From positions 1 through 51,519 of IMG/VR virus record IMGVR_UViG_3300049811_000497: a DNA stretch of 51,519 nt, one strand, 5' to 3'. The notes below the pieces were generated by a model. It was not told the DNA's origin. It searched no databases and saw nothing but the letters and a program-made list of their open reading frames with translations. Positions within the stretch are counted from its first letter, which is position 1; the number at the start of each line of letters is the position of its first letter. The stretch comes from a virus. Both the position numbers and the translations under genes were made by a program. This document shows, one piece after another, positions 1 through 51,519 of the stretch.

Positions 1-1223
1 TATATCAAAGTGCCATAGAAAATCCAAACGGCTCGGTTTATTTTTCTTATCGCTGTTCTCCAAAAGGAATTCATGAAGATTTCATGAACCCACAAATGAC
101 ACAAAAACAGCTTGAGGACTACAAAACTAAATTTCCTCCGCAGGAATTTGCTCGTTATTTTAAAAACGTGTGGGATACTGGTGTAAAAAAGATATTTACC
201 CCTGCTCAGTTGGAAGCAATGCACTATTTTGGCATTAAAAACGCAAATCCGAAAGATTATGCTGCCGCAGTAAATCTTATTTTAACTTTAGAAAAGAAGG
301 ATGAGTTGCTTTTAGAAATAAAAACAAAAAGACAAAACAATCTTCCTGTGCCTGATGGGGAGGAAGAGAGAATAAATCAGACAGTATACTCTATTTTAGA
401 TCCAATGAAAAATTATTATCAGTTGGATCTTACGACTTATATGTGTGAAATGGCTTCTAGGTCTGATTTGAGGGTTTTAAGTGATCTTTTTGATACAGAT
501 TGGGTTATAGGCGTAGGAATTGACCGAGCAGATCCGTTAAAAAGCAAGCCAGATACTTTTGAAAAACAAACAGATGATATTGGTGAGAAAATAAGGTCTA
601 AAAAGACTACTGGTGCAAGGACAATGATGGTTTATGTTGCTAAAGGTTTGGCTGGAAGTAGGTCAGATTATACTCTTTTTACTGATAAGGAGAGAATAAA
701 CAAGTATATTTATGTTATTTTGGGTGTAAAACACTGTGCTACATCAACAATTGAGGAGATTAAGAAGGAAATTCTTCTTGCTGATGAAGAGTATGATGGA
801 ATTGACGCCATTTGCTCTGAAAGATGGGGTATGTTTGATATTATTACTTGGTGCGAGGAAAGAGGGATAGAAATTGAGCTTATTTCCCCCACAGTAGATA
901 AGCAAAGGGAAGGTTTTGGTGAATTTTACTTAGCTGTATCTAATGGTAGGATGAAAACAGCCCCAATAGGGTATTATGGAAGTAAGCAGAAAGATATTTT
1001 TATGGAAGAGATGGGGGCTGTAGAGAGTGATCCAGATAAAGTTTGGTATGGATCTCCAGAAAAGAGCAAATCTAATGGAATACAGGATGATACTGTGTTT
1101 GCATCTGTTTGGGGGGTGTATGGTTTGCGTTTTAAAGGAATAGAGGATATGCGTCCAAGAATGGGACGAGCAGAATTTTTAGGGGAGTTTTTACCTAATA
1201 AAGATTTACACGGTAAGTATTAA
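1..1223 (+). CDS. Terminase large subunit, C-terminal part (cut by window edge)
   Basis: The reading frame (codons from position 3) is open to the left edge, so the gene starts outside the window; the ATG at 84 is internal. About 406 residues are visible. They correspond to the end of the ATPase domain and the RuvC/RNase H-like nuclease that cuts concatemeric DNA during packaging. The acidic nuclease positions are recognisable: GVGIDRADP near nt 510-530, an ICSERWG segment near nt 805-825, and GIQDDTVFA near nt 1078-1104. The P-loop lies off the window. The portal gene follows after 11 bases, the usual order in tailed phages. Assignment rests on motifs and position. Confidence 0.88.
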   Translation, partial: YQSAIENPNGSVYFSYRCSPKGIHEDFMNPQMTQKQLEDYKTKFPPQEFARYFKNVWDTGVKKIFTPAQLEAMHYFGIKNANPKDYAAAVNLILTLEKKDELLLEIKTKRQNNLPVPDGEEERINQTVYSILDPMKNYYQLDLTTYMCEMASRSDLRVLSDLFDTDWVIGVGIDRADPLKSKPDTFEKQTDDIGEKIRSKKTTGARTMMVYVAKGLAGSRSDYTLFTDKERINKYIYVILGVKHCATSTIEEIKKEILLADEEYDGIDAICSERWGMFDIITWCEERGIEIELISPTVDKQREGFGEFYLAVSNGRMKTAPIGYYGSKQKDIFMEEMGAVESDPDKVWYGSPEKSKSNGIQDDTVFASVWGVYGLRFKGIEDMRPRMGRAEFLGEFLPNKDLHGKY

Positions 1224-1234
1224 ATGGAGGAGAT

Positions 1235-2899
1235 ATGACAGTACAGGCAGAAGATAAATTGGTTCTTTATATGGATGAAGAGATCAGGAAGAGGTTGGAG
1301 GCCATTCCTGATGAAAAGCTTTTAGAGATGAGTTTTAGTGCTGCTTTTCAGCAGAATCCTTCTGATTCTATTCATTATGCTGTTGATTCTGATGGTTTTC
1401 CTTTAGTTTCTGGATCAATTGATGATCTTTTAGAAAACATTTCTGATTTACAAAAAGAGTGTTGGGTTAAGTTTAATACTAACCCTCAAATTAATACAGC
1501 AATTACTGATAATGGGGGATCAGTTTGTGGTAAGGGGTTTAAGATAGTATCTCATGAGAAGGATGTTAAAGAGTATTTGTACGAATTAATGTATGATTCT
1601 AGAAACAGACTTTATACAAATTTTGAAAAGTTTGTTATCCGGTCTGAAATTGAAGGGGAGCTTTTTTTGTGTGCTAGTCTTCATGAGGATGGTTTTGTTG
1701 AAATAGATTTTATGTCTCCCGGATCTCTTAAAGAAATCCATTATCACCCTTTTAAACAGACTTTACCATTACTTTATGAGTTTAATGTGGCTGAAAAAGG
1801 ATCTTCTTCTGCTACAACTATTAAACAAATACCTTCAATCTATGTGTCAGAATTTACTTCTTTAGCCAAAGAAATGGAAAGTTTAGATGTATATGATAAA
1901 ACAAAAGTTTTGCGCTTAAAAAGCAAAACAGGTGTTTGGAAAAAAACTAACGGTTATCAGTCTTTTATTATTTCTTGGGATAAAGGTTTGTTCACTAAAA
2001 GAAATGTTTCTTCCATGAGAACCACTATTGAGTGGGCAAACCATTATGAGAACTTAAAGAGATATGAAATTGACCATAAGAAGTCTTCTGGTTCATATTT
2101 ATGGGTTTTTAGTTTTGAAGATCCAAGAGCATTTAAGAATTGGTTATCACTTAGCGAAGAAGACAGATTAAAAACAGGTGTTTACCAGAAGAAAACTCCC
2201 GGAGGCTCTTTAGTTCTTCCTCCCGGCATGAAAGTTGAGGTTAAGAATCCGCAGCTTCCTAAGATTTCTGATTCTGATACGGATATTATGCACATGATTA
2301 CTTCAGGATTAAATAAGCCTGAAGATATGGTAACTGGGCAGAGTTCTGGGACTTATGGATCTGTTAAAGCTTCTAGAGGCCCTGAATCAGATAGAAATGA
2401 AAACAGGAAATCTAAATTCAGGCTTTTCTTAATTTATGATTTTTTTAAGCACATTTTTAGGTTGAAGAATTTTACAAACCCTTCTTTCAAGTTGGAAAGG
2501 GTTGTTGATGAAGTGGTTGATTTTAAGGATGGCAAGGAAATTTTTGAGAAGGTAAAAGTCCCTGTATGGGAGTGTGTAGATGTAATGTTTCCTGTATCTG
2601 AAGTAAACGATATTGAAAGCAGAGCTAAAGCTTATTTAGGTGTAAAGCATGGAAGTCTTGTAGATGCTTTAGGAATTCCACCTTCTGATATAGCAGAAAA
2701 GTTAGGTTTCGTGGGTTATAAATATTTAAGAATGAAAGCAGCTACAGAAAAGAAGATGTACCCGGAGCTTATATCTACTGTTGATAGCGACTTACTTGAC
2801 ACAGATCAGGAAAAGGATATTGAAAAGCCTAAAGAGGGGGTGAAAGTCACTGAAAAGAAAAAGAAAACTGCTAAAACTGGAGAGAAGAAAAAAGTATGA
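1235..2899 (+). CDS. Portal protein
   Basis: 554 residues, a normal portal size, between terminase and head protease. It starts at an ATG preceded by GGAGGAG (1225-1231). The portal forms the dodecameric ring at the capsid vertex through which DNA enters and to which the tail docks. Supporting features are the mixed alpha/beta N-terminal half, the central NKPEDMVTG segment and following Gly/Ser-rich stretch (typical of portal stem/crown regions in this superfamily), and a very Lys-rich C-terminal tail (last 30 residues). It overlaps the next gene by 4 bases (ATGA), suggesting translational coupling. No catalytic motif is expected; identity is from context and overall composition. Confidence 0.85.
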   Translation: MTVQAEDKLVLYMDEEIRKRLEAIPDEKLLEMSFSAAFQQNPSDSIHYAVDSDGFPLVSGSIDDLLENISDLQKECWVKFNTNPQINTAITDNGGSVCGKGFKIVSHEKDVKEYLYELMYDSRNRLYTNFEKFVIRSEIEGELFLCASLHEDGFVEIDFMSPGSLKEIHYHPFKQTLPLLYEFNVAEKGSSSATTIKQIPSIYVSEFTSLAKEMESLDVYDKTKVLRLKSKTGVWKKTNGYQSFIISWDKGLFTKRNVSSMRTTIEWANHYENLKRYEIDHKKSSGSYLWVFSFEDPRAFKNWLSLSEEDRLKTGVYQKKTPGGSLVLPPGMKVEVKNPQLPKISDSDTDIMHMITSGLNKPEDMVTGQSSGTYGSVKASRGPESDRNENRKSKFRLFLIYDFFKHIFRLKNFTNPSFKLERVVDEVVDFKDGKEIFEKVKVPVWECVDVMFPVSEVNDIESRAKAYLGVKHGSLVDALGIPPSDIAEKLGFVGYKYLRMKAATEKKMYPELISTVDSDLLDTDQEKDIEKPKEGVKVTEKKKKTAKTGEKKKV

Positions 2900-4326
2900 A
2901 TGATAAAAGAGGCAAGCACATTCTTTCCGATTTTCTGGATAATGCGTGGTATATTTATCCAGAGAACTTTAGGTTTTTGTTGGATTTGGTAACTAAAAAC
3001 ATTAATTTCGATGAGAAGTTAGCTTTAGAAAGAAGGGCTGAAATAACTCAGATTCAAGATTCCCGCATGAAGCTAATAGGTGATACTGGTATCGCTTATA
3101 TCCCTGTAAGAGGAACTATTCATCCAAGGGCTTCCCTTTATACTCAAGTTTGCGGTGGAACTTCAATTTCTGAACTTACTTCGGAGTTCACCAGTGCTAG
3201 AGATAATCCTGACATTAAAGCTATTCTTTTTGATCATGATAGCCCCGGTGGTATTGCGACGAGTATCAACGCTTTTAGCAACTTGGTTTTCGAGTCAAGA
3301 GGGATTAAACCGATTTATTCTTATGTTGATGGTACTTGTGCTAGTGCTGATTTTTGGATCGCATCTGCTGCCGACAAATTAATCATTGATCAGACTGCCA
3401 GATTGGGAAGTGTAGGTACTGTTGTGGGCGTTCCCAAGAAGGGGGCTGATGAGCAGTACGTAGAAATTACCAATTCTTTATCACCTTATAAACGTCCTGA
3501 TATTGAAAACAAAGATCACTATGATTCTATTGTTAAGTATTTGGATCAGATGACTGATGTTTTTCATGAAAGCTTGGCCAAGAATTTTGGTGTAACTAAA
3601 GATCATGTTATAGAAAACTTTGGGAAGGGTGGCCTTAAAGTTGGAGAACATGCTGTTTCTGCTAAAATGGCTAGTAGAACTGGAAGTTTTGATAGCTGTG
3701 TTGAGGAGATTTTAAGTGAAGTTGACAGTGGCAAAGCATTTCAAGTATTAGATAATTTGTCTGAGGCTAATAGCCAAAAAAATGGAGGTATTATGGATAT
3801 TAAGGAACTGAAGGCCAATCATCCTGAATTGGTGAAGATGATTGAAGATGAAACCTTGCAGACTGTTGGAAATGAAACGGTTGAACTGAAAATCATTATT
3901 GCTTCTTTAGAAGAGAGTAATGCTAATTTAACTAAGACTCTTATTGACAAAGAGACTGAACTTTCCAAGAAAAAGGCTAGTGAGATTTTTGATTCCGCTT
4001 TTGAAAACAGCAATATTCCTGCTAAATTCTCCGGCAAAGTCTTCAAGGATACTGAATTGGCGTCCTTTATTGATTCTGAAGGTAAATTGAACTCCAAGGG
4101 CTATTCTGAATCTGTTGATGCCGCCATTGCTTCTTGGGAAGAGGATTTTTCTGATCTTATCATTGATAAGAAGGAAAATAAGGATTCCGAGGAAGAAAAC
4201 AAGGATTCCGATGATAATAAGGAAGACAACAAGGATAAGGAAATCCTTGGTACTTCTATTGTTGATTCTGTTGGTAAAGTTGACGAAGATTTAGTTAATA
4301 ATCTTGTAAATTACGCTATCAAGTAA
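2896..4326 (+). CDS. Head maturation protease (S49/SppA-like) fused to scaffold domain
   Basis: 476 residues. Residues about 60-290 form an S49 (SppA/ClpP-fold) serine peptidase: YIPVRGTI, then FDHDSPGG (oxyanion region), then GTCASADFWIASAADK, where the Ser of ASADFW is the likely nucleophile, and a GSVGTVVGV strand. Residues 300-476 are a highly charged, coiled-coil-prone segment rich in Glu, Lys and Asp, as expected of a scaffold that is cleaved and expelled. This is the lambda C/Nu3 arrangement, in which protease and scaffold share a frame. It starts within the portal stop (ATGA overlap). A second, internal start at 3793 probably makes scaffold alone. Confidence 0.9.
   Translation: MNDKRGKHILSDFLDNAWYIYPENFRFLLDLVTKNINFDEKLALERRAEITQIQDSRMKLIGDTGIAYIPVRGTIHPRASLYTQVCGGTSISELTSEFTSARDNPDIKAILFDHDSPGGIATSINAFSNLVFESRGIKPIYSYVDGTCASADFWIASAADKLIIDQTARLGSVGTVVGVPKKGADEQYVEITNSLSPYKRPDIENKDHYDSIVKYLDQMTDVFHESLAKNFGVTKDHVIENFGKGGLKVGEHAVSAKMASRTGSFDSCVEEILSEVDSGKAFQVLDNLSEANSQKNGGIMDIKELKANHPELVKMIEDETLQTVGNETVELKIIIASLEESNANLTKTLIDKETELSKKKASEIFDSAFENSNIPAKFSGKVFKDTELASFIDSEGKLNSKGYSESVDAAIASWEEDFSDLIIDKKENKDSEEENKDSDDNKEDNKDKEILGTSIVDSVGKVDEDLVNNLVNYAIK
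3793..4326 (+). CDS. Nested scaffold protein (internal in-frame start)
   Basis: Inside the protease gene, in the same frame, an ATG at 3793 is preceded by GGAGGT (3784-3789), as good as the ribosome-binding sites of the stand-alone genes here. Initiation would give a 177-residue protein consisting exactly of the charged, coiled-coil-rich C-terminal scaffold segment (MDIKELKANHPELVK onward). Lambda Nu3 is made this way from within gene C. The boundary coincides with the end of the protease domain, which supports a real second product. Not proven; it could also be a chance match. Confidence 0.6.
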   Translation: MDIKELKANHPELVKMIEDETLQTVGNETVELKIIIASLEESNANLTKTLIDKETELSKKKASEIFDSAFENSNIPAKFSGKVFKDTELASFIDSEGKLNSKGYSESVDAAIASWEEDFSDLIIDKKENKDSEEENKDSDDNKEDNKDKEILGTSIVDSVGKVDEDLVNNLVNYAIK

Positions 4327-4342
4327 TTGGAGGCAAAATAAT

Positions 4343-5056
4343 ATGGCTAAAGCTGTAATGGGTCCCGGCGTTACGTCTGCTGGTTTAGGTGGAATGGCTC
4401 CGCAGGTAAACCGTGTTGGTTACTCTGCTATTCGTGAACGGAAACTTTTTTACTCCCAGAGAGAAGTTGCTCTTTTGCTGGAAAAGCAGCTTCGTGGTGG
4501 TTATGGCGATCTTCTGGCCGGAACGGTTCTGGCTGAAATGACCGCTGCTCCTTATGATCTGGTTCCTTATATTCCTGACACTATTTCTACTACTGATGTT
4601 GGTCGTATTTTCTTGGTTAATGATAACATCACTGCTGCTACCTTTAAGATTTGGGCTGAAGATCGTGGTAAGCTCAAGGCTGCTGATGTTATCGTTTTGA
4701 CGGATACTGATGGAACTTATGAAGAAGCTACGGTTTCTTCTATGGCTGAAGATGCGGGTGGGCGTACTTGGACGGTTACTTTAAGTGGTGCTACGGTCAC
4801 TGCTGGCGGTTTTACTGTTGCCAAGTCTGCTAACTGTTATCTGAAGTCTGGTGCTTCTGGTAAGCGTTCTACGGCCAAGTACATTCTTGATCAGGATGTT
4901 TATACTGGTAACTATGAAAACCCCACTCCCGGTGCTCTGACGAGCGTTTTCTTATCTAATGGTATCGTTTACAAGTCCATGATGGTTGGTCTTGATGCTA
5001 CGGCTGCTTCTGCTCTTGGTGCCGTTATCGACGGTAATTTTGTAATCGTTAAATAA
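4343..5056 (+). CDS. Head decoration protein (lambda gpD-like)
   Basis: 237 residues, immediately before the major capsid gene. It starts at ATG after GGAGG (4328-4332). The C-terminal portion (about residues 180-237) carries the gpD-type pattern AKYILDQDVYTG followed by TPGALTSVFLSNGIVYKSM, which binds and cements hexamers on the capsid surface. The middle (residues 90-170) is a small beta-rich insert not present in lambda gpD, which is only about 110 residues. Codons are richer in C and G at third positions than those of neighbouring accessory genes, in keeping with an abundant virion protein. Confidence 0.85.
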   Translation: MAKAVMGPGVTSAGLGGMAPQVNRVGYSAIRERKLFYSQREVALLLEKQLRGGYGDLLAGTVLAEMTAAPYDLVPYIPDTISTTDVGRIFLVNDNITAATFKIWAEDRGKLKAADVIVLTDTDGTYEEATVSSMAEDAGGRTWTVTLSGATVTAGGFTVAKSANCYLKSGASGKRSTAKYILDQDVYTGNYENPTPGALTSVFLSNGIVYKSMMVGLDATAASALGAVIDGNFVIVK

Positions 5057-5075
5057 TTGAGGGAGAAATAAGTTT

Positions 5076-6293
5076 ATGTCCAAAAATACTCCGAATGCTT
5101 TACGGTTTGAAAACCTTACGGCTGTTATCAAGAAGTTGCCCGTAGCCCCGGATAACATGTTTCTGAACCTTTTTGGTGTAGATCAGGAAGAGTCGGATAC
5201 CATCCGTTGGGGTTCTGAATACGGTACTGTTGGGATGACTCCGTTTGCGGCCCCCGGTGCCCCTTCTCCGGTTACGACCGATGACACTTTTTATGGGGAA
5301 GGATCGGCCCGTGCTGCCTTCTTCAAGGAAAAGCGTTATTTTGATGAGCAGTTCTTGAATAACCTTCAGGACCCGATGGACCCGTTTAAGCGCAAGAAGG
5401 CTGAACAGGTTCTTGCTGAAAACCTTCAGAAAATGAATTATCGCATTGATCGTCGTCGTGAATGGATGATCGCACAGATGCTTTTCCGTGGCGGTTTCTC
5501 CTACACACAGGAAAAGGGTATTCGCCTTTCTGTGGATTACGGTATTCCCGCTACCCATAAGCTTCAGCTTTTGGGCAATGATGTGTGGGGAACTGGAACC
5601 ACTCGCAACCCTGTTGAAGACATCTTCGACATGAAGAAGATCCTTTCTGATGATGCTGGTGTTTCTCCTGAATACACCATCACCACCACTGAAGTTATCA
5701 AAATGCTCATGTTTGATACTAATGTGCAGGAACTTCTGAAAAAGTCTACTTTTGGTGATGGCAACCTGTTTGCTAATCCTGCCCCGGTTCTGGCTTCTCT
5801 GCTTGGTGTTGGCGATCTTCGCGTTTATGATGCTAAGTATGAAATTCGCTCGTTCTTGGCAGCTACCGCCTCTGCTACCGCTTCTTTTGTCGTTGAAGAT
5901 ACGACTGATATGGAAGTTGGGGCTACTCTGCGCGTCGTGGACATGTCCAAGAATCGCGCTTGGGAAGATCTGACGATTCAGACCATTAACCACTCCACGA
6001 TGACGATTACGACCACTGCTCCCTGTACTGGCACCTATCGCGTTGGCCGTGACATCGTTATTATGAAGAAGAACTTTGTTGATCCTTATTCTTTCATGAT
6101 GTTTAATAGCATGGCTGAAGGTAAGAAGGTCGCAAAGATCATGGAAGCTCCTTATGGCATTCCTCGCCGTTATGGTAAGTTTGCTGATTCCAAGATGGAA
6201 TGGGACCCGGATGGAGTTTGGATTCGTATTCAGGACAAGGCTCTTCCTGTTCTGTACAATCCCGAAACTATAATCACCATGAAGGTTAAGTAG
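5076..6293 (+). CDS. Major capsid protein (gpE family)
   Basis: 405 residues; it follows decoration protein and scaffold. It reads as a phage major capsid protein E family member: an N-terminal NLFGVDQEESDTIRW segment, a loop with FKEKRYFDEQFLNNLQDP, then the long helix RKKAEQVLAENLQKM and RIDRRREWMIAQML, and a C-terminal half ending with DPDGVWIRIQDKALPVLYNPE. A beta insert of about 60 residues near 255-320 (ATASATASFVVEDTTDMEVGA) may be a surface domain. Codon use is strongly biased to C/G-ending and GCT/GGT codons, as in the tail tube gene, consistent with high expression. Start at ATG after GAGGGAGAAA. Confidence 0.92.
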   Translation: MSKNTPNALRFENLTAVIKKLPVAPDNMFLNLFGVDQEESDTIRWGSEYGTVGMTPFAAPGAPSPVTTDDTFYGEGSARAAFFKEKRYFDEQFLNNLQDPMDPFKRKKAEQVLAENLQKMNYRIDRRREWMIAQMLFRGGFSYTQEKGIRLSVDYGIPATHKLQLLGNDVWGTGTTRNPVEDIFDMKKILSDDAGVSPEYTITTTEVIKMLMFDTNVQELLKKSTFGDGNLFANPAPVLASLLGVGDLRVYDAKYEIRSFLAATASATASFVVEDTTDMEVGATLRVVDMSKNRAWEDLTIQTINHSTMTITTTAPCTGTYRVGRDIVIMKKNFVDPYSFMMFNSMAEGKKVAKIMEAPYGIPRRYGKFADSKMEWDPDGVWIRIQDKALPVLYNPETIITMKVK

Positions 6294-6306
6294 TAAATAG
6301 GAGTTT

Positions 6307-6636
6307 ATGATGAAAATTCGCTTGAAGGTTTCAGTGAAAGTCAGGGGTGGGCGTGTTTTTACCCCCGGCGTGTATGATTCTGAAATTGAGGCTTATTTCC
6401 CTCTTTTTGCTGTTCTTGATTTGGATTCTGAATCTGATGCTTTTGAATATTTAAATACTCCTATTCCTGCTCCTGTTGAAAATCTCCCCCCTGGTGATTT
6501 GGGGGGAGATGGTGATTCTGATGAGGATGAGGTGATTGAAGAAGATGAGGCAGAAGAGGAGGAAGAAATTGTAGAAGAAGAGGAAGTGGAAGAAAAGCCT
6601 AAAAAGAAAAAGGGCAATAAAAAGAAAGGTAAGTAG
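6307..6636 (+). CDS. Small acidic protein with Lys-rich C-terminus, unknown function
   Basis: 109 residues. The first 55 residues look folded (MKIRLKVSVKVRGGRVFTPG). The rest is low complexity: a Pro/Gly-rich patch, then nearly continuous Glu and Asp with some Val/Ile (about residues 68-95), ending in Lys-rich repeats. GGAG lies at 6300-6303, so the second of two adjacent ATGs (6310) has the better spacing. Its position between major capsid and connector genes suggests a head-associated role, perhaps a capsid accessory or completion factor, but no family was recognised. A perfect 10-bp inverted repeat (6482-6491 with 6501-6510) lies inside the gene. Confidence 0.7.
   Translation: MMKIRLKVSVKVRGGRVFTPGVYDSEIEAYFPLFAVLDLDSESDAFEYLNTPIPAPVENLPPGDLGGDGDSDEDEVIEEDEAEEEEEIVEEEEVEEKPKKKKGNKKKGK
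6482..6510 (+). repeat. Perfect 10-bp hairpin inside the acidic protein gene
   Basis: ATCTCCCCCC (6482-6491) pairs perfectly with GGGGGGAGAT (6501-6510) around a 9-nt loop. It is very GC-rich in an AT-rich genome and lies 190 bases after the end of the major capsid gene. No T-run follows, so it is not a standard intrinsic terminator; it could be an RNA processing or stability element. Confidence 0.6.
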
Positions 6637-6638
6637 AA

Positions 6639-7067
6639 ATGGTAATAAACAGCACAGATGAACTTATCGACACTTTGCGCTTTAAAATGGGCACAAATTC
6701 CGATAACCTCACAGATGATGGATTTTCTGTTGCTGTTGATAGTGCGCTTTTAGAATTAGGATGGGTGCTGCCTTGCACCCATCCTAATAAAGTTTTGTGG
6801 ATAATTAATCGTTCTTTAAGATATTGTATTGAAATATTGTTAATTGAATCCGCTCATAAGTTTAGATACGATAAAATATTTCTGCAAAACAGATTTTCGC
6901 ATTATCAAGCATTAATAACTAAAATGGATGATGATTTTAGAAGAGCTATTGAGGATAATCCATCTCTTTTTTCCAGTATGGTTCAACTTGATCCTGAATT
7001 TATTGTTTCATCTATGATGGCTTATATTCCTAATTTGAGGGATTACGATATTTATGGGAGGGAGTAA
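6639..7067 (+). CDS. Putative head-tail connector/adaptor protein
   Basis: 142 residues, mostly helical by composition, beginning with a TDELIDTLRFKMG helix and a conserved-looking LRYCIEILLIESAHKF helix. The position directly after the capsid genes and before HK97 gp10-like and tail genes is where adaptor proteins (HK97 gp6/SPP1 gp15 type) are encoded; these are small helical proteins that bind the portal. No diagnostic motif was seen, so the role is inferred from synteny. It contains a perfect 14-bp hairpin (6755-6788) whose two arms lie in codons for GWV and HPN, so the coding sequence tolerates a strong RNA structure. Confidence 0.6.
   Translation: MVINSTDELIDTLRFKMGTNSDNLTDDGFSVAVDSALLELGWVLPCTHPNKVLWIINRSLRYCIEILLIESAHKFRYDKIFLQNRFSHYQALITKMDDDFRRAIEDNPSLFSSMVQLDPEFIVSSMMAYIPNLRDYDIYGRE
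6755..6788 (+). repeat. Perfect 14-bp hairpin inside the connector gene
   Basis: ATTAGGATGGGTGC (6755-6768) pairs with GCACCCATCCTAAT (6775-6788) around a 6-nt loop (TGCCTT). It is fully within coding sequence. No poly-T follows. It is one of three strong hairpins within 720 bases downstream of the major capsid gene. Confidence 0.75.
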
Positions 7068-7070
7068 TTT

Positions 7071-7655
7071 ATGGCTATTGCAGAAGATCTCTCCCAAGTA
7101 TTTAAAGAGATAGGTTCTAAGATTGAAATTTTGGGAACCCTCCCTGCTGTTTTTGAGTATGTAGATATTACGAAAACAGACAGGGAGGGTTTTTTTACGT
7201 GTACTTTCCCTTCTACCACGAAAGCAGTGCCCGGAAGTGTTATTTCAGTTTCTACGAGTGGCGAGAAGTTTCTAATTCTTCATGTTGTTAAACAGCAATT
7301 TGAAAATACAATAGTTCTTATAGATGCTGCAATGGTTTATTGTAGGAATTCAGTAAACCTTAAAAGATTGTCTGAATCAAAAGATCCTGTAACAAGAGAA
7401 AAAGATCTGACTTGGACTGATGTTTCTTCTAATTTTTGTTACATATCACAAACAACTACTGGAAATATTTTAAATTCAGAATTTGATGAAGCTTTTTTTA
7501 ATGAAAAAAATAAGAAAATGTTTATTTCTGCATCTTCTGGAGTAAAAACTGGGGATAGAGCAGAGTTTTCTACAGTTAAATTGCAAGTTGGTGATATTGA
7601 TAATCTCCGTTATCCAGGAGTTTGTGTTTGTGAGCTTTTTGAGGATGAAAGATAA
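7071..7655 (+). CDS. Putative head-closure/stopper protein, unknown family
   Basis: 194 residues, beta-rich in the middle (FEYVDITKTDREGFFTC; PGSVISVSTSGEKFLILHVV). Position after the adaptor candidate suggests the head-closure (stopper) protein that seals the head after packaging, a beta-barrel in known cases; this is inference from gene order. It starts 3 bases after the previous stop with GGGAGG (7056-7061) upstream, and its stop overlaps the next start (TAATG). A terminator-like hairpin (7136-7196) sits in its first third. Confidence 0.5.
   Translation: MAIAEDLSQVFKEIGSKIEILGTLPAVFEYVDITKTDREGFFTCTFPSTTKAVPGSVISVSTSGEKFLILHVVKQQFENTIVLIDAAMVYCRNSVNLKRLSESKDPVTREKDLTWTDVSSNFCYISQTTTGNILNSEFDEAFFNEKNKKMFISASSGVKTGDRAEFSTVKLQVGDIDNLRYPGVCVCELFEDER
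7136..7196 (+). terminator. Terminator-like hairpin inside a coding sequence
   Basis: AACCCTCCCTG (7136-7146) pairs with CAGGGAGGGTT (7181-7191), and after a small internal loop TGTTTT (7148-7153) pairs with AAAACA (7173-7178). The right arm runs into a stretch of seven T (7190-7196). This is the form of an intrinsic terminator, but it lies about 65 bases inside the head-closure candidate gene, so it would attenuate rather than end the late transcript. Ribosomes translating the gene would also open it. Confidence 0.55.
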
Positions 7656-8452
7656 TGCCAAATTCATACTTAACTGTTCCACCGGCCCATATGCCTCTTA
7701 TGATGTGGGGAAATGCTGGAGCAAAAACAGGAAAATATAATCTTGAAGCTAGATATAGTAATTTTGGGAAATATACTCAAGTTAATGTAATTCAACTACT
7801 AACTAATACTTTAAATTACTATGTGTCCATTTCTGATAGAGGAAATGCTCGTTTCAGTAAAACTGCTGCGGAAGCTTGTGCTAAATTTGTAAGAAAACAG
7901 ATAAGAGCTAATGCTTATAAATCAATGGTTCCTGCTCTAACTAAGAAGTGGGCTAAGACTAAATCAAGGTTGAAGTTGGCCCATCAAACAGGCATGGCCA
8001 CAGAGCACTTGGTAAGGAACATTACAGCATTTAGGACGAATATTAAGGACCATGCTTTTAAGGAAACAAGGCATACAGGGTATGTTGTTGGTGTAAATCA
8101 GATGGCTGATTTTACAAGAGATGCTGATAAAGTGCCTAAAATGCCAAAGAGAAAGTCTTACCGACCGGATTATTATAAAGCCAAGGTTTTAAATAAGAAG
8201 AAAAACAAAGTTAAGGAAGTTCAAATTTGGCGTCTAGGATCTGATTTTTTGAATGCGAAACTTTATTGGTTAGAACATGGTTTTACTGGAAAAGGCCATA
8301 AAGGGGTTTCTTTTAGGGTTCCACCTAGACCAATTTTTACTAAAGCTGTGGAAGACTTCATCAGGAAATTTAAAGGCGGGGAAGATTTTGTAGGACAGTT
8401 AAAGATGGGTTCCAGAGGCACTTTGGAATTCAAATTTAAAGCTCATCGTTAA
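7655..8452 (+). CDS. HK97 gp10-like tail completion protein
   Basis: 265 residues, strongly basic. The C-terminal pattern LYWLEHGFTGKGHKG, then RVPPRPIFTKAVEDF, matches the HK97 gp10/minor tail completion family, which joins the head connector to the tail tube. The N-terminal helix containing FSKTAAEACAKFVRKQIRANAY and the KKWAKTKSRLK stretch are also typical. It is longer than the usual 120-160 residues because of a roughly 100-residue insert in the middle with Lys-rich loops. The start overlaps the preceding stop (TAATG). Confidence 0.72.
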   Translation: MPNSYLTVPPAHMPLMMWGNAGAKTGKYNLEARYSNFGKYTQVNVIQLLTNTLNYYVSISDRGNARFSKTAAEACAKFVRKQIRANAYKSMVPALTKKWAKTKSRLKLAHQTGMATEHLVRNITAFRTNIKDHAFKETRHTGYVVGVNQMADFTRDADKVPKMPKRKSYRPDYYKAKVLNKKKNKVKEVQIWRLGSDFLNAKLYWLEHGFTGKGHKGVSFRVPPRPIFTKAVEDFIRKFKGGEDFVGQLKMGSRGTLEFKFKAHR

Positions 8453-8472
8453 GGTTTACACTAGGAGCGTTT

Positions 8473-8691
8473 ATGTATATTACAGATGTACAGGTTCGAG
8501 ATGTAGTGTTTCAAATGGAGTTCACCTTAGAAGAAGCAAAATTAATCAAAAAGGCTCTGGAAAACACTACTCTGGAATTATGTGAAATATCTGATAGTTT
8601 GGAAAAAGAAGCCGTTTCTGGTGCTTTAAATGGTTTGTATGAACTTTTTAAAGGCGCAATAAGCGGATTGGATGAAGAAGATGTTAGATGA
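8473..8691 (+). CDS. Small helical protein, unknown function
   Basis: 72 residues starting at ATG with AGGAGC (8463-8468) upstream. It is acidic and probably two helices (FTLEEAKLIKKALENTTLE and EKEAVSGALNGLYELFKGA). No family recognised. It sits between tail-completion genes and overlaps the next gene by 20 bases, so it belongs to the same late operon and is probably a minor structural or assembly factor. Confidence 0.6.
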   Translation: MYITDVQVRDVVFQMEFTLEEAKLIKKALENTTLELCEISDSLEKEAVSGALNGLYELFKGAISGLDEEDVR

Positions 8692-9112
8692 ATACAATGG
8701 CTTAAAAATATCTATGGACAAGTTTCTTACAGAAAACTTGACTGATGTTGTTTTTGTAAATGATCCTTCAGAGATTGATGAAGATAACGAGCCAGATGAG
8801 TGGATTTCTGTTATTTACGGGGATTGTGATATTATATCTACACCAAGAAAAACTGAAATTTCTTTTCATTGTTTAACAAAAAATGATGATGGAGGTTTTA
8901 GAAGAGCAAAATTAATTGATAAATTGATAAAAGCTTTTGAGGACAGTAATCAGAGTGACAATACTAGGAGAATTCCTTTTTATGTTGTCGAAAATAGTGT
9001 TCTTGTTCAGAAGTCCACAATATTAGCCTCAGACACTTATATTGATGGACATTATCGTTTGACAACAGACATTACTGGGCAATCTGTAAGATTCGATTTT
9101 ATTTGGAGTTAA
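8672..9112 (+). CDS. Putative tail terminator protein
   Basis: 146 residues. The layout is that of tail terminators (lambda gpU/HK97 gp11 class), which cap the tube at the head end: an N-terminal helix (LDEYNGLKISMDKFLTEN), a strand with WISVIYGD, a helix (RRAKLIDKLIKAFED), and a final strand pair ending RFDFIWS. This family is poorly conserved, so assignment rests on size, pattern and position before the tail tube gene. An alternative start is the ATG at 8681. It overlaps the previous gene by 20 bases. Confidence 0.5.
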   Translation: MKKMLDEYNGLKISMDKFLTENLTDVVFVNDPSEIDEDNEPDEWISVIYGDCDIISTPRKTEISFHCLTKNDDGGFRRAKLIDKLIKAFEDSNQSDNTRRIPFYVVENSVLVQKSTILASDTYIDGHYRLTTDITGQSVRFDFIWS

Positions 9113-9363
9113 TGATGCCTCCTAAAGAATCAACCATTTATTGCTCTAAATGTCAAAAACCTCTGATTAAGCGTTTACCAAATGGTTTGTGGCATTTTAT
9201 GTTTGGTAAACGCAAAAACAGTTTGAAGCCAACAGTGGATATTTATGTGCAGGGAAATATAAAAATTCGTTGTTGGCACGGTGATTGTGAATGTTGGAAT
9301 ACTTTAAACTTTTTCCCTGTGTACGAAGAAAATAAAAACAAACAATCCGTATTGGAGGTTTAA
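9112..9363 (+). CDS. Small zinc-ribbon protein (Com-like)
   Basis: About 83 residues; GGAG at 9105-9108 favours the ATG at 9112 or 9115. Two cysteine clusters, YCSKCQKPL near the start and IRCWHGDCECWN about 45 residues later, form a probable zinc ribbon. The order CxxC, basic linker, then a Cys pair followed by a Trp/Asn resembles Mu Com-type small zinc fingers, which bind RNA and control translation; that comparison is weak. It is just upstream of the highly expressed tail tube gene. A 12-bp inverted repeat lies inside it. Confidence 0.6.
   Translation: MMPPKESTIYCSKCQKPLIKRLPNGLWHFMFGKRKNSLKPTVDIYVQGNIKIRCWHGDCECWNTLNFFPVYEENKNKQSVLEV
9171..9213 (+). repeat. Perfect 12-bp inverted repeat upstream of tail tube gene
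   Basis: GCGTTTACCAAA (9171-9182) pairs with TTTGGTAAACGC (9202-9213) around a 19-nt loop. The repeat lies in the coding sequence of the small zinc-ribbon protein, about 150 bases before the tail tube start. It could be an RNA stem or, as a dyad, a protein-binding site. Confidence 0.6.
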
Positions 9364-9365
9364 TC

Positions 9366-10256
9366 ATGCCTGTCAGAACTGGTCCCATTACCCGTGATGC
9401 TTCTACTGTTGCTGTTGGTTTGGCTCAGATTCGTGTTGGCAATTCTGCTGCGAATATTGCCAATGCAAACCCTTGTCTTACCTCTTCTCATTCCATTGGT
9501 GCCCTTGCGGATACCAAACTGACTTCCTCTGTTGAATTCTGGAAGTTGGAATCTGGTTTCCCGGCGCAGGAAGACCTGTCGATTCCTATTAAGGAAACTG
9601 TTTCTTTGGAATGCTCTTTCAAGGAAATTACCCCGAAAACCATTGCTTTAGCCCGTGGTATTGATCCCACTTCCGGCGGTTCTTCGGTTACGGCTATGGG
9701 TTTCACTATTTTCAAATCTGCTGCTGGAACTTATGACAGTGGCAAAACCATTACTTGTGAGACTACTTGTCCGCAGGATACGTTCTCTGTGAAGTTTAGC
9801 TCTGCTACCAACTATACGGTGGAAGGGTTTGCTTCTGGTCCTCTGACGGGTGCTGGTACGGTTTCTGGTGCCTCTACCTTCCAGTTGAATGCGGCTCTTC
9901 AGATCACGATTCCTGCCAGCTATTTTACTGGCACTTGGGCCAATGGTGATGTTTTCCGCTTCTCCACCATTAAAACTGCTTATGATCAGTCTCATTCTGG
10001 TTCTATTGGTCTTGGTGGTATGTCGGCCCCTGCGTATGTTCGTATGGAAGCCTATTACACCTTCCCGAATGGCATTAATCACATGCATATCATTTTCCCT
10101 CGTGCTAACGTGACTTCTTCGATGGAAATTGCGTTTAACGCTTCTGATAATGCTGCTCCCTCCATTACCTTTGAAAGTAAGGGAAGCAGTAGCGATGTTC
10201 AGGGTGGTCATGCCGTATGGGATTCCATGAGCCTTGGTAGAATCCTTTTTGACTAG
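9366..10256 (+). CDS. Major tail tube protein
   Basis: 296 residues, preceded by GGAGG (9354-9358). Codons are biased as in the capsid gene, unlike neighbouring small genes, which indicates an abundant protein. Its position before the tail chaperones and tape measure is that of the tube subunit. The sequence is beta-rich: an N-terminal VGLAQIRVGNSAANI strand, a long beta section with PIKETVSLECSFKEIT, then a domain of about 70 residues (120-200) rich in Thr/Gly/Ser, and the C-terminal pattern HIIFPRANVTSSMEIAF ending GGHAVWDSM. A second gene at 32384 encodes a shorter protein with the same N- and C-terminal patterns. Confidence 0.85.
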   Translation: MPVRTGPITRDASTVAVGLAQIRVGNSAANIANANPCLTSSHSIGALADTKLTSSVEFWKLESGFPAQEDLSIPIKETVSLECSFKEITPKTIALARGIDPTSGGSSVTAMGFTIFKSAAGTYDSGKTITCETTCPQDTFSVKFSSATNYTVEGFASGPLTGAGTVSGASTFQLNAALQITIPASYFTGTWANGDVFRFSTIKTAYDQSHSGSIGLGGMSAPAYVRMEAYYTFPNGINHMHIIFPRANVTSSMEIAFNASDNAAPSITFESKGSSSDVQGGHAVWDSMSLGRILFD

Positions 10257-10261
10257 CTAAA

Positions 10262-10279
10262 AGGGCCTTTTTAGGCCCT
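10262..10279 (+). terminator. Short hairpin after tail tube gene
   Basis: AGGGCCT (10262-10268) and AGGCCCT (10273-10279) form a 7-bp stem with a TTTT loop, starting 6 bases after the tail tube stop. No T-run follows on the downstream side, so termination efficiency is doubtful; it may protect the 3' end of the tail tube message. Confidence 0.45.
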
Positions 10280-10290
10280 GACTACCTGGG

Positions 10291-10319
10291 TTGACATCCC
10301 CCTGTTGGAGAGGTATTTC
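10291..10319 (+). promoter_or_regulatory. Possible promoter for the homing endonuclease
   Basis: TTGACA (10291-10296) is a perfect sigma-70 -35 box, followed after 17 bases by TATTTC (10314-10319), a weak -10 box. A start near 10326 would give a message beginning inside the hairpin loop, leaving out the left arm that covers the ribosome-binding site of the downstream gene. The -10 match is poor, so this is tentative. Confidence 0.35.
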
Positions 10320-10344
10320 CTCAAAAACCAACAGGGGGATTTTT
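10296..10344 (+). terminator. 13-bp hairpin with T-run, covering the HNH gene's ribosome-binding site
   Basis: ATCCCCCTGTTGG (10296-10308) pairs perfectly with CCAACAGGGGGAT (10328-10340), followed by TTTT (10341-10344) and then the ATG at 10345. The loop holds a further small stem (GAGG with CCTC). It looks like an intrinsic terminator for transcripts reading out of the tail tube gene. The right arm also contains AGGGGGA, the only Shine-Dalgarno-like sequence for the homing endonuclease, which would be buried in read-through transcripts. Confidence 0.7.
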
Positions 10345-11577
10345 ATGAGTAAAGAGAAAAAGAAGGATTCCAGTCTTTGTACAGTGGATGGTTGTTTTTC
10401 TGAAAGATGCAGTAAATTGTATTGTCAAAAGCATTACCGCAGAAATAAACTTTATGGTGATCCTTTGGTTTTAAAAAATGAAAGGAATGATGGAAAATGT
10501 AGTGTTCCTGGATGTCATTCAAAATCAGTAAAAAAGGGTTTGTGTGATAAGCACTACAATAGAAGAAGGATTCATGGGGATGAGAATTTTGATGTAGATG
10601 AGAGAGGAATAAGTTTAAAGAAGAGAATAAAGAGAAAGATTATAAAATCTGGAGATGGGTGTTGGGAGTGGCAGGGTTTTATAGATGAAACTGGTTACGG
10701 TAGGTTGAAAGTGGACGGGCTGTCTACTAGGGTCCATCGTCTTTCATATGAGGCTTTTTTTGGGGAAATTCCGCATGGTAAAATGGTACTACATACTTGT
10801 GATAATAGGTGTTGTTGTAATCCAAAGCATTTATATTTGGGCACAGCAAAGGACAATTCTACAGATATGATGAAAAGGGGAAGGTGGGCAAAAACTGATG
10901 AGAAAAGAAAGTTTTTGACAAAAGAAGAGATAATTGGTGTTGTTGCAATGTTAGAGAATCACACTAATAAGTATATTGCGGAAAAATTTAAAACATCTGA
11001 GAATGTCATAAATAATATCCGAAAAGGCAACACTTACAAAGAAACATTGAAAACTTTACCAAAAACTATACAGAAATTAGCAAAAAAAGGGAAAAGTAAT
11101 AAAAATGTTTTGAAAGGTGAAGAGAATCCCTCTGCTATTCTTTCTTCTGCTGAAGTTATAAAAATACGCAAATTGTACGGAAAAGGCTGGACCATTACCG
11201 AATTAGCTAAAAAATTTGATATAGGCAGGACAACAGTTAAAAGGATAGTAGCATTTGAGACTTGGAGAAATCTTTCTGTTGATCCAGAGTCAGATGAACT
11301 TGATCTTCACAATAGTCACGTTGACGGCCTTATAGCTAGAAGGAAGAAGACAGCTAAGTCATACCTGGAAAGAGATGCTAAATTGGGCAGGGATAATCTT
11401 AAAGTTCGTAGAGAGGCAGGTTCAGGAATCCTTACAGAAGCAGAAGTAGTTAGAATTAAAAAGCTTTTAAAGAAAGGAGAGATGACAAACACAGAAATTG
11501 GCAGGAAATTTGGTGTTACGAGTTGGGCTATTTCAAGGATAAAATGTGGTAAAAATTGGGCACATGTAGAAATTTAG
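10345..11577 (+). CDS. Free-standing HNH homing endonuclease with zinc fingers and HTH repeats
   Basis: 410 residues from the ATG at 10345. Residues about 10-85 contain two similar Cys/His zinc-binding units (CTVDGC...YCQKHYRR and CSVPGC...LCDKHYNRR). Next comes an HNH nuclease of the phage homing type: GCWEWQGFIDETGYGR, RVHRLSYEAFFGEIP, VLHTCDNRCCCNPKHLYLGT, NSTDMMKRGR. The C-terminal half holds three helix-turn-helix repeats (near residues 205-235, 275-305 and 375-405) of the type that recognise DNA. Such genes spread by cutting alleles lacking them. It is inserted between tail tube and tail chaperone genes and bracketed by hairpins, so it has its own transcription unit. Its codons are richer in A-ending triplets than the tail tube gene's. 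Confidence 0.92.
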   Translation: MSKEKKKDSSLCTVDGCFSERCSKLYCQKHYRRNKLYGDPLVLKNERNDGKCSVPGCHSKSVKKGLCDKHYNRRRIHGDENFDVDERGISLKKRIKRKIIKSGDGCWEWQGFIDETGYGRLKVDGLSTRVHRLSYEAFFGEIPHGKMVLHTCDNRCCCNPKHLYLGTAKDNSTDMMKRGRWAKTDEKRKFLTKEEIIGVVAMLENHTNKYIAEKFKTSENVINNIRKGNTYKETLKTLPKTIQKLAKKGKSNKNVLKGEENPSAILSSAEVIKIRKLYGKGWTITELAKKFDIGRTTVKRIVAFETWRNLSVDPESDELDLHNSHVDGLIARRKKTAKSYLERDAKLGRDNLKVRREAGSGILTEAEVVRIKKLLKKGEMTNTEIGRKFGVTSWAISRIKCGKNWAHVEI

Positions 11578-11601
11578 AAAGTCAACTTATTTTTAAGTTT
11601 T

Positions 11602-11636
11602 AGCCCCTTTGCAACACCAGCAGGAGGGGCTTTTTC
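11602..11636 (+). terminator. Intrinsic terminator after the homing endonuclease gene
   Basis: AGCCCCT (11602-11608) pairs with AGGGGCT (11625-11631), with TGC/GCA extending the stem after a bulge, and a T-run follows (11631-11635). It ends the homing endonuclease message, 24 bases after its stop. Confidence 0.7.
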
Positions 11637-11733
11637 ATTTTCTTGCGTCAAGTAAAATTTTGTATTATGTGAACCTTATCAATAACTTTAACTCCAGAAT
11701 ATTTATTTTTCTGGATAAACCGAGAGGTAAATC

Positions 11734-12129
11734 ATGGCTAACGATCTGCAAATGATCCCTTCCTTTAGAACTATCGTAGTGGGTATTAGAGATCCACAGG
11801 AACGAAAAGTTTACCCTCTTTCTTGGTCAGATACTAGGAAGATCCAAAATTTAGTTTATTACTGTTTTGCAAAAGTAGCGGATTCTCAGATTAAAGATCC
11901 TGTTGCTATCTACAATTTCATTTTTGAAACTATCTATGAGAATCTAGTTTTCGTAGCTAATCTCGTTATTGAAGGAGATGAGATTACTGGGGAAGAGCTT
12001 TCTGCTGCTCAAGCCACAGAACTTGCAAATATCGTTTACGATATGAATTTTGAGATTATCGTAAAAAACTTGCAAAGCCTTCTTCAGAAAGCCAGTGTGC
12101 TGATGGAGAAGGCAGAGAAGAAGGGATAG
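11734..12129 (+). CDS. Tail assembly chaperone (gpG-like)
   Basis: 131 residues with GAGAGG (11721-11726) upstream. It is helical and lies directly before the tape measure gene, where lambda G/T-type chaperones are encoded; these coat the tape measure during tail assembly. Its last 20 codons include an in-frame A AAA AAC heptamer (12063-12069), and the -1 frame is open from there through to 12500, predicting a longer G-T-like fusion of about 255 residues. The non-shifted product ends LMEKAEKKG. Confidence 0.8.
   Translation: MANDLQMIPSFRTIVVGIRDPQERKVYPLSWSDTRKIQNLVYYCFAKVADSQIKDPVAIYNFIFETIYENLVFVANLVIEGDEITGEELSAAQATELANIVYDMNFEIIVKNLQSLLQKASVLMEKAEKKG
12063..12113 (+). promoter_or_regulatory. 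Programmed -1 frameshift signal
   Basis: The heptamer A AAA AAC (12063-12069) is correctly phased to the upstream chaperone frame. Seven nucleotides later GCCTTCT (12077-12083) pairs with AGAAGGC (12107-12113), a 7-bp stem with a 23-nt loop. Slippery site, spacer of 5-9 nt and stimulatory stem are the canonical parts of a -1 frameshift site. A less likely alternative slip is at the GGA codon just before the stop (12124-12129). Confidence 0.7.
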
Positions 12130-12500
12130 GGTATGATGATGTAATTTGCGAAATCTTGATGGAATATCCATTTTGTAAGATTGAGCAATTTACAAACAGT
12201 TATAAACAGGGTGGTCTGACTTATTCTCAAGTTGATTGCATGTATGTTAAGATTTTGAAGAAAAGATCAGATAATATGAGATTTTTAGCAGCAATTCAAG
12301 GTATAGATATTAATAAATCCGGCCCTGCTGCTGTTACTCCTGAAGAATTGCCGGAAGGGATAGAAGATCCAAAAGAATTCGTTTTTGGCGATCCCGATGC
12401 TTATAAGAATATGAGCGATGAAGATAAAGATGCTTTAACTCAGAAAATGATGGGTAATTGGGGTAATTTCGCTAAAGGCGGGGCTATTGGAGGTAAATGA
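12069..12500 (+). CDS. Tail chaperone C-terminal extension (gpT-like, made by -1 frameshift)
   Basis: This frame is offset by -1 from the upstream chaperone and is open from before the slippery site. After slippage it adds about 143 residues (beginning LAKPSSESQ, then GYDDVICEILMEYPF). The only ATG near its start (12159) has no Shine-Dalgarno sequence, which argues against independent initiation and for frameshift expression. The segment GYDDVICEILMEYPFC upstream and across that ATG reads as protein-coding. In lambda-type systems the extended protein binds the tape measure and recruits tube subunits. It overlaps the tape measure start by 4 bases (ATGA). Confidence 0.75.
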   Translation, partial: LAKPSSESQCADGEGREEGIGYDDVICEILMEYPFCKIEQFTNSYKQGGLTYSQVDCMYVKILKKRSDNMRFLAAIQGIDINKSGPAAVTPEELPEGIEDPKEFVFGDPDAYKNMSDEDKDALTQKMMGNWGNFAKGGAIGGK

Positions 12501-15500
12501 TGAGTGATACGACAGCTAGGACTAAAATACTTCTTGAAGTTGGTGCTGGTGTAGATGAAGCAGCTTTTAATAAAGTTGTAGATCTTATTAAGAAAAAGTC
12601 AAAAAGTATTGCTGGTGATTTAAAAGACCTTCAGACTGTTTCTGATGGTTCTATGAAAAAGCTTCAGGGTGTCTTTGGAAAAGACATAGATGTTAAAGGA
12701 TTAGAAATACTTAAAAGATCTTTAAAGGACCTTCTTGATGGTATTCAAGAAGGCAAGACTGCCCCTAAAAAGCTGTTCTCTACTTTTATAGAAGGTTTGA
12801 AGGATACTAATCGTTTTTTAGAAGTTACTGCTAAAAAAGCAACGGAAGTTAAAAAAACTTTAGCAGAAGTATATAAGCAAGAAGGAGATATTTATAAGAA
12901 ATCCATTGGCAAAGCTGCCACTTTTTATGATAAATCTGTTGCTAAAGGTGTCGAAAAAGGTGGTTTAACCTATTCTGCTGCTGAAAGGCAGTTAGCAGGA
13001 TTTGTTCAGAATTTGACCTATACTGGCAGTAAACTTCGTTCTTTTGATGCTGTTAAGTATGAAGAGTGGGAAAAAAAGATTGATTTTGATAAGATAAGTA
13101 GAGCAGTAAACGCAGGGATTATTCGTTACACCAAGGACGGTTTCAAGGCTACTGGAAGTAATATTCCAGAAGCTATGAAAGTGCTTAATGTGCAAAAAGC
13201 ACAACAAACGGATTTCCTTAGATTTTCTGGAGTATCTGACGGTAAAGCTGCTGCTTCGGCTTATAAGGCTGCTAAAGCAAATATAGATATTGAAACACAA
13301 AAGTTTTCTGCGGATTTAGCTGCTTCTTTTAAAAAAGCTTTCCACGGTGTTAGATCCCATTATGGGGTAGAAAAGTTTCAGGATTGGTATCCGAGTTTAC
13401 AAAAAGCTGCCGGATATATGCAAAGGCTTCCTGCTACAAATTTGAGTGCGGAGGCTAAACAGCAAATTGGTGGGTCTAATCTTACACAATTTTCTAAAGC
13501 TCTCACTGCCGGTGATTTAAAGATAGTTTCTGGTGAATTACGTATATTAACTGAGAATGGCTTAAAAGCCATGAAAATGACTGAAGAGTTCGCTATCAAA
13601 AACGGACTCTTGAAGAAGTCTTTTGTTGAGCAGAATTTAATAAAAGAAGTAGCTGAAGGATTCGGTTACTCCGAAAGGACAATTAAAAAGGCCCTCAATT
13701 CTGTCAAAAAGGATGTTGAAGAATCTGCGAAAGCTACTGGAAGCTATTATAAAGATTTAATTGCCAATGTTAATCTTTATGAAGCAGTTGTAGCTAAACT
13801 TACCAATAAGAAAGTTATTGCTGATCCCTTTAGGGAATCCTCTGCTGGTTTTCAGAAAGGTATGGCTGATCTGAAAGCTAAGTATTCTTCTGATACTGTG
13901 GCTTATAAGGACCATGCTGCGGCTTTACAGAAAGTTGAAGCTATTATCAATAAGACTGCTGAAAGAATGAATGCGATGGGTCAGAATGGCGATAAATTTC
14001 GTCAGGATGCTGACCGATTTGCAATGGCCCAAGATCTGGTCAAACAGAAATTAAATGTCACAAATAATGTTTTGGATTCTACTGCAAAACAGTGGAAAGC
14101 CTTTACTAAAACTCAAACCGAATCCCAGAAAATTGTTGAAAATATAAGCCAAAAAACTGGATTTTCTTCAGCAATCACTAGAAGAATTACGAAAGAAGTT
14201 ACTGCTGCTGAAAACCAAAAAACTGACGCAATACTGAGAGCTAATGCTGCTCTAGTAAAGTATGGTGTTACTGAAGAAAGAAGAAGCCAGATTATAGGGA
14301 AGATTGTAAATTCTCTGAATGTTCAAGCAATGGCTGAAAAAAAGCTTCTTGATTTTCAGACAAAAAGTGTTGCGACTGCTGCAAAGAAAGTGGAAGTTAA
14401 TCCATTTGCTGGATCTTCCTTGGGTATGCAAAAAGGGTATGCCTCATTTCAAGCTGCAATGTCCAACCCAAATAGAAATAATGGTCCTGCCCTTCCCGGA
14501 TCATACGACTATAAAACTTGGTTAAATGAATTAAAAAAAGCTGACAGAGTTATTGAAAATACAGCTTCAAAGATGAATGCTTTAGGTAAAAATGGGGATG
14601 CTTTTAGAGAAACAGCCAATAGAATGGCTATAGCTCAAGCTATTAATAATGATCAAAGTTTAAAAGCTAATGGGACTCTTTCTTTAGTTAATCAAAGATA
14701 CAAGGAATTAACCACTTCTCAAGATAAATACGCTAAATCCGCTTTAGGGATGCAGGAAGCAGTAAAGCAAGTTGCAGAGAAATTTGGTCGTGCTGGTTAT
14801 GAGCACGATAAATGGATGAAGGCGATTAAAGGCGCAGACATCATTATTGAAAAAACTGCTGCCAAAATGAAGGCAATTGGTAGGGATGGAGATGCCTACG
14901 CTGCCTCTATGAACAGATTGGCGTATGCAGAAAAATTACGTGCTGGTGAGATTAAATTAACGCATGGCGTAGAAAGGGAGGTTTATGAGCAGTGGAAAAA
15001 ATCCACTACTGCTGTTGGTAGATTTTCTGCTGCTTTAACTGATTTATGGGGTAAATTCAAAACTCTTGCTAGTTATTCGTTAGCTGGTTCTTTTATTTAT
15101 GGAATTCAGAATGTCCTTAGATCTGCTGTAAATGTAGTTTTAGAGTTTGATCAGGCTTTATACAATTTAAAGGCTATTACTGGTGCTACTGATTTTGAAA
15201 TGGAGCGTTTTGGGAAGAAAATTCTTGATCTAGCCTCTAATACTAGATTTTCAGTTAAAGAGATTGCTGACTCTATGGTAGTTCTTGGTCAGGCTGGTTT
15301 TGATGCTCAAGAAACTGTTCAAGCTATGGACGCTATTACCGCTTTGTCTGCGGCCACGATGAGCGATCTCAAGTCTAATGTGGACTTGGTGACAACGGCT
15401 ATTGGTGCCTTTGATATGCAGTCTAGTGATGCCTCAAAGGTATCTGATATTTTTGCTGCTGCGATGAATAAATCAAAGTTGGATCTTGAGAAGTTAAAAG

Positions 15501-18500
15501 TCGCTTTTAACTATGTTGGTCCTGTTGCCCATAATGCAGGAATTTCTCTTGAAGAAACAGCTTCCATGATGAGCTTGCTTTCTAATGCTGGTATTCGTGC
15601 AAGTACGATTGGTACATCTTTACGCCAGATTATTGATAAATTGGTTAATCCCACTGAAGAATTTGCTTCTGCTGTTTCTGCTGCTGGATATACGATGGAT
15701 GATTTTAATCCTCAAGGCAACAAAATGGCAGATATTATTGATCGTTTAAGAGAAGTTGTTCCTGATGCGGAAACTGCTCTTAAATATTTTGGTGTTCGTG
15801 GGGCTTCTTCAATTTCTGTTCTCACCACGGCTACTAAAGACCAGTTTCAGGAAATGACAAATGCTATGTCTGAATCTGGATCTGTTTATAGAATGCAGGC
15901 TATTCAGATGGAAGGAGCTTTATCCAAGACTAAGAATTTTGTAGATAATATGGAAGTTTTAGCTGTTAAGATAGCTGGAATAGGGCTTGTTGATGCTTTT
16001 AAGCTCATTACTGATGCTGCAACTGGGTTTTTGAAAACAATGAATAGTTTTAGTGAAGATTACCCCATAATAGCGGCTTTTGCTAAAATTGCGGTTTATG
16101 TTGCTGGAGCAGGAATGGCTATTACAGCAGTATCAGTTCTTTTAAAGGGCCAGTTTCTAGCAGCACTTACTTCAAGTGGAACTCTTTTAGGGGCACTTAT
16201 TGTTGATTTAAAAGCGGCTACTGTTGCTACTTTCTCTTTTAGTGGTGCTGCTGGTGCTGCTACTGGAGCAGTTGGTTTGTTGAAGGCTGCATTTTTAGCT
16301 CTTAGCGGCGTTATTAGGGCTAATCCAATTGGTGCTGCAATAACTGCATTAACTATTCTTGGTACTGCTGCTTATGCTGCTTCTGAACATTTTGGGTTTT
16401 TTGATAATGAATTAGAAAAATCCACAAAAGTTTTGGATTCTCATAGAAAGAAAGTTGAAGAAAATATTGCTAGACATGAAGAAGAAAAGAAGAAAATTGA
16501 TGCTTTAACAAGTATTGTGAAGGACAATACGGAATCATTAGAAAGCAGAAAAACAGCAGTAATGCTTTTGATTGAAGCAGGTGTTAAATTTGATTCATCA
16601 ACTTTTAAAAACATAACATCTGTTAAAGAGTTTGATGATACTTTAAGGGAAAGTATAGGTGTTTTAGAGGATTATAGGTTAAAAAAAGAGGACGCCTTAA
16701 AGGGTGTTAAAGCTGATGCTGCTGTAGCTGGTTTTTCTCAATATATGCAGTCTGAAGAAACTCTCAAGAAAAAAGGAGCTATCTATGACAAATATGGTAG
16801 GAGAACTGGTGAAGCTTATGATTGGTCAGAAGGTTTATTTGGTGAAAGAATAACAGGGGAAACGCTAAATAAAATATCTGAGGAAGGAAAAAAAGGAAAA
16901 TCTCAGTTTGATAATTTCCTTAATGAGTTTGCTAGAAGCCAAGAAACTTTAAAAATGATTGAAGAGTACACTGATTTAGTTACTAAAGATCCTTCAAAGA
17001 TAGGTGAAGTTAATGACAAGATAAGAGAAGCCTTTATTGCTAGTTTAAGTGGAGCAATGATCACTCCTGAAGTCTTAGAGGGAATAAAAAGAGAAGTATC
17101 CACAAGACAATTCGTTACCAAAGAAAGTGCTGTAAAGAAAATGTCTTCTGAGGTGGTAGAGACTAGAAATCAAATAGATTCTTTAGTTAAAGAATTCAGC
17201 AGAAAAGGTGTTGCTGATCAAAAACAAGCAACTGATACATTAACTAAAGTTTTTACTACCTACACTGGCACAATAACTGCCATAAAGGAAAAAACAAGAA
17301 AAGAAATAGAATTAGTTAATGCTGGTTTTAGTGAAGATAGAGATAAAGAGATAGCCGAAATTCAAAAAAGAGAGCAACAGGCTATTGATGATTTAGATAA
17401 GCATACTGAAGAAGAGACTAGAAAACTTCTAAATAAGTATAAGGAGATAAGAGAACTAAAAGAAAGAGAGGAAGAGGTAAACACTAAAACAGAAATAAAT
17501 GTTCTTAGAGAAAGGATGGTTAAAGCTAGTTCTGAGGAAAAGAAGGGTTTAGCAGAACAGATAAGAGAAAAAGAGAAGTATTTAGCTAGGAGCAAGTCCA
17601 TTATAGCTGAAGAGATGTTAGCTGTTTTAAACTCAAATGATGTTGTTCGGGAAGCTGTTAAGAATACTGCCTTTTATAGAGAGTTGAATTTAGATGTTAA
17701 AGAATCAAAATTAGGAGAATCCAAAGCAGATTTAGATTATTCTAAAGCAGAGAATAAGATAGAAAAAGAAATTGCTGCTGAAAAGAAATTAGCAGAAGCT
17801 AGGAGAAGTAGAGAAGCTGCTGAAATTCGTGCTGAAGCTAGGTTGGCTGTAAAGAACAGAGATTACCAGCTTTCTATTGAATTGGCTGATATTGAAAAAA
17901 GATACGCTGGTGATTCTTTACGAATTGAGAAAGAAAGGGAAATAGCAACTAAAAACCATTTCAATGCGGTTGTTGCTATCAGACAGGATGCTTTTAATAA
18001 GATTTCTGCTTTAGGTGCAGACACTAAGAAAGCTGAGTGGGATCTTCTCGATGCTAAAATGGATGATGAATTCTTAAAGGAAACTTCTAAGAATGCTAAA
18101 TCTGCTGTTAAGCGTTTGAAGGATACTTTAGAGCAGGATTTTGAAATTCTTTCAGGAAAAGAAGAGGAAGAGCTTCATAAGTTGGAAATGGCTAATATTG
18201 GGAATTTAGAAAATATTGAATTCCAGAAGTATGAGATTCAAAAAAGATTTCTTGATCTTAAAATGGAGTCTTTGCGTAGATATATTGAACTTTTAGAGAA
18301 AGCTCAGACTCTTGATAGCAGCATATCCACTACTGATGCTGTAACATCCTTAATTGCCGCAGAAAATGATAGGAATAAAATAACTAATGCTGAACAAGCA
18401 AAAAGGGCGGAATTGGGTGAGGAAGGAAAAAGGGAACTTTTGGAAGAAGGACAAAAAACTAAATTGGCTGGAATGCGTCAAGCTGGTCAATATACTGAAT

Positions 18501-19321
18501 TGGAAGAATTAGAATTTGATCATGGGCAAGAAATTGAAGCATTAACTAGAAAATACACCATTTTAGGTCAAATTACTGAAGAGGGTGAAAAGGTAATTGC
18601 TGAAGTAAGAAAAAGACATGCTATTGAAACAGCAAACGCTATGCAGCAATACTACGCGCATCAGTATCAACAGCAATCTGAACTTTATGGTGGTTTGTCT
18701 GATTTAATGGGTGAATTTTATGAGGCTACTGGTCAGAAAATGAAGGCTTTCTTTATTTTCCAGAGAGCTATGAAAGTGGCTGAAATTATCATGAATACAA
18801 TGGCTCAAGCTGCTGCTGCTGGATCTCAAACAGGTATTTTTGGAATACCTATGCAAGCTATGATTATGGCTCAAGGTATGGCTAGGGCTGGAATTGTTGC
18901 TGGTCAATCTGTAGCTGAATTAACAATGGCTGAAGGTGGAAAAGTTCCCGGATATTCCCCAACACCTACAGCCGATAATATTGATGCTAAATTGACTGCT
19001 GGTGAATTTGTACACCCTGTTCCTACGGTAAGATTTTATGGTGATGAGGCAATGGAAGCTATCAGATCTATGGCTGTTCCTAGAGATGTTTTAACTGCAT
19101 ACAATCGTAAAAATGTCAAAACAAGTTCTAGTCATTTTGGAGAAGGTGGGAAAGTGGATAGTTCTAGTAGTGGGGATGTTTCTAAACAGGAAACTCTAAA
19201 CATTGTAAATATTCTTGATCCCGCCATGTTTGATCAGTATATGTCTTCTCATGCTGGACAGAAAACTTTAGCAAATTTTATTAGTAGAAATCCTGCAATT
19301 ATTAAGAACGCTCTGAGGTAA
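12497..19321 (+). CDS. Tail tape measure protein
   Basis: 2274 residues, the longest gene here. Residues about 885-1090 are a TP901-type tape measure core (ATDFEMERFGKKILDLAS; SVKEIADSMVVLGQAGFDA; IRASTIGTSLRQIIDKL). Hydrophobic segments at about 1190-1220 and 1250-1295 are probable membrane-active stretches used in DNA ejection. Residues 1310-2050 are largely charged coiled coil. The C-terminus has the usual GKVPGYSPTPTADNID and TAGEFVHPVPTVRFYG pattern. Three related units of about 100 residues occur near 440-540, 631-740 and 743-835 (INKTAERMNAMGQNGD, IENTASKMNALGKNGD, IEKTAAKMKAIGRDGD). By the general rule of about 0.15 nm per residue, the tail would be around 340 nm if unprocessed. Confidence 0.95.
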   Translation: MMSDTTARTKILLEVGAGVDEAAFNKVVDLIKKKSKSIAGDLKDLQTVSDGSMKKLQGVFGKDIDVKGLEILKRSLKDLLDGIQEGKTAPKKLFSTFIEGLKDTNRFLEVTAKKATEVKKTLAEVYKQEGDIYKKSIGKAATFYDKSVAKGVEKGGLTYSAAERQLAGFVQNLTYTGSKLRSFDAVKYEEWEKKIDFDKISRAVNAGIIRYTKDGFKATGSNIPEAMKVLNVQKAQQTDFLRFSGVSDGKAAASAYKAAKANIDIETQKFSADLAASFKKAFHGVRSHYGVEKFQDWYPSLQKAAGYMQRLPATNLSAEAKQQIGGSNLTQFSKALTAGDLKIVSGELRILTENGLKAMKMTEEFAIKNGLLKKSFVEQNLIKEVAEGFGYSERTIKKALNSVKKDVEESAKATGSYYKDLIANVNLYEAVVAKLTNKKVIADPFRESSAGFQKGMADLKAKYSSDTVAYKDHAAALQKVEAIINKTAERMNAMGQNGDKFRQDADRFAMAQDLVKQKLNVTNNVLDSTAKQWKAFTKTQTESQKIVENISQKTGFSSAITRRITKEVTAAENQKTDAILRANAALVKYGVTEERRSQIIGKIVNSLNVQAMAEKKLLDFQTKSVATAAKKVEVNPFAGSSLGMQKGYASFQAAMSNPNRNNGPALPGSYDYKTWLNELKKADRVIENTASKMNALGKNGDAFRETANRMAIAQAINNDQSLKANGTLSLVNQRYKELTTSQDKYAKSALGMQEAVKQVAEKFGRAGYEHDKWMKAIKGADIIIEKTAAKMKAIGRDGDAYAASMNRLAYAEKLRAGEIKLTHGVEREVYEQWKKSTTAVGRFSAALTDLWGKFKTLASYSLAGSFIYGIQNVLRSAVNVVLEFDQALYNLKAITGATDFEMERFGKKILDLASNTRFSVKEIADSMVVLGQAGFDAQETVQAMDAITALSAATMSDLKSNVDLVTTAIGAFDMQSSDASKVSDIFAAAMNKSKLDLEKLKVAFNYVGPVAHNAGISLEETASMMSLLSNAGIRASTIGTSLRQIIDKLVNPTEEFASAVSAAGYTMDDFNPQGNKMADIIDRLREVVPDAETALKYFGVRGASSISVLTTATKDQFQEMTNAMSESGSVYRMQAIQMEGALSKTKNFVDNMEVLAVKIAGIGLVDAFKLITDAATGFLKTMNSFSEDYPIIAAFAKIAVYVAGAGMAITAVSVLLKGQFLAALTSSGTLLGALIVDLKAATVATFSFSGAAGAATGAVGLLKAAFLALSGVIRANPIGAAITALTILGTAAYAASEHFGFFDNELEKSTKVLDSHRKKVEENIARHEEEKKKIDALTSIVKDNTESLESRKTAVMLLIEAGVKFDSSTFKNITSVKEFDDTLRESIGVLEDYRLKKEDALKGVKADAAVAGFSQYMQSEETLKKKGAIYDKYGRRTGEAYDWSEGLFGERITGETLNKISEEGKKGKSQFDNFLNEFARSQETLKMIEEYTDLVTKDPSKIGEVNDKIREAFIASLSGAMITPEVLEGIKREVSTRQFVTKESAVKKMSSEVVETRNQIDSLVKEFSRKGVADQKQATDTLTKVFTTYTGTITAIKEKTRKEIELVNAGFSEDRDKEIAEIQKREQQAIDDLDKHTEEETRKLLNKYKEIRELKEREEEVNTKTEINVLRERMVKASSEEKKGLAEQIREKEKYLARSKSIIAEEMLAVLNSNDVVREAVKNTAFYRELNLDVKESKLGESKADLDYSKAENKIEKEIAAEKKLAEARRSREAAEIRAEARLAVKNRDYQLSIELADIEKRYAGDSLRIEKEREIATKNHFNAVVAIRQDAFNKISALGADTKKAEWDLLDAKMDDEFLKETSKNAKSAVKRLKDTLEQDFEILSGKEEEELHKLEMANIGNLENIEFQKYEIQKRFLDLKMESLRRYIELLEKAQTLDSSISTTDAVTSLIAAENDRNKITNAEQAKRAELGEEGKRELLEEGQKTKLAGMRQAGQYTELEELEFDHGQEIEALTRKYTILGQITEEGEKVIAEVRKRHAIETANAMQQYYAHQYQQQSELYGGLSDLMGEFYEATGQKMKAFFIFQRAMKVAEIIMNTMAQAAAAGSQTGIFGIPMQAMIMAQGMARAGIVAGQSVAELTMAEGGKVPGYSPTPTADNIDAKLTAGEFVHPVPTVRFYGDEAMEAIRSMAVPRDVLTAYNRKNVKTSSSHFGEGGKVDSSSSGDVSKQETLNIVNILDPAMFDQYMSSHAGQKTLANFISRNPAIIKNALR

Positions 19322-19324
19322 ATT

Positions 19325-20416
19325 ATGGCACTTTTAAAACAACAACTTGTTAGAGGTGTTGCTGGAGCATCAAATAATGTTTTTGATGCTATAGTTAATT
19401 TCCTAACTGGTGCCCCCGGAACTCCCGGAAGAGATTGGACTATTCATGCAGATTACAGAACTTTGGTGGCACCCTATCAATTTAATCGTGTGGTTTTAAA
19501 GAATACCGGCAAATCAAACAATGAAGAGATTTATGTTGGTATTTATGCGGCAGTTCAGCCATCAGGACAAAGAGCAGGTATTGATGCTGGAATATGTTTA
19601 AAAACATACTATCAGTTTGATAACACTCTCGTTAATGACGGAACTGGAAAATTTTATTATGCCACACATTTTTTCAATTCTACTTACGGTTCTGGTGATG
19701 GTTTAAGTTATTATACCCATAATTGGATTCCCTTTAAAACAGATGAATCCACAGCTATATGGGCCAATAAGCCTCCTGTAGAATTGTGGGTTTATTCTAA
19801 TAAAGCTAGAATAATAATTATTTTAAATACTGAGGAGCGTTTTGCTAACGGGTATGCCGGACAGTATATTAGGCACGTTACACCGCAAGAAGTGCCCTAT
19901 CCTTTGTGTTGTCTGTCTGATAGTTTTAATGGCGGAAATGTGAGTCAGGGTGAAGGATTGTGGTCAAACTATCTTTCATATGACACTGTGGATTACAGTT
20001 CTGGTACTTGGGGGGCTGGAAGATTTAATCTTATTTTTTTACAACATGGAACTTGGTCTTTCCAAACCTCTAGTGTGGACAGATCGTGGGGATGTAATAG
20101 ATTTATGACCCCTTTAGGATGGAGTTATGATTGGTATTTTGATCCAACAAATTCTGCGACTACTGGCCTAGTAACAACAACAAACATAAATTACCCAGAT
20201 GGTGGATTTGAACAATTACTGTTCCCAATCTATATTTACGCTATCACAGCATCCCAGATGGATTATTATCTTTTGGGCCAGCTTGATGGTGTTTATTGGG
20301 CACCAAATTTGGCAAATGTTTCCTTAACAGAGGTTGGAAGTTCCGATTGTATAGTTTTCCCAAATCTAAACAGAACACGGTTCTTTGATTGGATGGCCGT
20401 AAGGGATGAATTATGA
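19325..20416 (+). CDS. Minor tail protein A (unknown family)
   Basis: 363 residues, aromatic- and Gly-rich, mainly beta strand by composition, no signal peptide. It starts 3 bases after the tape measure stop and its end overlaps the next gene by 4 bases. The overall plan resembles the following gene: an N-terminal LVRGVAGASNNVFDAI or equivalent, a YPLCC/YPLWC segment near the middle, and a C-terminal motif (SSDCIVFPNLNRTRFFDWM) that parallels RNFSVYPDCRDGVDF next door. Proteins in this position in Mu-like and related siphophages are virion components of the tail tip. Function inferred from location. Confidence 0.6.
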   Translation: MALLKQQLVRGVAGASNNVFDAIVNFLTGAPGTPGRDWTIHADYRTLVAPYQFNRVVLKNTGKSNNEEIYVGIYAAVQPSGQRAGIDAGICLKTYYQFDNTLVNDGTGKFYYATHFFNSTYGSGDGLSYYTHNWIPFKTDESTAIWANKPPVELWVYSNKARIIIILNTEERFANGYAGQYIRHVTPQEVPYPLCCLSDSFNGGNVSQGEGLWSNYLSYDTVDYSSGTWGAGRFNLIFLQHGTWSFQTSSVDRSWGCNRFMTPLGWSYDWYFDPTNSATTGLVTTTNINYPDGGFEQLLFPIYIYAITASQMDYYLLGQLDGVYWAPNLANVSLTEVGSSDCIVFPNLNRTRFFDWMAVRDEL

Positions 20417-21519
20417 TTAGTAAAAAATACACTTTTCTTAATGTTGGAAATCAGGCTTCTTTTCTTGGGAACATTAAAAATGCGGTAGATATTACTAATG
20501 CTGGGGTAGATTATGGATGGACTGTAGACCGGTATGTTTCTGGTGATGATGGAGAGTTATTAGTGCACTCCAATGGTGCTTATGGGAATCAAAATCTGTA
20601 CTACTCAATAAAACTGAGAGTTCCTGATTCTGGGGTATCGAATATACATCTTTGCGGCCAAACGGGATACAATTCTGGCTCCAATTATGATGCACAGCCG
20701 GGAAAATTTACAATGAATGCCACTGGTTTGGGTTCTCAGTGGAATGGATCAGATAACAATTATCCATCAAATTATGTAAAGAGTCCGGTTTCAAAACAAG
20801 TTGTTTTTGTTAATAAGCAGTTTATTATGGTTTTTTGGCGTCAAGATGTTACATTGTTATCCCCTCCCGGAAATACATATCCTTTGTGGTGTAGATTATT
20901 TATTGGAGCTATGGATTCGTTTTTCCCAACCACTGAAACTCTTTTAAATTGGGTAGATGAGGTTACTTGGGGAAGATATGGCTGGACGAGTTCTATGTTT
21001 TGCGGAGGGCAGAAGCATCTGCCCTATTATAATGGTGGTTGGCCAACTGTACCAAAGCCCACCACCGGGTTGCTTTGGAAGCAGCCATACGATGCTTCTC
21101 CTGTAAATAAGGAGTTGTTTTGGCCTTCAGAGTCATGGACTAACCCGATGAGGTGGTTTAGTACAATAAATCATTACGATAACTACTGCTATTACACTTA
21201 CAGTGGAGGATACATTTTCTACACCAGAAATGTATCGTCTTGGAGAAATGGAGGGGGTTTTTATACAGATTCCACAAGATTTAATGTTTCTGTTGTAAAG
21301 CATTTTTTACACAGACCTGTTGTTTGGTTTTACGAATACCTTAATGCCCAAAATGTTTTTCTACATCCATTATGTTATTTACCGTATAAAGCTGTTAGGA
21401 TGACCAATTTGTTGAAAGGGGACGATGTAATTTCATATGGAACACGTAATTTTTCAGTTTATCCTGATTGCAGGGATGGTGTTGATTTTGGGTGTGCTAT
21501 AGAATTCATTGAGGGTTAA
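20413..21519 (+). CDS. Minor tail protein B (distant relative of preceding gene)
   Basis: 368 residues starting within the previous stop (ATGA). Rich in Tyr, Trp and Gly; probably beta-sandwich. It shares the order of features with the preceding protein but with low identity, so a tandem duplication followed by divergence is likely. An 8-bp GC-rich hairpin with an AGCA loop (21006-21025) lies in the coding sequence. Location between tape measure and distal tail genes points to a tail tip component, perhaps exposed and involved in host contact. Confidence 0.6.
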   Translation: MISKKYTFLNVGNQASFLGNIKNAVDITNAGVDYGWTVDRYVSGDDGELLVHSNGAYGNQNLYYSIKLRVPDSGVSNIHLCGQTGYNSGSNYDAQPGKFTMNATGLGSQWNGSDNNYPSNYVKSPVSKQVVFVNKQFIMVFWRQDVTLLSPPGNTYPLWCRLFIGAMDSFFPTTETLLNWVDEVTWGRYGWTSSMFCGGQKHLPYYNGGWPTVPKPTTGLLWKQPYDASPVNKELFWPSESWTNPMRWFSTINHYDNYCYYTYSGGYIFYTRNVSSWRNGGGFYTDSTRFNVSVVKHFLHRPVVWFYEYLNAQNVFLHPLCYLPYKAVRMTNLLKGDDVISYGTRNFSVYPDCRDGVDFGCAIEFIEG

Positions 21520-21522
21520 GTT

Positions 21523-23217
21523 ATGCTCTTAAACATAGACCCTACATACATGAAACATCAAAAACCTGATGTTTCGTACACTAAAAACTCCTATAGTTTT
21601 TTATGTTACGATTTACCAAACTCCACACTTTTATTTACTTCGTCAGTTGGATTTTTGAATCCAAGAAGTATTTTTGAAAAATCAGTTTTTACTATTTGTT
21701 CTAATTTCTGGGATGAGATAAGGGATCAAGTTCACATTTTTCCCGGCATGTATGTGGATTTTGGTTTAGTTTTATCCCAGAGGGAAGTTCCGTACTATAT
21801 ATGGAATTCGTATACGAATAAGAGTGTTTATGTGGAGGAACCTGTTTCTGTAGGGGATTATGGTACAACTTTTGTTATAGATATTGCTGGAAATTTTACA
21901 TTACAGCCAGGAAAGGGGACTCCGGCCATTTTGACGGTTTATGTGGAAGGTCCGGTTTCTTCTGGAACTGATTTCCATATATCAGTAACTCCTCAAGGTT
22001 TATCTGAAATTGAGTATGTTTTAAAAACAATAGCCACAAGAGTTGTTGTTTTTCCTTTTTGGGCTGACTGGTCAAAGAAGGTAGAATTTGGATTAAAGTT
22101 TGAAACTGTAATTTCCAAATCAACACAGAATTTGGAACAAAGAAGACCTCTTATGGAAAAACCACAGAGGTCAATTTCTTTTACCAATTTAGACACTACT
22201 TTTGGTTTAATAACAAATTCTATCAATTTTGCTCAAGATAAGTCTATTGGCATTCCTTTGGTCCATGAGCTTTTCCAAGTTTCTTCTGTTGATCCAGATA
22301 AAATGTCCTTTACAATACGTGAAAATACATCTGAATTATGGAATCTAAAGAGATATTGTAATTATGTTCTTTTGTTTGATGTTTCTACAAGGGTACTAAT
22401 AGCTAAAAAAATAACATCTATGACAGCCAATAAGATTTATATTGAGAATCCTATTTTGGAGACTATAAATAATGTTGCATCTATTGTTGGTTTCCCGATG
22501 ATAATTGGTGTTTTTAAATCTGCAAAGCCAACGGTTATGAATGGTAATTATGTTTCTTGGGATTTGAAGTTAGAGGAATTGATAGGGGACAATCAGCCAG
22601 CTTTAACTGGTGTTCCTGCAATGGTTTCACAATTAACGAACAAGTTTGATTGGTCTGAAAAAGTAGGATTTGAACAAGAAATATATAGAGATTTGGGTGA
22701 ATTTATTGGTACTGCTCAGATGGTGTACCCAAAATATCCATTAAACAAAAACAGCAATAAGCCTTACACTGGAACATTTAAATTTAAAACAAGAGCAGAA
22801 ATGTTCTCATTTTTGGACTTTGTTTGTAGCGCGAAAGGAAGATTCAGGAAATTTGAATTTCTTATTCCTATAAATGAGTTTCAAGTTGTTCAGGGGGAGT
22901 TTGAAGGTACGAACACGTTAAGGGTTAAAAACAATTTCTATGCTGAACAATTTAGTAAGGTCCAGAATAAAAAAGTAGTCATCTATTACAGAAATTTTAC
23001 ATTAAATACTTCAATAAGCTCTGTAAGCACAAACTCCTCTTATACAAGTTTGAGTTTAACAAATAGTACTAATTTTAGAATTTTTGATGAAGATTGTCAT
23101 AATGTCAGAATTGAGCAGTGGAAAACTTTAAGAATGGATTTAGATGAGTTTTCTTTTAAGTGCAATTCTGGAAAGCATTTTGAATTGGATATTAGATTTA
23201 TGGAGGTTTATGAATAA
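21523..23217 (+). CDS. Distal tail-type protein
   Basis: 564 residues. The N-terminal third includes a repeated beta module with YYIWNSYTNKSVYVE and later TVYVEGPVSSGTDFHI, and the middle has FGLKFETVISKSTQNLEQRR. The C-terminal part (KVGFEQEIYRDLGEFIG through KFKTRAEMFSFLDFVCSAKGRFRKF) resembles tail proteins that attach the tube end to the hub in Mu-like siphophages and, by position, gene transfer agent gp12. It overlaps the next start (TAATG, 1 base). The exact family was not recognised; the role is inferred from the following three GTA-like genes. Confidence 0.6.
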   Translation: MLLNIDPTYMKHQKPDVSYTKNSYSFLCYDLPNSTLLFTSSVGFLNPRSIFEKSVFTICSNFWDEIRDQVHIFPGMYVDFGLVLSQREVPYYIWNSYTNKSVYVEEPVSVGDYGTTFVIDIAGNFTLQPGKGTPAILTVYVEGPVSSGTDFHISVTPQGLSEIEYVLKTIATRVVVFPFWADWSKKVEFGLKFETVISKSTQNLEQRRPLMEKPQRSISFTNLDTTFGLITNSINFAQDKSIGIPLVHELFQVSSVDPDKMSFTIRENTSELWNLKRYCNYVLLFDVSTRVLIAKKITSMTANKIYIENPILETINNVASIVGFPMIIGVFKSAKPTVMNGNYVSWDLKLEELIGDNQPALTGVPAMVSQLTNKFDWSEKVGFEQEIYRDLGEFIGTAQMVYPKYPLNKNSNKPYTGTFKFKTRAEMFSFLDFVCSAKGRFRKFEFLIPINEFQVVQGEFEGTNTLRVKNNFYAEQFSKVQNKKVVIYYRNFTLNTSISSVSTNSSYTSLSLTNSTNFRIFDEDCHNVRIEQWKTLRMDLDEFSFKCNSGKHFELDIRFMEVYE

Positions 23218-24017
23218 TGCCTATATCTGATGCCAACTTATCTGGGCCTGAATTGAACGAATACGCAGAGGTGTTCGATTTCGATGACGGAGAGAGTGTG
23301 TCCAGATACACTTCCTATCACATGCCAATAGTTTTTGGTGGTTTTCAATACAAACCAGCACACATAAAAAGAGACACTATAACTAGAAACACTACTTTTG
23401 AGGCCGTAACTTGTAAAATAACCGCTCCCTTAGAGGAGAAACTTACTAGATATATTGCAAATTACCCGGTTATACCGACTTCTGTTAGGATTGTTCGTGG
23501 CCTTGTTTCTTCTTTTGATTCCCAATCAATGGTTATATTTATGGGAACCATAAAGAGTGTTCAGATTGAAGGTGTTTATGCTTTAGCTGAGTGTTCTTCT
23601 TTAGGGTCTATTTTGGATTCAGTTTGGCCTAGAGATATTCACTCTTCTTTTTGTCAAAATACGCTTTTTGATTCTAGGTGCGGTTTGCCAGCTTCTAGCT
23701 ACCAATTGAATTTTACTGTACAATCTTTGACGGCTAAAGGCGGCTTGATTTCTACGGACATTGGAACAAATGGAAGTTTATATACTGGAGGGTATGTAGT
23801 TTATTTAAGGGATTTTAGATGGATTACTTTAGGGGAAAATAACACCTTCAACCTTCATGTTCCTTTTGATTCATCTGTAAGTGCTGGAATAGTCTTACAA
23901 GCGTATCAGGGTTGTTCAAAATCTGCGGTTGATTGTAAAAATAAATTTAATAATATGGCTAATTTTAATGGATGTCCTTACATACCTTCAGATAACCCTG
24001 TTCTTTGGGGGTTCTGA
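23217..24017 (+). CDS. Tail hub protein, phage BR0599/DUF2163-like (GTA gp13-like)
   Basis: 266 residues. The C-terminal signature AYQGCSKSAVDCKNKFNN followed by NFNGCPYIPSDNPV is characteristic of BR0599/DUF2163 proteins, whose paired cysteines include an Fe-S-binding example in gene transfer agents. Cysteines here include the CSKSAVDC pair, NGCPYIP, and FCQNTLFDSRCGLP. The N-terminal part (YTSYHMPIVFGGFQYKPAHIKRD) is also family-typical. In gene transfer agents this protein forms the hub below the distal tail protein and precedes the cell-wall peptidase gene, as here. Confidence 0.82.
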   Translation: MPISDANLSGPELNEYAEVFDFDDGESVSRYTSYHMPIVFGGFQYKPAHIKRDTITRNTTFEAVTCKITAPLEEKLTRYIANYPVIPTSVRIVRGLVSSFDSQSMVIFMGTIKSVQIEGVYALAECSSLGSILDSVWPRDIHSSFCQNTLFDSRCGLPASSYQLNFTVQSLTAKGGLISTDIGTNGSLYTGGYVVYLRDFRWITLGENNTFNLHVPFDSSVSAGIVLQAYQGCSKSAVDCKNKFNNMANFNGCPYIPSDNPVLWGF

Positions 24018-24514
24018 TGTTAGTCCCATATTTTTGCAACCAAGACAATTGGGATAAATTCAAGGAGGAACTTCTTTCTTGGGAGGGAACTCCTTATAGG
24101 CATTTTCAAAAAGCAAAAGGGTACGGCGCAGATTGTACGATGTTTATAGGGCAAGCTTATGTTAATGTGGGAATTTTGAAAGGTCTTGATTATGAATATT
24201 ATTCAAAGGATTGGCATTTACACACAGATAATCCTATAGTTGAGGACTCCATACATAGAAATTTTAATAAAAATGTAGCTATACCTAATCTGTCATTTAA
24301 GAAGGTTTTAAATAATCACTTGGATTATGTTAGGGGCGATTTTATTCTTATAGCAACAGTTAAGGGGACTTTATCCAATCACTGTTCTGTTATGTGGGAT
24401 GATAATGAACAAATGATTCATAGTATAAACAATGCTGGAGTTGAACTCACTCATTATGTTAAGTGGTGGAAAAGACATACAAGATATAAAATAAGGCTTT
24501 TTCAGGAGATTTAA
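24017..24514 (+). CDS. NlpC/P60-like tail peptidase (GTA gp14-like)
   Basis: 165 residues from the ATG at 24017, which overlaps the previous stop (TGATG) and has GGGGG (24007-24011) as ribosome-binding site. The papain-like catalytic Cys lies in GADCTMFIGQAYVNVGI, and the His in LSNHCSVMWD about 85 residues later, with a likely polar third residue in MIHSINNAGVE. The preceding WEGTPYRH is the usual lead-in motif. The enzyme hydrolyses peptidoglycan cross-links and sits on the tail tip to open the cell wall during injection. Confidence 0.85.
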   Translation: MLVPYFCNQDNWDKFKEELLSWEGTPYRHFQKAKGYGADCTMFIGQAYVNVGILKGLDYEYYSKDWHLHTDNPIVEDSIHRNFNKNVAIPNLSFKKVLNNHLDYVRGDFILIATVKGTLSNHCSVMWDDNEQMIHSINNAGVELTHYVKWWKRHTRYKIRLFQEI

Positions 24515-24515
24515 T

Positions 24516-26810
24516 ATGGGAATAGATCCTATTTCTTTAGCAGTTGGGGCAGTTGTTTTTATAGCAAGTGCTTTACTATCGTATGCTCTTTATAAGCCCA
24601 ACATACAGCAACCTAGCATAAAAGCATCAGGTCTGGATGACTTTAACATAACTAGGGCTTCTGAAGGATCACCTTACCCCATTATTTTTGGAAAAGTTAA
24701 GATTTCTGGAAATATAATATGGTACGGAAATCTTTTAACAAAAAAGCAGAAATCTGATTCAGGTGGAAAAGGTGGGGGAGGCGGAGAAACCACCACTGGA
24801 TTTCATTATTATCTTGATTGCTGGCAAACAATTTGTCGTGGTCCTGCTAGGGTTATTGGGATATATAAAGAAAATAAGCAATTTGTCACATCTGAGCTTA
24901 ACCCTACGTGGTCTGGGGTTATGGCTGATGAAGGTGATGGAAGGCAAACAACAACCATGACCATCAACAAAGGGAATGGTGTTTCTAATTTTACATTGAA
25001 TCTTGAGTATTTTGCCCCATTAAAAAATGTTTGTTCTGTAAGCATGAGAAAGGTTTTTTGTGGATCAGGCACTACTTTTCCCACTTTTCATTGGGTAGTG
25101 CAGTGCGATTATCCTACTTGGTGGTCAAATCCCACAACAGGCTGGAATCCAGCTAATGCCATTTATTTCATACTTACTGATGTTGGTGTTTCTGGGACGG
25201 ATATAGATTCTGCTTCTTTTGCATCTTCTGCCACTTATTGGTTTAATAAGGGGTATGGGATAAATATGGCTATAGGAACTCAAGGAAAGGTAAGAGAGGT
25301 AATTGAGAAAATACTTGCCCCTCTTGGAGGTTTTTATTTTGAATCTGGTGGTAAACATTACATAAGTCCTGGAGATCCTTACGAAGCTGCTTATGGCACT
25401 ATTGTCGATGATTTTAGAAAATTTGTTATTTCTAGAAGGTCATGGGACGATACTATAAATGATCTTAAAGCCACTTTCACTCAGGAAAATAAGGATTTTA
25501 CGGAAAGAACTTCTGTTGTTCAAAATTCTGCAAGCATTAACATGTTAGGGATGATTTACACAAAAACTTATGATTTATCTCTTTTCAATAATTTAGCTAC
25601 TACCCAGAGAAGAATGGGGGAATTGATAAAAACTGAAAGTTATCCTTATGCTGAAGTAGAATTTGTTACTGATTTGGCGTATATGAATTTAACTGAGGGA
25701 AGAATTGTAAATCTGACAAATTCTGAACTCGGTATAACAAATATGGGTGTTAGAGTAATAAAAAAGAGTTTGCAGAATATTGATTCCAATGAGTTAATAT
25801 TCAATGGCGTACAAGTAGCAGAAACTCTTTTTGATGATAAATGGGTTAATATAGGAACTGGATCTGATAATTGGGTACGTGAGGTTCAATCCCCGGTTAA
25901 TCTTTCTAAATTAAGAATAATGGAGGTTCCTAGAACGCCATTAACGGATATGCCTACGGTTATGGTTTTAGCAGCCAGAGAAACAGAGTATGAGATAGAA
26001 TTTATTTTGTACTATACTCCTGATGGAAATAACTACACTCCGGTTAAAAAGTTTTCAGCTTTTAGTATGTACGCCACTCTTAAAGCTGCATATTCTGCAA
26101 ACACACATGATATTGATGATTCTGATACTGGAATTCTGATACAGTATTTTAAAAGCACATATGAAGTAGATTCTTTATCAAGATCAGGATTGTTCAGCAC
26201 AGACAGATTTTTAATTATAGACAATGAGATAATGAAGTTCCAGACAGTGGTTTTGAATGGTGATGGTACGGCCACTTTGAAGGGTATAATTCGTGGTGTT
26301 TTAAATACCACCAAGTCTTCCCATTCTGTTAATGCTGCGGTTTGGATCGTGGATGATCCAGATTGTACTTGGACTCCTTTGGATGGAAATATTGCGGGTT
26401 ATTATAAGGTTTGTGCTAGAAACATTGTGGGAACTTACCCTATAGCTTCTGCTACAGCTATAAACGTATCTGCTTCCACTTTGGCTCAAAAACCATTTGC
26501 AATTTCTCGTGTTTCTGCAACCAGAGTTGGTTCTTCCGTTTCTTTCTTGGTTTGTGTGAGGGATATGACAACTACTGGTGCTGGTGTTGCTCCTTCAACA
26601 TCATTTGTCACCAATTCTGACACAGATGTAATTATTGAATGGAAATTGAGCACTGATTCTGTGTGGACTATCCTTCCTGTACAAACTGGCACTTTTGCAG
26701 TAACTAATGCTGCAAGTTTCACGGTGAATGTTAGAGCTAAAGAATTTGGAATATATACGTCTACGGTGAACTTGACCGTTGGAGCAACAGATGGAAACTA
26801 CACGGTTTAG
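24516..26810 (+). CDS. Tail tip/host-specificity protein (J/GTA gp15-like)
   Basis: 764 residues. It begins with a hydrophobic stretch (SLAVGAVVFIASALLSYAL) and then ITRASEGSPYPIIFGKVKISG, the standard N-terminus of phage tail tip proteins. The central region (SRRSWDDTINDLKATFTQE; MGELIKTESYPYAEVEFVT) matches the hub domain of these proteins, and FLIIDNEIMKFQTV with LKGIIRGVLNT is another recurring segment. The last 130 residues look like fibronectin-III-type beta domains. It assembles at the tube end under the peptidase gene product and carries fibres. A Gly-rich loop of seven glycines in nine residues lies near residue 86. Confidence 0.85.
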   Translation: MGIDPISLAVGAVVFIASALLSYALYKPNIQQPSIKASGLDDFNITRASEGSPYPIIFGKVKISGNIIWYGNLLTKKQKSDSGGKGGGGGETTTGFHYYLDCWQTICRGPARVIGIYKENKQFVTSELNPTWSGVMADEGDGRQTTTMTINKGNGVSNFTLNLEYFAPLKNVCSVSMRKVFCGSGTTFPTFHWVVQCDYPTWWSNPTTGWNPANAIYFILTDVGVSGTDIDSASFASSATYWFNKGYGINMAIGTQGKVREVIEKILAPLGGFYFESGGKHYISPGDPYEAAYGTIVDDFRKFVISRRSWDDTINDLKATFTQENKDFTERTSVVQNSASINMLGMIYTKTYDLSLFNNLATTQRRMGELIKTESYPYAEVEFVTDLAYMNLTEGRIVNLTNSELGITNMGVRVIKKSLQNIDSNELIFNGVQVAETLFDDKWVNIGTGSDNWVREVQSPVNLSKLRIMEVPRTPLTDMPTVMVLAARETEYEIEFILYYTPDGNNYTPVKKFSAFSMYATLKAAYSANTHDIDDSDTGILIQYFKSTYEVDSLSRSGLFSTDRFLIIDNEIMKFQTVVLNGDGTATLKGIIRGVLNTTKSSHSVNAAVWIVDDPDCTWTPLDGNIAGYYKVCARNIVGTYPIASATAINVSASTLAQKPFAISRVSATRVGSSVSFLVCVRDMTTTGAGVAPSTSFVTNSDTDVIIEWKLSTDSVWTILPVQTGTFAVTNAASFTVNVRAKEFGIYTSTVNLTVGATDGNYTV

Positions 26811-26819
26811 GGGGATTAA

Positions 26820-27332
26820 ATGTCAATTCTAAATCCAAGCAAATTAGAAACCGTAGATTACGGTCAACAGTTTTGGCAAGCTATTCTGTCTTCAAATGCT
26901 CAGAAATTGAATGATTATTTTAATAAGATTTCTGGTCTTTGGGATGGTACAGCTACTAATGGGCAGACGGTTGTTTGGGATAATGCACTTGGTAAATGGA
27001 AACCATCTAACGTCCCATATCCTGTTCCACAAGCAGCAGTTACCGTTACTATAGGTGCTGGAGCAGATACAACGATAAATACGGCTTCTTCTAAGTCATT
27101 TGTTTTAACTTTGACAAAAGCCACAAATCTTGTTTTTTCTAACTTTTCTTCAGGAATGGTTATAGATTTGTTTTTGATTCAAGATAGTACAGGTGGTTGG
27201 ACTATAACATCCACAGGAAATAATATCATTGGAACAATTCAAACAACGGCAAACATTTATACTTGGTTGAGAGTTTGTAGGGTAGGATCGGTAACTTATC
27301 TGAATGTTGTTGGAAACTTTACCGCACTTTAA
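26820..27332 (+). CDS. Tail fibre-associated protein, unknown function
   Basis: 170 residues. An N-terminal helical part (YGQQFWQAILSSNAQKLNDYFN) is followed by beta-rich sequence with TNLVFSNFSSGMVIDLFLIQD and TITSTGNNIIG, which resembles repeated sequence at the start of the following 1680-residue protein (TNPDQMTEVSIIK region). Located between the tip protein and receptor-binding genes, so likely an adaptor or short fibre domain. GGGGATTA (26811-26818) serves as ribosome-binding site. Confidence 0.55.
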   Translation: MSILNPSKLETVDYGQQFWQAILSSNAQKLNDYFNKISGLWDGTATNGQTVVWDNALGKWKPSNVPYPVPQAAVTVTIGAGADTTINTASSKSFVLTLTKATNLVFSNFSSGMVIDLFLIQDSTGGWTITSTGNNIIGTIQTTANIYTWLRVCRVGSVTYLNVVGNFTAL

Positions 27333-27341
27333 GGATTAATT

Positions 27342-30300
27342 ATGCCAATTGATACCGATGTACAATCATTTACTGAAGAAAATTCCAATATTACAGATTG
27401 TAATACTAAAATAACTCAATTGCAGCCTTTGGTATTGAACACTGCTTTAACTTCTTCTGATAATAATAGAATTCCTGTTAGGCGTTCTGGTGTTTGGTCA
27501 ATTGAAGGGGAAGAGGCTTATAACGGCCAAATACAGGATTTTGGTAATATAAGTGGGGATGTTATTTTAACAATGAATGGCAGTTCTTGCTTAACTGCGA
27601 TGACGGCCACAATCATTGGAAATACCTTCATTACTGGGTTTGGTGCCAATTTTCTTGCTGGCGTAGTTTATACACTTTTCTTGAAACAAAATGGAACTGG
27701 AGGATTTTCTGTTCGTTGGCCCTATGGTGCCTCTATTCTGAAATCTGTTGGCACCAATCCTGATCAAATGACAGAAGTTAGCATAATTAAATTGCCTTCT
27801 GGTAAAGTTTTTATCAAGTGTGAGGCTTTTAGAAACACAACAGATATCGGTGCTGTAATCAAGGAATTTGAATTACCTACGATAACTTATCCAGATGAGT
27901 CGATAGCCCCTTTACAATTTACTTGGGTTAAGTCCTCGGCTGTTTCTTATGGCGGAATTCTGTCTGGACTGTTTTCTGATTGGGAAATTGCGGATGATTC
28001 TTTATACACCAATTTACTTTTTTCATCCTATAACAATACAGTAGATTTGAGTTCTATACAGGTAGTTCTTAATCAGTCTGGGACAGCCTACATGAGGACT
28101 AGATATGGTGGAAGTATAGGAGGAACACCTGTTCTTTCTTCTTGGGACGAGGCTGTGGTTGAATTGCAGTTGTTAGGTAGTGGAGGAGATGATTATTGGG
28201 ATCAAACTGTTTTGTGTCTAAATGCTAATAAATATACTTCAGATATACATAAAATAGTTGATGATAAGGGGTATTTTAAATTTACATCTTATGGTACTGT
28301 AAGACCTGTAAGTGTTGGGGATAAAATTGCTTATAGATTCAATGGAGCACAGGATCTTTTGTACACACCGGATTCTATTGCTTTTAGACCGACAACTGAA
28401 AATTTCACTTTAGAGTTCTTTTTCTCTGCTGATTCTGTCTTAGGGTCTACCAGATTTATTTTTACAAAATCAATATCAACTGGTTACACACCTTTGGTCA
28501 TTTCTGTAAAAGATAATGGCAAAATTGAATGCACGTTTTATATGACTAATATGTCATATTTTAGTTTATTATCACTTTCTTCATTAACAGTTTCCCAAAT
28601 ATACCATGTGGCTATTGTTCGTAATGGATCTTCTTTTAAATTATTTTTGGACGGAGTTCTTCAGCAAGAACAAACACAGGATGTGACTTTATTTTCAGAT
28701 CCTTCCCATCCATTATGTTTTGGGTGCTCTTCCGATTATTTATACAGATTTATTGGATACATATACTCTTTTCGTATAACAAAAAATATTGCCAGATATG
28801 GTTCTAATTTTTCTGTTGATACAGACAAACCATATTTTGTAACAGGAAATTCTTGGTGGGTTCCTGAGCCGAAAGTTATAGGAAACAGCAAATTTCTGGA
28901 TTATGAAAATTGGGAAAAAGTTGAGTGTTTAGTAAATGGTTATGGTATTGCAGATTCAACATCTATTATTGATGATTCTGGAAAGAATATAACTGTAGGT
29001 GGTAACACCAAAATAGATGTTACTTCCAATTTATCTTCTATAGTTTTTGATGGCAATGGTGACTATTTATTTGTTGGGAATGGTAGTGATTTTAATTTTC
29101 TTCATAATGGTACACAAAACTGGACTGTAGATTTTTGGTTTAAACCAGATGTTGTAGCTAATGATGGCATTTTTGATACCTGTGAGGGTAGTAGTTCATA
29201 CTATGGTATTTCGTGCTATTTTCATGGTTCCAATGGAAAATTGGTTCTAATGATAACAAGAGCAACTGGAAGCCCATCGTCTGGGTATTTAAGCGGGGAA
29301 TTCAATTATGTTTTTACAGCAGGAACACTATACCATGTAGCAATTACCTTGGATTGGTCTTTATCTACTGATAATGCAAAGTTATTTGTTAACGGAACTC
29401 AGCAAGCTTCAATAACGAAGCAGGCTTATGATCCTAGTCCTTACAATAGCAGGGCTGAACTTATGGTCGGTGGTTTTGGTACGGCCTACCCCACCTACAT
29501 GTTTCAAGGAAAAATTTATTCCTTTAGGGTATCTAGATTTTTAAGATATTCTTCTAATTTTACTGTTGATTCTACCAGACCTTATTTCCCCTCTAAACCA
29601 AAAGTTCAGAATTGGGCAAATACTTCACTTCTTATCAACGCTATCGGCCTTGAAGCAAATTCAACTGATATTCGTGATCAGAAAGGAAACGCTGTCTCTG
29701 TTTATGGTGATGCCAAAATAGCTGTAGATTCAAATGGTTTGAGTTATATCAATTTTGACGGTTCTGGTGATTACTTATCAACCCCGCAGAATGCTGATTT
29801 GTATTCTTTGGGGACATCCGATTTTACAATGGAGGTTATTTTTTCTGTAGGATCTTTAGGCGCTGAACGTGGGCTAATAGCATCATACTCTTCTTGGAGC
29901 AGCATATTAGCATTTTACTTGGTTGTGAACTCCACTGGAACAGTCAGATTTTATGCTGGAAACTCCATACCAATTAATTTGGTAACGGTAACAGCTTTGA
30001 ATATATCAGATTTATATCATGTTGCGGTTTCCAGAGTTAGTGGAATAACTTCCATTTATATAAATGGAATAAATTCAGCTTCAACTAGTAATGCAGCAAC
30101 AATAACTAATACCTCTGAGGTTAGGATAGGAACATCATTTGGGGGTGAGCTTTTTAACGGTAAAATTTACTCCTGCCGCATCACAAAGGGCAAAGCCCTC
30201 TACACCTCTAATTTCTATGTGGATTTAACCAACCCATATTTCCCTGCCGTTGATAGTATTTCTGATCTCTGGCTTGATGCCAACGACTATTCAAAATTGA

Positions 30301-32384
30301 CTCTGGCAACAGGTGTTTCTCAGATTAGTGATAAATCCTATAATGATCGTCACGCAACACAAGGAACAACTACGGCACAGCCAGCTTTGGTTCAGAATGC
30401 ACAGAACGGGCTGATGGCTTTGAATTTTGATGGCACTGACGATTATCTTACTTTGGGCACAGCTTTAGGCAAACCTTCATCGTGGTTTGTTCTTGCCGTT
30501 TGTAAATTTGATGTCATTACTGGAAGCAGAGCCGTTTTGTGTTCTACAGATAGTGTAGGAAGTGCAGTAAATACAAGCGTATGTTTGTGCATATATACAG
30601 GATATGCAAATAAACTATTTTATCAGTTTGGTAACGGATCTGTTGCATCTTATGGATACACAAATGATGATGCCCCAAATAATGTTTTTTCTCTTATTTC
30701 TCAGGAATTTGTTTCTGGGGAAAACTATACAAGATATTATGTTGATGGTGGGGGTATTGAGCCTGTTACCAAATCTTCAACAGCAGCAACTTCCACATCA
30801 GCAGGAACCGTTTACGCCTTTTCTATAGGAAGGCTTGGTGAATACAACGGTAACTATTTGGATGGTAGTGTTTGTGAAATTTATCTAATTAAGTCAAATA
30901 TCTCTGATTTTTTAAAAAATACTATACATGGTTACGCTGCCCATAAATGGGGATTAACTGATAATCTCCCCACCAATCATCCATATAAAAATAATGCCCC
31001 TACTGAAGATTACAGGACCGATGATTATTGGTATTCTACTGTTTTGTGTATCAATGCTTCTGATATAAAGAAACCTTCTGATATTTTTGATTCCAGAAGT
31101 ATGAATAAAGTAGTGGTTTATGGGGATACAAAAGCTCTAGTCGATTCTAATAATAGAGCTTACATTAATTTTGACGGAACTGGGGACTATATTACTGTAA
31201 ATTCTTCTTTTGGCCTTTCTAGCTCCAATTGGACTATTGAGTTTTTTGCAGAAATTACCTCTTATAGTTCGTCTGTATCATACTCTACTATAATTCTGGA
31301 TAATTATCTTGGTGCGGCAGGATGGCAGATTTTTATAGATTTTACTGGTAAGTTGAAAATGTATGTATCTGGTGTAGGGGTTCTTTCTGGGTCTTGTGAT
31401 ATAATTACTGGGGAATTACATCATTATGCAATAGTTCGTTATGGAAATACTTTGTATTTTTATAGGGATGGTGTTTTAGGGACATCTTGCTCAATATCTG
31501 CAACTATATCCTGTTCTGGGCTAGCTTCTATTTTTTATGGTAATTCTGTGTACACAACTGGTAAGATTTATGGTTTTGAGATAACTAAACAAATAGCGAG
31601 ATATACAAGTGGTTTTGGTGCAAATTTATCAACCCCTTATTTTCCGAAAAAACCAAAAATTGATATAGATTTGTCCCCTGACGCTTGGTTCGATAGTTCA
31701 GATTTATCTACCATAGTTCTTGATTCTGGGGGTAGAATTTCTCAGTGGAAGGACAAGAGTGGTAATAATTACCACGCCAATCAGACGATTGGTGCAAACA
31801 GACCAGTCATATCTTCTGATTTTATAAAAGGAAACAAATCCATTTATTTTGATGGTTCTTCAAGATTTTTAACATTAGGAACAGTTTTAGGTACTACAAA
31901 ACCATCTAATTTTTCTGTCTTTGTTGTTGGCAGGTTTATTGGTACATCTTCTGCAACGGTTATGTGTGGATCTGGGGATTCTGGTGGACAAAGCTCTCTT
32001 TATTGGGGAAACATACAAACAGCCAGAATAGCAAATGATGGTAAGATTGAGTACAGTATTGGAAACGGGTCTACTTATGCTTATGGAAGAACAACAAATT
32101 CTGTAATATCTACCAATATTTGGTTTTCTGGTGGTTGGACATATTCTGGTGGAAATAAACCTAAATGGTATAAAGATGGTTTAGAGGTTCCGGTTACATA
32201 TGAAACTGGGTCTGCTACGACATGTGGAGGAACGGCCTACTCTTTTAGTCTTGGTAGAGCTGGAGAATATAATGGCCAATATTTGAATGGTAATATTTGT
32301 GAAGCGCTTATTTTTAAAAGAGCTTTAACTCAACAAGAAATTTTGGCTGCCAACAATTACTTTAAAAATAAGTGGGGTGTTTAA
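27342..32384 (+). CDS. Large tail fibre with six LamG-like domains
   Basis: 1680 residues. After an N-terminal attachment part (1-280), six concanavalin A/LamG-like jelly rolls follow. Four are of one type (about 283-501, 523-752, 756-969, 1225-1439), each with an FDGxGDY or FNGAQD strand, a YHVAI/HYAIV strand, and an IYSFRITKxIARYxSNF-type ending. Two are of another type (about 973-1206 and 1443-1680), each with LDANDYSKL or FDSSDLSTI, a QWKDKSGNNYHA-type segment, LNFDGTDDYLTLG and ending CE-I-L-K----KNxxxxYxxxKWG. Such folds bind carbohydrate, so this is the best candidate for receptor binding. Confidence 0.85.
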   Translation: MPIDTDVQSFTEENSNITDCNTKITQLQPLVLNTALTSSDNNRIPVRRSGVWSIEGEEAYNGQIQDFGNISGDVILTMNGSSCLTAMTATIIGNTFITGFGANFLAGVVYTLFLKQNGTGGFSVRWPYGASILKSVGTNPDQMTEVSIIKLPSGKVFIKCEAFRNTTDIGAVIKEFELPTITYPDESIAPLQFTWVKSSAVSYGGILSGLFSDWEIADDSLYTNLLFSSYNNTVDLSSIQVVLNQSGTAYMRTRYGGSIGGTPVLSSWDEAVVELQLLGSGGDDYWDQTVLCLNANKYTSDIHKIVDDKGYFKFTSYGTVRPVSVGDKIAYRFNGAQDLLYTPDSIAFRPTTENFTLEFFFSADSVLGSTRFIFTKSISTGYTPLVISVKDNGKIECTFYMTNMSYFSLLSLSSLTVSQIYHVAIVRNGSSFKLFLDGVLQQEQTQDVTLFSDPSHPLCFGCSSDYLYRFIGYIYSFRITKNIARYGSNFSVDTDKPYFVTGNSWWVPEPKVIGNSKFLDYENWEKVECLVNGYGIADSTSIIDDSGKNITVGGNTKIDVTSNLSSIVFDGNGDYLFVGNGSDFNFLHNGTQNWTVDFWFKPDVVANDGIFDTCEGSSSYYGISCYFHGSNGKLVLMITRATGSPSSGYLSGEFNYVFTAGTLYHVAITLDWSLSTDNAKLFVNGTQQASITKQAYDPSPYNSRAELMVGGFGTAYPTYMFQGKIYSFRVSRFLRYSSNFTVDSTRPYFPSKPKVQNWANTSLLINAIGLEANSTDIRDQKGNAVSVYGDAKIAVDSNGLSYINFDGSGDYLSTPQNADLYSLGTSDFTMEVIFSVGSLGAERGLIASYSSWSSILAFYLVVNSTGTVRFYAGNSIPINLVTVTALNISDLYHVAVSRVSGITSIYINGINSASTSNAATITNTSEVRIGTSFGGELFNGKIYSCRITKGKALYTSNFYVDLTNPYFPAVDSISDLWLDANDYSKLTLATGVSQISDKSYNDRHATQGTTTAQPALVQNAQNGLMALNFDGTDDYLTLGTALGKPSSWFVLAVCKFDVITGSRAVLCSTDSVGSAVNTSVCLCIYTGYANKLFYQFGNGSVASYGYTNDDAPNNVFSLISQEFVSGENYTRYYVDGGGIEPVTKSSTAATSTSAGTVYAFSIGRLGEYNGNYLDGSVCEIYLIKSNISDFLKNTIHGYAAHKWGLTDNLPTNHPYKNNAPTEDYRTDDYWYSTVLCINASDIKKPSDIFDSRSMNKVVVYGDTKALVDSNNRAYINFDGTGDYITVNSSFGLSSSNWTIEFFAEITSYSSSVSYSTIILDNYLGAAGWQIFIDFTGKLKMYVSGVGVLSGSCDIITGELHHYAIVRYGNTLYFYRDGVLGTSCSISATISCSGLASIFYGNSVYTTGKIYGFEITKQIARYTSGFGANLSTPYFPKKPKIDIDLSPDAWFDSSDLSTIVLDSGGRISQWKDKSGNNYHANQTIGANRPVISSDFIKGNKSIYFDGSSRFLTLGTVLGTTKPSNFSVFVVGRFIGTSSATVMCGSGDSGGQSSLYWGNIQTARIANDGKIEYSIGNGSTYAYGRTTNSVISTNIWFSGGWTYSGGNKPKWYKDGLEVPVTYETGSATTCGGTAYSFSLGRAGEYNGQYLNGNICEALIFKRALTQQEILAANNYFKNKWGV

Positions 32385-32944
32385 TGTCTAAAAAAATAAT
32401 TGATAAATCTTCAATCCTTTTAGGAATGGGTGACGTTTATGTTTTGGATGCTGCTGCTGGAAATTACAGTTCCAATACATCAATATCTACAAATTCAAAT
32501 CTTCTTGGTAGGATGGAGAATGTCAGAATTTATTCAAAGAGGGACATAACAGTTACTAAGCAAATTGTTAATGGTCTTATTCATGATGATGACGCTATTG
32601 TAGAAGGTGCTGAGTTCTTTCTGGAATTTAATCTTTATGAGCATACCACAAAAACACAAGCAGCCTTGTTTGGTGGTGCTCTTGTGGACATATCAACGGC
32701 TCTTGGTGCTATTCTAAATAGCCCTAAAAAATTAAGATTTGAAGTAAAATTTACTTTTCCTATCGGAAATAAATACATGTGGTACATTTTTCCAAGATGT
32801 ATTTCAACATCAGAATTGGACTTTGGGCCAACTAATACAGAGGGCCATAAAATGAAAGGTTTATTCAGGGCGTTGCCAGCTACAAATGAACATGCTATTT
32901 GGTACACATCAACAACACCTTGTTTTCATAACTATATAATCTAG
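32384..32944 (+). CDS. Tail tube-like protein in the fibre region (short paralogue)
   Basis: 186 residues from the ATG at 32384, with GGGG (32374-32377) upstream; a TTG at 32372 is less likely. By eye it aligns along its length with the major tail tube protein (9366-10256): SSILLGMGDVYVLDAAAGN against TVAVGLAQIRVGNSAANIA, an early beta region with EGAEFFLEFNLYEHTTK against ETVSLECSFKEITPK, WYIFPRCISTSELDF against HIIFPRANVTSSMEI, and NEHAIWYTS against GGHAVWDSM. It lacks the tube protein's middle domain (about residues 120-200). Its codons are not the highly expressed type. It could form a ring or tip collar, or be a tube-fold accessory of the fibre. Confidence 0.65.
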   Translation: MSKKIIDKSSILLGMGDVYVLDAAAGNYSSNTSISTNSNLLGRMENVRIYSKRDITVTKQIVNGLIHDDDAIVEGAEFFLEFNLYEHTTKTQAALFGGALVDISTALGAILNSPKKLRFEVKFTFPIGNKYMWYIFPRCISTSELDFGPTNTEGHKMKGLFRALPATNEHAIWYTSTTPCFHNYII

Positions 32945-32957
32945 AAGGAGGGTTGCT

Positions 32958-33374
32958 ATGAGGTATCAGTTGTTCTCGGATTTGGATGGTAATTTTGGGA
33001 TTCATTTCTTAGATGATTATGGCAATATTGTTCATGAGATAAAGGAAGATCCAAAGACAAAGAAAAATTTAAGCAGGGAAGAAGCCATTTCTTTGGCAGA
33101 AAAGATTTCTAATCCTCCTCTCCCAAAAACAAAACAAGAGTTTTTTGAATATTTTACAGATGAAGATTTTGAAAAATACATTGAAGCGCAGCAAATAGTA
33201 GACAATAGATATTTTTCTGAGTTGGGTACGGGAATAACTGAAAAGACAAGAAAACTGAAGGTTATTTTCACTAAATTTGATTTACTTCCAAATGTAGATT
33301 TATCTGAAAATGACATAGAAACTTTAAAGATTTTATGTAAAGAATTTAATATAGATGCTATAAAAACTATCTAG
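32958..33374 (+). CDS. Hypothetical protein
   Basis: 138 residues, ATG after AAGGAGGG (32945-32952), one of the strongest ribosome-binding sites here. Starts MRYQLFSDLDGNFGIHFLDD, a beta-hairpin-like stretch seen in several small phage proteins located next to fibres, then becomes helical and charged. No enzyme motif, signal or membrane segment. It follows the tube-like paralogue and precedes the membrane GAF-like gene. Function unknown. Confidence 0.6.
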   Translation: MRYQLFSDLDGNFGIHFLDDYGNIVHEIKEDPKTKKNLSREEAISLAEKISNPPLPKTKQEFFEYFTDEDFEKYIEAQQIVDNRYFSELGTGITEKTRKLKVIFTKFDLLPNVDLSENDIETLKILCKEFNIDAIKTI

Positions 33375-33383
33375 GAGTGTATT

Positions 33384-34127
33384 ATGGAAACACTAATTAA
33401 AGCACTCCCAGACATTATTGCCAAGATATTGTTTTATCCGAATGTATCCATACTGGATAAAATTTTAATTTTCTTTATGGGTATAATTCTTCTTCCATAC
33501 TTAGCGATAGTTTTAACCAAAATTTTAAATTTTTTAAAGAAGATTCAGAATTTTCCTTCTTATCATGATCAGAAAAAAGCTGCTTTGAAAAGCAATTTCC
33601 CAACAAACATACTTAGAAATAAGTATATACAATCTGCTCTTGAGAAAATGGTTTATGAGTCTGGAGGAGATAGAGCTTATGTTATTCAATTTCATAATGG
33701 TGGAGAAAATATTAAGGGAATACCTTTTATTAAGTTTTCTATAACAAATGAATGGTGTCCAATAAATGTCCCAAAAGAGAGCCAAAATTATAAAGATGTT
33801 CCTTTGGGCATTTTTTCTAATTTATGCTATCTGGCTATGAGAAATAAAAAGATGTATTTTTCAGATATAGAGGATCTTAGGACTTTAGATAGCGGATCTT
33901 ACGCAATTTTTAAATCTAAAAAGATAGAATCAGTTTATGTTTCTGGTATTTTTGATCTTCAGGATGCTTTGATAGGTTTGGTGATTTTGGAGCATTTTGA
34001 AAAAACAAATCTTGATTCTGATGAATTATTTGTCTTTGAAAAAACAGTAGGAATTATCTCCGGTCTTGTTCTTTGCAAAGATGGTGAAGATCCGACAACC
34101 TGTTGCTTGGGTGGTACTTGTGAGTAG
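33384..34127 (+). CDS. Membrane-anchored GAF-like domain protein
   Basis: 247 residues. Residues about 25-52 are a strong transmembrane segment (ILIFFMGIILLPYLAIVL). After a basic linker the rest resembles a GAF-type sensor fold: GGDRAYVIQFHNGG, KFSITNEWCPI, a helix with LGIFSNLCYLAMRN, then SGIFDLQDALIGLVILEHFEK, and a closing helix. The last residues contain CCLGGTC. Phage genes of this shape lie near lysis genes, so it may take part in the timing of lysis, act as a holin-like membrane protein, or sense envelope state. The role is inferred; the fold assignment is by eye. Confidence 0.6.
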   Translation: METLIKALPDIIAKILFYPNVSILDKILIFFMGIILLPYLAIVLTKILNFLKKIQNFPSYHDQKKAALKSNFPTNILRNKYIQSALEKMVYESGGDRAYVIQFHNGGENIKGIPFIKFSITNEWCPINVPKESQNYKDVPLGIFSNLCYLAMRNKKMYFSDIEDLRTLDSGSYAIFKSKKIESVYVSGIFDLQDALIGLVILEHFEKTNLDSDELFVFEKTVGIISGLVLCKDGEDPTTCCLGGTCE

Positions 34128-34302
34128 GATTCCAAATATACCTGTTTGGAAATGTCCAAAATGTAAAATTTTTAATGAAGATTTTATGGATGAATGTGAG
34201 TGTGGATACATAAATCGTCATTTAAAGAAAAAAGATAAGAAAGAAGAAATTGAAGATTTTAAATTTCCAAATGAGAGGTTTAGTGATGAAATTTTTAGAT
34301 AA
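34120..34302 (+). CDS. RanBP2-type zinc-finger protein 1
   Basis: About 60 residues if it starts at GTG 34120 (GGGTGG upstream); earlier in-frame starts at 34081 or 34066 would overlap the preceding gene more. Right after the start is WKCPKCKIFNEDFMDECECG, matching the RanBP2-type finger W-x-C-x2-C-x3-N-x6-C, with the final pair spaced C-x-C. The remainder is Lys/Glu-rich. Such fingers bind single-stranded RNA or ubiquitin in eukaryotes; in phages the role is unknown. It overlaps the endolysin gene by 17 bases. Confidence 0.6.
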   Translation: MSRIPNIPVWKCPKCKIFNEDFMDECECGYINRHLKKKDKKEEIEDFKFPNERFSDEIFR

Positions 34303-34834
34303 GCACAAGAAGTTTTATGAAAGATGGGAAGGCTGGAAGATTACTGATGATAAAGATGATCCCGGAGGTTTTACTGCTTTTGGAGTATCTAGAGTGTATC
34401 ATCCGAAAGCTAGAATTTTTAAACTAATTGATTCTGGGGTTACTGATGTAGTTGAATTAGAAAAAGCTGCTGTAGAATTTTATACAGATCAAATAAATGA
34501 AACTAAGGGAATAAAACATATCCCAGAAAGGTTTCATTTTGCATTTTATGATTTTGGAATAAATGCTGGTTTGGATGACGCTGCTTTATGTTGGCAAAAA
34601 ACAGTTAACTTCTTTTTTCCAAATTCTTTAAAAGAAGATGGTGATTTTGGAAATAACACTATAAAAATAACCCAAAAGTTTTTTACAGCTTTAGATAATC
34701 CAATTGCTTTTTTAATTTTTCAAGAAAATCGTTTGGCTATTTATATTGATAAAGTTTCTAGAAAGCCTGAAAAAATAAAATATTTGAAAGGATGGAAAAA
34801 TAGAACTCAGGATTTAACTAAAGAATTTCTTTAG
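34286..34834 (+). CDS. Endolysin, GH108-like muramidase
   Basis: 182 residues from the ATG at 34286, which has GAGAGG (34273-34278) at good spacing. The N-terminus matches glycosyl hydrolase family 108: RWEGWKITDDKDDPGGFTAFGVS, with Glu15 as likely catalytic acid and the DPGG loop. Next, FAFYDFGINAGLDDAA and then DGDFGNNTIKITQKFF correspond to the family's peptidoglycan-binding 3 region. No signal peptide, so it needs a holin to reach the wall. Encoded just before a holin-like gene. Confidence 0.88.
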   Translation: MKFLDKHKKFYERWEGWKITDDKDDPGGFTAFGVSRVYHPKARIFKLIDSGVTDVVELEKAAVEFYTDQINETKGIKHIPERFHFAFYDFGINAGLDDAALCWQKTVNFFFPNSLKEDGDFGNNTIKITQKFFTALDNPIAFLIFQENRLAIYIDKVSRKPEKIKYLKGWKNRTQDLTKEFL

Positions 34835-34842
34835 GAGGTCTT

Positions 34843-35127
34843 ATGAACTTCTTTGCTCAAATGTTTTCAGACATAAATGGAGATCCTTCCACTAACAGAT
34901 TTATATCTACTTTTGTTGTGGTTTTCCCCGTTATTGTGTGGGCTTGGCCCATATTGAAAACTGGTGTATGGGTTCCTATGCCTGATGAAATTCTTTATCT
35001 TTGTGGTGGCGGCATGGCATCCAAGATTATTCAAAGAAAAATTGAGGAATCTGGAAAGTGTGATCTAGCTACAGAAAAGATAAAAGAAGCTATGAAAAGG
35101 TATTTGGAGAAAAAAGATGGTAACTGA
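34843..35127 (+). CDS. Holin-like small membrane protein
   Basis: 94 residues, ATG after AGGAGG (34833-34838). Two hydrophobic stretches: FISTFVVVFPVIVWAWPIL (about residues 20-38) and a shorter DEILYLCGGGMASKII (about 48-63), then a charged tail (residues 64-94). This is the layout of class II holins and holin-like proteins that follow endolysin genes in phages. It overlaps the next gene by 11 bases. Assignment from topology and position. Confidence 0.65.
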   Translation: MNFFAQMFSDINGDPSTNRFISTFVVVFPVIVWAWPILKTGVWVPMPDEILYLCGGGMASKIIQRKIEESGKCDLATEKIKEAMKRYLEKKDGN

Positions 35128-35335
35128 ACATACTCCTGTATTTCCTAAGAAAGAAAAATGGCAATGTTCTTGTGGAATGATAAATGATTTTATTTCTTAT
35201 GTTTGTGCCAAATGTGGGAAATCGGAAATTTTATCTACATATTCTAATCCTTGCGATAGATGTGGTTTGTGTGGGGATAAGTTGAAAACTAGAATTAATT
35301 GTGATTTTTTAGTTAGAGATGATGTGAGGTATTAA
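35117..35335 (+). CDS. RanBP2-type zinc-finger protein 2
   Basis: 72 residues, ATG overlapping the holin gene's end. It contains WQCSCGMINDFISYVCAKCG, a RanBP2-like finger (W-x-C-x-C-x3-N-x6-C-x2-C), followed by a second cysteine cluster CDRCGLCGDKL and a final Cys (RINCDF), so it may bind two zinc ions. Together with the similar finger at 34120 it brackets the endolysin and holin-like genes. No known phage function. Confidence 0.65.
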   Translation: MVTEHTPVFPKKEKWQCSCGMINDFISYVCAKCGKSEILSTYSNPCDRCGLCGDKLKTRINCDFLVRDDVRY

Positions 35336-35337
35336 AT

Positions 35338-35730
35338 ATGTATTACATATTGGCCGATCACGTTACTGGAGAGCTTATTCAAGTAAGTAATGATCCAATT
35401 GTTCAGGGAATAGGGCAAATTGTAAAATTAAGACAGGGAGAGATACCAGATCTCTCTAAGTATGAATGGCATAATGCGTCATTGGCTTTTGTGGAAAAAA
35501 ACAATTCTAGGTTTATGACTCAGGAAGCGTTTACAAGGAGATTAACTGATCAAGAATTGAGAAATATTTATCAGGCGTCTAAGGTTTCTATTGATGTGGA
35601 AATTTGGCTTGATCGTTTCAAAATGGCAAAAGAAATAGACTTGGATGATCCGTTTCTTATAAATGGTTTAAATGGTCTTGCTGCAAATGGAATTTTGTCT
35701 GTTGAGCGTGTTCAGGAGATATTAAGCTAA
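35338..35730 (+). CDS. Hypothetical protein in virion gene cluster
   Basis: 130 residues. Starts with a short beta section (MYYILADHVTGELIQVS) and continues as helices (MTQEAFTRRLTDQELRNIYQA; DVEIWLDRFKMAKEIDLDDP). Such proteins occur next to fibre genes in several siphophages but no function is assigned. Its stop overlaps the next start (TAATG). Confidence 0.6.
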   Translation: MYYILADHVTGELIQVSNDPIVQGIGQIVKLRQGEIPDLSKYEWHNASLAFVEKNNSRFMTQEAFTRRLTDQELRNIYQASKVSIDVEIWLDRFKMAKEIDLDDPFLINGLNGLAANGILSVERVQEILS

Positions 35731-38700
35731 TGGCTACTATAACTACTGATACATTTCTTGATGGTGGCGTTGCCAGAACTGCCGGAGAAACATGGACTAT
35801 TAATAATAATGCTAGATTAACCATTAGAACAGATACCAGAGTTCATGAAAATGCTCCAGCATCCATGTTGGGATCATTGGGAGCACAGACTATTAATGAG
35901 GGTGAAATTTTAATTGATGGTAGAAATGTTCGATGGTTGTCTTTTGATTCTGGTACTGGAAATGTACCTGCAATAGGAACAACAATATCTCAGGGTGGCG
36001 TTTCTGGATATTTTCTTGGTGTTTGGCAAAATTTAATTGTGCCGCCAACAACTCCATCTTCGGCAATGCCTACAACTGGATGGATTAAATTTAGGGAAGT
36101 TTCTGGTGGGTCTTTTTCTGCTGGCCCATTAACTGGAATTGGTGCGTCAGCAACAGGCGCAGATGTTAATGGATGGCTTGAAATTGTAACAGATCAGGGT
36201 GCTGATATAACTGTTCCGCGATTAGGAAGGTATAAGATAAAAGGATCTAGGTTTTATTTGGACAATACCACTGGGGTAGTTGGTCAGTCTTTAACTGTCC
36301 CTTGCAATGGTGGGGGTCTGAATACGCTTGGATACGGTGTTTTTGTTGAAACTGCTGTAGGATCTGATGAATATGAGTTTTGGCCAGCAATTAACACACT
36401 TAATTGTTGGTTTCAACAACATATTGGAACACCTCCAGAAGAATCAGACATTAGGCAAAAATTTGTTAATGTGACAAATGGTTATGGCTCAATGATTTTT
36501 GGTGAGACAAAAAATGGAGCATTCCCCGGAACATACGCAGCAACAGCTTCAACATCTGGAACATATGTTGAATCGAATGCTACTGCTGTGTATTTGTTGA
36601 ATGATAATAAGGTCTATGTTCAGTTTACAAGCGCACATGGGTATTCTGTTGGTGATCAGGTTGGAATACAATTTACTAGCGGAGAAATGTTCACTCCAGT
36701 AAACAGAACTGGAATTTACACAATAATTGAGGTTCCAAGTACAACTGCTTTTGTAGTAGAATTTGTTTATGCTGCTGCAAATCTTGCTGGAGCATGTACG
36801 GTTAGAAGCAAATTGGGTATAACCATTACTGGTAATACTCTTCGTGTAGGAATGTCGTGCTATCTTGATTTTACATCTGGAAACGGTGTTGATGGTCAGT
36901 TTACGGTACATTCATACAATACAACCAACTCATACTTTGTTTTATATCCTAGAACTTCTGCTCTAACTGTTGGAAACGTAACAGAACATTCAAGGATGAC
37001 ATTAACAACAGCTTCGCCACATAATTTACAGCCCGGACATAGAATAAAAGTAAGATTTACATCAGGAACGGCTATTTCTGGCACATTTACTGTTTTGGCT
37101 GTGCCAACAACAACCACAATGCAAATTAACTACCCGTTTAATGGTGGAACTGGAGGAAACTTTGAAATTGATTTTCAGGTTGGATATGTTCCTCAAGCCG
37201 GGTTGAGAACTTGGGTTCCAAATGTTTTTTTAAGACAATGCACTACTGGGGCAAGGGCCTCAAACGCTCTGCCACATACAACTGTTGCTACAAGACCAGA
37301 ATTTATTACCACTGCATCTGGAGATATTGAAATAGATTATGGTTATATAGATTGGAACTGTAGTTTTTCACAACCCTATGCTTGTCGTGTAACAAATGCC
37401 GTTTTTAGCGATCCAGTTTTTCAAATTTCAGAATGCAACCAAACTCCATATTTAAGAAATATTGGGACATCATGTGTTGCTTCAACAGCAATAGCCAACC
37501 AGTTTTCCGTAACATCAATGCAGCAGGGTGTTGATATTGATGGTGTAACTTGTGTTAGAAATACTACTGCAACAGGCGCACAAATAGCATATTTTGCGTT
37601 ATTATTTGGCGGAATTATAAAAAATATTAGGGCTATTAGTTTAAATTTTGCATCATCAACAACAACGTATGTTACAATAGATTTATGTAAAAATACTTAT
37701 TTTGAAAACATAGAGCTTACGGCCTGTTATTTAAGAAATTATAGTTCTATTGGTGTAATAGTTAAAAACTTGGATTACACATATAGATTATGTGGAAGAA
37801 ATTTTGCTTACAATGCAACAAGTCTTTGTGGGACAGAAGCAAATCCTGATACTTTTTTGATTGATGGGATTACATTTGGAAGAAGGGGCGCAATAAGAAA
37901 TCAAATGCCAAATGGATCTCTGATCATCGCCCCAAATAGTGTAAATAACGTGAAATTAAGAAATGTTGGAACTTTGTTAAATCCGTTGCAGGGAAGGGTT
38001 GATGAATTTCCTGAGTTTGGTGGAATTAGCTCATTCATGGCCTCTGGTTCTAGAGCCGGAATTAAAATGCAGTCAATTTACATAAATCATATAAGCTCCA
38101 CACCATACACTGATGTTAATGATGCAAAAGATTTAGTTGTTGAAAATGTTTTTGGTAGTGCATTAACGCACTCAAATTGGACATCAAATTATACATCAAT
38201 GAATGCCAAAAACTCAATATTTAAAAACATTTCAATGATGCATTCTTCTGCTGGTGCTGCATCTGTTTTTGGCTCTCATTTTATAGATGTTTGTCCGTTT
38301 TATTATAATAATTCATCTACAAGATTACGTCAGGGTGAATACAATCTTCAAATGAATGAACCATCAGATCAAACAGCACAGTATTACACGATTAATTCAG
38401 GAAACCCAAAATTCAATGCTGCTGGTGGCGTATTAATGTCAGTTATAGGAGATTCAGCAACATGGGAAGATCCATATTTTAGAAAAGGATATACTGGATT
38501 TGAGGGAGAATCTTATGTAGCTGAACCAAATATTACAGGTGGAACGTACTCATCGTTCTTATTTGAATATCAAATTGATAAGGGTTCTGGATTTGGTTCT
38601 TGGAAAAACTTATTAAAAACATATGCTGGCGGGTCTGGAACGTCTGGTGCAGCAAGTATAACTGTAACTGATGCAACTGGTATTTTAAATGGAGATTATA

Positions 38701-39221
38701 TTTGGGGAGCAAATATAGCTCCCGGCGCAAAAGTTGTGTTTAAAAGTGGAAATACTGTTTATTTAGATAGGGTTAATTATGGTACAGTTTCAGGAAATAT
38801 TAGGGTTTCGTCTTTGTATGCTGAAAATGGCATTGATCCATCAATTGGATTTAGGCTTAAAATAAAGGTTACAACAACTGTAGCTGGTTCTGCCGCTATC
38901 ACAAGAATAATGGTCAGAACAAAATACACGGCAGAATCATTAGCTCAAGCCATTTATCCGATGGATACCAACACCCTGACTATCACTGGTGTTCCGACAG
39001 GATGTGATTTTGTTGTTCTTTCTGCTGGAACCTCTACTATTTTAAATCAGCAAGATTCTGTAAGTTCTAACGCTTTGTCTTATGTTTATTCTGGTGCTCA
39101 TAATGTTGACATAGGTATCATCAAACCCGGATACGTCCCTTATTATATACGAAATCTGTCTTTGACAGAAAATGATTCTTCAATACCAGTATCTTTAACA
39201 GCCGACAGAAATTACCAGTAA
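35730..39221 (+). CDS. Large virion protein, probable tail fibre/spike
   Basis: 1163 residues, Gly/Thr/Ser-rich, beta throughout. Residues about 280-470 hold three repeats of roughly 50 residues, each with an HGYSVGDQVGIQFTSG, RVGMSCYLDFTSGNG or HNLQPGHRIKVRFTSG strand pair followed by a GTFTV-type strand and a closing V-Y strand. The region 500-880 has Asn-rich beta-helix-like sequence with regular short strands. The C-terminal 70 residues (TNTLTITGVPTGCDFVVLSAG) look like a small beta sandwich. No enzymatic motif was seen. It is probably a structural fibre encoded with the following three genes. Confidence 0.65.
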   Translation: MATITTDTFLDGGVARTAGETWTINNNARLTIRTDTRVHENAPASMLGSLGAQTINEGEILIDGRNVRWLSFDSGTGNVPAIGTTISQGGVSGYFLGVWQNLIVPPTTPSSAMPTTGWIKFREVSGGSFSAGPLTGIGASATGADVNGWLEIVTDQGADITVPRLGRYKIKGSRFYLDNTTGVVGQSLTVPCNGGGLNTLGYGVFVETAVGSDEYEFWPAINTLNCWFQQHIGTPPEESDIRQKFVNVTNGYGSMIFGETKNGAFPGTYAATASTSGTYVESNATAVYLLNDNKVYVQFTSAHGYSVGDQVGIQFTSGEMFTPVNRTGIYTIIEVPSTTAFVVEFVYAAANLAGACTVRSKLGITITGNTLRVGMSCYLDFTSGNGVDGQFTVHSYNTTNSYFVLYPRTSALTVGNVTEHSRMTLTTASPHNLQPGHRIKVRFTSGTAISGTFTVLAVPTTTTMQINYPFNGGTGGNFEIDFQVGYVPQAGLRTWVPNVFLRQCTTGARASNALPHTTVATRPEFITTASGDIEIDYGYIDWNCSFSQPYACRVTNAVFSDPVFQISECNQTPYLRNIGTSCVASTAIANQFSVTSMQQGVDIDGVTCVRNTTATGAQIAYFALLFGGIIKNIRAISLNFASSTTTYVTIDLCKNTYFENIELTACYLRNYSSIGVIVKNLDYTYRLCGRNFAYNATSLCGTEANPDTFLIDGITFGRRGAIRNQMPNGSLIIAPNSVNNVKLRNVGTLLNPLQGRVDEFPEFGGISSFMASGSRAGIKMQSIYINHISSTPYTDVNDAKDLVVENVFGSALTHSNWTSNYTSMNAKNSIFKNISMMHSSAGAASVFGSHFIDVCPFYYNNSSTRLRQGEYNLQMNEPSDQTAQYYTINSGNPKFNAAGGVLMSVIGDSATWEDPYFRKGYTGFEGESYVAEPNITGGTYSSFLFEYQIDKGSGFGSWKNLLKTYAGGSGTSGAASITVTDATGILNGDYIWGANIAPGAKVVFKSGNTVYLDRVNYGTVSGNIRVSSLYAENGIDPSIGFRLKIKVTTTVAGSAAITRIMVRTKYTAESLAQAIYPMDTNTLTITGVPTGCDFVVLSAGTSTILNQQDSVSSNALSYVYSGAHNVDIGIIKPGYVPYYIRNLSLTENDSSIPVSLTADRNYQ

Positions 39222-39231
39222 GGAGAGTTTT

Positions 39232-40614
39232 ATGGCAAAAATTACTTCTAAAGCTTCTTTGAATGTAGGAACTGAAATTGTCATTAATGAGCCAGCAAGA
39301 ACAATCCAGCTTGTAGCTGCTGGAAATCTTGTGGCCAAAGATGGCGTTACTCTTCAAGCAGTTTATTCTAAATTGGTTGATTTGTGGGCTACTTCCACTT
39401 ATCAGGATTCACCTTTCCCCATGTACGCTATTGATGCTCTTTCTGGTCAGTTTCAGATAGGAACAGATGGTGCAACATTTTCTGGTTGGAAATGGGCAGA
39501 TGATACCACAAGAAATATGCTTCGTGATGGTGGTTGGTCTGAATACTCTGCTGGTGGTGTTTTAGAGCAGCAGTTTTCTGGATTCGTTGGTTTGGGATCA
39601 ATTGGACCTTCTGGAACCTGCCAGCCCTATTATCATTTGGCAACTACTGACGCGCCTACGAACTTCCCGTTTACGGATCAGTTCAATGTCGGCATTAAAG
39701 TTTATGGTGATTCTACCCACGGTAATTTTGATAAAAGAACTTATGCCAAGTGCTTTATTCGTGAATATGCGAAGAAATTCAAATCTTCTGTTCTTGCGGA
39801 TACTGGTGCTACGGCTACTGGTGCTAACAAGCAGAACTTTCTGGTATCGAATGAAGATGATCTGAAAATTATTTCTCTTCTTGGATCTGATCAGGCTGTA
39901 GGTGATGCTGCAATGGCCGGTGCTCCGTATAGTGGAATTACCATAGCTTATTACAGCACAAACCAGAACAGAAGCATTGGTGGATCTAATTATCCTTTCA
40001 GGGTTATTATTGAAGGTAATGGTGGCACACTTGAGCAGATTTACGCGAAAGTGCAATACCTGCTTCGTCAGAATTCCAATATCAATGTTGGTGGTGATGC
40101 TGGAACTGTTACAGGTAAAACTGCTGCCGATCTTCTGTCTTTTGTTGGTGATACCCTCGTAACCTCCCAAAGCGTGTATATTGATGATGTTTTGGCCGCT
40201 GATAGCAACCGTGTTGAATTTTATGATCAAAATAACGTAAAACGTACCAATCCTTATACTGCTGCTGGAGCAATAACTTTCAATACCCCTCTTGTTGGAG
40301 CAGGATCTTCATATAGATTGTTTTTTACTTCTCCTCCCGGTGCAGGAAATGATTATGGTGAAGCAGGGGCTATTACGGTAAATGACGCAACAGGAACTCC
40401 TATTACCGGAAGCATTTCTGCTTCCACCATTAATTTCACCTACGATTATGATGGAAATACTCAAGGTGGTTATGCTGGCGGAACTGATCGTCCTGTAACT
40501 CTTGTCGGCATTCGTCCGGGATCTGGTAAGTTTGTTGCAGCTACAGGAACTCTTACGAGAAGCAAAAACATCTCTCTTTCTCTTGTTGCTGAGAATGACA
40601 GGGTGTATGCGTAA
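39232..40614 (+). CDS. Virion structural protein, unknown role
   Basis: 460 residues, ATG after AAGGAGAG (39221-39228). Composition is that of an extracellular structural protein, with YPFRVIIEGNGGTLEQIYAKVQYLLRQ in the middle, a GAGSSYRLFFTSPPG strand and a C-terminal GSISASTINFTYDYDGN. Codon use is closer to that of the capsid and tail tube genes (more CTT/GGT/ACC and C-ending codons) than to the flanking fibre gene, hinting at high copy number. It occurs in one block with the genes on either side. Confidence 0.6.
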   Translation: MAKITSKASLNVGTEIVINEPARTIQLVAAGNLVAKDGVTLQAVYSKLVDLWATSTYQDSPFPMYAIDALSGQFQIGTDGATFSGWKWADDTTRNMLRDGGWSEYSAGGVLEQQFSGFVGLGSIGPSGTCQPYYHLATTDAPTNFPFTDQFNVGIKVYGDSTHGNFDKRTYAKCFIREYAKKFKSSVLADTGATATGANKQNFLVSNEDDLKIISLLGSDQAVGDAAMAGAPYSGITIAYYSTNQNRSIGGSNYPFRVIIEGNGGTLEQIYAKVQYLLRQNSNINVGGDAGTVTGKTAADLLSFVGDTLVTSQSVYIDDVLAADSNRVEFYDQNNVKRTNPYTAAGAITFNTPLVGAGSSYRLFFTSPPGAGNDYGEAGAITVNDATGTPITGSISASTINFTYDYDGNTQGGYAGGTDRPVTLVGIRPGSGKFVAATGTLTRSKNISLSLVAENDRVYA

Positions 40615-40625
40615 TTGGAGGCAGA

Positions 40626-41135
40626 ATGCCTATTCAATTTGATGCAGCAAATAAAAGAATAATTCTGGATTCCTCCTCTGTTACGGCAGAGGAGGTATTT
40701 TCAAGATGGGCAGATTGGGCTGTTCAATCTGACAACTTAAAATATGGGGAAGTTATTTCTCATGTAGGTGGCACTGATCTTGGTGGAGGTCTTTTTATCC
40801 CAAATTATTTGTTTTTGAATAATGGGTGGAAAGTTCGCCCAATGGAATCAGACCATCTTTTGAATATTATTGGGAATTTGTTTGTTAATGGTGGGGGTGC
40901 TCCTGTAGTTAATACTCTTGGTAATTACAACGTCAGCGTTCAATACACTGTCCCTGTTCAAGCACAAGCAATGGTAACTGAAGGAACTGGAGGTTCTTTA
41001 ACCCCACAGCAAATAGCTGATGAAATAATGAACAGATTGAGTTTAACACCAATCTCAGTAAATACCATCAAAATTAAGGGCCAGACGATTATTGGAACTG
41101 GTGCTGAAAATGATCCGTGGAGGCCAGAACCATGA
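40626..41135 (+). CDS. Virion-associated protein of the fibre block
   Basis: 169 residues. Patterns such as EEVFSRWADWAVQSDNLKYG, GGGLFIPNYLFLNNGWKVRP and a C-terminal IIGTGAENDPWRP recur in siphophages of Gram-negative hosts next to fibre genes; the function there is unassigned. A 9-bp GC-rich hairpin (40672-40680 with 40687-40695) lies at its 5' end. It overlaps the next gene by 4 bases (ATGA). Confidence 0.6.
   Translation: MPIQFDAANKRIILDSSSVTAEEVFSRWADWAVQSDNLKYGEVISHVGGTDLGGGLFIPNYLFLNNGWKVRPMESDHLLNIIGNLFVNGGGAPVVNTLGNYNVSVQYTVPVQAQAMVTEGTGGSLTPQQIADEIMNRLSLTPISVNTIKIKGQTIIGTGAENDPWRPEP
40672..40695 (+). repeat. 9-bp intragenic hairpin
   Basis: CCTCCTCTG (40672-40680) pairs with CAGAGGAGG (40687-40695), loop TTACGG, followed by TATTTTC. 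It lies about 45 bases inside the gene beginning at 40626. A short, incomplete T-run means weak termination at most. Confidence 0.5.
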
Positions 41136-41368
41136 GTTTCGCAAACGCTTGGGGAAGTGCTTGGGGGGCTTCTGGTTCTGGAGCTTCAGAAACAATTATT
41201 GTTGATTCTTTTGGTCTGGAGGTTTCAATGGAGGAAGTGGTTTTTGAAGAAGCACCGGAATATGAGATTTCTTTAAACTGTGACGATTACATTTTAAATG
41301 GTGAAGAAACAGTTTTAACAGCAGAAGAACAAGAATATCTTTTGGAAATACTGTTGGAGGAGGAATAA
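41132..41368 (+). CDS. Small acidic protein
   Basis: 78 residues from the ATG at 41132, which overlaps the previous stop and has GGAGG (41119-41123) upstream; a GTG at 41117 is the alternative. N-terminus MSFANAWGSAWGASGSG is Gly/Ala/Trp-rich, like the tail-associated short proteins of siphophages; the C-terminal half is very acidic (EEQEYLLEILLEEE). No family recognised. Confidence 0.55.
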   Translation: MSFANAWGSAWGASGSGASETIIVDSFGLEVSMEEVVFEEAPEYEISLNCDDYILNGEETVLTAEEQEYLLEILLEEE

Positions 41369-41701
41369 ATGTCAGAAATCAAATTGTACAGAGGAGATAG
41401 TTATCCTCTAGTTTATGTTTTCAAAGACAAAACTACAGGACTTCCCATCAATATTTCTGGGTGGTCTTTCAAGATGACTGTTTCCACTGAAAAAGACCCT
41501 GTTGATGAAACTACAAAGAAATTTTCTGTTGATGCGGTTATTGTTGATGCCGCTAACGGTAAGTTTTCTTTTCTTCCCACTGAAGCCAATAATGCGGAAA
41601 TTGGTAAGTTCTTTTTTGATATTCAGTACACGAATCCTTCTGGCCACAAGAGAACTATAGCAAAAGATAAGTACACAATATCACAGGATATAGGTAAATA
41701 A
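41369..41701 (+). CDS. Small beta-sandwich protein (BppU N-terminal-like)
   Basis: 110 residues, directly after the preceding stop. LYRGDSYPLVYVFKDKTTG followed by INISGWSFKMTVSTE and GKFSFLPT resembles the Ig-like N-terminal domain found in baseplate upper proteins and many short phage proteins. It may bind the fibre proteins encoded just upstream. The start has GGAGGAGG (41356-41363) in front. Confidence 0.55.
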   Translation: MSEIKLYRGDSYPLVYVFKDKTTGLPINISGWSFKMTVSTEKDPVDETTKKFSVDAVIVDAANGKFSFLPTEANNAEIGKFFFDIQYTNPSGHKRTIAKDKYTISQDIGK

Positions 41702-41702
41702 A

Positions 41703-42086
41703 ATGGAAGTCTCAGGAACTTGCATAACTGCGGAAATACGTAAGTTGTATAAATGGGTGTATGTGCCTCGTTTGGATAAAACGTATTTTGTTCCTACGAG
41801 AGACTTCATGCTCCATCAGGTAACATTTTATGCTGAAAAACAATTCAAATGGAGGCCAGATTCTTGCGATTGTGATGATCTGGCCCTTATTTTGTGCGGG
41901 AAAATAAAACAAATTCAGTGTGCAGAAAATTGGAAATATGCTGTTCCTTTCGGTATTTCTGTAGGAAAACTCGCTGATGGGCGTATGCACATGATAAATT
42001 GTTTTTACACAGAAAAAGGGTTTGAATTTTATGATTGTCAAAAGTTGAATTTAGAAGGATTTAAACCATCTATGATTATGATGTGA
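41703..42086 (+). CDS. Possible papain/transglutaminase-like cysteine hydrolase
   Basis: 127 residues. A Cys-His-Asp arrangement can be read: DSCDCDDLALILCGKI (helix carrying a candidate nucleophilic Cys), then GRMHMINCFYTEKGFEFYDCQ, in which the His and following Asp would complete a triad on adjacent strands. This is the order in transglutaminase-like and papain-like folds, and similar short phage proteins carry the W-x(n)-CDDFA ... H-x-x-N ... pattern. Substrate unknown; could be cell-wall directed or a protein-processing enzyme. Not confirmed. Confidence 0.5.
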   Translation: MEVSGTCITAEIRKLYKWVYVPRLDKTYFVPTRDFMLHQVTFYAEKQFKWRPDSCDCDDLALILCGKIKQIQCAENWKYAVPFGISVGKLADGRMHMINCFYTEKGFEFYDCQKLNLEGFKPSMIMM

Positions 42087-42093
42087 GGTGTAT

Positions 42094-42666
42094 ATGCTTG
42101 CAGTTTCCGAAAATTTTGAGTTGTACGTTGATGGTGTGAAAGTTGTTGATCTTGATAGAAGACACTCATCCTATGAGATTTTTGTGTATAAAGATTTAAC
42201 CAACAACAACATTCAAGTTTTTTATACTCCAGATTACCATAAGGAAAGCGATCCAGATTATGCAAATTTTGAGTTTAAAGGAAGCATTATAGTTCCTGCT
42301 GATTCCACAATGGAACTTGAGCATAAAAAGAGTCAACTTCTGATTTACCTGTATGCGAAGGTTGATCAAATTTATAAAACGATCCTTTCAAATTACTCTG
42401 TTCTTGAAAAGGAATCTTGGGAACAGCAGGAAGCAGAAGCTAGGGCATTAATGGCTGTGAAAACTCCACTTATTGATGCTTTGTGTGCTGTTCGTGGTTA
42501 TTCACGGGATCAACTTGCCTTGAAGATAATTGCCAATGCTGATGCAGCTAAAGCTATCGGCGTTTCTATCTTAGCTTGGCAGCAAGGAATTGAGGCTAAT
42601 ATTAAGAATATGAATATAGATGATTTTTCTGGGTTATGGGATATTGTATCCCAAAAGAGCCTTTAA
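42094..42666 (+). CDS. Hypothetical protein
   Basis: 190 residues from the ATG at 42094 (GAGG at 42085-42088 upstream); a GTG at 42088 is also possible. The N-terminal half is beta (NFELYVDGVKVVDLDRRHSS), with the look of a tail-associated Ig-like or fibre-chaperone domain; the C-terminal half is helical (ALMAVKTPLIDALCAVRGYS; LALKIIANADAAKAIGVSI). The helix-rich end resembles tail fibre assembly proteins but too weakly to name it. Confidence 0.55.
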   Translation: MLAVSENFELYVDGVKVVDLDRRHSSYEIFVYKDLTNNNIQVFYTPDYHKESDPDYANFEFKGSIIVPADSTMELEHKKSQLLIYLYAKVDQIYKTILSNYSVLEKESWEQQEAEARALMAVKTPLIDALCAVRGYSRDQLALKIIANADAAKAIGVSILAWQQGIEANIKNMNIDDFSGLWDIVSQKSL

Positions 42667-42915
42667 ATGGAATACAGTAAAAGAGGAAGGGCAAATCCAT
42701 TTGATGCCTACATGAATGGTATATGTTTATGGATAACTCCCAGACAAATTTTAATCATAGAAAAAATGTGCTCAAAATTCATACCAGAAGAAGGAATAGA
42801 AAAAGATGCTTTTTTAGACTTTAAAGAGCATATTGACCACGAAGCTGAAATAAAGAAAAAAAGGTATTTTGGAGGGGATTATGATGAAGACTATACTTTG
42901 TTTGATCCTTCTTAG
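42667..42915 (+). CDS. Hypothetical small protein
   Basis: 82 residues, begins immediately at the preceding stop (TAAATG). Mixed helix with CLWITPRQILIIEKMCSKFI and an acidic end (GGDYDEDYTLFD). No motif recognised. It overlaps the lipoprotein gene by 35 bases. Confidence 0.5.
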   Translation: MEYSKRGRANPFDAYMNGICLWITPRQILIIEKMCSKFIPEEGIEKDAFLDFKEHIDHEAEIKKKRYFGGDYDEDYTLFDPS

Positions 42916-43120
42916 TTTATGTGCTTGTGCTAGTTTTGAATTGGAATCTCCTACTGGATGGAAAGCCAAGTATTCCCGTTTCTGGGATCAGGAACTCTCA
43001 GGAGTTAGTTTTAAAATGGATAAAAATGGGACAGTCGAGGGAGGCATTGAAAGCCAAACAAGCCATCAGGATAAAACAATACAACTGCTTCTTCAAACTC
43101 TATTGCAAGGAGCGAAGTGA
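42881..43120 (+). CDS. Small lipoprotein (spanin or exclusion-type candidate)
   Basis: 79 residues from the ATG at 42881, preceded by GGAGGGG (42871-42877). MMKTILCLILLSLCAC is a signal peptide with a lipobox (LCAC, Cys16 most likely; LSLC at Cys14 also possible), so the mature protein would be an outer-membrane-anchored peptide of about 64 residues, which implies a Gram-negative host. It has no Pro-rich stretch typical of Rz1 and no overlapping i-spanin was seen, so it could equally be a superinfection exclusion lipoprotein. Stop overlaps the next start (TGATG). Confidence 0.65.
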   Translation: MMKTILCLILLSLCACASFELESPTGWKAKYSRFWDQELSGVSFKMDKNGTVEGGIESQTSHQDKTIQLLLQTLLQGAK

Positions 43121-43596
43121 TGCCGTGGCTATCATATTTTGACAATAGACAATTGGATGACGATTATTTCATGCTCTTGGATAATCTCGTCTATCATTCA
43201 ATTAAGTACGGCATTAAAATTTCGTGTCCTGTTGGTTTAATTTCTGATGGTCCTTCTGTGCCCAGATTTCCTCTAGCTTTTTTACTTTTTGGTCACAGGG
43301 GTAAAAGGGCTGCTGTTGTTCACGATTGGATTTATAGGAATTTACTTTTTCAAAGGCCAATTTGTGATGATATTTATAGGGAGGCTTTAGCAGATAGTGG
43401 TAAAAATGAATTTACCACCAATGGGATGTACGCGGGGGTTCGTATAGGAGGGAAGTCCTCTTTTACAGGACATAAGGTGGGATGTTTAGATCCTAGAGAT
43501 GGTGCTTGTCAGGGAAGGACTTCTTGTAATAATTGCCATAATTTCTTCCCCACATATAGACTTACAGTAGAGCCATATTCTCCTTTTAAAAGATAG
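43120..43596 (+). CDS. DUF1353 family protein
   Basis: 158 residues from the ATG at 43120, with AAGGAG (43107-43112) upstream. Motifs: GLISDGPSVPRFPLAFLLFG and AAVVHDWIYRNLL, the signature of DUF1353 phage proteins, whose His-Asp-Trp motif suggests a metal or catalytic site. The last 50 residues are Cys/Gly-rich (GCLDPRDGACQGRTSCNNC), an addition that may bind zinc. The biochemical role of this family is not known to me. Last gene of the rightward operon. Confidence 0.75.
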   Translation: MPWLSYFDNRQLDDDYFMLLDNLVYHSIKYGIKISCPVGLISDGPSVPRFPLAFLLFGHRGKRAAVVHDWIYRNLLFQRPICDDIYREALADSGKNEFTTNGMYAGVRIGGKSSFTGHKVGCLDPRDGACQGRTSCNNCHNFFPTYRLTVEPYSPFKR

Positions 43597-43624
43597 AATA
43601 AAGGCCGGGAAACCGGCCTTTATT
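43597..43624. terminator. Bidirectional terminator between convergent operons
   Basis: AATAAAGGCCGG (43597-43608), loop GAAA, CCGGCCTTTATT (43613-43624): a perfect 12-bp stem with a GNRA-type tetraloop, T-rich on the 3' side of both strands. It directly abuts the stop codons of the rightward gene (43596) and the leftward gene (43624), serving both operons. Confidence 0.85.
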
Positions 43625-44055
43625 CATTCAGGGTAATCTTCTTCTATTTTAACTTTTAAAATCTCAAGAATATTGAAAAGATTTTCTAAGCAATCTTTTT
43701 TCAAACAGAAAAGGTAAATTATTAAGAATCGGTATATTTCTATTTTATAAATTTTAGGTTCGTAATTTCCAATAGATTCTATCATCTTAAAATAATATGT
43801 CGAATCAATATCAATAACTGGCCTGTACTTCCCTTCCTCTCTGTCTTTTATCTCCATTATTGTATACTGAATGGCTTTTTCAAGGTCTTTTCTTCTATCT
43901 TTCCTTTCATGTCTCCAAACGTATTTAGCAATACATCCTATATTGAAAGGAAGTCCAGAGATCAAATCAGCACAGGAAATCCCTGTTTGTTTTTGCACAT
44001 AGTAATCTGGAAGAACCTGATCATAAAATTTATAAATTACATTTTTATCTTTCAT
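43624..44055 (-). CDS. DUF3310-like protein
   Basis: 143 residues from the ATG at 44055 (GGAGG 8 bases upstream); a longer form would start at 44079. Contains GISCADLISGLPFNIGCIAKYVWRHERK and KDLEKAIQYTI, matching the DUF3310 pattern of small phage proteins (D-I, G-x-x-x-KY-x-R, DL-KA-Y), which are sometimes annotated as nucleotide-kinase-like. The C-terminal 60 residues add a Leu/Ile-rich helix. Overlaps the MazG-like gene by 11 bases. Last gene of the leftward operon. Confidence 0.7.
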   Translation of the reverse strand: MKDKNVIYKFYDQVLPDYYVQKQTGISCADLISGLPFNIGCIAKYVWRHERKDRRKDLEKAIQYTIMEIKDREEGKYRPVIDIDSTYYFKMIESIGNYEPKIYKIEIYRFLIIYLFCLKKDCLENLFNILEILKVKIEEDYPE

Positions 44056-44635
44056 TTCCAGAACCTCCAAGGACTCCACGATCTCTTCTGGAAAAGAGTT
44101 TTTTGATGTTTTCTTCCATTACATGATTTGTATCAATGTTGTAAATTTTACAAAACCATAAAAGATAGGAATAAACTATTCTTAGTTCTTTCAGTATTTT
44201 TTCTTTAACTATGGGGGTTACATTACCATTATTATCTCTGATAGTCTTTTTAACAAGTTCACAGATAAGTCCACAATTATAGTGTGGACCGTAATATTCA
44301 ATTTTCCAAGCAGCATCCCTACTTTCAATCTGCGAAAATGGGATGCCTAATTCCATTGTAAATTGACTTAAATACCAAAAACAATCCCCAAGCTCTTTAA
44401 CTATTTTTTCTTTATCTTTCTCTGGTAATTCAAAATCATCTGTGGAGGAATTTGCACATTCTTTTAATTCTGTAAGCTCTCCAATTAAACCTAAAATGGT
44501 ATAAACGTATCCGGGGAAAGGTATTGGGGAGCACTTCAGTATTTCCTCATGTTTAATGCCTCCGGGGAGATTAGCGTTCCTCCCCGGATAGAAGGCCGTT
44601 TCAGCAGCTAAATTTTGGTATTCATTCAGGTTCAT
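44045..44635 (-). CDS. MazG-like nucleotide pyrophosphohydrolase
   Basis: 196 residues. The MazG metal-binding pattern is present: ILGLIGELTELKE (ExxE) followed about 25 residues later by IVKELGDCFWYLSQFT (ExxD). The lead-in YQNLAAETAFYPG is common in phage MazG-like proteins. Such enzymes hydrolyse NTPs or dNTPs, or alarmones, to monophosphates; in phages they are thought to tune host nucleotide pools during infection. The C-terminal 90 residues form a second helical domain with a similar hydrophobic pattern. Overlaps its upstream neighbour by 14 bases. Confidence 0.8.
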   Translation of the reverse strand: MNLNEYQNLAAETAFYPGRNANLPGGIKHEEILKCSPIPFPGYVYTILGLIGELTELKECANSSTDDFELPEKDKEKIVKELGDCFWYLSQFTMELGIPFSQIESRDAAWKIEYYGPHYNCGLICELVKKTIRDNNGNVTPIVKEKILKELRIVYSYLLWFCKIYNIDTNHVMEENIKKLFSRRDRGVLGGSGNER

Positions 44636-44861
44636 TGGATTCCTCCGGTTCAGGTGTTATAGCTTCTATAAGGACAATATGCTTAATTTTATTTAAAGTA
44701 TCTTTTCTATCTTGGGCTAATCTTTTCCACTTCTTTTTTTCTAAGTTCAATCTAAGAGTTAGGGTTATCAATTCAGATATGAAAGATACTGGGTATCCAT
44801 ATTCTTTTTTCTGTACATTTCTTTCATGCTGCTGAATGAAATCAGCTAATTTTTTAGCCAT
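44622..44861 (-). CDS. Small helical protein, unknown
   Basis: 79 residues, strongly helical and basic in the middle (LNLEKKKWKRLAQDRKDTLNK), acidic at the end. It starts one base from the ThyX stop and overlaps MazG by 14 bases, so translation is coupled. No family recognised; similar short helical proteins occur between nucleotide-metabolism genes in large phages. Confidence 0.6.
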   Translation of the reverse strand: MAKKLADFIQQHERNVQKKEYGYPVSFISELITLTLRLNLEKKKWKRLAQDRKDTLNKIKHIVLIEAITPEPEESNEPE

Positions 44862-45685
44862 TAATTTACAGGGATGGTTAAAGTTTCTCTAGTGGATTCC
44901 ATTAGTGGGTTAGGGTTGTATTCTTCCTCACTGTAGACTACGTATTTTTGATTTTGGGAAAAAAATCTTTTAACTAAATGGGTTTTAATTTCTGATGATG
45001 TAAAAAATAAATCATATTTTTGGGCAAATAAATTCCTCAATCCGGCAATCACTAACCTGAAATCTTGATGAGCTTCTTTACTATCCCTCAACTTAAATAT
45101 GTGTAACCATTCTCTTAAATTAGCAGTTACAACTAATTCAGCTTGGGTGTGGTGACACAAAGATCCTCTAGCTTGACTTCTTGTGGCTCCATTCTTAATC
45201 CTTGCTAAGTAATTTAGAAAAGAGGTTCTGCAAGAATTTAAAAATAGAAAAGCTTCTTCTACTCTTTGCTTATTTTCTTCAGAAACTTGTGAGATAAAAT
45301 ATGGGTAATCTTTTAAATTAACATCATGGATTTCTTCAATATCAGACATTAAAATGTGTGCGGGTTTAACCACATTTAAACCAGATGAGTAATCAATATA
45401 TCTGGTGGAAGATTGTGCAAAAGAGCATAACCTGTGTCTTACAAATTCGTGGGTAATTCCTCTATCAACGTAGAACTTTACTGTAATGCATAGATGCTCA
45501 ATCATTGCTGAATGATCATTCTGCATTATTTTTTGTATCATTTTTTTATGAGAGTATTCTGAGATATTACCTTCACTTCTGTAGCAAGTTCGGATAATTC
45601 TCTCTAGAATAAGATAATTATCGTAAACATCTAAATCTGACTTCATTATCTCAAACGCTGGATGAACTACATTGATTACACTCAT
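44861..45685 (-). CDS. thyX: Flavin-dependent thymidylate synthase
   Basis: 274 residues from the ATG at 45685 (GGAG 6 bases upstream). The ThyX signature RHRLCSFAQSSTRY (Arg83-Tyr96, RHRX7S) is intact, and NLREWLHIFKLRDSKEAHQDFR supplies the second conserved region that positions dUMP and FAD. The enzyme makes dTMP from dUMP using methylene-tetrahydrofolate and NADPH. It supplies thymidine for replication of this AT-rich genome. It starts within the stop of its upstream neighbour (ATGA). Confidence 0.95.
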   Translation of the reverse strand: MSVINVVHPAFEIMKSDLDVYDNYLILERIIRTCYRSEGNISEYSHKKMIQKIMQNDHSAMIEHLCITVKFYVDRGITHEFVRHRLCSFAQSSTRYIDYSSGLNVVKPAHILMSDIEEIHDVNLKDYPYFISQVSEENKQRVEEAFLFLNSCRTSFLNYLARIKNGATRSQARGSLCHHTQAELVVTANLREWLHIFKLRDSKEAHQDFRLVIAGLRNLFAQKYDLFFTSSEIKTHLVKRFFSQNQKYVVYSEEEYNPNPLMESTRETLTIPVN

Positions 45686-45966
45686 TTCTTTCTCCAATAC
45701 GTTGGTGTTCTAATATCTTTGTTCCCGTTGTAAAAGGGAGTTGTCCATTTAACTGGACCTTCAAATGGGATGGTTACTTCTGCTATTGTGATGCTTTCGT
45801 GCAAAGGTTTACCAAGACAAGAAAGGTATTCTGAATAATTCATGTAAGAAATATAAACTTCAACACATAGACCTTTTGTATTTTTGTTATCCAATATCTC
45901 TTCTTCGGTGGCAAAATCCAACATTCTTGGTGGCCTTTTTTCAGTTTCATGCCATATATTACTCAT
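45682..45966 (-). CDS. Hypothetical protein (DUF551-like start)
   Basis: 94 residues from the ATG at 45966; a TTG at 45972 is the alternative. N-terminus NIWHETEKRPPRMLDFA recalls the W-x(4)-PP opening of small DUF551-type phage proteins; the middle is beta-rich (LCVEVYISYMNYSEY; ESITIAEVTIPFEGP). Located directly upstream of ThyX in the operon and overlapping it by 4 bases. Confidence 0.55.
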   Translation of the reverse strand: MSNIWHETEKRPPRMLDFATEEEILDNKNTKGLCVEVYISYMNYSEYLSCLGKPLHESITIAEVTIPFEGPVKWTTPFYNGNKDIRTPTYWRKK

Positions 45967-46232
45967 AAACAACTCTTCTGTGTTTTTAATTGATAACCTG
46001 ATTTATTAAACCAATCTCTAGAAAACTCAGCAAGGGCTTGTTGGCACTCTTCTTTTGATTTTGATATGAGAATTACTCGTTCTTCGCTGTGATCCCTAGG
46101 AAGCCTAGTTATAGCCTTAAATCCTTCATTTCTTACTTGAGAAGAAACTACATTCCCAACCTCATTCTCTCCAGCAAAAAGAACAAGAATTGCTGGACCT
46201 AAAGGGTATTTTCTTAATTTCCAGTGTAGCAT
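45963..46232 (-). CDS. Hypothetical protein
   Basis: 89 residues, mostly beta-alpha (ILVLFAGENEVGNVV; ERVILISKSKEECQQALAEF). The end overlaps the next gene by 4 bases; the start follows the Rad50 C-half stop by 1 base. No motif recognised. Confidence 0.55.
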   Translation of the reverse strand: MLHWKLRKYPLGPAILVLFAGENEVGNVVSSQVRNEGFKAITRLPRDHSEERVILISKSKEECQQALAEFSRDWFNKSGYQLKTQKSCL

Positions 46233-46233
46233 A

Positions 46234-46821
46234 CTACCTCACTTTTATAACATTATCTGCCCCTTCTATTATCTCTGATATGTGAGAAACAATTATAAAT
46301 TGCATTTTTAGTTTTTCAGAAAGCATTTTCAACATTTCTGGTATTTTTGACAGATGTTTTTTGGAAACAAACTTAAACGGTTCATCAGCTATTAGCAGTT
46401 TCTTTGACCCACTGAGGAAGATGAAGGCTACTCTGGCGGCAAAGGATGCTACGTCAATGACCCCGCCTCCAGAGTCATCTACAGGATGAAATTCTTCCCC
46501 ATCTCTTTCAAAGTAGAGTTCAGCTTCTATTATATTTCTTTTAACTTGAAATCTTATTTTACACTCGTATGGGTCATCAGGAAAAACAGCAAATAAAGCG
46601 GAAGTAGTTATTGTGCAAATTGTATCTGCTACTTCTTGTTGAACTTCTTCAGCTATATTTTGGAAAAAAACTCTAACCTTCATTATCAATTCATTGTATG
46701 ACCTAGTTTTTTCTAATTTTTCATAAAGATCGTCCAAAGTGTCATACAAAGAATCTATTTTAGAAATGTTTGATTTTATCTTATCTTCAATTTCTTCAAA
46801 TCTATCAATATTCCGTATCAT
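46234..46821 (-). CDS. Split Rad50/SbcC ATPase, C-terminal half
   Basis: 195 residues from the ATG at 46821 (an upstream ATG at 46857 would overlap the preceding gene more). A short coiled coil (residues 5-45) leads to a Rad50-type C-lobe: a signature-like DDSGGGVIDVASFAARVAF, Walker B KLLIADEPFKF (Asp about 146, Glu about 147), and the His-switch IIVSHISEI (His about 180). It has no P-loop of its own, so it must pair with the N-half encoded at 48316-49365 to form a working ATPase head. It overlaps the 83-residue coiled-coil gene by 17 bases. Confidence 0.85.
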   Translation of the reverse strand: MIRNIDRFEEIEDKIKSNISKIDSLYDTLDDLYEKLEKTRSYNELIMKVRVFFQNIAEEVQQEVADTICTITTSALFAVFPDDPYECKIRFQVKRNIIEAELYFERDGEEFHPVDDSGGGVIDVASFAARVAFIFLSGSKKLLIADEPFKFVSKKHLSKIPEMLKMLSEKLKMQFIIVSHISEIIEGADNVIKVR

Positions 46822-47056
46822 GGAGAAGTTCTTCCACTTTATATATACTTTTTTCAATTTCTTCAGTTTCTACTTGAATTTCACCTTGTAACTTTCTGTA
46901 CAATTTTGAAGCTTCAGAAATTGACTCAACACCAAACTCATCTTTTAGTTGGTCTAGTATAGCTTTTTTAGCCCCTTCAAGAGTAGCTTGTTTTTCCTTT
47001 AATTTTTCTATCCTTGAAATGAAATCGTTCAGTTTTTCAATATCTAATTCAGCCAT
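46805..47056 (-). CDS. Small coiled-coil protein between Mre11 and Rad50 C-half
   Basis: 83 residues, almost entirely heptad-like (LNDFISRIEKLKEKQATLEG; RKLQGEIQVETEEIEKSIYK). It lies between the Mre11-like and Rad50 C-half genes and in a different frame from the latter. It could be the missing part of the Rad50 coiled-coil arm on the C-terminal side, or a subunit that stabilises the arm; both are inferences. Confidence 0.6.
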   Translation of the reverse strand: MAELDIEKLNDFISRIEKLKEKQATLEGAKKAILDQLKDEFGVESISEASKLYRKLQGEIQVETEEIEKSIYKVEELLHDTEY

Positions 47057-47058
47057 GA

Positions 47059-47979
47059 CTAATCTCCTGCAACTAGTTTTAAAATGGAGTCTATTTCTTC
47101 AACCAACTCAGAGCTTTTTATTCTTTGCTTTTTATCTTCAATTTTATCTTTGAAGGATATTTTTTTAGATCTTTTATCTAAGGTTTTTATAAACTTTAGC
47201 AATTCTTTTTTGTTAGCTTTTACCTTAATCTTCTTTGAAACATCAAAAACCCTTTTATTTTTAACTGGTATTTTTATTGTTTCAAAATCCCCTAATTTTT
47301 CTGTATCAATTGTGTAAACTTGGGGCTGGTAGTCCTGTTGGTCTGATTTAAGCCTTCCCAATGATCCACACATTATAAGAACTCTTCCTCTATAAATTTC
47401 TTGGAAAGGTCTGTGATTATCACCACAAATAATAAAATCGTATTTATTTTGCTTTAAAAAATCTACAGCATATTTTACATTTTCTTGCCCTTTCCAGATC
47501 TTTTCTTTTACCAAAAGATCATGACAAACAAGAATATTTACAGAATCAGGATCTTTTATTTTTGGTACTTTTTCTCCCCAACTCATGCCATATATAAATG
47601 TGTTTTCTGTGGGATCTATTTGGATGGGGTTTTTACTTAAATGCTTTATGCACCCAGAGGAAACTAAAGTTTGATAAGGGGTATTATCTAATTTTTTAGT
47701 GTGATTAACTTGATCATGCTGGCCAGCTACAGTGTAGAACCAATTTGTTCTGCACCACATCCTATTTCTGAAATAGTCTATCATCCAGTTTACTAACCAG
47801 TATGGTTCTTTTTCAGAGTCCCAAAAATCTCCAGCATTTAAAACAGCAGAGCAGCCATGATTTTCAAAAAGATCATTAGCTTTTTGAAATTTCTCTAGTA
47901 TAGCTTCTGTATAATCATCTGTTCTTGTTTCTGGTGTTCTAGCAGTTATGTGGTAATCTGCTCCTGCTCCTAGTATCAT
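47059..47979 (-). CDS. Mre11/SbcD-like nuclease
   Basis: 306 residues from the ATG at 47979 (GGGA upstream); TTG 47991 is an alternative. Metallophosphatase motifs: GADYH (Asp8, His10), LNAGDFWD (Asp51), VAGQHDQ (residues 84-90; canonical GNHD with Asn replaced by Gln), VCHDLLV, and ICGDNHRPF. The last 90 residues are Lys-rich and probably bind Rad50. Mre11-type nucleases trim DNA ends with Rad50 in repair and recombination; related phage examples are T4 gp47 and T5 D12. The Gln in the second metal motif deserves checking. Confidence 0.85.
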   Translation of the reverse strand: MILGAGADYHITARTPETRTDDYTEAILEKFQKANDLFENHGCSAVLNAGDFWDSEKEPYWLVNWMIDYFRNRMWCRTNWFYTVAGQHDQVNHTKKLDNTPYQTLVSSGCIKHLSKNPIQIDPTENTFIYGMSWGEKVPKIKDPDSVNILVCHDLLVKEKIWKGQENVKYAVDFLKQNKYDFIICGDNHRPFQEIYRGRVLIMCGSLGRLKSDQQDYQPQVYTIDTEKLGDFETIKIPVKNKRVFDVSKKIKVKANKKELLKFIKTLDKRSKKISFKDKIEDKKQRIKSSELVEEIDSILKLVAGD

Positions 47980-47981
47980 AA

Positions 47982-48314
47982 TCAATCCCAAGTGAAAAAT
48001 GGTTGATTTCCATCATTCATAGAATTCATTTTTTCCATACTTTCTTTGGCTAAAGGATGTGCTACAGCAAAAACAACCATTCCTCCATCATCAGTAGCGG
48101 CATACCCAACTATGGAACATCCTTTAGTGTCAGGAATTGATACAGAGTATTTCTTAAACCATTTCTTAACAATTCTCTTTTTTCTTGTTTTTGGTTTTTT
48201 CTTTAAAACTTTATAATTTGTACGATCATCATCTACGAAGTTTATTTTTATTTCTTTAAACATGTAATTCTCCAATAAAAAATATAAAGGGATTTTTTCT
48301 TGGTAAATTCCCAT
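47982..48314 (-). CDS. Hypothetical basic protein in the Mre11-Rad50 cluster
   Basis: 110 residues if started at ATG 48314 (AAGGTGG upstream); 93 residues if started at ATG 48263, which also has GGAG at good spacing. Central region is Lys/Arg-rich (VLKKKPKTRKKRIVKKWFKK), suggesting nucleic acid binding, followed by a beta section (GCSIVGYAATDDGGMVVFAVAH). Encoded between Rad50 N-half and Mre11. Function unknown. Confidence 0.6.
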   Translation of the reverse strand: MGIYQEKIPLYFLLENYMFKEIKINFVDDDRTNYKVLKKKPKTRKKRIVKKWFKKYSVSIPDTKGCSIVGYAATDDGGMVVFAVAHPLAKESMEKMNSMNDGNQPFFTWD

Positions 48315-48315
48315 A

Positions 48316-49365
48316 TCACCACCTTTTATTACAAACAGGACATATTTTTAATCTCTTTTTAAGATCACCAATTTTATTTTCTAGATCTTCCAGTTTTTTT
48401 GATACAGATAAACTATCTTCATTTAATATGGTATAAGCCTCTATTTTCTTTTTTAAAGAGAATAGGTCTTTATCTTTTTTCTCTAGTTTTATTTTAGATT
48501 TTTTTATTTCTTGTATTTTCAGATCAATTGGGACAAATTTTATTTTTGGCTCATTTTCTAGAGATCTGTATCTATCTATACTTTTTTTAAGTCTGTTCGT
48601 GGATTCTATTTTTGGAACAAGTTGATAGGATACTTCAACCACTTCAAAATATTTTTCAGTGATTTTATTAAGAACATTTTTGTGTATTTTTTCTTCTTGT
48701 ATCTTTTTTGTTTGTATAAGCAATTTGCGTAATTTTTCAACAACCTCCTCCTTATCACAGATATTGTCAATCTTACGCTTTATTTTTTTAATTTTACTTT
48801 CAAAAATTTCATATTTTGAGAGTTTATTTATTTCTTTTTCTTTTTCATCTATCAATTCACAAAGGAATTCTTCTTCACTTTTCCCTTTCCTTACCCTTCT
48901 ATTTGTCTCTTCTAGGGCATGAATAATCTCCTCCATACCAGAGACATCGTTTATCATCTTAGAGACTTTAGAATCAGGGTACTGAAACAAGAAATGCTCA
49001 TCAAATTGTCTTTGGATATTAAGAGAAGAAATATTAGTAAAATTGGAAATAGGTTCTGGGACTTCTGATCCCATAGCTTTGAATGTTTCACCTTGGAAGA
49101 AATATTCATTTTTAGAAGTAGATTTTGTGCGACTTATTTCTTCCCCGTCAATGATTATTTCCACATTTACAGATGTTGAGGGGGCAGTGCCTTTTGTCTT
49201 GAATTTATTTCCAGAAGGTCTGTTTTCTAAAACCCACCTCAATGCTCTAATAACTGCTGATTTTCCAGCATCAGATTCTCCAGTAATGACGTTTATTCCT
49301 TCAGTAAATTCAATCTTGAGATCTTTGTGTTTTTGAAAGTTTTTTATATGGGCTGATTCTATCAT
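48316..49365 (-). CDS. Split Rad50/SbcC ATPase, N-terminal half with terminal zinc hook
   Basis: 349 residues. N-lobe of a Rad50/SbcC head: HIKNFQKHKDLKIEF, Walker A GESDAGKS (residues 29-36), and a Q-loop region NIQRQFDEHFLFQ. Residues about 145-335 are coiled coil. The protein ends KICPVCNKRW, so the zinc-hook CPVC (Cys342, Cys345) lies four residues from the C-terminus: the gene stops exactly at the hook, and the returning arm and C-lobe are encoded elsewhere (46234-46821). It starts within the stop of the PP-loop gene (ATGA). Confidence 0.88.
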   Translation of the reverse strand: MIESAHIKNFQKHKDLKIEFTEGINVITGESDAGKSAVIRALRWVLENRPSGNKFKTKGTAPSTSVNVEIIIDGEEISRTKSTSKNEYFFQGETFKAMGSEVPEPISNFTNISSLNIQRQFDEHFLFQYPDSKVSKMINDVSGMEEIIHALEETNRRVRKGKSEEEFLCELIDEKEKEINKLSKYEIFESKIKKIKRKIDNICDKEEVVEKLRKLLIQTKKIQEEKIHKNVLNKITEKYFEVVEVSYQLVPKIESTNRLKKSIDRYRSLENEPKIKFVPIDLKIQEIKKSKIKLEKKDKDLFSLKKKIEAYTILNEDSLSVSKKLEDLENKIGDLKKRLKICPVCNKRW

Positions 49366-50288
49366 TCACATACACCCTCACTTGCATTACAGAAGTAAAA
49401 ATCATAGTTTTTTCTAGGTCTTCCAGATTTGTTTTTTGTTTTACAATATTCAATATAATCGTAAACAGTAAAACCTTTAACCAGATGTCTTTTCTTATTT
49501 AGATGGAAAAATGTAGCCCTTTCATTTGGGCTTATATTTTTTATGAGTTTTTCCCATTTAGCTATTTTTTCTATATGTCCTGGGAAAAGTTCATTAATAA
49601 GTAGAATTTCATTTTTAGGTGAGTTTATACATGGAAAGCACCCTACTCTGGTGAAACCCATATCGTACAATGGGTTTCTCTTTATTCCAAATCTTTTATG
49701 TATGTCAAAAACGTCTTCTCGTTTTAAATGCAAAATTGGCCTATATATTTCTATCCAATCATTGGAATTATCAAAGTAGGGCAGTTTACTTCTAGATTCC
49801 GATTCATCCCATCGGACGCCCTGCCAAGAACAAACAGGCTTTTTATATTTGTTTCCAAGCTCATCCTGCAATAATGTGATTGGTATTCTTTTTAAATACT
49901 CTGTACAAAATTGTGACATTCTTGATGGAAACATATGTTTGTAGCAGCAAAGATTTAAAAATTTATTTTTTTCTTTAAGTGCTTTCTTCAATGCTTTAGG
50001 AGCATTTTCATTTTTAAATTCGTATTTTCCCAAAGAAAAATTTTCTAATCTTTCTTGAAGTTTTGTTTCAAAATTTGATTCTACCTTATGAATTTTTATT
50101 TTTAATTTTCTTTCAAGATAGTCTATGTATTCATAGGTTATTTCGTGCTCATTGCCGGTATCTGCAAAAGCCCCGACAAAATCATACCCCATATCCATTG
50201 CAACAAGTGCAGTGGCCGTACTGTCTTTACCGCCAGACATAGAAACAACATGTATTTGATCTTTACGGGGCTTTTGTAGATTTTTCAT
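49362..50288 (-). CDS. PP-loop ATPase, PAPS reductase/DndC-like
   Basis: 308 residues. The PP-loop motif MSGGKDS lies at residues 17-23, with FADTGNEHEITYEYI the usual follow-up. Cysteines in LNLCCYKH, MSQFCTEYLKR, VGCFPC and CNASEGVC could hold an iron-sulphur cluster as in CysH and DndC. PAPS reductases make sulphite; DndC-type relatives act in phosphorothioate DNA modification. In phages this family is widespread with undecided function. Its neighbours are DNA ligase and Rad50/Mre11, which favours a DNA-linked role, but no dnd partner was seen. Overlaps both neighbours by 4 bases. Confidence 0.82.
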   Translation of the reverse strand: MKNLQKPRKDQIHVVSMSGGKDSTATALVAMDMGYDFVGAFADTGNEHEITYEYIDYLERKLKIKIHKVESNFETKLQERLENFSLGKYEFKNENAPKALKKALKEKNKFLNLCCYKHMFPSRMSQFCTEYLKRIPITLLQDELGNKYKKPVCSWQGVRWDESESRSKLPYFDNSNDWIEIYRPILHLKREDVFDIHKRFGIKRNPLYDMGFTRVGCFPCINSPKNEILLINELFPGHIEKIAKWEKLIKNISPNERATFFHLNKKRHLVKGFTVYDYIEYCKTKNKSGRPRKNYDFYFCNASEGVCE

Positions 50289-50458
50289 TTTACTCTTTCT
50301 TTATAGTTAAATTTAATATTTCTAGATGTTACTATGGAAACACCACCACTGATATAATGATTCTGTCTTATTTCTTCAATATCAATTCCAGTTCTTTGCT
50401 CAAATTCTGAAATTGCTTTGTGTATATTTTCTATCAATTCTTCAATATCTTTTTTCAT
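50285..50458 (-). CDS. Small 57-residue protein, unknown
   Basis: 57 residues, from ATG 50458 to TGA 50285. Sequence begins MKKDIEELIENIHKAISEFE (helix) and ends with a short beta section and basic residues. Both ends overlap neighbours by ATGA: the start with the ligase stop (50455) and the stop with the PP-loop start (50288). This exact tiling supports a real, translated gene. No family recognised. Confidence 0.7.
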   Translation of the reverse strand: MKKDIEELIENIHKAISEFEQRTGIDIEEIRQNHYISGGVSIVTSRNIKFNYKERVK

Positions 50459-51519
50459 TTTAAAGACTCCTCATCCTTGTCTGTTCTCTGGCGAATGTAA
50501 CTGGGGTGGAATAGTTTACCATCCTTTGTAATAGTGAAATACTCTACTTCAATTAGTTTAGGTTGTTTTTTTATAAACCTAACCCTTTCTTTCTCATCAT
50601 ATCCAGAACCAACTTTTGTTGTAACACCTTTATATTCAATAACCAGATTTTTAAGTAAACCAGCATTTTTTCCTTTTTTAGATATTTCAAAACCAACTAC
50701 TTTAAAATCCCCAGAAAAGAAGTTCTTCACTTTACACCAGTAATCGGATCTTTTATTTTCATACACGGAATTTCTATTTTTAAGAACAACACCCTCTCCA
50801 CCAATAGCTACAATATTCAAAAAGAATTTTTCAAATTCTTTGAAAGAGAAAAATAAATTGTGTGGAAGGATCATTGTCTTTTTTCTGTCTTTATTTTTAA
50901 GGAGCTTGTGCAATACATTTTCCATGTAGTGGACTTTATCCTCAAAAGAAATTTCTACCGGAATTATGAAGTCAAATATCTTGAAAAGGAATATAGAGGG
51001 ATCAGCTTTTTTCAACCTTCTAACTTGGGTCATTTGTTTTTGAAAGTCCTCATCAATGGAAATTATTTCCCCATCAAGAATTACTTGCTTCTTATCTACA
51101 TTAAAATCTTTCGCTATTCGGTTTATACACAATTTTACATCATCATAGAAAACGCTGAAATTAGGGAAATCAATTCCATTTCTGGAAACAAATTTTCCCA
51201 TAATATCTGCCCATACACGAACACCATTTTCTTTTTTGGATGCAAAAATGCCCCTTTTCCAGCCACCACATTTAGCTACAAAATCATCCAAGTCTTCTGA
51301 GAATGTTTTGTGGCGATCATTATATCTTGCTGCATGGTAGCACAGCATTGGGGAGTGATCTATAATTGTCCCTTCCCCAAGAGCTTTATTTGCTAATTTG
51401 ATGTTTACGCCGCATTTAAGATCTTTTTCAAGAATGCAGTTAACGACGTATCTTGTTTCTTTATCAAAACACAGATTAGATAGTTCCTGGGCCTCTTCTT
51501 TCTTTGTTCCTGTTTTTGT
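50455..51519 (-). CDS. ATP-dependent DNA ligase (N-terminus cut by window edge)
   Basis: The frame is open to the right edge, so the true start is outside; about 354 residues are visible. Before the ATG at 51348 the frame already encodes T4-type ligase N-terminal sequence (CILEKDLKCGVNIKLANKAL). The nucleotidyltransferase motifs follow: SKKENGVR (motif I, KxNGxR in place of the usual KxDGxR), VSRNG (III region), VILDGEII (IIIa/IV area), GGEGVVLKN (IV), and WCKVKNFFSGDFKV (V), then an OB-fold-like end (VEVEYF-type IEVEYFTITKDGKL). It joins nicks in phage DNA. First gene in the window of a tightly overlapped leftward operon. Confidence 0.9.
   Translation of the reverse strand, partial: TKTGTKKEEAQELSNLCFDKETRYVVNCILEKDLKCGVNIKLANKALGEGTIIDHSPMLCYHAARYNDRHKTFSEDLDDFVAKCGGWKRGIFASKKENGVRVWADIMGKFVSRNGIDFPNFSVFYDDVKLCINRIAKDFNVDKKQVILDGEIISIDEDFQKQMTQVRRLKKADPSIFLFKIFDFIIPVEISFEDKVHYMENVLHKLLKNKDRKKTMILPHNLFFSFKEFEKFFLNIVAIGGEGVVLKNRNSVYENKRSDYWCKVKNFFSGDFKVVGFEISKKGKNAGLLKNLVIEYKGVTTKVGSGYDEKERVRFIKKQPKLIEVEYFTITKDGKLFHPSYIRQRTDKDEESLK

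Follow-up and report, generated by a model that had tools for sequence, protein, structure and literature searches.

The DNA analysed here, a 51.5-kb virus record (51,519 nucleotides, hereafter the window), carries on its minus strand a module that is a real, widespread and apparently undescribed three-chain variant of Rad50/SbcC, in which the ATPase is divided at its zinc hook. Homology, motifs, the gene set, the constancy of the split and its near exclusion with single-chain SbcC lead us to read the module as an Mre11–Rad50 (SbcCD) machine with a Rad50 made from separately translated chains, with a probability of about 80%; from the same data we infer its assembly, stoichiometry, zinc binding and activity, and the position of a small helical protein denoted S. 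Rad50, SbcC and SMC proteins are believed to depend on a single folded-back chain that passes ATP-driven head motion up two joined arms. Here the chain is cut at the hook, and the cut is retained across hundreds of phages and in a recA-linked cellular operon. Relatives were drawn from viral contigs, named phages and GTDB genomes, and an ORF/HMM survey provided 190 non-redundant loci with both halves.

The minus-strand genes from 51,348 to 44,861 encode, in order, a DNA ligase, a PAPS-reductase-like protein, proteins of 349 and 110 aa, a 310-aa phosphoesterase, an 83-aa protein, a 207-aa ORF (195 aa from a better ATG), two small ORFs and a ThyX-like thymidylate synthase. The features of the module are as follows:

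48316–49365, minus strand: Rad50 N-half, 349 aa, with N-lobe, coiled arm (about 194 aa, four units of about 50 aa) and terminal CPVC
49258–49281, minus strand: Walker A, GESDAGKS, N-half residues 29–36
48331–48342, minus strand: zinc-hook motif CPVC, N-half residues 342–345; C342 and C345 invariant in 69 sequences
47982–48314, minus strand: basic protein of 110 aa, outside the conserved module and without relatives in the fetched loci
47059–47991, minus strand: Mre11/SbcD-like nuclease, 310 aa from a TTG, with the ATG at 47979 the likelier start
46805–47056, minus strand: S protein, 83 aa, probable two-helix hairpin; an HMM family present in 187 of 190 loci
46234–46821, minus strand: Rad50 C-half from the ATG at 46821, with short coil and C-lobe
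46234–46857, minus strand: longest ORF of the C-half, TTG start
46462–46473, minus strand: degenerate ABC signature SGGG(V); xGGGV/A in nearly all C-halves
46381–46398, minus strand: Walker B, LLIADE; D158 and E159 invariant

The ORF coordinates and motifs of the original prediction, all on the minus strand, proved right, and the C-half start it had chosen (ATG at 46821, GGAAG upstream) is more plausible than the TTG at 46857. The set of genes it had described as interleaved between the halves needs revision: Mre11 and S are located there, but the 110-aa protein has zero relatives among the 17,815 ORFs of the fetched loci. As this gene is private to the window, the conserved module consists of four genes. 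Immediately upstream of the N-half, the PAPS-reductase-like PP-loop gene (49362–50288) overlaps the N-half start with its 3' end by four bases.

Both halves are recognizable as Rad50. The N-half ends in LKICPVCNKRW, which places CPVC four residues ahead of the stop. It matches AAA_23 in Pfam and phrog_16465 (“exonuclease”, 3.6e-26) in PHROGs, and a profile of 69 N-halves has the archaeal Rad50 N-lobe as its best PDB match (3aux_A, 3.3e-17, profile positions 2–202). The Walker A and Q-loop of a Rad50 N-lobe are both present: G29, G34 and K35, Q120 and the terminal CxxC are invariant across the 69 aligned sequences. An AlphaFold model of the single N-half chain (pLDDT 88.9, pTM 0.49) likewise provided Rad50 as top fold match. 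Two single-chain models were calculated, whose low pTM values (0.49 and 0.33) fix neither the course of the arm nor where the hook lies; in both, an extended residue flanks CPxC on either side, as in a hook hairpin. The CxxC, a predicted zinc ligand, terminates the coiled arm in 188 of the 190 loci and is followed by a median of 10.5 and a maximum of 36 residues.

In the C-half of the window, SGGGV, LLIADEP and a VSH switch are found. Its Pfam match is SMC_N, below threshold, and its PHROGs match is phrog_15167 (“ATPase”, 211 aa, 4.7e-25); the best PDB match for a profile of 57 C-halves is the archaeal Rad50 C-lobe (3qkr_B, 5.5e-14, profile positions 24–202). Walker B, D-loop and His switch are retained, with D158 and E159 invariant and VTH or VSH in most C-halves. 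The canonical LSGGE/Q signature is absent, and nearly all C-halves carry xGGGV, xGGGA or xGGGI at this site, so that, judged from the motif, the ATPase behaviour may differ. In the recA-linked cellular C-halves an Arg precedes the GGG. The division of Rad50 at the zinc hook, the core of the original prediction, is borne out by both half-profiles matching Rad50 best, by the model of the N-lobe and by the terminal CxxC, invariant in 69 sequences. Moreover, a two-chain head is physically possible, since there are structures of Rad50 heads composed of two distinct chains (1f2t_A with 1f2t_B, 3qkr_A with 3qkr_B).

The nuclease of the window matches Metallophos (2.6e-7) and phrog_100, SbcD (7e-13). 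It carries DYH, GDFWD, GQHD and GDNH, and the five phosphoesterase metal motifs of Mre11/SbcD (DxH, GD, GNHD/GQHD, H, GHxH/GDNH) are all present. A gene for the putative Mre11/SbcD partner accompanies the two halves in 188 of the 190 loci. Two of the metal motifs (residues 90–93 and 190–193 of the window protein, compared with 187 related proteins) covary, GNHD occurring with GHxH (85 loci, 56 genome and 29 viral) and GQHD with GDNH, the unusual pair of the window (71 loci, all viral). The combination GNHD and GDNH was found in 15 loci and GQHD with GHxH in none of the Mre11 set; one phage clade may have a rebuilt metal site. In a quick Mre11 tree, with uncertain root and SH-aLRT as the only support measure, the recA-linked group forms one clade with vB_BboS-125-type phages as sister, nested in mainly viral diversity, and the window sits in a large second, viral clade.

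A single-sequence viral scan with the N-half of the window returned no relatives; profile scans retrieved at least 533 from viral contigs and 206 from GTDB genomes. The gene order is N-half, Mre11, S, C-half in 118 of 127 viral loci and Mre11, N-half, S, C-half in 56 of 63 genome loci, and N-half, S, C-half, Mre11 is the third order seen. Both lobes were never found on a single polypeptide joined via the hook: none of the 190 loci holds a fused chain, and the sole protein matched by both half-profiles is RecN. As each half forms a separate PHROG family and the 190 loci are never fused, the layout is not a product of chance or error. Nothing was found in favour of decay or sequencing error in a single-chain SbcC, or of an intron or frameshift that joins the halves; with the split constant in 190 loci and three gene orders, and motifs conserved in both halves, such explanations are exceedingly improbable. 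Intron and sequencing error, which the original prediction had named as possible refutations, are excluded on these grounds. In two draft genomes the N-half is itself split into two ORFs within the arm (Bacillus sp. JCM 19034, locus L286, 7965–9424; Acetivibrio straminisolvens, locus L247, 7977–9427), and these breaks reflect either sequencing error or decay.

Among named phages, Bacillus phage vB_BboS-125 encodes an N-half of 471 aa ending in GGICPLCEQTHKGGGC, an S protein of 78 aa (gp34) and a C-half of 211 aa. Its Mre11 gene (locus L002, 9247–10227) lacks annotation in the RefSeq record, and an AP2-domain gene (7407–7979 of the same locus), perhaps a mobile insertion, lies between N-half and S. 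A hookless, dispersed version occurs in Microbacterium phage Magritte (OR553905.1), where the N-half is devoid of any CxxC (locus L003, 6001–7053) and the C-half (OR553905.1, 431–922) is located about 93 kb away, near the other genome end. Vibrio phage 51E28 was rejected as a split system, being single-chain, and two further candidate loci were excluded as a RecN and an ABC transporter. Searching a defence-system library gave generic ATPase matches only.

The S protein comprises two heptad-rich stretches of about 35 aa around a conserved turn (GVxPxxL or C-S-L-EA), which suggests a helical hairpin rather than one long helix. It is found in 187 of 190 loci, directly upstream of the C-half almost everywhere, and matched no family in Pfam or NCBIfam at curated cut-offs or in PHROGs at E<0.001, where only weak coiled-coil matches appeared. 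Long C-halves were inspected for a natural S–C fusion, and their extra stretches are not S.

How the arm is built is less certain than the division of the chain. N-arm lengths, taken between CPxC and a conserved Asn that closes the N-lobe, cluster at about 153, 202, 252, 304 and 353 residues. A period of 51 fits best (R 0.82, with a nominal p that disregards kinship), self-similarity peaks at lags of 47 and 94, and at least 19 changes of length class occur on a 75-row Mre11 tree. The C-arm stays at 73–82 aa and S is constant at 83 aa while the N-arm varies. Stepwise growth of one partner next to two constant ones speaks for a rod formed by the N-half alone, i.e. helical units of about 50 aa stacked or self-folded up to the hook without a returning strand, with only a short C-half coil at the head and S as a clamp there. 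We regard this single-chain rod as a real possibility, at somewhat below even odds. AlphaFold argues against it in drawing long helices (86 aa) where distinct short repeats would be expected, albeit such packing is beyond its reach, and the C-arm grows slightly with the N-arm (rho 0.43 overall), though rho is 0.11 within viruses.

The original prediction held that S could supply part of the coil missing from the C-half; on this view both together would make up an ordinary C-terminal Rad50 arm. That S is a conserved partner encoded directly ahead of the C-half agrees with this proposal, and the combined length of S and the C-arm (about 156 aa) is that of the shortest class of N-arm (about 153 aa). 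Across the N-arm range of 150–350 aa, however, the length of S is independent of that of the N-arm (rho -0.01, n=183), so S is no variable-length substitute for a return arm; the turn between its heptad stretches looks like a hairpin as well, and we consider the proposal unlikely. A fold-back of the N-half itself appears similarly doubtful. The last helix of about 60 aa (281–339) would return from a loop at 271–279, leaving CPVC part-way down the arm, at the end of the C-half coil instead of the apex. AlphaFold does place a loop with pLDDT <50 at 271–279, helix breakers peak about 60 aa ahead of the hook in several length classes, and the lengths sum correctly in the 194-aa class. The same sum fails in the 147 and 298 classes, the second model contains several weak breaks, none of them decisive, and charge covariation for helix pairing shows no clear centre, its best value of about 3 sd over some 100–260 tested offsets being near noise.

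The cellular relatives occupy a fixed site in Firmicutes, where the operon reads FtsK, RimO, PgsA, CinA, RecA, Mre11, N-half, S, C-half and RNase Y (rny). Hosts include Tissierella, Peptoniphilus, Caloramator, Thermobrachium, Tumebacillus, Shouchella and Natroniella, and a RecA homologue is encoded at 61 of 80 loci. Single-chain SbcC was surveyed in 199 genomes of the phylum of Tissierella praeacuta with TIGR00618 at E<=1e-15. An N-half was found in 34 genomes and single-chain SbcC in 80, with both in one or two. SbcC is thus encoded in 1–2 of 34 split genomes versus 78–79 of 165 others (Fisher p 1.3e-7 or 1.8e-6, without phylogeny correction and with many draft genomes included). The curated TIGR00618 cut-off was reached by none of seven named split genomes, but also by none of the 199 genomes surveyed, which leaves the comparison by E-value as the informative one. 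In many Firmicutes the four-gene set apparently takes the place of the usual one-piece SbcC, and it may account for the absence of SbcC there.

Mechanistically, the N-half would contribute the lobe with Walker A, the entire arm and the zinc hook at its end, and the C-half the signature/Walker B lobe together with a short coil, the small helical S protein always being made alongside. N- and C-lobes would associate in trans into an ABC head, like the crystallised Rad50 fragments, and two heads would bind an Mre11 dimer and close upon ATP. Two N-halves would join via a single zinc ion coordinated by two CPxC motifs. The original prediction had likewise taken the second CxxC from another N-half; this fits, but is not unusual, as Rad50 has one CxxC per chain and normally obtains the second from another chain. 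With an arm of units of about 50 aa, S may brace or cap the short C-half coil near the head. During recombination-dependent replication and repair in phages, the complex would trim hairpins and DNA ends; in Firmicutes it may do the job of SbcCD beside RecA. It is possible, though less likely than not, that phages and many Firmicutes, where it would be the standard form, share a distinct class of Mre11–Rad50 with a modular rod arm (units of about 50 residues, no returning strand), a two-chain head and an S protein that holds or regulates the C-half. Such a naturally separable system would allow head, arm and hook to be mixed and mutated independently, and would show if covalent continuity between the two arms is required. 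It also puts an identity on gene groups now labelled “exonuclease”, “ATPase” or “hypothetical protein”.

No description of a split Rad50 was found in an open-access library or in PMC6375668 and PMC7824862, a coverage that leaves aside most subscription journals and preprints. Its components are nonetheless present in public records. In PHROGs, phrog_16465 and phrog_15167 (e.g. vB_BboS-125 gp32 and gp35) are the same two halves, kept as unrelated families, and the records never name a split Rad50. Microcystis phage Mvi-JY20 and the uncultured phage LR745208 (485 kb) encode an N-half ending in CSQC or CPVC, Mre11 and a C-half, with S in Mvi-JY20; these genes are unannotated or hypothetical, and those of LR745208 are spread across about 8 kb. 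Phage T4 gp46/gp47 and the SbcCD-like pairs of Staphylococcus phage 184DA and Vibrio phage 51E28 are likewise phage Rad50/Mre11 pairs with a CxxC hook, but their Rad50 is a single chain with CxxC mid-chain, at 288/560, 325/639 and 362/709, respectively. With archaeal and eukaryotic Rad50 and bacterial SbcC, the split system has in common both lobes, Walker A, Q-loop, Walker B, His switch, coils, the CPxC hook and an Mre11 gene. It differs in being three chains instead of one, in its hook at the C-terminus, in the xGGGV/A signature, in a short C-arm, in the additional S subunit and in an arm that lengthens by steps of about 50 aa. As the system would work like Rad50/SbcC but lacks the single chain and LSGGE, it is classed as a variant of Rad50/SbcC.
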